Assembly: GCA_030837625.1 (NCBI GenBank)
Contig: JAUPKF010000010.1
Location: 1-37,360 of the forward strand
Origin: Patescibacteria group bacterium
GTDB lineage: Bacteria; Patescibacteriota; Minisyncoccia; Moranbacterales; UBA2206
Direction of reading: 5' to 3'
Length of the DNA stretch: 37,360 nt
Made by a program: the position numbers and the translations under genes. The notes under the pieces are model-generated. The model searched no databases. It was not told the origin of the DNA and saw only the letters and a list, made by a program, of their open reading frames with translations. Within the stretch, counting starts at the first letter, position 1, and every line of letters begins with the position of its first letter. Positions 1 to 37,360 of the stretch are shown here, in pieces.

Positions 1-1384
1 ACCCATCACCATCAAAATCCCCCGAAGATGCTTGGTTAAGGGAAGAAAAAGTTGAAATTTCCCAATTGTCAGCCATGCCGTCATTGTCCGTGTCCGCGGA
101 TGGGCTGGCATTTTCAAAAACCGGAAAATCGTCCGGATAAACCACGTCTAAGGGTTGTTGCAATTCGGTCCCGTTGGAAAAATCCGCCGCCAACTGGGCA
201 TCGATACTGTCGCGGACCGGTTTAGTCGCTCCGGTTGTTGTGACTATTTCAGCCGCGTAAACCGAAGACATTTCCGTAGTCGTGACCGGGATGTCGTTTA
301 CCGGGAAAGGAGTTGCTTTTTGCCAATTGGTTGACAAAAGATCAAACGGTGACCAGCCGGTAATAATTTTCCACTCCGGATCAGCTTGGCTAGTGCGAGC
401 GCAGCCCAGGTTTCCCTGGTAATAAATCGCCGGATAAGCGCCGGCTGCCTGGGCGTGGCACTTGTTGGTTGGATCAAGACCGTCGCAAAAAAACATCTCC
501 GAAGAATAATCGCCGCAAGGATTGGAATCCGGCCCGGCTTTGGAATAGTTATGCGCAAAATTCATAAACGAATGCGGCCCGTCGCCGCTGTCATCGGGAT
601 GGTTGAATTGCGGCGACAAAGACCCTCCCCAGTTGTAAGCGACGTTATTACGAAGGTCGGCTGTCACTCCGCTGCCGATCTCCGGATCGCGGAAATGATT
701 ATTTGGGAAGAAACTATGGTGGGCCGTCACGATCTGATTGGGACTGGCGTATTTTCCCCAGAAGACCATTCCGGCGCTGTGGCCGCCTTCCGAGTGTCCG
801 GCGTTGGAAAGTCCGGGTCCGATTATGCACCAAGAAAATGTGATGTCGCGAGCATCGTAAGCCACATCAATCGTTTCATCAATCCCGTAGGAAAACGAAC
901 AGTGGTCTAAAATCACATTGTACACGGGACTGTTTCCTCCGTCGGTAATAAAAGCATGCACTGAATCAGGATCGACCGCGCCTTGGCCGTGAGAGCCGGG
1001 CCGAAAACGCATATGCGTGATGATGACATCATGCGTGCCATATATCCTAGTTTGCCAACCGGTCAAAGTAATTCCTCCCGGCGAAGTCTGTCCGGCGATA
1101 GTGATATATGGATTGCTGACAACTAGTTCGCTTTGTAGATTGATGTAGCCGGAAACGTCAAATACGACAATACGCGAACCGGTTGCTTCCACCGCCGCCC
1201 GCAAACTGCCCGGCCCGCTATCGTTCAAATTCGTAACTTTATACACCGTTCCGCCGCGCCCGCCGACAGTCGAAGCGCCCTGCCCCTCCGCCCCGGGAAA
1301 AGCCGGCAGAGCCATGGCGTTTTTCGCAGATCCAAAAATTGCAACGAAAATTGCCGTCCAGAGGATTAATTTAATCGTTTTCAT
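1..1384 (-). CDS. Secreted pectate lyase-like protein, 3' end beyond window
   Basis: An open frame of 461 codons runs from ATG at 1384 off the left edge. Residues 1-25 form a signal peptide (hydrophobic stretch 6-18, cleavage after AMA), and the mature protein opens with FPGAEGQGA, the usual start of PL1/pectate-lyase-like parallel beta-helix proteins. Further family blocks are VTNLNDSGPGSLRAAVEA (about 50-68) and DHCSFSYGIDETI (about 159-171). Near the cut end DTDNDGMADNWE (about 424-436) resembles a thrombospondin-3/dockerin-like calcium repeat, so a C-terminal stalk or sorting region probably follows. By family it should bind or cleave polyuronate-like polysaccharide outside the cell; the substrate cannot be read from sequence. 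The start codon overlaps the TGA of a short remnant frame. It belongs with the other secreted beta-helix genes to its right, from which a RAYT element separates it. Confidence 0.85.
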   Translation of the reverse strand, partial: MKTIKLILWTAIFVAIFGSAKNAMALPAFPGAEGQGASTVGGRGGTVYKVTNLNDSGPGSLRAAVEATGSRIVVFDVSGYINLQSELVVSNPYITIAGQTSPGGITLTGWQTRIYGTHDVIITHMRFRPGSHGQGAVDPDSVHAFITDGGNSPVYNVILDHCSFSYGIDETIDVAYDARDITFSWCIIGPGLSNAGHSEGGHSAGMVFWGKYASPNQIVTAHHSFFPNNHFRDPEIGSGVTADLRNNVAYNWGGSLSPQFNHPDDSGDGPHSFMNFAHNYSKAGPDSNPCGDYSSEMFFCDGLDPTNKCHAQAAGAYPAIYYQGNLGCARTSQADPEWKIITGWSPFDLLSTNWQKATPFPVNDIPVTTTEMSSVYAAEIVTTTGATKPVRDSIDAQLAADFSNGTELQQPLDVVYPDDFPVFENASPSADTDNDGMADNWEISTFSSLNQASSGDFDGDG

Positions 1385-1470
1385 ACGCATATAGGCTGCC
1401 CCCGAACCGGAGTGTCCGGAGACTCCGGCAGGGATAAAAAATTCACTCCCCTCCCGAAATCAACATTCCG
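1381..1470 (-). pseudogene. Remnant of a repeat-protein C-terminal linker
   Basis: A 29-codon stretch beginning RNVDFGRGVNF repeats, almost residue for residue, the linker RNVDFGRGVNL at residues 2980-2990 of the giant surface protein next door. A TAG codon lies immediately upstream, only a few bases from the RAYT inverted repeat, and the frame closes at a TGA overlapping the pectate lyase ATG (ATGA). It looks like the truncated tail of a related secreted protein cut when the RAYT element arrived or rearranged. It includes a short hairpin (1407-1413 with 1422-1428). A linker shared independently by several exported proteins is the alternative. Confidence 0.5.
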
Positions 1471-1478
1471 CTAGGGGG

Positions 1479-1496
1479 CGAAGGGGTCAGGTACCT
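1479..1496. repeat. Left inverted repeat of RAYT element
   Basis: This 18-base arm is perfectly complementary to 2211-2228. It contains the TGA stop codon of the transposase (1487-1489), so the gene's last codons (GGA GGT ACC TGA) are repeat sequence. Confidence 0.85.
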
Positions 1497-2176
1497 CCAT
1501 TGACTTTCTTCTGCCCTCCGCGCGGTCGGAGCGTGGAAGCAAGCCCTAATTTCTCCACTGTATCTTTTATCCAACTATCGCTGCCGTACGGCCGACCCCT
1601 TTGGATAGATGTCCGGATTTTTTCCAATTTTTCTTCTTCCTCCGGGTCAGGTGTGTTCAGCCATTCTTGATAGCCATCAGGCACTTCGACCGGCCAAGGA
1701 GAAAAAAGTTTCTTTTGCTCTTTGGTTCCCTTTTCCCTAATCCAGGCGCTTGACCATTTCCAGTCTTCGGCTTTCTCCACTATTTTAGCTCTTACGGGGT
1801 TTCTTTCGATATAGCGGCAGACTTGGAGAAAATGGTTATCTTTTTCGATGGGAAATGATTTGTATCGGCCTTGATAGACATGGCCATAGCCGGTAGTCTT
1901 GTAGTGAGCGTGATAGCGCTGGGTGTGGGTGTGAGTTATCCAGCGCATAAAGTTGGAAATGTCTTTTCCTTCTTTAGCACTTAACGAGAAATGCCAGTGG
2001 TTTCCCATAAGACACAGCGTAAAAATATCCACCGGATATTTCCGTTTGGCTTCCAAAAGAATTTTTACGAAAGCCGCGTAGTCCTTGTCTTTTTTGAATA
2101 TGGTTTGGCGGCCGTTGGCTCGATTAAGAATATGGTAGGGAATGTCGCCGACTATGCCGCGGGGTATTCTAGCCAT
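1487..2176 (-). CDS. REP-associated tyrosine transposase (Y1/IS200-like)
   Basis: This 229-aa protein has the RAYT signatures: an HUH metal-binding pair in GNHWHFSL (about residues 58-65) and the downstream block RYIERNPVRA (about 119-128), whose tyrosine is the expected nucleophile. The N-terminus MARIPRGIVGDIPYHILNR is also typical of the family. Members nick single-stranded DNA at palindromes and are thought to spread REP-type hairpins. The C-terminal third (about 150-229, rich in charged residues) is less conserved. The coding frame ends inside the left inverted repeat. A TATACT box lies six bases upstream of the ATG, suggesting a leaderless transcript. It separates the giant surface gene from the pectate lyase-like gene. 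Confidence 0.92.
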   Translation of the reverse strand: MARIPRGIVGDIPYHILNRANGRQTIFKKDKDYAAFVKILLEAKRKYPVDIFTLCLMGNHWHFSLSAKEGKDISNFMRWITHTHTQRYHAHYKTTGYGHVYQGRYKSFPIEKDNHFLQVCRYIERNPVRAKIVEKAEDWKWSSAWIREKGTKEQKKLFSPWPVEVPDGYQEWLNTPDPEEEEKLEKIRTSIQRGRPYGSDSWIKDTVEKLGLASTLRPRGGQKKVNGGT

Positions 2177-2182
2177 AAGAAA

Positions 2183-2188
2183 AGTATA
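2183..2188 (-). promoter_or_regulatory. Possible -10 box of the RAYT gene
   Basis: TATACT on the minus strand lies six bases before the ATG at 2176. Initiation at the usual distance would start the mRNA at the start codon. No convincing -35 is visible. Confidence 0.35.
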
Positions 2189-2210
2189 TCATAAAAGACG
2201 TATTAAACGA

Positions 2211-2228
2211 AGGTACCTGACCCCTTCG
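2211..2228. repeat. Right inverted repeat of RAYT element
   Basis: Perfect reverse complement of 1479-1496, lying 14 bases beyond the 3' end of the giant surface gene and upstream of the RAYT start. Confidence 0.85.
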
Positions 2229-2242
2229 CACCCCCCCCAAAC

Positions 2243-5200
2243 TTACTTAATATAGTTTGCATATATACACATGCCCTCACCGGTATACGTTGCTGCTATT
2301 CCAGGCGAACTGGGCGGATTATCATAATTAATGTCATCTGTGGTTTTTTCAGTACCTGTTTCTGACTCATAAAAGAAACGAAACGTTTGAGTACCATCAC
2401 TAACAAGTCCCAACCACCAATTCCCCGTTGTCAAACTTACCCCAGGACTGAAAGTCCAAGTAACGCTCGACTTAGTAGTTGTTGTATTGGTCGGCTGAGA
2501 AACGCCCATCAATGTCCCCGGGTTTCCGCCAGAACCATTATCATCATAAATCAGCGCCTTTGTCGGCAAATTTCCGCCAACACTTTGAACAAGGGCTGTT
2601 ATCGAATTTACAGTGACACTTGATTCTCCCAAGCTAAAATTTCCCAAATAAGCTCTCGATGACTCACTGCCTCCTTCAAAATCTGTTGTGGAAGTGGAAT
2701 ATCCTACATTTCCGAAGGTACCAGTTTCCGGCACCGGCGCTTTCAAATTTACTCCTCTTCCAAAATCAACATTCCTTTTTATATTAATCACCGCCCCGGT
2801 CGCCTCATCCGCGCCGATGTCAAATTTGCCGGTTTCGCAAACGCGCTGGTCGCCGTCAATGTCGGTGGTCACGGGCAAATATGTATCGGGACACAAATTC
2901 GTTCCTGTGTCTTTTAGCGCAGAGTTAGTACTCAAATGCAAGTCTTCACTGCCGGTAGCTATGTCGATGAAATTTGCTGTAGAGAAAGCAATGCTTCGCA
3001 ATCCTTCATTTCCGGACAAATCGGAACTGGCAGAAGTGGTTAGATTAAGTGTCGCTCCTGAATTATAATAATCTGCGGTTCCGTTGCCGCCAGAGTAAAC
3101 ATTTTTTGCATTTACAGTTCCAGCATAAACACTAACACCATACCTATTTGAATTACCAACTATCGTACAATTACTTATATTTACCGTATTGCCAGAATTA
3201 TTTACCTGAATCCAGTCGTTCGCTCCATATGTTGAGGTTCCATAAATAATACAATTCCAAATATTGACTACTTCTCCGGCATTGATTTGTAAATTACTTG
3301 CACCGCCCGCGCCTTTTATAATGCTATTTGATATTTTTATGTCCGACGCCCCATCGATAATATTTGTTAAAGAAAATGGCATGTTTCCTCCTCCATTGGA
3401 AATTTGCAGTCCATCAACGCGGACATAATCATCACTGATAATAAGATTATCTCCGCCCCAAGCGGGTTTTGTCAGCTGGTATTTCGCAGTATCCCACTTC
3501 CCCTGATGCCTCTGGCTCGCCCCCACTTCATCCGTTCCGACCGGTGTATAGACTTTGATATAATTCCCCGCGCCGGTCGTCCAACCGTCGATTATTACCG
3601 CCGCGTCGTCGACGGTGGCGGCGGCGTAGCAGGGAACGTTCATTATAAAATTATCCGTGACAAGATCCTGGCTGGTTGGCAAGACAAAATCATCGAGGTC
3701 GTCGCTGATGCCCGGGTTGACGTCGGTGACAAGATAATCTTCCCAATCGTCCAGTTCCAGGTGCGCGCGGTAGACATTGGCGAGGACGCTTACGCCGCCG
3801 GTGGCGGTTGGCGCGACGCCGGTTTGGTTTTGGACGGTATAAACAGTGGAAGATGTCCGCCCGGAAATGAAAGCGATGGCGTCAATGGTGGCGTTGTTGT
3901 CGGAGTCATACTGAATGGCGTCGCCTACGCCAACATTGTTCGCCATCGTATCGGAAAAGGTGGCTGTTGTGCCGGCGATAGTCACGGTGCGGCCGGTGTT
4001 GAGATCGGCGGAAGTATTTCCCACACTGCGATAAATCTCCGTCGCCCCTTCATCCGCCCCCACGTCCCAACCAACGCCAGCTAAATTGCGGGTTTGATCA
4101 TCAATGTCGGTGGTAAAAATTGTAGACAAATCAGCCCCCGTTATCCCGAACAAATCATTGCTTTTCCCTTTCAAATGGAAATCGCCATTGGCATAATCGG
4201 CAAAATAACTGGTGTATCCGGTTTTATTTTTGGCGACCGTCGTGCCAGGAGCGGTGCCGTCGCTGCTGACGTTATTATCGCTTGTCGCGCCACTGGCATT
4301 GCTAAAGTCAGCTGTAGCATTATTAAGTGATATATTGTTTCTGATTGTTCGGGTGGTACTGCCATTGATTCCCGTATCAAAACCATAAACAGTATTATTA
4401 TAAAAGTAGCTGGTTCCATAATTGTTACCAATTCCTCTAGCTGTTCCTGGTGCGCCGCTCACATTATAAACAACATTATTGTATATACGAACTTCTTGGC
4501 CAGCGTTTGTTTCAAGGAAGATAGCAAGGGCATCTTTGACAGCAGATGCGGCAGGATTATATAGAAGTATATTATTTGTAATCAAAGTTCCATTGCCTGA
4601 ATAAATCCCGCTGGCATCACGACTTCCTCCATCTCCCTTACTATCAATCTGAAGTCCGATTATCTGCGTAAAGACTTCCTTATTATCTAACGTAATATTA
4701 TTCGCTGTCGCGACGGAAAGCATCCACTTCCCCTCATCCCACTTCCCCCCATGCCTCTGCGAATTATTCGCTTCGGTGGTAGTGTTGTTTGGAGTATAGG
4801 CTTTGATGTAGTTAGCCGGGGCGGTCGTCCAACCGTCAATTATCACAGCTGCCGTGTCCGCGCCGGTGTCGTAGTAGCAGGGGAAATTGAGTTGATAGTT
4901 GTTAGCGAGAAGATCGGTGGTATTAAGAAGCGTGCCGCCCGAGGCGCCGGCTTCGGCGGAAGAGAGGGTGGTGAAAACACGGGTGATGGAATTAACCGTG
5001 GCGTCGTCCACGCCAGTAATGCTTTGGCCGGTGGCGGATTGCACCGTCCAAACAGAAGTAGAAGTTTTGCCGGTGATATAGGCATACGATGGAGTTCCGC
5101 CGTAACTGATCACATCTCCCACTCCGATATTGCCGGTTTGGGCTGTGGAAAATGTCGCTACCCCGCTGGCGATATCCACCGTCGGCGTGCCGGTCATTTT

Positions 5201-8200
5201 GTCTGACGTATCCCCTCCGCCGGAAACGGAAAAATAAACTGGTGTGGCCGTCTCATCCGCGCCGATATCCCACGCGCCGGAATGCGTAGATGTTGAACGT
5301 GTATGCCCGTCAATGTCGGTGGTGAAGGCGAAATAGGCGTCAGCGGAAAGATCGGCGCCGGTGTTGCGGGCGAAAGTGTCTGAGGTAGCTAAATGCAAAT
5401 CTCTGTTAGTCGCATCAGCAAATGTAACTGTTGTCGCCTGATTAGTGCGATATGATGGCGATGGTGCATCGTTGGCTAAATCGGAAATGTTGTAATCCGA
5501 AGCCGCGTCAAAAGAACCCTCAGAAGAGCTATAACCATCATTGAAACTTTGGACTATATTATTTTTCACAATCACCGTTCCCCCACTTTTTCTTATTCCC
5601 TGATAACTATTATAGACAGTATTGTTATAAATATAGGCACTATGGTCATCCGTATACATTCCATAACAATGATTGGATCCATTGACCCAGTTATAAATAA
5701 TATTATTGTATACAACCAAACTTTGCTGAGGATCATCCGACAATATCCCCCAAACATAATCAGCCGTGCCGCTGAGATTACCCTGAATAAGGTTATTCGA
5801 AACAGTAAGCTTTCCTCTGGTAATAGTAGCCCCGGAAGCCGCCCAAACAGCTCCGCCGCTGCCGCTGGACAAAGTATATTTTATCTGCAATCCATCAATT
5901 ACAATATCTTCCGCTCCATTATTTATTTGAACAGATAAGGTATACTTCGTCTCATCCCACCTCCCCTGATGCCTCTGGCCTTGATTCACTTCCGTCGTCG
6001 TATTGTACGGCGTGTAGACTTTGACGTAATTCGGAACCCCGGTTGTCCAACCGTTAATTGTGACGGCGGTCGTGTCCGCTCCGGTGTCGTAGTAACAAGG
6101 GATGTTGAGTTGATAATTGTTCGTCCAAAGATCGGCAGTGTTGAGATATGATGCGCCGGGAGCGCCAGCTTCAGCAAGAGACAGCGACGCAAAAGCGTGC
6201 GTAATGGAATTGACCACCACGTCCCCGCCGGAGTCGGTCGGCGCCGTACCGGTGGCGGAAAGACAAGTCCAAACTAACGTGGAAGTTTTGCCGGTGATGA
6301 AACATTTTTTGTTGTCGGTGTCATAGTCGATCACGTCCCCCACTCCCATGTTCGTGGCGGTCTGTGCCACGGTGAAAGTGGCGGTCTTCGTCGCCGCGTC
6401 CACGTCCACGCTCCCCGCTCCGGTTTCGTGGGTAGTGACATTTTGTCCGGCGGAAAAATACACCGCGGTGGCCGCTTCGTCAGCCCCGATATCCCACGCG
6501 CCGGAATGGGCGGAAATATTTCGGGTGTGGCCGTCGATGTCGGTGGTGAACGGGAGATAGGTGTCGGAAGTTAAATCTGCGCCAGCGTTTCGGACTTGCG
6601 AACCGGATTTTATGTGGAAATCTTTATTCGCATAATCTTCAAACAAGGCGTTTTGGCCTTGAGTAATCTGGACATAATTGGCATCGCCGGAAAAAGCGGC
6701 ATCTTCGCCTGCGTTATTGGAATAATCTTTTATAGTAAAGTTGTTTACATCATAATCATCACCGGTGCCATAAACAAGATTGTTTTTCATGTATAAACTG
6801 ACATTGTCTGCTCCATCGGCAATGTGTATCCCGTCTCCGGCTACGCCGGATATAGTATTGTTATGGATATAAACTTTAAACCCTGTGCCATCATAATCCA
6901 GATTTATCCCCGCGCCCGGTCCTTCATAGATAATATTGTTCCAAATTTTCGTCGTGCTGTTGTCGTTCATAAGCACAAGCTCGATAACAGGATTACTTGT
7001 GATAGTACTTGGGCTCCGCAAGATGGAATTGCTTACTTCGAACCAGTTGCTTTCCGGCCTTAAAACGGTATTCGCCCCGCCGGTGTCATTGTTCATCAAT
7101 TGTATCCCGTCAATCTTCACGTAATCATCCATCGGACGAATGACGCTGTACCAATTAGTTCCCGACAGACTTATATTGTATTTACTGTCATCCCACTTAC
7201 CCATATGCCTCTGACTGGTTCCGACTTCTGCCGTCGAGACTGGAGTATATATTTTAATATAGTTCGTCGGATAGGTAGTCCAGTCCTGAATTGTTGTTTG
7301 CGTCGTATCCGCCGTGGTCCCGTTGGCATAACAGGCGATGTTCCATTGTTCGTTGCTGGCATAAATATCTTTGCCGTCCCCTCGACTGACGGAGATATCA
7401 AAATCATCCACATCGTCGTCAATATTGGTGGTGTTCTCGCCTCCACCTTCAGCGTTGTCGAGTGTGGTATAGGCCCGAAAAATCTGCCAGTCCTGGTCGT
7501 TCGTTACCGCCACCGGCGTGCCGCCGTCTCTTGATTGCACCGTGTATGACGTTCCGGAAGCGCGGGCGGAGATGAAAGCGATGGCGTCAATGGAATTGTT
7601 GCCGTCGGAGTCATATTGAATCGCGTCCCCCACCCCAACATTATCCGGCGCGGCGTTTTCCAAGGTCATGGTGGTGCCAGAAATGGACATATCTGTTCCC
7701 GATTCATCCACGCCGCGGTCGAGGTACGTTGCCATACCCGGCGCGATGGAGCGGTAGATGGCGGTGGCGCCTTCGTCGGCGCCGATATCCGTCGCGTGGC
7801 CGGAGCCACCGGGTGGCTCTGAAAGCCACCCGGTGGCTCTTGCCTGGCCATCTATGTCGGAGGTTATTGGAAGGTTTTGGTCTTGCGAAAGATCCACACC
7901 GGAGTTTCTGGCGGCAGTGTCGGTTGGAAGAAGGTGGAAGTCGTCGTTGGCGGCGTCAACGAAAGAAACGGTGGTTTCGTTTTTAGAATTCGCGCCGGGA
8001 GCGTCAGAGGCAAGGTTGGAGATGTTGTAGTCAGAGGCAGTATTGGAGGTGCCATAATATCCATCAGCAGGGCTGTACGCAATGTTATTTTTCAAAATAA
8101 CTGTCCCTCCCTCTATATTATAAGCGCGGTTGGAAGCGTTATAAACAGTATTGTTATCAGCATAAACCGTACCGGAGCCAAACCCTATTCCATTATAACT

Positions 8201-11200
8201 GTCGTATACAATATTGTTATATATTCGAATCACCTGATCCGCATCCCCGACATGTATGCCGGCGGCAGAGGGGGTTGCGTTTTTGATTAAATTACTTGAA
8301 ATATACGCCTCTCCCGCGCCGACGCTATACAAATATATTCCGTTGCAGGTGGTATAGGCACCTGAACTCATTTCTACCTGCATGCCTTCTACTCGGATAT
8401 GATCGTCCCGAATAGATATTCCCATTGTGGAATTTCCTGTGGCCGTTATCAATGTATGGTATTTATTTTCATCCCACTTCCCCTGATGCCTCTGGCTCGT
8501 CCCGACTTCGGTAGTTAGATACGGCGTATAAACTTTGATGTAATTTTGCTGCGCAGTTGTCCAACCATCAATCGACGTTCCCGTCGTATCCGCTGTCGTC
8601 CCATTAGCATAACAAGCGATATTCCATTGCTCGGAATTGGCGGCGATATCGCGATTGCCGCCGGTAAAAGCTATGGGGATGGCGGTATTTCGGGTGCCGG
8701 CTTCGGCGAGAGATAGAGATGTATAGGCGCGATAGATCGCCCATTTGTCATTATCTGTCGTAGCCGCGTCGGGCAGAGATCCGTCGGCGTCGCGGACGGT
8801 ATAGCTTTGGGAAGTTGTCCGACTATGAATAAATAAAATTGTGTCGCTGGCGTCCAGATCATTGTCAGCGTCGTCGTCATAAATTAAAGCATCACCAACA
8901 CCGACGTTATCCTGTAGGGGCGATTCAAGAATCGCCCCTCCGGCAGTTGTAATGGAAAGCGTATCTTGCTGGGTATTGTCATCATCAATCGCGGTCATAT
9001 TCCCATCCGCTTCCGGCGCGACCGAGCGGTAGATTTTCGTAATCAGTTCATCCGCGCCGATGTCCCAGGAAGTGGCGCGAGGTCTTGTGTTGCAGACCTC
9101 CGAGGTCTGTGAAGACAGACCTCGGAGGTCTGCCGGGCAGTCTGTTGAATCAATGTCGGAATTGATCGGCAGATATGGATCATTGGTCAAATCCGCGCCG
9201 GCGTTTCTGGCATTAGAATCACCCGCACCGATATGCAAATCGCGATTGGTTTCGTCTGAAAAGGTAACAGCCTTACTAGTTCCGGAAAAAGTGGCGTTAA
9301 ACGAAGCTGTCCCGTCTTCTGAAATATTAAAATCAGACGTGGCATTCGGCGTTCCCGTGTAATCTGTTGTATTTCCATTAGCAATATTATTTTTCAAAAC
9401 ATGATTGGTATTTCCGATATTTATGCCGGTTGTAGCGCCATAAACCGTGTTATTATAAACATGAGCCGTTCCCAGATCGCTCGTATATATTCCAGCATAA
9501 ACAAAACTGCCATAAATTACATTATTATAAACCTTAAATTTACCTGCCTGGCCGGGATTATGAGTAGCGTTCAAGTCTAAACCGGACATACTTCCTGTCC
9601 CAGCTGTCTTCCTAATTATATTGTTGCTGAAACGCACATCAGAACTAGTTTCTATGTAGCGAGAAGCTACTGCGTTTTCACCGGAATTGTGATTATTGTC
9701 AAAATTTATCTGTAAACCCTCTACTCTTGCATAATATACGCCTACATATAGACCAAATTGATACGCGATATCATCCATCCAATATTTACTCGCATCCCAT
9801 ACTCCGTTATGCCTTTGCGTCACACCAACTTCATCCGTTCTCGTTGGAGTATAAATACGCATGTATGAACTGGCCGAAGTCGCCCAACCGCTAATCGTCA
9901 CTGGCGCTGTATCAGCCGTAGATGAATTGGCGTAACAAGCAATATTCCACTGCTCCTGACTTGTAACTATATCTTTGCTGCCGGAAAAAGTATCAAAATT
10001 TACAAGATCAGCATCTATGCCGGTGTTTTCTGTGCCGGCTTCGGCAAGAGCAAGCGACGTATATGCCCTAAAGATACTCCAGTTCGAATCCGGCGCGAGA
10101 GTTGAAGCGGGAGCGGCGCCAGAGGCCGTGCGCACGGAAAAATGCGCCGCGTCGTAGCGCTTGGTGATAAATACTATCGAATCGCTAGCATCGATATCCC
10201 CGTCGTCATCGTCGTCATATTGCAGAGCGTCGCCCACGCCGACGTTGGTCGGCAGGTCGCTCCAGAAAGTCGCCACGTAATCGGTGATGTTGGTGGTTGA
10301 ACCGGCAAGATAGGTTGGTTTTATTTCCACGTTGCCGTACGTGGCTCCGGTGGCATGCGCCGCCAGATCCCCGTCCGCTTCCGGAGCGACACTGCGATAT
10401 ATTTTCGTGATCGCTTCATCCGCCCCGATGTCCCAGGTGCCGGCCGCGTCTCTTCGGGCTTCGTTGTCTATATCGGTGGTGAAATTCAGATTGGCGTCGT
10501 CGCCTGCGTCATAGAGAATTATCCCTTGGTTCCTCGCGCCGGTGTCGGCGGAATCCAGATGAAAATCGTCATTGGCTTCATCGGCGAAATGGACGATTAC
10601 GCCGTTCCGGGCGTTGGTCGCCGGAATCTGCGCATCCGAGCCGGGGCCGGAGAGGTTGTTGGTAGATGTGCCGTCGAAAGTGCCTCCAGAACCATAATTC
10701 CAATTATCGGTATTATTGTAGGCAAGATTATTTTTGACTATAACCGTATTTCCACTGTTATAATTATAAAATCCCCCTCCATTTCCCACGGCAGTGTTGT
10801 TATAACTATGTATAGTGGCGCTATAATATCCGCTAAAGTAAAATCCAGTATCTTCAAAGCTATATGTTTGATTATTCCAAATCTTCGAGGTACGCGGCGA
10901 ACTGATTCCTCTTTGAACTCCTCCCGCTAATAAACTAGCTTTGACAATATTATTACTAATAAGAGCATTTCCGTTTGAAGAAGGGCCATTATTAATTCCC
11001 ATGGCTTCAGTGCCAGGAGAACCTGAAATACTGACCTGCAAACCATCAATCCAAACATATTCCTCATTATTATCAATAGCATAGTTATATGTCCCAGAAG
11101 CTGTGTAATTCAACCAATATTTTGATTCATCCCACCTTCCCTGGTGACGGTAATTCTCGCTGGGATCAGTCCAGATTTTGATGTAATTTGCCGCCGATGT

Positions 11201-11713
11201 TGTCCAGCCAGATATATTTACCGCCGTCGTATCCGCCGCGCCGGTGGTAGTCCGGCATTTGGCCACGGCAATGGCGGAGTCGCCGGTGTTGCTGATGGTA
11301 AAATAGTTAGTGGCGCCCGTGCAGGTGGAACTGGTATTCCAGAAATCACCAATAGTGAAAGATGCGCCGCCGGTGATGCTTTTTACGAGCGCCTGTCCGG
11401 CCACCGTGTCATAAATCATTGTGCCGGTCACGCTTTGATAATCCGCTCCCCGGCATTGGTAAACCGTGATGTTATTGCCCAATGTGCCGGTGGTCGCGCC
11501 GGAAAAAACTAACGTGGCTGTCGTAGCCGTAAGATCGGTGGCTGTGTTAGTCATGACGGATTCCCAGGAAGAAGCGGAAGAAAAATCAGAAGTGGCCGAG
11601 CCACCGGGGTCAATGACGGAGACGAATTCGGTCGCGGCATGCGCCAAACCGGCGGAAAAAATTCCGCAAACTAAAATTAAGCTATACCAGATAAATTTAG
11701 TCTTTATTTTCAT
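2243..11713 (-). CDS. Giant modular secreted surface protein (3156 aa)
   Basis: A signal peptide (about residues 1-26, cleavage after AHA) is followed by seven modules of roughly 400-450 aa. Each contains a block VGVGDxxxYD plus FISxR (missing or diverged in module 1), an IxGWTTxxxNYIKIYTP strand, the motif QRHxGxWDxxKY (near residues 191, 635, 1075, 1502, 1913, 2321 and 2733), beta-helix rungs such as VYNNTVYG and LKNNIA, then DFHL...ARNxGxDL...TDID and a closing D[IV]GADE (near 432, 885, 1310, 1745, 2156, 2555 and 2969). After linker RNVDFGRGVNL (2980) a C-terminal beta-sandwich of about 165 aa with YLGNFSL and WWLGLVSDG resembles choice-of-anchor/carbohydrate-binding jelly rolls. Right-handed parallel beta-helices of this kind usually bind or cut polysaccharide, so adhesion to a host or matrix is a reasonable inference; no catalytic site is assigned. 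It starts 13 bases after the upstream beta-helix gene. Three perfect palindromes sit in frame inside it. Confidence 0.9.
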   Translation of the reverse strand: MKIKTKFIWYSLILVCGIFSAGLAHAATEFVSVIDPGGSATSDFSSASSWESVMTNTATDLTATTATLVFSGATTGTLGNNITVYQCRGADYQSVTGTMIYDTVAGQALVKSITGGASFTIGDFWNTSSTCTGATNYFTISNTGDSAIAVAKCRTTTGAADTTAVNISGWTTSAANYIKIWTDPSENYRHQGRWDESKYWLNYTASGTYNYAIDNNEEYVWIDGLQVSISGSPGTEAMGINNGPSSNGNALISNNIVKASLLAGGVQRGISSPRTSKIWNNQTYSFEDTGFYFSGYYSATIHSYNNTAVGNGGGFYNYNSGNTVIVKNNLAYNNTDNWNYGSGGTFDGTSTNNLSGPGSDAQIPATNARNGVIVHFADEANDDFHLDSADTGARNQGIILYDAGDDANLNFTTDIDNEARRDAAGTWDIGADEAITKIYRSVAPEADGDLAAHATGATYGNVEIKPTYLAGSTTNITDYVATFWSDLPTNVGVGDALQYDDDDDGDIDASDSIVFITKRYDAAHFSVRTASGAAPASTLAPDSNWSIFRAYTSLALAEAGTENTGIDADLVNFDTFSGSKDIVTSQEQWNIACYANSSTADTAPVTISGWATSASSYMRIYTPTRTDEVGVTQRHNGVWDASKYWMDDIAYQFGLYVGVYYARVEGLQINFDNNHNSGENAVASRYIETSSDVRFSNNIIRKTAGTGSMSGLDLNATHNPGQAGKFKVYNNVIYGSFVYAGIYTSDLGTAHVYNNTVYGATTGINIGNTNHVLKNNIANGNTTDYTGTPNATSDFNISEDGTASFNATFSGTSKAVTFSDETNRDLHIGAGDSNARNAGADLTNDPYLPINSDIDSTDCPADLRGLSSQTSEVCNTRPRATSWDIGADELITKIYRSVAPEADGNMTAIDDDNTQQDTLSITTAGGAILESPLQDNVGVGDALIYDDDADNDLDASDTILFIHSRTTSQSYTVRDADGSLPDAATTDNDKWAIYRAYTSLSLAEAGTRNTAIPIAFTGGNRDIAANSEQWNIACYANGTTADTTGTSIDGWTTAQQNYIKVYTPYLTTEVGTSQRHQGKWDENKYHTLITATGNSTMGISIRDDHIRVEGMQVEMSSGAYTTCNGIYLYSVGAGEAYISSNLIKNATPSAAGIHVGDADQVIRIYNNIVYDSYNGIGFGSGTVYADNNTVYNASNRAYNIEGGTVILKNNIAYSPADGYYGTSNTASDYNISNLASDAPGANSKNETTVSFVDAANDDFHLLPTDTAARNSGVDLSQDQNLPITSDIDGQARATGWLSEPPGGSGHATDIGADEGATAIYRSIAPGMATYLDRGVDESGTDMSISGTTMTLENAAPDNVGVGDAIQYDSDGNNSIDAIAFISARASGTSYTVQSRDGGTPVAVTNDQDWQIFRAYTTLDNAEGGGENTTNIDDDVDDFDISVSRGDGKDIYASNEQWNIACYANGTTADTTQTTIQDWTTYPTNYIKIYTPVSTAEVGTSQRHMGKWDDSKYNISLSGTNWYSVIRPMDDYVKIDGIQLMNNDTGGANTVLRPESNWFEVSNSILRSPSTITSNPVIELVLMNDNSTTKIWNNIIYEGPGAGINLDYDGTGFKVYIHNNTISGVAGDGIHIADGADNVSLYMKNNLVYGTGDDYDVNNFTIKDYSNNAGEDAAFSGDANYVQITQGQNALFEDYANKDFHIKSGSQVRNAGADLTSDTYLPFTTDIDGHTRNISAHSGAWDIGADEAATAVYFSAGQNVTTHETGAGSVDVDAATKTATFTVAQTATNMGVGDVIDYDTDNKKCFITGKTSTLVWTCLSATGTAPTDSGGDVVVNSITHAFASLSLAEAGAPGASYLNTADLWTNNYQLNIPCYYDTGADTTAVTINGWTTGVPNYVKVYTPYNTTTEVNQGQRHQGRWDETKYTLSVQINNGAEDIVIDGLQIKYTLSSGSGGAVWAASGATITRGKLTVSNNLIQGNLSGTADYVWGILSDDPQQSLVVYNNIIYNWVNGSNHCYGMYTDDHSAYIYNNTVYNSYQGIRKSGGTVIVKNNIVQSFNDGYSSSEGSFDAASDYNISDLANDAPSPSYRTNQATTVTFADATNRDLHLATSDTFARNTGADLSADAYFAFTTDIDGHTRSTSTHSGAWDIGADETATPVYFSVSGGGDTSDKMTGTPTVDIASGVATFSTAQTGNIGVGDVISYGGTPSYAYITGKTSTSVWTVQSATGQSITGVDDATVNSITRVFTTLSSAEAGASGGTLLNTTDLLANNYQLNFPCYYDTGADTAAVIIDGWTTAPANYIKAYTPNNTTTEANNSQRHGGKWDEGKWMLSVATANNITLDNKEVFTQIIGLQIDSKGDGGSRDASGIYSGNGTLITNNILLYNPAASAVKDALAIFLETNAGQEVRIYNNVVYNVSGAPGTARGIGNNYGTSYFYNNTVYGFDTGINGSTTRTIRNNISLNNATADFSNASGATSDNNVSSDGTAPGTTVAKNKTGYTSYFADYANGDFHLKGKSNDLFGITGADLSTIFTTDIDDQTRNLAGVGWDVGADEGATEIYRSVGNTSADLNTGRTVTIAGTTATFSDTMANNVGVGDAIQYDSDNNATIDAIAFISGRTSSTVYTVQNQTGVAPTATGGVSVLANVYRAHLELDDWEDYLVTDVNPGISDDLDDFVLPTSQDLVTDNFIMNVPCYAAATVDDAAVIIDGWTTGAGNYIKVYTPVGTDEVGASQRHQGKWDTAKYQLTKPAWGGDNLIISDDYVRVDGLQISNGGGNMPFSLTNIIDGASDIKISNSIIKGAGGASNLQINAGEVVNIWNCIIYGTSTYGANDWIQVNNSGNTVNISNCTIVGNSNRYGVSVYAGTVNAKNVYSGGNGTADYYNSGATLNLTTSASSDLSGNEGLRSIAFSTANFIDIATGSEDLHLSTNSALKDTGTNLCPDTYLPVTTDIDGDQRVCETGKFDIGADEATGAVINIKRNVDFGRGVNLKAPVPETGTFGNVGYSTSTTDFEGGSESSRAYLGNFSLGESSVTVNSITALVQSVGGNLPTKALIYDDNGSGGNPGTLMGVSQPTNTTTTKSSVTWTFSPGVSLTTGNWWLGLVSDGTQTFRFFYESETGTEKTTDDINYDNPPSSPGIAATYTGEGMCIYANYIK
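7803..7839. repeat. In-frame palindrome inside the giant gene (module 3 end)
   Basis: Arms of 16 bases (7803-7818 and 7824-7839) are perfectly complementary around a 5-base loop. It encodes the local oddity GWLSEPPGGSG just before ATDIGADE, where other modules have an ordinary TDIDGxxR-WDIGADE junction, so it looks inserted without breaking the frame. Confidence 0.8.
8916..8939. repeat. In-frame palindrome inside the giant gene (module 2)
   Basis: Arms of 11 bases (8916-8926 and 8929-8939; AGGGGCGATTC and complement) flank an AA loop. It encodes GAILESPLQ just before DNVGVGDAL, a segment without a counterpart in the sister modules. Confidence 0.8.
9092..9133. repeat. In-frame palindrome inside the giant gene (module 2 end)
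   Basis: Arms of 19 bases (9092-9110 and 9115-9133) are perfectly complementary around GAAG, and each arm is itself partly palindromic (CCTCCGAGG-like core). It encodes the stretch PADLRGLSSQTSEVCN between TDID-type sequence and WDIGADE, including an extra cysteine. Confidence 0.85.
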
Positions 11714-11720
11714 TGTTTAT

Positions 11721-11726
11721 ATTATA
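11721..11726 (-). promoter_or_regulatory. Possible -10 box of the giant gene
   Basis: A perfect TATAAT lies seven bases before the ATG at 11713, overlapping the end of the preceding gene. No clear -35 is seen, so this could be chance in AT-rich sequence or a leaderless start; co-transcription with the upstream gene is also likely. Confidence 0.35.
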
Positions 11727-13337
11727 TCATCTAACCGCAAGTCCTGCTGGCGCATCCGGTGAAATCATATCTGTCGCGTAGTTGCAGATGTCCGCCGGGC
11801 ACGGGTTGCCGAGGTATTCCCAGATGTAGCTTGTGAGAGTTATCAGACCGCCATAAAGGCCGTTACCGGACACCGCAAAACCGCGCGCGCCGTTACCAGT
11901 AGAAGCAAAATCCACTTTTATTCTATCCTCATTAGGCCATGGCCACAATAAATTAGAAGTTAAATTATTGTAACCGCTGTCTCCCCAAAAAGCACCGTCG
12001 GTTCCGTAGCGATAAACAATATTAGCGCCATAATCCGCTTCGCCATAACCAGTTCCCTTCAAAGGAGATTCGTTTTCAATTCTCGTTATATATTCCATAG
12101 ACCCGTTCGTCAAAGGATTGGTAGCTAGACAACCTACGGCGCAAACTGTTTGATTATACGAACTTTCTTCCCAGGTACCATAAACATTTGAATAACTTGG
12201 TTGAAGGGAAGAATTTATACCCCACCGTCCATTGCCGAAAGCCACAGCGTTTCGCACATAGCCAGACGTTTGCCCTAGTTCAGGAGCCATTCTGATTCCC
12301 GAACCGCCGGAATTACTGACGTAGGCAGTAACGTTTTCAATATGATTGTCTCCTGTACGAGACACATTAAAGCCAAAATTTTCCGGCAACAAAGCTACCG
12401 CGTTCCGGACTGTTTGAGCGGGCGATAAACTGGAAGCATCCGGTTCAAAATAATATCCTCCATCCGGCGCTTTAACGGAAATCGTGCCAAGCCATTCATT
12501 ATTGCCATATGCTTCGCCGGGCGTATGCTGAGCGACAGCAAAATCGGCATAAGGAGAAGAACCAGCCAAATCCAACCGCCTGTCCACAACTAAAACATTT
12601 TGCAGAGATGTCTTGGTTGAATCATAAACAGTAATGCCAACATTAGGCGAGTTCACGCAACCAACACCAGTACAGCCATCTCCCCGTACCACCACTCGCC
12701 TCCAGATGTTGCGATCGGATTTATAGTTAATGGCGATTATGCGCGCCCGACCCCAAATCCAAACATCCTCAATGAGAATATTTGAAGTAGCCGGCGTAGT
12801 AATATCATTTGTCCCTAAACCAAAAACAGACCCGTTATCATTTATATCCGCGTAAAAACCGCAACTCCTAATCATTACGTAGCTAGCATTATATACTTGG
12901 CCAGCAGAAGACGAAACCCCATTAAATTTTATCCCCTCCAGCTTGATATAGTTGTCTCTTCGAAATGAACGTCCAACAAACAAGGTTCCTTCAATTACTA
13001 CTTGTCCGTAATTTTTGGCATGAACATAAGTCATGTGATCTCGATCAATTCCCGATGGAATTTGGGCAGAGTTTATTCCCAAATAACTTATATATCCGGT
13101 TCCCGCCTCCTCGGAATAAGTTCCATCTAAAAGAATAAGTTCATCCCCGGCCACCATAGACGAAAAAGCTTTGGAAAAAGTTTTCCAAGCAGTATTTTCC
13201 GTTAGTCCGTCGTTGCTGTCACTTCCAGAAGGCGAAACATGATATTGGGCCGCCAAGGTAACTTTCGGCAAGAGTAAAACCGCGAAAAACAATACACAAA
13301 ACATTTTATCTTTATTTTTCAATAATTTTATTTTCAT
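11727..13337 (-). CDS. Secreted right-handed beta-helix protein (536 aa)
   Basis: A signal peptide (hydrophobic MFCVLFFAVLLLP, about residues 12-24, cleavage near TLAA) leads into YHVSPSGSDSNDGLTENTAWKT, the conserved opening of DUF1565/pectate-lyase-like beta-helix proteins, followed by a motif about building a cover of rungs (DELILLDGTYSEEA, then many N/V/G-rich repeats). No classical pectate lyase active-site block is evident, so binding or lyase activity stays open. The last residues, SPDAPAGLAVR, look like the first strand of a fibronectin type III domain that then stops, suggesting C-terminal truncation. It is the first gene of the secreted-protein block, 13 bases before the giant gene, with an extended -10 promoter about 58 bases upstream. 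Confidence 0.85.
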   Translation of the reverse strand: MKIKLLKNKDKMFCVLFFAVLLLPKVTLAAQYHVSPSGSDSNDGLTENTAWKTFSKAFSSMVAGDELILLDGTYSEEAGTGYISYLGINSAQIPSGIDRDHMTYVHAKNYGQVVIEGTLFVGRSFRRDNYIKLEGIKFNGVSSSAGQVYNASYVMIRSCGFYADINDNGSVFGLGTNDITTPATSNILIEDVWIWGRARIIAINYKSDRNIWRRVVVRGDGCTGVGCVNSPNVGITVYDSTKTSLQNVLVVDRRLDLAGSSPYADFAVAQHTPGEAYGNNEWLGTISVKAPDGGYYFEPDASSLSPAQTVRNAVALLPENFGFNVSRTGDNHIENVTAYVSNSGGSGIRMAPELGQTSGYVRNAVAFGNGRWGINSSLQPSYSNVYGTWEESSYNQTVCAVGCLATNPLTNGSMEYITRIENESPLKGTGYGEADYGANIVYRYGTDGAFWGDSGYNNLTSNLLWPWPNEDRIKVDFASTGNGARGFAVSGNGLYGGLITLTSYIWEYLGNPCPADICNYATDMISPDAPAGLAVR

Positions 13338-13394
13338 TATTCAGCGTCTTACCAGCGGTGAATTACCCCACCAGCGTTAGTTCCGCGTACACAA

Positions 13395-13403
13395 ATTATA
13401 CCA
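13395..13403 (-). promoter_or_regulatory. Extended -10 promoter for the beta-helix/giant operon
   Basis: TGGTATAAT on the minus strand is a perfect extended -10 (TGnTATAAT). The -35 region is weak, as is common with extended -10 promoters. The predicted mRNA would have a leader of about 50 bases. The rest of the 171-base spacer to gyrB (13338-13508) shows nothing else I can name. Confidence 0.6.
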
Positions 13404-13508
13404 CATATATACCCGCCATAAAAACAAAAACCCCGGCTTTTTCCGAAGTTTTGTTCGCATAGTTGTCAGCATTGAATCAGCGCAGTTATCAGCGTTAAAT
13501 CCGCGCCT

Positions 13509-15655
<2,147 letters not shown>

Positions 15656-15663
15656 ATTACAAT

Positions 15664-16035
15664 TCAATTTCTAGACAGAAAATATAGCTCAATCAGAAAT
15701 ATCCCAGCTACCACTAATAAGGCGTCCCACCAAACCAGCATCCGAAAACTCTGGAGAACCAGAAGCCCGATGGCGAGAACCGCCAGCAATGTTCCTTGCC
15801 GAAAACTCAAAGAAACATTGGCAATATGCATTTCGTCTCGCATAGTCTTTCTTCGGGCGGACAAGAGGAGAAAGTTGAAAATTCCGCTCAGAGCGAAAAA
15901 CAGCAGCAAATAGAATATAGCCAAGCCGGAAAGTCCGGCGTTTTCAGGATTCAAATAAAAAACGACAAAGCCCAAAGCGGCCAGCGACGCTAAAATCAAA
16001 AGGCGCGCGCCCCAAAGATAGGTTTTCAGGGTCAT
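15664..16035 (-). CDS. Small four-helix membrane protein, unknown function
   Basis: This 123-aa protein has four predicted membrane helices (about residues 9-27, 36-58, 84-100 and 102-119) and a short basic cytoplasmic segment SARRKTMRDEMH between the second and third. I do not recognise a family with a known function. It lies between the tRNA operon and gyrB and has its own promoter with perfect -10 and 17-base spacing at 16101-16129. Confidence 0.75.
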   Translation of the reverse strand: MTLKTYLWGARLLILASLAALGFVVFYLNPENAGLSGLAIFYLLLFFALSGIFNFLLLSARRKTMRDEMHIANVSLSFRQGTLLAVLAIGLLVLQSFRMLVWWDALLVVAGIFLIELYFLSRN

Positions 16036-16100
16036 TTTTATTTTCCGGCATTCATCCGGAACGACCGATTTTTGCCGAACTCAAACTAGTTTACTAAATA

Positions 16101-16129
16101 ATTATAGCTGGTTTTCCGCCTCCGCGCAA
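16101..16129 (-). promoter_or_regulatory. Promoter of the 123-aa membrane protein gene
   Basis: TTGCGC (16124-16129), a 17-base spacer, then TATAAT (16101-16106) on the minus strand. The -35 sits in a 14-base sequence (CCGCCTCCGCGCAA on the plus strand) that also provides the -35 of the pilD promoter. Confidence 0.6.
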
Positions 16130-16152
16130 GCGCCTTAATGTTCTAAATTTGC

Positions 16153-16177
16153 AAAAAAACAGCCTCCTTCAAGGCTG
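16153..16177 (-). terminator. Rho-independent terminator of the tRNA operon
   Basis: On the minus strand CAGCCT pairs with AGGCTG around a 6-base loop and is followed at once by seven T residues, 12 bases after the tRNA-Asp CCA end. Confidence 0.85.
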
Positions 16178-16188
16178 AATCTATGCTC

Positions 16189-16265
16189 TGGCGGGGACGA
16201 CCGGACTCGAACCGGCGACCTACTGCGTGACAGGCAGTCGCTCTAACCAGCTGAGCTACGCCCCC
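16189..16265 (-). tRNA. tRNA-Asp (GUC), CCA encoded
   Basis: A complete cloverleaf: acceptor GGGGGCG with CGTCCCC, D-stem GCTC/GAGC, anticodon stem ACTGC/GCAGT with loop CTGTCAC (anticodon GUC), T-arm GCCGG-TTCGAGT-CCGGT, discriminator G and encoded CCA. It is the last gene of the tRNA operon and the only one here with CCA in the DNA. Confidence 0.97.
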
Positions 16266-16275
16266 AGAACCTTCG

Positions 16276-16463
16276 TACCAGGGGTGGGGATCGAACCCAC
16301 GAACCTCAGCGTTACTCGCCCCTTCACCAAAACACCGTACCGGGAGTGAGATTCGAACTCACGACCCCAGGCTTATGAGTCCTGTGCTCTAACCAACTGA
16401 GCTATCCCGGCCTTTTGGTGAGGGGGTGAATGCTTGCGCTCTAACCAACTGAGCTACCCTGGC
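16276..16463 (-). tRNA. Interrupted tRNA: two halves around a nested tRNA(CAU)
   Basis: The 5' half (16463-16432) has acceptor GCCAGGG, TA, D-arm GCTC...GAGC and anticodon-stem strand CAAGC. The 3' half (16310-16276) has GCTG, a variable loop, T-arm GTGGG-TTCGATC-CCCAC, acceptor CCCTGGT and discriminator A. The two acceptor strands pair over all seven positions (one G-U), which argues that they were one tRNA. The anticodon stem pairs with one bulged A. About 121 bases (16311-16431) lie between the halves at the anticodon-loop position, bounded by complementary 14-base arms (16319-16332 and 16413-16426, 13 matches) and containing a whole tRNA(CAU). I cannot read an anticodon, so this may be a pseudogene, an intron-like arrangement or a composite structural RNA. 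Confidence 0.5.
16338..16411 (-). tRNA. tRNA with CAU anticodon (elongator Met, or Ile2)
   Basis: Acceptor GCCGGGA pairs with TCCCGGT (G1-U72 wobble), D-stem GCTC/GAGC, anticodon loop CTCATAA (CAU), T-arm GTGAG-TTCGAAT-CTCAC, discriminator A, no encoded CCA. The anticodon stem CAGGA/GCCTG has an A-G mismatch at its last pair. Elongator Met and lysidine-modified Ile2 share this anticodon and cannot be separated by eye. It lies wholly inside the interrupted tRNA at 16276-16463. Confidence 0.85.
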
Positions 16464-16564
16464 TTTTTTAGTATTTAGTATTAAGTAGTTGGTATTTAGT
16501 ATTAATAAAAATACCGTAGCGCAAATACCAGATACAAAATACTATATACCAGATACTAAACAAG
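16464..16564. repeat. Word-repeat spacer between initiator tRNA and interrupted tRNA
   Basis: The left part repeats TAGTATTTAGTATTA and GGTATTT, the right part AAATACCAGATAC and ATACTATATACCAGATACTA, forming a loose inverted repeat around ACCGTAGCGC. The same words occur in frame in ligA at about 21324-21352. Confidence 0.65.
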
Positions 16565-16638
16565 TTGCGGGGGCCGGATTCGAACCGGCGACCTCGTGGT
16601 TATGAGCCACGCGAGCTGCCAGACTGCTCTACCCCGCT
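16565..16638 (-). tRNA. Initiator tRNA-fMet (CAU)
   Basis: The sequence follows bacterial initiator tRNA closely: GCGGGG/CCCCGC acceptor with unpaired A1-A72 (initiator hallmark), D-arm GAGCAGTCTGGCAGCTC, anticodon stem CGTGG/CCACG with loop CTCATAA, and T-arm GCCGG-TTCGAAT-CCGGC. Only two of the usual three G-C pairs precede the loop (the third is T-A). CCA is not encoded. It is the first gene of the tRNA operon, about 10 bases after the predicted start site. Confidence 0.95.
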
Positions 16639-16654
16639 ATAAAAACTATTCTCC

Positions 16655-16683
16655 ATTCTACCTTAAATTTATTACAATGTCAA
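16655..16683 (-). promoter_or_regulatory. Strong promoter of the tRNA operon
   Basis: Perfect -35 TTGACA (16678-16683), 17-base spacer, -10 TAGAAT (16655-16660). This is the closest match to the housekeeping sigma consensus in the window, as expected for stable RNA. Confidence 0.85.
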
Positions 16684-16698
16684 TTTCGGGACATTGGA

Positions 16699-17235
16699 CT
16701 ACTCCAGCACTTCGAATTCTTTCAAGAATTCTTCGTAATCTGCCAATATGTCCAGAGCGGACTCTTTGTCCAGCTTGAAATCATCCTCGTGAATGATCCG
16801 ATTCCTGGTTTGGTGCGCGCGACGCAGTTCCTCGATATTTTCGACTTGCCCGGGATTGATGGCGTCCAGACGTTCGGCCATATTCTCCCCTTTATAGCCC
16901 ATCCTTCTTATTAGATCGTCAATAATATTATCCGCTTCGATAATGGCCACTTTCCAATCCGACTCGCCACCGCTTTCGATCTTGGCTCGGATTTTTTCCC
17001 AGCGTTTTTTCAGCTTGCTTTTCTTGGTGGTCAGCTCCGGCGGAACATTCATTCCAAGAAGCGTATCGCGGACATCCCCCGCCAGGCCTCGTTGAAAAAG
17101 AAGCATCACGATATTGACAAAAAGCACCGCGGAATAAATTCCCAGAAGAAACTTCAACACGGCAAACGGCGTGGAATGATAAATTTCCCTCACGAAATCC
17201 GGCGTATTAAACAAGATGCTTTCTAAAAATTCCAT
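16699..17235 (-). CDS. Membrane-anchored protein with HEPN-like RxxxxH motif
   Basis: A 178-aa protein with one membrane helix near the N-terminus (about residues 24-47) and a soluble, mostly helical tail. The stretch AHQTRNRIIHED holds R144-x4-H149, the spacing used by HEPN ribonucleases (RNxxxH), preceded by helix ADNIIDDLIRRMGYKG. A HEPN-like fold is therefore an inference; no partner nucleotidyltransferase is adjacent. It lies between gatA and the tRNA operon, which invites the idea of RNA binding, but nothing in the sequence proves it. The 48-base spacer to gatA shows no terminator. Confidence 0.75.
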   Translation of the reverse strand: MEFLESILFNTPDFVREIYHSTPFAVLKFLLGIYSAVLFVNIVMLLFQRGLAGDVRDTLLGMNVPPELTTKKSKLKKRWEKIRAKIESGGESDWKVAIIEADNIIDDLIRRMGYKGENMAERLDAINPGQVENIEELRRAHQTRNRIIHEDDFKLDKESALDILADYEEFLKEFEVLE

Positions 17236-17279
17236 AAGTGCTGCTCATTCGTACAAAATAAATAACGAGCGAAGCGAGT

Positions 17280-17320
17280 ACCTTTATTTTGCATTTTGAT
17301 TTTTACATTTTGATTTTTCA
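17280..17320. repeat. Word repeat at the gatA 3' end
   Basis: Direct repeats of CATTTTGATTTTT supply the final codons and stop region of gatA. Confidence 0.6.
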
Positions 17321-18771
17321 AAGGCGTCCGCCGCCCGCAATAAATTTTCTTCATCAAACCACTTTCCCATCAACTGAAATCCGACTGGCAGATTTTTATC
17401 TTCAACTTTTATTGTCCCAGCCGGAACGGAAATAGCCGGCACGCCGGTAATGTTGGCGGTAACGGTAAAGATATCTTCCAGATACATTTGCAGAGGATCA
17501 TCCACTTTTTCCCCTAATTTAAAAGCCGGCGCCGTGGTGGTCGGTGTTAATATTACGTCAACTTCATTGAAAACTCTTTCGTAATCTTTTTTGATGAGCG
17601 CTCGCACTTTTTGCGCCCGGATATAATACGCTTCATAGTATCCCGAAGATAACGCGTAAGTTCCCAGCATTATTCTCCTTTTCACTTCCGCGCCCAGTCC
17701 GTATTTCCTGGTATCCAGATAAGTCTCCAACAGCGTCCGCGGAGTTCCGTCCAATCCGCCCAAATCCGCCATGTCCGTATCTTTTTCGTCATCCATCCGC
17801 AGACCGTATTTAATCCCGTCAAAACGGGCCAAGTTGGAACTGACTTCACAGGGCTGGATGATATAATAAACCGCTAGGGAATATTTGCTGTGAGGCAATT
17901 GGATTTCTTTTATTTCCGCTCCCATTTTTTTATAGCTCTCGACAACCGACTCCATAGCCTTTTTCATATCCTCAGAAAGGCTGTCGAAATATTCTTTGAC
18001 TATTCCTATCTTCATTCCCTTGACTTCGCCCGTCAAATAATCCTCGTATCTTTTGCCAGAACTATGAGCCGAGGTAGCGTCCATATCATCCCGTCCGGAA
18101 ATTTCACTAAGAATAATCGCGGCGTCCTCGACTGTTTTGGCGAACGGTCCTATTTGGTCGAAACTTGATGCCATCGCCATCAGCCCGTATCTTGAAACTC
18201 GGCCATATGTCGGTTTGAGTCCAACCACTCCGCACAAAGACGCCGGCTGACGAATCGAACCGCCAGTATCGGTCGCCAGCGCCCAGACCGCTTCGTCAGC
18301 CGCCACTGCCGCCGCCGATCCGCCGGAAGATCCGCCGGGCACCCGGCTAAGGTCGTGCGGGTTTTTGGTCGGCCCGTAAGCGCTGTTTTCCGTCGAAGAT
18401 CCCATCGCGAATTCATCACAATTGGTTTTCCCTAAAATTACCGCGCCAGCCTCTTTCAATTTTTTCACCGCCGTCGCGTCATACGGCGCGATATAGTTGT
18501 CCAGAATTTTGGATCCGGCAGTCGTCCGAACGCCTTCCATGCAAAGCACGTCTTTTATCGCCCCCGGAATTCCTTCAAGTATTCCTATCTCTTCTCCTCG
18601 CGCTATCTTTTCATCCACTTTCTTCGCCTGCTCCAACGCCAATTCTTTCGTCAAGGAGAGGTAAGCGAAAATATCCTTGTCTTTTTTTCCAATCGCGTCA
18701 AAATAATCCAGAGTCAGTTTTTCCGATGTAATTTCCTTATTTATTATTTTGTTGTGCAAATTCCGAATCAT
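17284..18771 (-). CDS. gatA: Asp/Glu-tRNA amidotransferase subunit A
   Basis: Glutamine amidase subunit of GatCAB, which converts mischarged Glu-tRNA(Gln) and Asp-tRNA(Asn) to the correct amides. The amidase-signature triad is visible: Lys in GAIKDVLC (about residue 73), the cis-Ser/Ser pair in PGGSSGGSAAAVAA (about 146-159) and DTGGSIRQPA (about 168-177). The 495-aa length is normal. The last nine residues (SKCKNQNAK) are encoded by the TTTTGCATTTTGATTTTT word repeat that fills the downstream spacer, so the native C-terminus has been replaced or extended by spacer repeat. gatC lies upstream across a 130-base repeat spacer; gatB is not in this window. Confidence 0.97.
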   Translation of the reverse strand: MIRNLHNKIINKEITSEKLTLDYFDAIGKKDKDIFAYLSLTKELALEQAKKVDEKIARGEEIGILEGIPGAIKDVLCMEGVRTTAGSKILDNYIAPYDATAVKKLKEAGAVILGKTNCDEFAMGSSTENSAYGPTKNPHDLSRVPGGSSGGSAAAVAADEAVWALATDTGGSIRQPASLCGVVGLKPTYGRVSRYGLMAMASSFDQIGPFAKTVEDAAIILSEISGRDDMDATSAHSSGKRYEDYLTGEVKGMKIGIVKEYFDSLSEDMKKAMESVVESYKKMGAEIKEIQLPHSKYSLAVYYIIQPCEVSSNLARFDGIKYGLRMDDEKDTDMADLGGLDGTPRTLLETYLDTRKYGLGAEVKRRIMLGTYALSSGYYEAYYIRAQKVRALIKKDYERVFNEVDVILTPTTTAPAFKLGEKVDDPLQMYLEDIFTVTANITGVPAISVPAGTIKVEDKNLPVGFQLMGKWFDEENLLRAADAFEKSKCKNQNAK

Positions 18772-18901
18772 AAATTACAAATTCAAAATTACAAATAACA
18801 AATAAATTCAAAATCACAATTTGCAAAATCCAAAACGGTTTCGAATTTTAGATTTTGAATTTGGTGCTTATTTGGAATTTGAGCTTTTGGATTTTGGATT
18901 T
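18772..18901. repeat. Word-repeat spacer between gatC and gatA
   Basis: AAATTACAAATTCAAAATTACAAAT-type words with CAAAATCCAAAA on the left and TTTTGGATTTTGGATTTT, ATTTTGAATTTGG on the right form a loose inverted repeat around CGGTTTCGAA. There is no promoter or terminator I can defend. Confidence 0.65.
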
Positions 18902-19183
18902 TCACAGCACGCTCTTCACCTTATCATACCCATCCTTCTCCTCCGGAAACATTTTTTTGATCCCGTCTTTGTTTTCAAAATCCTCCGCCTTATCTTCTCG
19001 CGTAATGTTTTCCATCCCGGTTATGTGCGAAATAGGTTCCACATTTTCAATATCCGCTTCTTTCAGCTGCTCAATCCAATCCAAAATCGACGACAAATCA
19101 GTCGAAAACTTTTCGATCTCCTTTTCGTCCAAACCTATTCGGGCGAGAGCGGCGATGTGTTTTACTTCATCTTTACTGATCAT
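18902..19183 (-). CDS. gatC: Asp/Glu-tRNA amidotransferase subunit C
   Basis: GatC (93 aa, normal length) wraps around and stabilises GatA in GatCAB. The family opening EVKHIAALARIGLDEKEIEKF and the central LSSILDWIEQLKEADIENVEP (given here in parts: LSSILDWIEQL, then VEPISH) are clear. It precedes gatA, as is usual for gatCA operons. Confidence 0.96.
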   Translation of the reverse strand: MISKDEVKHIAALARIGLDEKEIEKFSTDLSSILDWIEQLKEADIENVEPISHITGMENITREDKAEDFENKDGIKKMFPEEKDGYDKVKSVL

Positions 19184-19395
19184 ATCAAAAATTTCTAATT
19201 CACCTAATTTCTAATTCACCTAATAAAATTCCAAAATAACGCAAGGTCAAATAAAATTCCTAATGCCAAATTCCAAAATTATTATTTAGCATTTGACCTT
19301 TCCCGCCAAAGGCGGGTCAGCCTCGGGCTGATATTTTGCTATTTGAAATTGTTGAATTTTATTAGGTGAATTAGGTAATTAGACAATTAGGTGAA
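19184..19395. repeat. Nested inverted-repeat spacer between ligA and gatC
   Basis: An 18-bp perfect outer inverted repeat (19213-19230 with 19355-19372; AATTCACCTAATAAAATT and complement) encloses an inner pair (GGTCAAAT near 19246, ATTTGACC near 19291) and a double hairpin at 19302-19331 (CCCGCC-AAA-GGCGGG then TCAGCC-TCG-GGCTGA). The spacer has the architecture of a small mobile palindromic element but no gene. Confidence 0.75.
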
Positions 19396-21757
<2,362 letters not shown>

Positions 21758-21759
21758 CA

Positions 21760-21963
21760 TGGCAATAGAACTCGCACGCTTGCTCTCGGACTGACTGTAA
21801 GGAGCTAAGCTCTGGGACATTGGCCTTTTCTCCTTGCAAAGAGCTTAGCTCCGGGAACCGGTTAACCCGGGCTCAAAGCTGAACTTTTTGCCAAGAGAAG
21901 AAGCGCTTCCCTAAAGTTCAGCTTTTCCACAAACTCGTCCAGAGGCAAACGCGCAAGTCGTAA
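21760..21963. other. Spacer with stacked inverted repeats, no gene
   Basis: The stretch between ligA and the minor-pilin operon holds a 13-bp perfect inverted repeat (21801-21813 with 21840-21852), a CCGGGAACCGGTTAACCCGG partial palindrome (21851-21870) and a second 13-bp perfect inverted repeat (21875-21887 with 21913-21925). I see no credible coding frame. Confidence 0.7.
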
Positions 21964-21991
21964 AACAAAAAAAGCTCCCCAACAGAGCTTT
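21964..21991 (-). terminator. Terminator of the minor-pilin operon
   Basis: On the minus strand AAAGCTC pairs with GAGCTTT around CCCAACA-complement, followed by a run of T residues, 23 bases after the last pilin-like gene. Confidence 0.8.
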
Positions 21992-22013
21992 CCATCTTTA
22001 CGTAAAAAATTAT

Positions 22014-22463
22014 CTACGGCGTCGGCCAAACGACCGGGGCTTCGATGGCTCTTTGCGTCCGCCTGTATATGCCGACAGCTTTCAACCTGACAATGTCACC
22101 CGCCGTATCGGTAGTACTGTCGCAATCAATCTGAACAAACTCATCGCCATCCTCCCCCAAGAACTCTACTTTTACAACAGGATCGCTCATCTCGATCAAC
22201 TTGCTATCCCCATCGCATGCCGAGCTGAAGATGTCATTAACGCTGGCATTTTTATCTTCCAAAACTTCAACCATAAGACGTTCCACTCCGATCTCCGCTC
22301 TCTGATAAGCGTAATTGGAATCATCGGTGCTCAAAACCAGCCTTTTCTGCCGGACGGCCACCAAAGAAGCGCTAAGCGCCATAATCAAAGACGCGCTCAA
22401 TATCATAAGACTGACCACCAATATCGACCCTTTGCGATTTTTTGTTTTTTTTATGAAAATCAT
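22014..22463 (-). CDS. PilX-like minor pilin
   Basis: A 149-aa protein with the PilX N-terminal pattern: basic leader, KG/SILVVSLMILSASLIMALSAS, and AYQRAEIGVERLM (about 48-60) equivalent to the AFQAAE block of PilX. The putative cleavage follows Gly12, but position 5 of the mature protein is not glutamate, as in GspK-type tip subunits. The globular part is short and acidic with two cysteines (CDGDS and IDCDS) that could form a disulfide. It is the last gene of the minor-pilin operon. Confidence 0.8.
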   Translation of the reverse strand: MIFIKKTKNRKGSILVVSLMILSASLIMALSASLVAVRQKRLVLSTDDSNYAYQRAEIGVERLMVEVLEDKNASVNDIFSSACDGDSKLIEMSDPVVKVEFLGEDGDEFVQIDCDSTTDTAGDIVRLKAVGIYRRTQRAIEAPVVWPTP

Positions 22464-22489
22464 CTCTTAAAATTACCGATTAAAAAAAG

Positions 22490-23089
22490 TTATTGAACAA
22501 TTCCTTCGTAATCGCGGAAAGAAACCGACGTCTGCAAAACCCGATCGTCGATTTTTATCTGGATAGTCGCCTTGCCGATAACTTTCGGATCGCTGCTCTT
22601 GTCCGTTTCGCCTACAAAAAACTTCCCGTCCATAACGGACTGCGTCATCGAAACAGCGGAAGAATAGATTGTCGAATCCGCACAATTACAATTATCACCC
22701 CCGTTTTCTTCACTGCAATCATCCCTGTCTCCTTCCGGAATTACAACTTCCCGTCTTCTCAAAACATCACTCGACGTAAAATTATACAGAATGCACTTTT
22801 CCTGCGAATGGTTAAACATGGTAATTCTGTTCCCAGCCTCATTGATCTTCACTTGGGAGCTCATCCGGATGTTTTTCGACATAGCCTCCATGGCTGTCCG
22901 CGCCTCTTCCATACTGACGCTGTTTTGCCTGGACTTCTCATTCATCAAGATAATACTGGAAAAAATAGCCACCAAAGCCAAAGTTATAATCATAAAAACA
23001 AACATCGCCACCAGCACTTCCACCAAGGACAACCCGGCGCGGTTTCTCCGAAAGATCTTCTTGCTTTTTGATTCTGAATATAATTTCAT
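22490..23089 (-). CDS. PilW/GspJ-like minor pilin
   Basis: A 199-aa prepilin with cleavage expected after Gly19 in RAG/LSLVEVLVAMFVFMIITL, glutamate at position 5, then EEARTAMEAMSKNIRMSSQV, the pattern of PilW and GspJ proteins. A cysteine-rich loop (DDCSEENGGDNCNCAD, about 118-133) may be disulfide-bonded. It would form part of the pilus tip or initiation complex. Confidence 0.85.
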   Translation of the reverse strand: MKLYSESKSKKIFRRNRAGLSLVEVLVAMFVFMIITLALVAIFSSIILMNEKSRQNSVSMEEARTAMEAMSKNIRMSSQVKINEAGNRITMFNHSQEKCILYNFTSSDVLRRREVVIPEGDRDDCSEENGGDNCNCADSTIYSSAVSMTQSVMDGKFFVGETDKSSDPKVIGKATIQIKIDDRVLQTSVSFRDYEGIVQ

Positions 23090-23109
23090 AGAGATATTGA
23101 TAATTTACG

Positions 23110-23715
23110 TTAAGGCGTCGTTTCTCCCCATTTTGTCAGCACAGTGGTGGAAAAAGAACACTTATTGGAAGCGGTGCAATTTGTGGCGGAAGGGAAGTCG
23201 TCCCTATCCCAAACAACCATACTCCGCACAGTCAATCTTTCGCCGTTTTCAAAAAGGTATATGTTCCTCAAAAATTTGGTTTCTTCTCCTCCTGGCGGAT
23301 CATGAACATAAAGACCGTCGCTGTTAAGATAGAGTTTCTTTTGATCAATATTGTCATTGTAGCGATTGTCAGGTATATGATCGTCATTAATATCGATCCT
23401 GCCCCTGTCCCCGCTCTCACCCGCGAACAGTAAACCTTCAAAAGAATCTTCGCCCGCGCCCGCGGCCCAATTGTTGTCCCGGACATTTCTGACCAATTCG
23501 ATTCCCTCCTGCGCCAAGAGCGTGGCGATTTGCTGGTCTTCCGAACTTCCATATTGTTTGTATGTCTGCGTCAAAAGCATCAATATAGCCGTCAGGCCGA
23601 CGGTCATCAAAAACATCGAAAGGATCGCTTCCAAAATGGCAAATCCTTGCGAACTCTTTTTATCCGCCGCCAACCGCAAAACCTCGATTTTTATTTTATC
23701 CGCCATCTTTTCCAT
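23110..23715 (-). CDS. PilV/GspI-like minor pilin
   Basis: A 201-aa prepilin with cleavage after Gly24 in SSQG/FAILEAILSMFLMTVGL (Glu5 present) and the typical ATLLAQEGIELVRNVRDNNW region (quoted in part: LAQEGIELVRNVRD). The globular part has aspartate-rich loops (RIDINDDHIPD) that could bind calcium and two cysteines in CTASNKCSF. It lies between the FimT-like and PilW-like genes, with a heptamer array separating it from the former. Confidence 0.85.
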   Translation of the reverse strand: MEKMADKIKIEVLRLAADKKSSQGFAILEAILSMFLMTVGLTAILMLLTQTYKQYGSSEDQQIATLLAQEGIELVRNVRDNNWAAGAGEDSFEGLLFAGESGDRGRIDINDDHIPDNRYNDNIDQKKLYLNSDGLYVHDPPGGEETKFLRNIYLFENGERLTVRSMVVWDRDDFPSATNCTASNKCSFSTTVLTKWGETTP

Positions 23716-23756
23716 TTTCTATAATTTTTTATTTCAATCTCCATCTAACGTCCTAC

Positions 23757-23868
23757 TGTTTCGTGTTTCGTGTTTCGTGTTTCATGTTTCATGTTTCATG
23801 TTTCATGTTTCATGTTTCATGTTTCATGTTTCATGTTTCATGTTTCATGTTTCATGTTTCATGTTTCT
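23757..23868. repeat. Heptamer array TGTTTC(G/A)
   Basis: Sixteen 7-base units in tandem: three TGTTTCG, twelve TGTTTCA and one TGTTTCT. The array starts at the stop codon of the FimT-like gene and fills most of the spacer before the PilV-like gene. On the coding strand it reads (T)GAAACA with an ATG every seven bases. Confidence 0.95.
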
Positions 23869-24386
23869 CAATACTCCTTAATCATTCCTCCCTCATTAAC
23901 TACAATAGATCTAGAATCATTTTCTCCGAATTGAAATTGAAAAGTTTTCTCTCCTCCAAACATATTACCATGAGGAACGTCGAAAGTAATCTCAGTTGCC
24001 GCCATTATTTCCGTATTATCACCCGTTGGATCAAAGAGCTTCACGCCCCCCGGAAGGTCTGTCGGGCCTTCGGCAATACGAGGAGTATCATCGCCTTCAA
24101 TCCTATAAAAAACTATATATCGGGAATCGGTATTAAACCTGAATCCATATTCAACAGGAGCCTGATAACTACCGCTGATGCTTTGCGTCCTGCCTTGAAG
24201 GGCGTAGCTCTGAGCCTGTTTTATGGCGGAAGCCACTTCTCTTTGGGCGGCTTCCAACTTGGCAGTTGCCCTGTTTTGCTGGTAGGCAAAAAATGCGGTC
24301 AAAAAGATAACTGTCATGATTGCTATGGCAATCACCAGTTCGACAAGCGTAAAGCCTTTTTGTTTTGTTTTCGTTCGCATATCCAT
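23868..24386 (-). CDS. FimT/GspH-like pseudopilin
   Basis: About 172 aa from ATG at 24386, whose A is the last base of the previous gene's TAA (TAATG), implying translational coupling; an upstream in-frame start is less likely. Cleavage is expected after Gly11 in KQKG/FTLVELVIAIAIMTVIF with Glu5. The long helix EAAQREVASAIKQAQSYALQGR matches FimT/GspH. The stop codon abuts the heptamer array. Confidence 0.87.
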   Translation of the reverse strand: MDMRTKTKQKGFTLVELVIAIAIMTVIFLTAFFAYQQNRATAKLEAAQREVASAIKQAQSYALQGRTQSISGSYQAPVEYGFRFNTDSRYIVFYRIEGDDTPRIAEGPTDLPGGVKLFDPTGDNTEIMAATEITFDVPHGNMFGGEKTFQFQFGENDSRSIVVNEGGMIKEY

Positions 24387-24889
24387 TAAAAACCTGTGTG
24401 GCCGCAGCCCTGTTCCGTGCACCAAATTTCTTTAGTGTCGGAAGTATCACTGCTTAACCGATAGCAAAATCTGGCCGTTGATCTTTCCCCTCCGCAAGAC
24501 CCATCTTCATAATCAACGCAATCATCAGGAGGATTGGTTAAATTGGATCCGGGAGCGCAGAAACCACGATCGCCGGCCTCATATGTTTTATAACCATATT
24601 CGAAAAAATCAGGCCAAACACCAAACCCAGGAACAGCAGTATCTGGTTCAGTAGTAAGAACACAAATTGGTTCGCCCGGATTGATAACTGAAAACCGGGC
24701 ATCTCCCATATAGTTCCTCAAAAGACAACGATAAACTTCCGTCCGGACGGAACTGATGGACTCGAGGGCTGATTGATCCATAGCCCTTTGTTTCCCTGCG
24801 CTCAAACTCACCAAAATAACCGCGGCTAGAATACCGATAATAGCAAAGACTATTACCAACTCAACCAAAGTAAGCGCCTTATGTTTCAT
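24386..24889 (-). CDS. Type IV prepilin
   Basis: A 167-aa prepilin with a five-residue leader MKHKA and mature start LTLVELVIVFAIIGILAAVIL, so the residue before the cleavage site is Ala rather than the usual Gly. Glu5 is present. The globular part has eight cysteines, suggesting several disulfides. It starts 12 bases after pilD and overlaps the FimT-like gene by one base, so it opens the minor-pilin part of the operon. Confidence 0.88.
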   Translation of the reverse strand: MKHKALTLVELVIVFAIIGILAAVILVSLSAGKQRAMDQSALESISSVRTEVYRCLLRNYMGDARFSVINPGEPICVLTTEPDTAVPGFGVWPDFFEYGYKTYEAGDRGFCAPGSNLTNPPDDCVDYEDGSCGGERSTARFCYRLSSDTSDTKEIWCTEQGCGHTGF

Positions 24890-24901
24890 ACTTCTTACTT
24901 C

Positions 24902-25735
24902 TTAGACTATAAACAACCCCAAATACCAACTAATAATCGGCTGATGGAAAAATATCGCGATCAGCGTTCCCGCAATCAGAAACGGCGCGAAAGGGATCTG
25001 GCTTTTCATTTTTTTCTTTTTCAGTGATATCAGAATTATACCATAAATCGCTCCAATGGCAAAAGCCAAAAACAACGCCAACAGAATTTGGGGCCAACCC
25101 AGAATGAGGCCGAGAAGAATCGCCAGATAAGCGTCGCCCATTCCCATCCATTTTTCGCGCGACATCGCCGAAAGCGAAAAGAAAAAAGTAAACGCCGCCG
25201 CCGCCGCCAAGACGCCCGAAGGGGTTTTCAACCCCAACATCCCCAACCACCCCAAGGATAAAACATTGCCAAACTCCCCCAAATCCGAAACCCCGTTCCA
25301 ATCCAGCCACAAATTAAATCCGACCGCCGCAAAAATCGCCGGCCAGAGAACTATGCCCGGAATTTCCATATACAGCCAGTCGTAAATGAAAATGACAATC
25401 AGCGCGGACGCCATTGTCAAATAATATCCGGTTTCAATCCAAGAAACCGCTACTCCGGCGTCAAAAAACTTAGCGCCGATTCCGGCAAATATCGCGGCCG
25501 TAAAAAGTTCCATCAACGGGTATTGCCAGGAAATTTTTTTCTTGCAATTGCGGCATTTGGCGCGAAGCAAGATAAAACTCAAAAGCGGAACGTTGTCGTA
25601 CCAAGAGATCTGCTTTTTGCACTTGGGGCAAAACGACCGCCCCAAAATCGTCTCGGCAATACTGATACGGTACGCCAAAACATTCAAAAAACTGCCGATG
25701 ATGAGACCAAAAATGAAGAAAATAATGATAGTCAT
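24902..25735 (-). CDS. pilD: Prepilin peptidase/N-methyltransferase
   Basis: Membrane aspartic protease (277 aa) that cleaves prepilin leaders and N-methylates the new end. The N-terminal domain has the zinc pair C36xxC39...C61xxC64. Catalytic aspartates are expected at D119 (IFIYDWLYMEIPG) and D201 (MGMGDAYLA), on separate membrane helices. About eight helices are predicted. It is placed directly before five of its substrates, with its own promoter at 25768-25796. Confidence 0.96.
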   Translation of the reverse strand: MTIIIFFIFGLIIGSFLNVLAYRISIAETILGRSFCPKCKKQISWYDNVPLLSFILLRAKCRNCKKKISWQYPLMELFTAAIFAGIGAKFFDAGVAVSWIETGYYLTMASALIVIFIYDWLYMEIPGIVLWPAIFAAVGFNLWLDWNGVSDLGEFGNVLSLGWLGMLGLKTPSGVLAAAAAFTFFFSLSAMSREKWMGMGDAYLAILLGLILGWPQILLALFLAFAIGAIYGIILISLKKKKMKSQIPFAPFLIAGTLIAIFFHQPIISWYLGLFIV

Positions 25736-25767
25736 AAAAAAGATTTGTTTTTATTTCTCTTATCTTA

Positions 25768-25796
25768 AATATACCACAACTCCCGCCTCCGCGCAA
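25768..25796 (-). promoter_or_regulatory. Promoter of the pilD/minor-pilin operon
   Basis: TTGCGC (25791-25796), 17-base spacer, extended -10 TGGTATATT (-10 at 25768-25773). The -35 lies in CCGCCTCCGCGCAA, identical to the one at 16116-16129, and touches the upstream terminator-like hairpin. Confidence 0.6.
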
Positions 25797-25831
25797 AACC
25801 AAAACCGCCCCCGCGAAGCGGAGACGGCTTG
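25795..25831 (-). terminator. Terminator-like hairpin repeat, copy 1 (after MNT)
   Basis: On the minus strand CCGTCTCCG pairs with CGGGGGCGG (two G-U) around a CTTCG loop and is followed by TTTTGGTTTT. The 37-base sequence recurs with one extra base at 26589-26626 in the same orientation, bracketing the HEPN-MNT pair. Confidence 0.7.
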
Positions 25832-25848
25832 AGAAGTTTTTTACGATT

Positions 25849-26163
25849 CTACACCACCCTTATACCCGTCTTCTTTATTTCGTGCGCCATCGGATTCCAA
25901 TAGTCTTTGAAATCCTCCGGAGAAAATCCGTGCGGTTCGATTCTCGTATCAACGTTGACAGTCAAATGCCAAAGCTTGAATCTGGCTTTGTCCCAATTCT
26001 TGTCCAGTTCGGAAGAAACAACCGCCACGTCAATGTCGCTATCTTTTCGAGGTTTCCCCTTAGCGTAGGAACCGAACAAGTACATAGCGGAAAAAGGATA
26101 CTTCGCTTTTTTCAGCTCCCTGGCATATTTTTTTACTATTTCTTTGGCTTGAGTTCTTGACAT
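25849..26163 (-). CDS. MNT-type nucleotidyltransferase (antitoxin)
   Basis: A 104-aa minimal nucleotidyltransferase with G31-S32 and D43-x-D45 in LFGSYAKGKPRKDSDIDVAVV, the full GS...DxD signature. In HEPN-MNT modules the MNT enzyme adds AMP to the HEPN toxin to silence it. It overlaps the HEPN gene by 28 bases, which fixes the pair as an operon. Confidence 0.9.
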   Translation of the reverse strand: MSRTQAKEIVKKYARELKKAKYPFSAMYLFGSYAKGKPRKDSDIDVAVVSSELDKNWDKARFKLWHLTVNVDTRIEPHGFSPEDFKDYWNPMAHEIKKTGIRVV

Positions 26164-26543
26164 AATTTTTTGTAAGCTTTGTTTATTTCCTTGATAAATT
26201 TAGCCGCGTACGCGGAGTTGCAAATTTTATGAAATTGCAACTTAAACTCCGGATACCTGGCTCTTATATTGAAATCATTGATTTCTCCGAAAAATTTAAC
26301 TTCTTCCTCGGAAAAATCAATATTGGACAGCTTCGCCAACTTCAATAAATTGTGAGTATAGGGCGGATGTCCTTTTATTTCTCTCGCCGCCAGTCCCTTC
26401 AAAACTTTTTCCAAAAGAAGATGTCCCCAAAATAGAGACTCGGGATATCTTTTCATTTTGAAAAGCGTTTGCATCGTGTCGAAATCCCGCTCCGCGGTTA
26501 CCCTCCAATATTCCACGATTTTTTCGTAGTTTTCTTTCTTCAT
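26136..26543 (-). CDS. HEPN-domain protein (toxin of HEPN-MNT pair)
   Basis: A 135-aa protein starting at ATG 26543 (MKKENYEKIVEYW); a longer upstream frame includes the promoter and hairpin and is not credible. AERDFDTMQTLFKMKRYPES, LLLEKVLKGLAAREI, HPPYTHNLLKLA and FNIRARYPEFK match the PF05168-type HEPN family, presumed RNases. The module may act in phage defence or stress response; this is known for the family, not shown here. It lies between pilus-related operons and is bracketed by hairpin repeats. Confidence 0.88.
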   Translation of the reverse strand: MKKENYEKIVEYWRVTAERDFDTMQTLFKMKRYPESLFWGHLLLEKVLKGLAAREIKGHPPYTHNLLKLAKLSNIDFSEEEVKFFGEINDFNIRARYPEFKLQFHKICNSAYAAKFIKEINKAYKKLCQELKPKK

Positions 26544-26549
26544 ACCCCT

Positions 26550-26577
26550 ATTATACAATCTTTCGGCAAAAAAGCAA
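26550..26577 (-). promoter_or_regulatory. Promoter of the HEPN-MNT operon
   Basis: TTGCTT (26572-26577), 16-base spacer, perfect TATAAT (26550-26555), ATG six bases later, so the message would be leaderless. Confidence 0.6.
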
Positions 26578-26588
26578 CCGCCATACCC

Positions 26589-26626
26589 AAAACCAAAACC
26601 GCCCCCGCGAAAGCGGAGACGGCTTG
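26589..26626 (-). terminator. Terminator-like hairpin repeat, copy 2 (before HEPN)
   Basis: Same hairpin as 25795-25831 with one extra A in the loop, again followed by TTTTGGTTTTGGG on the minus strand. It lies downstream of the glycosylation operon and just upstream of the HEPN promoter. The remaining spacer to 26773 shows nothing else definite. Confidence 0.65.
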
Positions 26627-26773
26627 GGCAAATGCTCGCGAGAGTTAAAGTCAACTTTTTCAATTCATCTTGCTAACCGCCATTCTTTCACCCTGTAAAA
26701 AAGTTCAGCGCAACTCATATCACCAGCCGGCAAAAAAGATACCAGCTAAAAAATTAGTTCATGCCTTCTGTCT

Positions 26774-28468
26774 TCATTTTACCCGATAAATAAAGTATTG
26801 ATTATAAAGACTATCTGTAAAAACCTTCTCGAAACGGTTGTTGTTGCTCATTAAATCATTGAATTGTTTCAATTCTGCAGAGGTTACGATATAATCAGAT
26901 TTAAAATCATTCACAATAGTATCAGCAACCTGATCGCCTTGTTTCTCATACCAAACTTTCTTACGGTCGTCATTTTTCAGGCTGTATTGTTTTTGGCTGT
27001 TGATCTCATCACACTTCTCTTGAACACAAACATACCCATCATTGGATATGTGCCACCAATTCCAATACATTTCATGCGAATAATCATAAAGAAAACGAGG
27101 CTCGATTCCAGCTATATAGTAGTTGTCTTGATTATAGTAAAAAAGCACAGGAAACCAATTCCAGGAAGCATTGAAAACCACCGTATTTTTTTCAGTGTTG
27201 TTTTTTAGCCAAACGGCAGTTCCTTCGATAGCATCATAAGGCCCCGACGACGCTATTTGATCATAAATAAAAAGCATGTTGGCGGAAAACAAATAAACTA
27301 CCGTAATAATGATCCCCGTAACCAAAGATTTTTTAACTAACACATGGTTTACTTCGATGTAGCTGAAAAGGTAATTGAAGCTCATCACAATATAGGCCGC
27401 GGAGAAGAAAACGAAAAAATCTCCGTTTCTTTGACTTAGAAAGGTACCCAGAAGAAATCCAATACTTAAGAGAAACAATGTCCCCTTAAGCGGTCTTTTG
27501 TTTTTTTCTTCAACGTTATATTCTGTCGTATCGTCTTTTATATCTTCTTTCTTCTCCCTGATATAGCGCTGAATTTCAAAAACAACGGCCACCATCAGCA
27601 TGGAAACTATTAAAGTATTAGATTTGATGAAGTTTATGAAGTTTACGGGGTACAGCTCTACTCCTTCGGCGATATTAACTTTTTTCCCTATTATTGTCTC
27701 ATTGAAAACTCCAAAAATTATATCTCTTATATAAAAGAAGAGTCCTGGAGCAAAAAAGTTCAGACTTAATAGCGCCAAAACCACCCCTAGCAAAGAACTA
27801 GCTACTATCTTCCAGTCTGGCCTGTTGTCGTTGTAAAAAGCATCGAATGCAAAATATATCGCCGCCACGACCAGCGGAAAAAAGAAAGTTACACTATGCC
27901 AAAATAGATAAAAAAAGGAAAGAATGAATATGCCAAGGTATTTCCTTCTATACAGAAAATATAGCTCTAAAATAAGAAGCGCCGGGGCGAGAGCGTACGG
28001 CCGTGTTAAAAGAAATCTAAGAATAGAGCCATGGTTGATTATGGCCAAAAGCAAAGCGACCCACAAAAAAGCGTTTTTCTCCTTAACTTTCAACAGAAAG
28101 AAATAAAGAGTCGCAAAAGAGACTGAAACAAAAAATGCCGCGTACAACTTTATCCCCAAAAATAAAGGCGTAATAAATGTGAAGGGTATCAAGGCTAGAT
28201 AAAAGAGGAAATTGTAGTAAATAAAATAAGTCTGGTTCAGGGAAATATTAGAAAAATAAAGCCAATGAAAATTTTTAAAAGCATCGAGTCCTTCGCCTCT
28301 AATGATTTCAGCAAAACGAATATGAAAAAAATGGTCATCAAGCGACACAAAACGGTCAATTGAAAAATAAATAAGATTAAACAACAAGAAAAACAGGGAG
28401 AAGACAAGCATTATCCTAAAATAATCTTTTCTAAGAATTTTATGCGCTTTTCCTAAAAATAATTTCAT
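26774..28468 (-). CDS. GT-C-like polytopic membrane glycosyltransferase
   Basis: A 564-aa protein with about ten to twelve membrane helices and a C-terminal soluble domain (about 420-564). The first external loop carries SLDDHFFHIRFAE (D44, D45, H46, H49), placed like the acidic motif of GT-C enzymes such as STT3/AglB and PMT. The C-terminal part has EGTAVWLKNNTEKNTVVF and NASWNWFPVLFYY. It would transfer a sugar from a lipid carrier on the outer face of the membrane. Its start overlaps the methyltransferase stop (ATGA). Position between the pilins and pilD suggests pilin or surface-protein glycosylation, as inference. A polymer flippase or other GT-C role is the alternative. Confidence 0.75.
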   Translation of the reverse strand: MKLFLGKAHKILRKDYFRIMLVFSLFFLLFNLIYFSIDRFVSLDDHFFHIRFAEIIRGEGLDAFKNFHWLYFSNISLNQTYFIYYNFLFYLALIPFTFITPLFLGIKLYAAFFVSVSFATLYFFLLKVKEKNAFLWVALLLAIINHGSILRFLLTRPYALAPALLILELYFLYRRKYLGIFILSFFYLFWHSVTFFFPLVVAAIYFAFDAFYNDNRPDWKIVASSLLGVVLALLSLNFFAPGLFFYIRDIIFGVFNETIIGKKVNIAEGVELYPVNFINFIKSNTLIVSMLMVAVVFEIQRYIREKKEDIKDDTTEYNVEEKNKRPLKGTLFLLSIGFLLGTFLSQRNGDFFVFFSAAYIVMSFNYLFSYIEVNHVLVKKSLVTGIIITVVYLFSANMLFIYDQIASSGPYDAIEGTAVWLKNNTEKNTVVFNASWNWFPVLFYYNQDNYYIAGIEPRFLYDYSHEMYWNWWHISNDGYVCVQEKCDEINSQKQYSLKNDDRKKVWYEKQGDQVADTIVNDFKSDYIVTSAELKQFNDLMSNNNRFEKVFTDSLYNQYFIYRVK

Positions 28469-29043
28469 TTTATCGCCACTAAAAAGTTATTAAAACCGAA
28501 TTGGAAACCCTCGCCTCTGGCGCTGGAAAAACCAGCCTGCCTGGCTAAGCTCTCCAGTTCCTTTATGCTAAGGTATCTTTTGTGATCGTTTATTTCTTCT
28601 TTACTGACAAGATTCACACTGGCAAGAAGCTCCAACAGATTTTTACTTTTCGGAGCGGGAGTTGTCAGCAAAAGGACACCCCCTCTTTTCAGAGTTCTGA
28701 AACACTCCGAGAAGTGACCTTCACAATTGTTTAGATGCTCCACGACAGCCAAAGATGTAACCGCATCAAAACTTTGATCCGCCAACGGCAACTTCTTGTT
28801 CAAATCATGGCTGATAAGCTTCACATTCCTTTCCCCAATATCCTCCTTAACTGACAAATCCAAGCCTACTCCATCTCTTATTTTATAACTTATTTTTTTA
28901 AGCAAGCCGCCATCAAATCCACAACCCAAATCTAAAACTTTTGAAGCCGCGGGAATCTTATCGATAACTCTCCCGTACCTCAAGCCAGCAAGAAGGTATT
29001 CCAGAAACGGTTCTCTTTTTTGAAAATGAGATCTTCTTCTCAT
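28465..29043 (-). CDS. Class I SAM-dependent methyltransferase
   Basis: A 192-aa methyltransferase with motif I VLDLGCGFDGG (36-46), GVGLDLS, then SFDAVTSLAVVEHL and LKRGGVLLLTTPAP, the Methyltransf_11-type order. The start has one of the better ribosome sites here (AGGTGAG six bases before ATG). Flanked by GT2 and the GT-C-like gene, it probably modifies a glycan or lipid-linked sugar; the substrate is unknown. Confidence 0.88.
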   Translation of the reverse strand: MRRRSHFQKREPFLEYLLAGLRYGRVIDKIPAASKVLDLGCGFDGGLLKKISYKIRDGVGLDLSVKEDIGERNVKLISHDLNKKLPLADQSFDAVTSLAVVEHLNNCEGHFSECFRTLKRGGVLLLTTPAPKSKNLLELLASVNLVSKEEINDHKRYLSIKELESLARQAGFSSARGEGFQFGFNNFLVAIK

Positions 29044-29049
29044 TAAAAC

Positions 29050-29775
29050 TCACCTAAATAAATTATACTTTATCAAACACCAAATCGCTTCAAATCCGTC
29101 TTTCCAGGCTATTTTCTTACCTTCCTCATACGTTCGCCCGCTATAAGAAATCCCCACTTCGTATATTCGGCATTTGTTTTTTTTAGCCAGCTTTCCTATA
29201 TAAGCCGTCACCTCGGGTTCAAAGCCGAACCGCTTCGACTCAAGCTTTGGGAAAATCTCTTGCAGTATCTTCTTTGTAAAAACCTTATAACAGCTTTCCA
29301 TATCAGTCAGGTTCAAATTGGTCAGCATGTTGGAAAGCCTGGTGAGAAATTTATTCCCCACGTAATGCCAATAATACATAACCCGATGCGGACCGCTCCC
29401 CTGGAATCTTGAGCCGTAAACCACATCCGCCTTGTTATCCAATATCGGTTTAAGAAGAATTTCATATTCTCCAGGATCATACTCCAAATCAGCATCTTGG
29501 ATTATTATTATATCCCCGGTAGCCTCCTTAAAGCCAACTTTCAGCGCCGCTCCTTTGCCCTGGTTTTCGTTTTGGTATATTATTTTATGCTTTGTTTCAA
29601 GTCTTTTCAAAATTTCCCGACTCTTGTCGGTAGAAAAATCATCCACAATAATAATTTCCTTTTCTAAACCAAAAATAGAAGCCCTTTCAATTGCTTCTAT
29701 AATTACACTCAGGGTTTTTTCTTCGTTGTAAACAGCGACTACTATACTAGCCTTTCGCCATGATAAATTGTCCAT
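29050..29775 (-). CDS. Family 2 glycosyltransferase (polyprenyl-phosphate type)
   Basis: A 241-aa GT-A enzyme: [12 protein letters not shown] at the start, VDDFSTD (44-50), [13 protein letters not shown] and the metal-binding [11 protein letters not shown] (94-104), resembling DPM1-like transferases that load one sugar on undecaprenyl phosphate. No membrane anchor is seen. It likely supplies the lipid-linked donor for the GT-C-like protein encoded two genes downstream. Confidence 0.9.
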
Positions 29776-29816
29776 CCACTCTGTAGTCTATCTTGATTTT
29801 AATAACAAACTTTTCT

Positions 29817-29844
29817 TGCCTGCCGACTAAAAGCTCGGCAGGCA
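29817..29844 (-). terminator. Hairpin downstream of the pilin gene
   Basis: A perfect 10-bp stem (TGCCTGCCGA with its complement) and 8-base loop, 33 bases after the pilin stop. It lacks a clean T-run in the direction of transcription, so it may attenuate or protect the pilin mRNA rather than terminate fully. Confidence 0.45.
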
Positions 29845-29876
29845 TAAAAAATTCCCTAAAATACAACCTGTATGTA

Positions 29877-30296
29877 CTATGTTGATGGGCAACCAGTGGC
29901 AGTTCCGTTAAAGACTGCTCCTTGCTCATTTACAATAGCATAGCAAGTTCCTGTTCCTATCGTACTGGCTTGAACGTTTATACTAAACGTTCCATTTCCG
30001 GCCACACCACAAGTAGTAGGGCTATTACCACCTAAATTTGTATTGTAGCCTGTAGCGTTGGGGATGGTAGTGCTAGTAAGAGATCCCGAGTCACATTCCA
30101 TAACAGCTCTCGACTGGATAGCCGAAGCCTGGGATTTAAACGACGCTACTTGAGCCTTTACCCGAGCGCTACTTAGACTGACCAACACGATCGAAGCCAA
30201 AATTCCGATGATGGCGATAACGATCAAAAGTTCGATCAGGGTAAATCCTTTCTTTTTCTTCATAGTTTTCTTTTTGGTTGTTTTTTTCTTTTTCAT
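29877..30296 (-). CDS. Type IV pilin, probable major subunit
   Basis: A 139-aa prepilin with a very lysine-rich leader (MKKKKTTKKKTMKKKK), cleavage after Gly17 and mature start FTLIELLIVIAIIGILASIVL with Glu5. An internal Met12 could also initiate. The globular part is short, Thr/Ser/Asn-rich and has four cysteines, like CPR major pilins. It has its own promoter and a leader of about 155 bases with a strong hairpin, and is followed by a hairpin, all fitting a highly expressed subunit. Ser/Thr-rich tail and neighbouring glycosyltransferases suggest glycosylation (inference). Confidence 0.93.
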   Translation of the reverse strand: MKKKKTTKKKTMKKKKGFTLIELLIVIAIIGILASIVLVSLSSARVKAQVASFKSQASAIQSRAVMECDSGSLTSTTIPNATGYNTNLGGNSPTTCGVAGNGTFSINVQASTIGTGTCYAIVNEQGAVFNGTATGCPST

Positions 30297-30354
30297 TTTT
30301 TCACCCGCCTTTCTATTTTTAATGTTTACTCCGTTAAATTTCCCTTCCAGGAAA

Positions 30355-30415
30355 CCGCCTACGGCGGAAAATAACGGAGACTGCCTCGTTAAATATTTTC
30401 AAAAAATATTTAACG
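30355..30415. repeat. Palindromes in the pilin mRNA leader
   Basis: CCGCC-TAC-GGCGG (30355-30367) and a perfect 13-bp A/T-rich palindrome (30387-30399 with 30403-30415) lie in the untranslated leader and could shape pilin mRNA stability or translation. Confidence 0.6.
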
Positions 30416-30460
30416 GGGTGAATTTTTCTATTTCTAAAATCCGCCTTTTGTCTTGATTTT

Positions 30461-30488
30461 ATTATACCACACTCTGCCAATCCGCCAA
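30461..30488 (-). promoter_or_regulatory. Promoter of the major pilin
   Basis: TTGGCG (30483-30488), 16-base spacer, extended -10 TGGTATAAT (-10 at 30461-30466). It gives the pilin its own transcript within the locus. Confidence 0.7.
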
Positions 30489-30545
30489 CTTTTTTATCCA
30501 CTCCTCCCCTCCGCTTTGTACTTTCTACTTTATACTTTCTACTCT

Positions 30546-31016
30546 TTACTGGCAGTTTTTGTCCGAAAAATTGCAAACAATCGTTTCCGTTCCGTCGGCG
30601 CTCGAAGCGCTATATTGATAATCGCCGCCGGCGAGAGATGTTCCCTCCAAGGGAGTATTATACGACCAACTGGTATTTGAAATATTAGGCCAAGTAGCGT
30701 CGTGTCCAGACATAGCCGACGCGCAGGTATTGTCAGCACAACAAACCACCGTCGTTCCGCCAGTCGGAGCCGCGGCAGTGGCTTCTCCCAAACTATCATC
30801 GCAAGACGTCAACTCTCTCATCACACTGGCCATTGAAGAAAGCACCGAAGCCCGGGCAGCTTTTCGCCGGCCGCCTTGCAAGCTTACCATCATGATCGCC
30901 GCTAAAACTCCAATGATGGCAACTATTACCAAGAGTTCGATGAGGGTAAAGCCTCGACTTGCCGATAGATATCTTCTATTGGTTATAGTTGTTTTTTTAT
31001 TTCTATTTTTACTCAT
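30546..31016 (-). CDS. Type IV pilin, second subunit
   Basis: A 156-aa prepilin with cleavage after Gly22 in SASRG/FTLIELLVIVAIIGVLAAIMM, Glu5 present. Six cysteines, including a VVCC pair, suggest disulfides. The start codon sits at the edge of the left 33-bp inverted repeat of the GxxExxY unit, so its natural upstream region has been replaced by the repeat or evolved with it. Confidence 0.9.
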   Translation of the reverse strand: MSKNRNKKTTITNRRYLSASRGFTLIELLVIVAIIGVLAAIMMVSLQGGRRKAARASVLSSMASVMRELTSCDDSLGEATAAAPTGGTTVVCCADNTCASAMSGHDATWPNISNTSWSYNTPLEGTSLAGGDYQYSASSADGTETIVCNFSDKNCQ

Positions 31017-31476
31017 TTACGAACTACGAAATAAGCGAATTACGAAAAACTATCTCAAATTCACAACTCTCTTATATCTGACTCCTTCGCTGGTGAATGT
31101 GATAATTATGCCTAGTTTCAAATTGGTCACTTTTAAATATCTGTATAACTGGTCTATGTCTTTCGTGGTAATTATGGTTCTCTGCTTTGTTTCCAAAATA
31201 ATCTTATTGAGAACCAGAAAATCCAATATATGTATTCCGAGATCTTGATCTTTGTATTTCAGTTTGTATCTGATTTGTTCTTTGCATTCTATATTTTTAT
31301 CTCGAAATTCCTTTGCCAGGGCGGCTTGATACACTTTCTCTTTATGCCCAAATCCCAATCTCTTAAAAACATGAAACACCACACCCATTATCTGAAAACA
31401 TTCATCGGCATATATTAAATTTCTTTTTGTTTTCACTCTGAAATTTCGTAATTCGCTTATTTCGTAGTTCGTAAAT
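31015..31476. mobile_element. GxxExxY gene unit bounded by 33-bp perfect inverted repeats
   Basis: Arms 31015-31047 and 31444-31476 are perfectly complementary over 33 bases (core TTCGTAATTCGCTTATTTCG and onwards). The unit fits exactly between the pilC stop codon (31476-31478) and the next pilin's start (31014-31016). A near copy of one arm (about 26 of 28 bases) stands without the gene at about 32876-32903. This is the architecture of a small mobile cassette, though no transposase is inside. Confidence 0.7.
31050..31436 (-). CDS. GxxExxY protein (PD-(D/E)XK-like)
   Basis: A 128-aa protein starting with GTG. The family motif G30xxE33xxY36 lies in RLGFGHKEKVYQAALA, followed by a nuclease-like core with D72 in HILDFLVLN and E82-x-K84 in IILETKQ. 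The PD-(D/E)XK-like arrangement is visible; activity is unproven, and the family has no established function. It is an intruder in the pilus operon and lies inside a perfect 33-bp inverted repeat. Confidence 0.88.
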   Translation of the reverse strand: MKTKRNLIYADECFQIMGVVFHVFKRLGFGHKEKVYQAALAKEFRDKNIECKEQIRYKLKYKDQDLGIHILDFLVLNKIILETKQRTIITTKDIDQLYRYLKVTNLKLGIIITFTSEGVRYKRVVNLR

Positions 31477-32690
31477 TATTTTATCTGTCCCGCGATATCA
31501 TAAATCGGCATCAGAACCGCCACCGCCATAAAGCCGACGCCGATGCCGATGATGATCATCAAAATCGGCTCAATCAAAGTGGACAAGTTTTTGGTGGCCA
31601 TTTCCGTTTCCTGCTCGTAAAACCTAGCGATATGTCCGAGCACCGAATCGATCTGGCCGGAATCCTCGCCGATTTTCACCATATGCGCCACCACCGGTGG
31701 TATGACCGGGCTTTTCCTAAGGACGTTGCTCATATTGCCGCCGATTTTAACTTCCTCGGCCGCCTGCAAAAAAACCTTTTCATAAACGGTGTTGCCGATT
31801 ACCGAGCTGACAATTTTCAAGGATTGAATGATGGGAATGCCTCCGGTCAAAAGCACCGCCAGGTTTTCGGCGAAACGGGCAATATAGACTCCGCGGAAAA
31901 TCGGCCCCACGATCGGCAAATTTATTTTCACCTGATCCCATTCTTTCTTGCCGTCTTCCGATTTGATGTAGTAGATAACACCCCCGACAAATCCCAAAAT
32001 CATTATCGCCACCGCCCACCAATAGCTGGCCATAAAATCACCCACGATCATCACCAACTTCGTATACCAAGGCACGTCAGCATTGAGCTCTTTGATCATA
32101 ACCGTCAGCTTGGGAAGAATGAAGGTGATCACCAAAAATCCGATTATGAAAAAGACTATCATCACAATGGCCGGATACATCATTGCTCCGCGCACCCGGC
32201 TGACCAAGGTGTAGTTTTTCTCGATGTTTTCCGCCACGTAATCGATGGATTTTTTCAAATTTCCCGAAGCCTCGCCAGCCCGGACGATGTTCACCGTCAA
32301 GACGGAAAAAACATCGCGATGCCTGTCCAGGGCGTTGGAAAAAGGCATGCCGTCTTCAATGTCGCTCACCATTTCTCCGAGAATTTTTTTCAGATATTTA
32401 CTGGTTGTCTGGTCGGCGATCGCGGTAAGGGAAGAAACCACCGGCACTCTGGCCTCGATTAGCACCGCCAACTGCCGAAAGAAAACCACCTGCTCCTTTT
32501 CCGTCACCCGGTCGTAATATTTGAGGACGGCTTTCTTTAAGGCGTCGGAGCTCTCCTCTTTGTTCATACTGATCGGGAAAAGCTGGCTTTTTTGCAGAGC
32601 CTCGGCGGCCGCGTCCAGATTTTGCGCTTCCACATAGCCCTCCTTTATTTCCCCCTCCTTGCCCCTGGCTTTGAATATAAATTTTGCCAT
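31476..32690 (-). CDS. pilC: Type IV pilus inner-membrane platform protein
   Basis: A 404-aa PilC/GspF protein with two repeated T2SSF domains (FFRQLAVLIEARVPVVSSL at about 70-88 and FAENLAVLLTGGIPIIQSL at about 275-293) and three membrane helices (about 170-195, 222-245, 375-398). It sits in the membrane and couples the PilB/PilT motors to pilin insertion and removal. It has a candidate promoter and is separated from pilT by a repeat-filled spacer. Confidence 0.97.
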   Translation of the reverse strand: MAKFIFKARGKEGEIKEGYVEAQNLDAAAEALQKSQLFPISMNKEESSDALKKAVLKYYDRVTEKEQVVFFRQLAVLIEARVPVVSSLTAIADQTTSKYLKKILGEMVSDIEDGMPFSNALDRHRDVFSVLTVNIVRAGEASGNLKKSIDYVAENIEKNYTLVSRVRGAMMYPAIVMIVFFIIGFLVITFILPKLTVMIKELNADVPWYTKLVMIVGDFMASYWWAVAIMILGFVGGVIYYIKSEDGKKEWDQVKINLPIVGPIFRGVYIARFAENLAVLLTGGIPIIQSLKIVSSVIGNTVYEKVFLQAAEEVKIGGNMSNVLRKSPVIPPVVAHMVKIGEDSGQIDSVLGHIARFYEQETEMATKNLSTLIEPILMIIIGIGVGFMAVAVLMPIYDIAGQIK

Positions 32691-32716
32691 TTTATTTTAA
32701 TTTTATTGTTAGCTTG

Positions 32717-32744
32717 ATAATACCATATTTTTCGTCGCAGCCAA
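32717..32744 (-). promoter_or_regulatory. Candidate promoter of pilC
   Basis: TTGGCT (32739-32744), 16-base spacer, TGGTATTAT with -10 at 32717-32722, about 27 bases before the ATG. Confidence 0.5.
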
Positions 32745-32754
32745 AACTTTTTCC

Positions 32755-32903
32755 GAGTTTCGTAATTCGCTTTGATCCCAACCGGAGTCTCTGCGTAGCA
32801 AGACTCCGGCTTCCGGGCATGTCGGAGTCCTCTGCGAGAGACTCCGACACGGAAAATCTTTTCTGCATTTTCGTAGTTCGCTTTTTTCGTAGTTCGTAAA
32901 TTT
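32755..32903. repeat. Inverted-repeat arms with two hairpins, pilT-pilC spacer
   Basis: TTTCGTAATTCGCTTT (left) and TTCGCTTTTTTCGTAGTTCGTAAA (right) repeat the GxxExxY-unit arm. Between them are two hairpins: CCGGAGTCT/AGACTCCGG (32782-32790, 32801-32809) and GTCGGAGTC/GACTCCGAC (32821-32829, 32840-32848). No gene is present. Confidence 0.7.
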
Positions 32904-33985
32904 CAGTATTTCAAAAGCGTCTGGAAATTCTTGGAATCCTTGGCATAACCCAAAGCGCTTTCCAAAGTAACCAACCCGTTTTGGACCAATCCCGCCAAAG
33001 ATTTATCCAGCGTTATCATCCCCTGGTCGGAACTGGTTTCGATAACGTTATCCAATTGGTAAGATTTGTTTTCCCGGATAAGGTTTTCCACCGCGTGATT
33101 TTTGATCATTATCTCCACCGCCGGCGCTCTCCCACCTTTGGTGCACGGCAAGAGCCTTTGCGATGCGACACCCAAGAGAACATTGGCTAACTGGCTACGA
33201 ACTTGGTTTTGTTGATGAGCCGGAAAAACATCCACGATACGGTCGATTGTTTGCGGAGAATCGTTGGTGTGCAAAGTGGCAAAAATCAAATGCCCCGTTT
33301 CCGCCGCCGTGAGCGCCGTCGAGATTGTATCGAGATCGCGCATTTCTCCGACCAGCACCACGTTGGCGTCTTCCCTAAAAACCGATTTAAGCGCCAGTTT
33401 GAAAGACTTTGAATCCTGATACACTTCCCGCTGGTTGATTATGCAGCGATCTTGTTCATAAACATATTCAATCGGATCCTCGATAGTTATGATGTGTTTT
33501 TCCTGATTGTGATTTATTTCATTGATCAGCGCGGCCAACGTCGTGGATTTCCCGTGGCCTACCGGTCCGACGATAAGAACCAGCCCTTGGTGCATTTTGG
33601 TAAAATCATACAAGATTTCCGGCATCATTAGCTCGGAAAGCGTCCTGATCTCCTTGGGAATCAATCGAAAAGCTACGCTTACCCGCCCTTGCTGAAAAAA
33701 AGCGTTCACTCTGAACCTGGCTTTTTCTTCCAAACTGTAGGAAAAGTCTGCCTGGCCTTCTTCCGTCAGTTTTTTTTGTCCTTCTTCTCCCAAAATAGAG
33801 TTGCAAATATCCCGAGTCATATCTGGAGTCAATATTTCATCCTGAGTTTGAGGATACAGTTTTCCGTCAATCCGAAAAGTCGGATACCGACCGACTGTCA
33901 AGTGCAAATCAGACGCGCCCTGCTGAGCCACCAATCGCAACAAGTTTTTTATTTTCTGTTCCATATGTACTGCCATAGATTTCAC
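32903..33985 (-). CDS. pilT: Type IV pilus retraction ATPase
   Basis: A 360-aa hexameric ATPase that depolymerises the pilus (twitching, DNA uptake). N-terminal ASDLHLTVGRYPTFRIDG, Walker A GPVGHGKSTTLA (about 138-149; the family normally has GPTGSGKST), Asp box and Walker B LVGEMRDLDTI (about 206-216), His box HLIFATLHTND. The GTG at 33985 is in frame, but ATG at 33976 or 33964 is a more natural start. It ends with the family LL/YAKD region. Confidence 0.96.
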   Translation of the reverse strand: MKSMAVHMEQKIKNLLRLVAQQGASDLHLTVGRYPTFRIDGKLYPQTQDEILTPDMTRDICNSILGEEGQKKLTEEGQADFSYSLEEKARFRVNAFFQQGRVSVAFRLIPKEIRTLSELMMPEILYDFTKMHQGLVLIVGPVGHGKSTTLAALINEINHNQEKHIITIEDPIEYVYEQDRCIINQREVYQDSKSFKLALKSVFREDANVVLVGEMRDLDTISTALTAAETGHLIFATLHTNDSPQTIDRIVDVFPAHQQNQVRSQLANVLLGVASQRLLPCTKGGRAPAVEIMIKNHAVENLIRENKSYQLDNVIETSSDQGMITLDKSLAGLVQNGLVTLESALGYAKDSKNFQTLLKY

Positions 33986-34034
33986 GTATCATGGAACACA
34001 TAGCATGGAACACGGAACGACCTCTAAGTTCCCC

Positions 34035-34164
34035 TGTGTTATGTGTTATGTGTTATGTGTTATGTGTTATGTGTTATGTGTTATGTGTTATGTGTTATGT
34101 GTTATGTGTTATGTGTTATGTGTTATGTGTTATGTGTTATGTGTTATGTGTTATGTGTTATGTG
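34035..34164. repeat. Heptamer array TGTGTTA
   Basis: Eighteen perfect tandem copies of TGTGTTA (34035-34160) plus a partial unit, beginning right after the response-regulator stop in transcription order. Left of it, ATGGAACACATAGCATGGAA carries the same word in the opposite orientation. Confidence 0.95.
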
Positions 34165-34165
34165 C

Positions 34166-34543
34166 TTACAAATTTTCTTCAACCTTCTTCAAAACTTCCG
34201 AGGGCGTAAAATATGATTTAACCAGATAATCGGCCGCCCCTAGCGCCATCCCTTCTTTGATCTCCTCTTTCTGGCTCAGATTCGAAAGAAGAATAACCCG
34301 AATATCTTTCAGCTTTTCATTTTTTTTCATCTCGGCAAGCACTTCCAAACCGTTCATCCGCGGCATCATAATATCCAAAAGCATCAGATCGGGAATGTAT
34401 CCTTCTTCAAACTTTTTCATCACCGCTTGCCCATCTTCCGCCATAGTCACATCGAAACCCTCCTGAGTCAATTTCAAGTGATAAATATCCGCCACAAAAA
34501 TATCATCCTCTGCGATTAAAATTTTCTTATTGTTATCTGCCAT
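34166..34543 (-). CDS. CheY-like response regulator
   Basis: A single receiver domain of about 125 aa from ATG 34543 (MADNNKKILIAEDD); an eight-residue upstream extension is possible. Acidic pair in IAEDD, phospho-acceptor Asp in LMLLDIMMPRMNG, Ser in ILLSNLS and Lys in YLVKSYF are all present, so phosphorylation is expected. No output domain: it should act by protein contact. Position between pilB and pilT suggests control of extension versus retraction, as PilG/PilH do elsewhere; no histidine kinase is in the window. The stop codon abuts the heptamer array. Confidence 0.92.
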   Translation of the reverse strand: MADNNKKILIAEDDIFVADIYHLKLTQEGFDVTMAEDGQAVMKKFEEGYIPDLMLLDIMMPRMNGLEVLAEMKKNEKLKDIRVILLSNLSQKEEIKEGMALGAADYLVKSYFTPSEVLKKVEENL

Positions 34544-34567
34544 AATTATTTCACCGATTCGAATCAA

Positions 34568-34651
34568 CGAATGTATACGAATTCACGAATTCTTTATTCG
34601 CGTCATTCGCATATTCGTAGATTCGAATGTCATTCGTAGATTCGCATCGCG
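34568..34651. repeat. Word-repeat spacer between pilB and the response regulator
   Basis: CGAATGTATACGAATTCACGAATTC on the left is mirrored by ATTCGTAGATTCGAATGTCATTCGTAGATTCG-type words on the right (written here only as word classes), a loose inverted repeat different in wording from the other spacers. Confidence 0.6.
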
Positions 34652-36433
34652 TTAATCGTTTTCTTCCGCCAGCATAATACTCCCTTCCGTCACCCGCTCC
34701 ACTTCCTCGATCGTCGTCAAACCTTTGAGAATTTTCAATATGCCGTCCTGCTTAATAGTAAGGATACCCAATGCCTCTCGCTCCTTAATGATAAGATCTT
34801 CACTGCCCCTGTTCTCCACTATAATGTTTTTTATCTTTTCCGTTACTGGAATCACTTCGTAGATCGCCACCCGGCCCTTAAGTCCGGTTCCGTTGCATAC
34901 ATCGCATCCTTTTCCATGGTAAAATTTCATCTCTCCGTTTTTGTCCAACTTATACTTCTGAAACTCTTCCGCTGAGATATTGGCTGTTTCTTTCGCGATA
35001 ATATTTTTTATCGACTCCGGAGCCTCAATCTCTTCTTTGCACTTTTCGCAAATTCTTCTCACCAGCCGTTGAGCGATGACCATCCGAAGGGAAGAAGAAA
35101 GCAGAAATGGCTCTATGCCCATATCGATAAGCCGCGGTATCCCGCCGATAGCGGTGTTGGTGTGCAGAGTTGAAAACATCAAATGCCCCGTCAAAGCCGC
35201 ATGCACCGCCAACTCCGCCGTTTCGCTGTCTCGAATTTCCCCCACCATTATAACGTTGGGGTCCTGACGCAAAATTGTGCGCAGTCCGCTGGCAAAAGTA
35301 TAGCCTATATCCGGCTTTATCTGGCTTTGGTTAATGCCTTCGATATAATATTCGACCGGATCCTCCAGTGTTATAATGTTCCTCTCCTCATTATTCAAAA
35401 TTTTCAAAAAAGCGTAAAGAGTGGTTGATTTTCCCGAACCGGTCGGCCCGGTGATAAGGATCATCCCGTAAGTTTCCTGCGTCGCCGTTTTCAAATTGTC
35501 CAAAGCCGTGCCCATAAGTCCGAGTGACTCCACCTGAGCTACTCCGCCTTCCTTGTCCAAAATCCGCATAACTATTTTTTCTCCTTCGATTACGGGGAGC
35601 GAGGAGATTCGAAAGTCTATTTCCTTGTTTTTCAACGTGAGTCGGAACCGGCCGTCTTGCGGTTTTCTTTTCTCGTCTATTTTCAAGTTGGCTAAAATCT
35701 TGATTCGGGAAATTACCGCCGGACCAATCTCTTTGGGCAAAAGCAAACTTACATGCAAGATGCCATCCACCCGGAAACGCACGCGATAATTCCTGTCCAT
35801 TGGCTCGATATGGATATCACTAGCTTTTCCTTCCACCGCGTGACTGATCACTACCTCGACAAGTTTCGCCACCGGAGCATCCTTGACCATTTCCCTCTTC
35901 TGTCTTTCTTTTTCCGCCGAACTTTTCGAACTGTGATCAACTTCTGCCGCATCATCCCTGATCGAATCAACCGCTTCTTTGACCATTCCCACCGGACCGC
36001 TGAAAAACTCCAGCATCTCGCCAAAAACTTTCTCATCAACCGAATAGGCCTCCACGCCGGCGCCTTCTTTTTCCGCGACAAACCGCAAAGCGTTGAGGGC
36101 ATTGATGTTATGAGGATCGACTATGGCCACCTTTATGAGATTTTTATCCCTATTCTTCTCAAAAGCTATTATTTTGTACTTTTCCGCGACTTCTTGGGGA
36201 ATTATGTCCAGAACTTCGCTCTCGATGTCCTTGGGCGGTTTTTCCAGCCGGGCAATGTCGAAAATTTCTTTTGTTCCGGCTTTTTTCGCTTTGCCCATTC
36301 CAGCCGTTCCTTTCGACGACTCTTTTTCGTTCTCCAAATCTTTCACGTTTATGGAAACATTCCCCGCCGAACCTCCGGAAATAGTCCGTCCGTTTCCCAC
36401 CGCGTTATTCTTTTGGATCATTCCGTTGTTCAT
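34652..36433 (-). CDS. pilB: Type IV pilus extension ATPase
   Basis: A 593-aa GspE/PilB ATPase driving pilus assembly. An MshEN-like N-terminal part (about 55-150, PPKDIESEVLDIIPQEVA) precedes the core with Walker A GPTGSGKSTTLY (about 328-339), Walker B VGEIRDSETAE (about 394), His box HLMFSTLHTN, and a zinc-binding insert CEKCKEE (about 458) with CDVCNGTGLKGR (about 507). It follows pilO by nine bases. Confidence 0.97.
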   Translation of the reverse strand: MNNGMIQKNNAVGNGRTISGGSAGNVSINVKDLENEKESSKGTAGMGKAKKAGTKEIFDIARLEKPPKDIESEVLDIIPQEVAEKYKIIAFEKNRDKNLIKVAIVDPHNINALNALRFVAEKEGAGVEAYSVDEKVFGEMLEFFSGPVGMVKEAVDSIRDDAAEVDHSSKSSAEKERQKREMVKDAPVAKLVEVVISHAVEGKASDIHIEPMDRNYRVRFRVDGILHVSLLLPKEIGPAVISRIKILANLKIDEKRKPQDGRFRLTLKNKEIDFRISSLPVIEGEKIVMRILDKEGGVAQVESLGLMGTALDNLKTATQETYGMILITGPTGSGKSTTLYAFLKILNNEERNIITLEDPVEYYIEGINQSQIKPDIGYTFASGLRTILRQDPNVIMVGEIRDSETAELAVHAALTGHLMFSTLHTNTAIGGIPRLIDMGIEPFLLSSSLRMVIAQRLVRRICEKCKEEIEAPESIKNIIAKETANISAEEFQKYKLDKNGEMKFYHGKGCDVCNGTGLKGRVAIYEVIPVTEKIKNIIVENRGSEDLIIKEREALGILTIKQDGILKILKGLTTIEEVERVTEGSIMLAEEND

Positions 36434-36442
36434 TACTTATAA

Positions 36443-37231
36443 CTATGGCAGAAAAGGATTGCTCTTCCCTTGTTGTTCCACGTTAAGCTTCAATATCTCC
36501 ATATTAGCCCTGTCTTTCACTTTTTGAATAACGTTCATCGTAAAAACCCCGCCAGAAAAAATCTTATTATCCGCGTCAACCGCCAGCTTGTCTTTTTTAT
36601 AGACACTGAACTCCAAAACAGCGCTAGCTTCCAGCGCGCTGGAAGATCCAGCCCCCTCCTCGGAAGATTCTTCTGGCTTCCCAACACTTAAAGATACCAG
36701 CTGATTAAAACGCTTAAGTCGGTAAATTTTCTCAAAAAAGCTTTTTATTCTATCATATTCTCCCGAAACTGTCAGATTAACGGTAAAATATTCAGCCTCC
36801 GGTTTAGCCTGGACTTTTTCCGAACCAGGCAGTCCCGTTCCAGCTGCGCCAGATTCATCTTCTACGGAGAGTGAGGCAACCGCAGCTTTTTTCTCCGGTT
36901 GGGCAACTGAAATTTCCCGCGCTAAAAGTCCGCCGTCGGAAGATATCAGGAAATTCAAATTGTCGATTATTTCCTCCTCCTTGTTCTTTTCAGGAAGATA
37001 AGTGAATAGAACATTCCGGCTCTCTTCATCCCTGGCCAGCTGGGTGGAAAGCTTTTGGGAATTTTCTATTTTTCTTCCCAAGTCCGCCAGCTTGTCTTGT
37101 TCTTTTTTTAGTTCGACCCTTTTCTCTTTGATTCCTTCCAACCCGTCGGTATAGGTCGGATAAATATACCAGATTGCGAGCACTATCATTAGCACAATTA
37201 GAAGGGGCGCCAGCAGTATTTTTATTTTCAT
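36443..37231 (-). CDS. pilO: PilO-like pilus alignment protein
   Basis: A 262-aa protein with one N-terminal membrane helix (about 4-25, LLAPLLIVLMIVLAIWYIYP), a coiled coil (about 35-75, EKRVELKKEQDKLADLGRKI) and a periplasmic-type alpha/beta domain with YFTVNLTVSGEYDRIKSFFEKIYRLKR, the PilO signature. Low-complexity inserts rich in E/S/G/A lie at about 120-140 and 188-205. It links the platform to PilN and follows a PilN-like frame. Confidence 0.85.
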   Translation of the reverse strand: MKIKILLAPLLIVLMIVLAIWYIYPTYTDGLEGIKEKRVELKKEQDKLADLGRKIENSQKLSTQLARDEESRNVLFTYLPEKNKEEEIIDNLNFLISSDGGLLAREISVAQPEKKAAVASLSVEDESGAAGTGLPGSEKVQAKPEAEYFTVNLTVSGEYDRIKSFFEKIYRLKRFNQLVSLSVGKPEESSEEGAGSSSALEASAVLEFSVYKKDKLAVDADNKIFSGGVFTMNVIQKVKDRANMEILKLNVEQQGKSNPFLP

Positions 37232-37263
37232 TTTTTTAGCGTATGCGCGATGTTCGCATACTT

Positions 37264-37360
37264 TTATTTTAATGTTAAATTAACTGGAAAAATTATTTCT
37301 CCCGATTCGGCGTCCAAACTGGTCTCCCAGCGGTAACGCCGGAAAAATAGCCGGTACTTT
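37264..37360 (-). CDS. PilN-like protein, C-terminal end only
   Basis: Thirty-one codons and a TAA enter from the right edge, ending ESGEIIFPVNLTLK. The W...G-x-[IV]-x-F-x-[VL] ending is typical of PilN, and the gene directly precedes pilO as pilN does. Only the tail is visible. Between its stop and pilO lies a short hairpin (GTATGCG with CGCATAC, 37241-37261). Confidence 0.5.
   Translation of the reverse strand, partial: KYRLFFRRYRWETSLDAESGEIIFPVNLTLK

Follow-up and report, generated by a model that had tools for sequence, protein, structure and literature searches.

The native elongator tRNA-Met gene of an ultra-small bacterium of the order Moranbacterales (Patescibacteria) has probably been killed and replaced by an inserted inverted-repeat cassette that carries a cognate tRNA, in a process that recurs within this order. 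The gene lies in a stretch of 37,360 nucleotides (the window), which is contig 26 of an assembly of 0.97 Mb and 98.5% completeness (G000). It is one member of a class of nested tRNA genes, or nests, that spans many isotypes and is framed by inverted repeats of a dispersed family. By common expectation, an essential single-copy tRNA gene is a target that can hardly be touched; here such genes appear to have been broken repeatedly, with the replacement arriving within the break. If this is true, it would provide a simple route for swapping essential RNA genes between species, would explain the unusual tRNA repertoires of Patescibacteria and would offer a testable example of a selfish element that persists because it brings along a spare for the gene that it ruins. 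It would also mean that tRNA annotation in Patescibacteria can miss interrupted genes and relics.

Anatomy of the nested tRNA-Met gene

The locus comprises the following features, given in the order of transcription.

16564..16638, minus strand: initiator tRNA-fMet, the upstream gene of the conserved fMet / Met / Asp cluster
16427..16463, minus strand: 5' half of the outer tRNA-Met, GCCAGGGTAGCTCAGTTGGTTAGAGCGCAAGCATTCA; native, now probably dead, ending at anticodon nt 35 (...GCATTCA)
16413..16426, minus strand: 5' inverted-repeat arm, CCCCCTCACCAAAA, which belongs to the dispersed CCCCNCACCAAAA family
16337..16411, minus strand: inner complete elongator tRNA-Met(CAU), the sole intact elongator tRNA-Met found in the assembly
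16319..16332, minus strand: 3' inverted-repeat arm, TTTTGGTGAAGGGG, paired with the 5' arm at 13 of 14 positions
16315..16318, minus strand: CGAG tail from the 3' arm to the outer 3' half; in other anticodon-loop insertions GGGGC(A/G)AG
16276..16314, minus strand: 3' half of the outer tRNA-Met, TAACGCTGAGGTTCGTGGGTTCGATCCCCACCCCTGGTA, from anticodon nt 36 (TAA...) to the discriminator base
16189..16265, minus strand: tRNA-Asp(GUC), the downstream gene of the cluster

The first-pass annotation had described a complete tRNA(CAU) inside the anticodon loop of another tRNA, and we confirm both outer halves and the arms. An intact elongator tRNA-Met(CAU) (16411-16337) is set between 14-nt arms (CCCCCTCACCAAAA, 16426-16413, and TTTTGGTGAAGGGG, 16332-16319), whose complementarity had been noted before, and the break can now be placed between nt 35 and 36 of the outer anticodon (TTCA^TAA). 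The acceptor strands of the outer gene (GCCAGGG/CCCTGGT) pair at all seven positions, again as first described. Without the insert, the joined outer halves give a readable tRNA-Met(cat) with one extra A in its anticodon stem. ARAGORN and Rfam report only the inner tRNA at the nest (16337-16411, minus strand, 68.5 bits). The first-pass annotation had also held that the transcript can fold as a tRNA with an extended anticodon arm topped by a second tRNA, and folding agrees with this: the predicted fold of the 201-nt RNA of the whole nest pairs the outer acceptor, the T-arm and the arms, and is more stable than 200 of 200 shuffles (z -4.0). Between fMet and the nest (window 16468-16560) there are AT-rich repeats (AGTATTTAGTATTAA, ATACCAGATACAAAA); Met clusters of other genomes have similar stretches nearby.

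Origin and decay of the outer gene

The fMet - Met - Asp cluster recurs across Moranbacterales, with an intact Met gene between fMet and Asp in G011 and an intact Met gene ahead of Asp in G008 and G023. The joined outer of the window nest shares 94% identity with these Met genes of G008 and G023, which belong to the same family. The inner tRNA is 95% identical to the tRNA-Met of G073, a member of another family, which suggests that it may have come from another lineage as far as 75-nt sequences can tell; the length of a tRNA does not support firm trees. The identity between outer and inner is 79%. A pseudogene made by duplication, one of the first-pass proposals, is thus half right: the outer gene is a pseudogene, and duplication fits poorly with this divergence and with best matches in different families.

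Apart from the inner gene, we found no intact elongator tRNA-Met in the G000 assembly; fMet is separate and tRNA-Ile2(CAU) lies elsewhere, on contig 23. An outer gene of another isotype (for example Ile2) that needs splicing is ruled out, as the joined outer is an elongator-type Met(CAU) and Ile2 was found elsewhere. Neither tRNA-Thr nor tRNA-Tyr was found in the G000 assembly even at E<=10, perhaps because the assembly lacks them or because they are interrupted.

A second nest of G000, that of Val(CAC), can be compared in the same manner. Uninterrupted Val(CAC) genes adjoin Ala(GGC) in G006, G009 and G011 and have the acceptor stem of the G000 Val(CAC) outer (GGACGAT; GGATGAT in G009). The inner Val(CAC) has a different acceptor stem (GGGTGTT...AATACCC), which is found on Val(GAC) in the relatives G017 and G027. 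The Val(CAC) nest repeats the logic of the Met nest, with a native outer and a different inner.

The first-pass annotation had proposed a search for the same arrangement in related genomes, and it is found there: G003, G010, G020 and G043 share the insertion site and the arms of the window nest, and the same junction is present in the Moranbacteria/Moraniibacteriota MAGs CG06_land_8_20_14_3_00_40_12, LacPavin_0818_WC55_MAG_41_28 and RIFOXYA12_FULL_44_15. Assembly error is unlikely because independently assembled MAGs share the same junctions; the genomes compared are probably mostly MAGs. At this locus most relatives have a plain Met gene, and G020, whose Met nest is three-layered, has congeners (G009, G024, G026, G028 and G030) with a complete Met gene and no nest. 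In G001, of the same genus as G000, the 5' half, the 5' arm and the intact inner Met are kept, the 3' arm and the 3' half are gone, and the outer 5' half has itself been struck by a D-loop palindrome. In G003, G010 and G043, which share the insertion point TTCA^TAA of the window nest, further inserts break the outer D-arm or T-loop, and in G043 only 8 of 14 arm positions pair. As the outer halves are lost or broken in relatives, the function of the outer gene has not been maintained.

This decay bears on the suggestion of a composite RNA, in which the outer frame and the paired arms would act as a clamp that the inner tRNA needs in order to be processed or to remain stable. The predicted fold, which pairs the outer acceptor, the T-arm and the arms, counts in its favour. 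Nonetheless, the plain Met gene of most relatives, the eroded arm pairing of G043, the arm lost in G001 and the independent decay of the outer halves make a functional composite highly improbable.

Replacement by an inserted cassette, the favoured reading, would proceed as follows. A small cassette (arms CCCCNCACCAAAA / TTTTGGTGNGGGG) with a complete tRNA-Met would enter the native gene between anticodon nt 35 and 36, presumably moving as a unit. The resident tRNA gene would die, the cargo tRNA would substitute for it at once and the host would survive; as the cargo is a divergent tRNA of the same isotype, insertion would cost the host little. The three tRNAs of the fMet-Met-Asp cluster probably share one transcript, from which the inner tRNA-Met could be released by ordinary 5' and 3' processing. 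The outer halves would be left as a relic, free to decay and to be struck again, and the new gene would become a possible next target. The same process would recur across isotypes, with loops of resident tRNAs interrupted by cassettes, each bearing a same-isotype but divergent tRNA. The material examined revealed no transposase, recombinase or donor copy.

Nested tRNA genes of many isotypes

G000 holds at least seven full nests, of Met, Val GAC, Val CAC, Pro CGG, Pro GGG, Arg GCG and Arg TCG, as well as half-nests of Lys TTT and Glu CTC. Beside that of Met, the insertions lie in the D-loop (Val GAC and Val CAC), the anticodon loop (Pro CGG and Arg TCG), the end of the D-arm (Pro GGG) and the T-loop (Arg GCG). 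Related genomes contain many more nests in D-, anticodon and T-loops, including at least those of Leu, Val, Gly, Ile, Ala, Arg, Ser and Thr in G039 and at least those of Leu, Gly, Lys, Phe, Glu, Ala, Ser, Pro and Thr in G049; three-layer nests are present in G020 and G039. In all nests seen, inner and outer lie on the same strand, and nothing pointed to an invertible or phase-variable segment. The two Val cassettes, both on contig 23 of G000, share arms, acceptor stem and T-arm and differ in their anticodon arms, which fit the respective targets; this suggests that the cassettes may have recombined with each other.

Paired arms around tRNA genes exceed expectation. At an arm score of at least 11 they flank 5 of 40 tRNAs in G000, compared with 3 of 1560 mismatched pairings. 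At a score of at least 12 they flank 30 of 460 tRNA loci and 22 of 6000 random flank pairings; some of the 460 loci had been fetched for carrying the arm, which overstates the frequency of the excess and not its reality, and the per-genome figures are less biased. The excess is weaker in G049 (4/37 versus 36/1332 at score 11), where the control is raised because many tRNAs carry the same arm sequence and where the relics carry the argument. Relics of tRNA-Met, -Asp and -fMet also stand beside intact copies at L021, L031, L038, L171 and other loci, with GC-rich palindromes exactly in the relic loops (D-loop TT^GG, anticodon CA^TAA, T-loop).

In four of the seven G000 nests (Met cat, Val gac, Pro ggg and Arg tcg) the joined outer reads with the anticodon of the inner, so that the sequence leaves room for splicing of young outers; where the insert is in a T-loop, the extent of the native loop is not clear-cut, and an unreadable joined outer is weak evidence alone. 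These readable outers, together with the anticodon-loop site and the long paired arms of the Met nest, are what speaks for an intron-like insert, as the first-pass annotation had considered, which would be cut out with the inner tRNA while the outer halves are joined, giving two tRNAs from one locus. We regard this as very unlikely. Each outer half decays on its own (G001 lacks the 3' half; the D-arm or T-loop is broken in G003, G010 and G043), which the annotation itself had named as evidence against its proposal, and in these four carriers they are not conserved as the exons of a functional tRNA. Insertions also occur in D- and T-loops and have no common splice motif, and a second product with the anticodon of the inner would be redundant.

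Real introns in the same genome give a further comparison. A group I intron (71.3 bits) occupies the anticodon loop of tRNA-Ile(CAU) on contig 23 (28355-28561; L044 1700-1906), and because of this interruption tRNA finders miss the gene. The 23S rRNA has two further group I introns above the cut-off, one on contig 21 and one on contig 13; a fourth match, adjacent to that of contig 13, falls below it. Whereas RF00028 thus finds real introns elsewhere in G000, neither it nor other intron families give a match at E<=10 in 16270-16470, the stretch with the Met nest.

The inner tRNA is cognate to the gene that it interrupts. In 28 of 31 nests the best match of the outer flanks among all tRNAs collected shares the amino acid of the inner, an upper figure because in a few nests a nearby tRNA of that kind adds to the match (as for Arg in L041), and in 21 of 31 it shares the anticodon. 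Permutation of the labels (10,000 trials) gave a mean of 2.9 and a maximum of 10 amino-acid matches among the 31. Selection may keep only cognate cargo. Targeting, however, is where this account is weakest: random insertion filtered by survival should leave tRNA cassettes at neutral sites as well, and essentially none were found outside tRNA genes, which points to target-guided insertion or to acquisition of the cargo on site.

Agreement in isotype and near absence from neutral sites would be easiest to explain if the cargo derived from its target, that is, if the inner had been copied in place from the outer when a palindrome that had entered the gene was aberrantly repaired. A few pairs do share nearly their whole body (G081 Arg GCG). 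For most outers, however, tRNAs of other genomes give a higher score than the inner of the same nest, which counts against simple local duplication; the Met outer and inner are 79% identical in G000 and 67% in G027, and the inner is nearer to other families. Local duplication is therefore unlikely, though the least so of the alternatives considered here.

For replacement by cassettes, a more specific form can be proposed, to which we give somewhat less than an even chance: the inserts may be 'insert and rescue' micro-elements, that is, inverted-repeat cassettes of ~100-150 bp with a tRNA as sole cargo, aimed at loops of same-isotype tRNAs and rescuing the essential single-copy genes that they invade. 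Repeated rounds would let dead tRNA genes pile up as nested dolls, as in the three layers of G020 and G039.

A homing endonuclease could drive such replacement and would complement rather than contradict it: LAGLIDADG or GIY-YIG enzymes would cut tRNA loops, and the cassette would be a recoded, cut-resistant rescue copy. Many homing endonucleases reside in rRNA genes of CPR bacteria (PMC11270868). At L033 and L116, a 5' relic of tRNA-Asp is followed by a small GIY-YIG ORF (the Pfam assignment covers the ORF of L033) and then by an intact tRNA-Asp, an arrangement that resembles a homing element regenerating its target, and in G042 a weak LAGLIDADG_3 match comes right after the outer 3' half. 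Against this stands a motif scan for LAGLIDADG and GIY-YIG ORFs near nests, which found few and none at the window nest, and we consider such a driver rather unlikely, slightly more so than local duplication.

Inverted-repeat arms and known elements

The arms of the window nest belong to a dispersed repeat family. The CCCCNCACCAAAA arm occurs in 40 of 124 Moranbacterales genomes, frequently as two facing copies separated by 30 to 220 bp; nest-rich genomes have 8-11 sites, with 11 in G042, 10 in G031 and 8 in G039, and none in each of these for a reversed-pattern control. Elements without a tRNA lie in protein genes or intergenic DNA, so that copies with matching terminal inverted repeats are dispersed over unrelated loci (protein genes, intergenic DNA and tRNA genes), as in MITE-like elements. 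Eight elements in protein genes have lengths divisible by 3 and keep frames of 188-348 aa open, reading PHTK...FGVG. The 23S rRNA of G000 (L364 and L366; contigs 21 and 13) holds inverted-repeat inserts with nest-like arms (CACCCCTTCACCATTTT..., CCGCCGCACCAATTTT...), and other nests have other arms that are still paired (CCCCGTTGCACTTTA in G038, CCCCGTACCACTTTT and CCCCGTCACTTAT in G000). The motif CCCCGCACCA resembles a tRNA acceptor end with CCA, and the arms may conceivably descend from tRNA 3' ends.

Inserts in anticodon loops mostly start with TTCA-CCCC and end with GGGG-C(A/G)AG, and those in D-loops start with CTTG or CTCG and end with TGAA or TAAA, as if one asymmetric element had been inserted in two orientations. 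By-eye reading of the nests gave no consistent target-site duplication, and among the paired arm sites of the 124-genome scan no parent element was recognised. A phylum-wide search with a 17-base form of the arm matched 7 of 380 genomes, near the control level, a search that nests with other arm sequences would escape; outside Moranbacterales there is a clear Gly(CCC) nest in G256 and a Met half-nest in G376. The pattern thus centres on Moranbacterales but extends beyond the order. The exact window pattern was unmatched in IMG/VR, and a phage origin was rejected, as two IMG/VR matches of a related arm are without a recognisable tRNA nest and look unrelated. A Lewinella match in the collection scan was discarded, there being no tRNA present.

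We found no description, in the open-access literature, of cognate tRNA genes nested in tRNA genes or of tRNA inserts in CPR bacteria. One close parallel in behaviour, and in behaviour only, is with the Rickettsia palindromic elements (RPEs), which like the nest family are short, dispersed, bounded by inverted repeats and inserted in frame in conserved protein genes, as eight of the elements here are, and also in RNA genes; RPEs have been reported in tmRNA and RNase P RNA genes (PMC2229807). The nest family differs in its lineage and in its variable interior, and many of its copies contain an entire cognate tRNA and take the place of the host gene; that report describes nothing of the kind for RPEs.

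The IVSs of 23S rRNA are excised by RNase III and leave the RNA fragmented but working (PMC11270868). Nests resemble them as stem-forming inserts in loops of structured RNAs, a likeness seen in stem and location, and elements with similar arms are present in the 23S rRNA of G000; in nests, by contrast, the host tRNA is apparently dead and the cargo tRNA would work instead. Group I introns use the same place in the anticodon loop, as in tRNA-Ile(CAU) of G000, but the nest has neither a ribozyme core nor an Rfam intron match, its cargo is a tRNA and its outer exons decay. Integrative elements that enter tRNA genes bring along the missing end of the gene at one att site and so restore it. They and the nests have in common that tRNA genes are targeted and that the cell is left with a working tRNA; the nest differs in that a complete, divergent tRNA lies inside a broken one and that the cassette holds no integrase. 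Elsewhere in the window (19396-21720), the gene for LigA, the NAD-dependent DNA ligase, seems to hold low-complexity repeat inserts, for example TCPERSRR.
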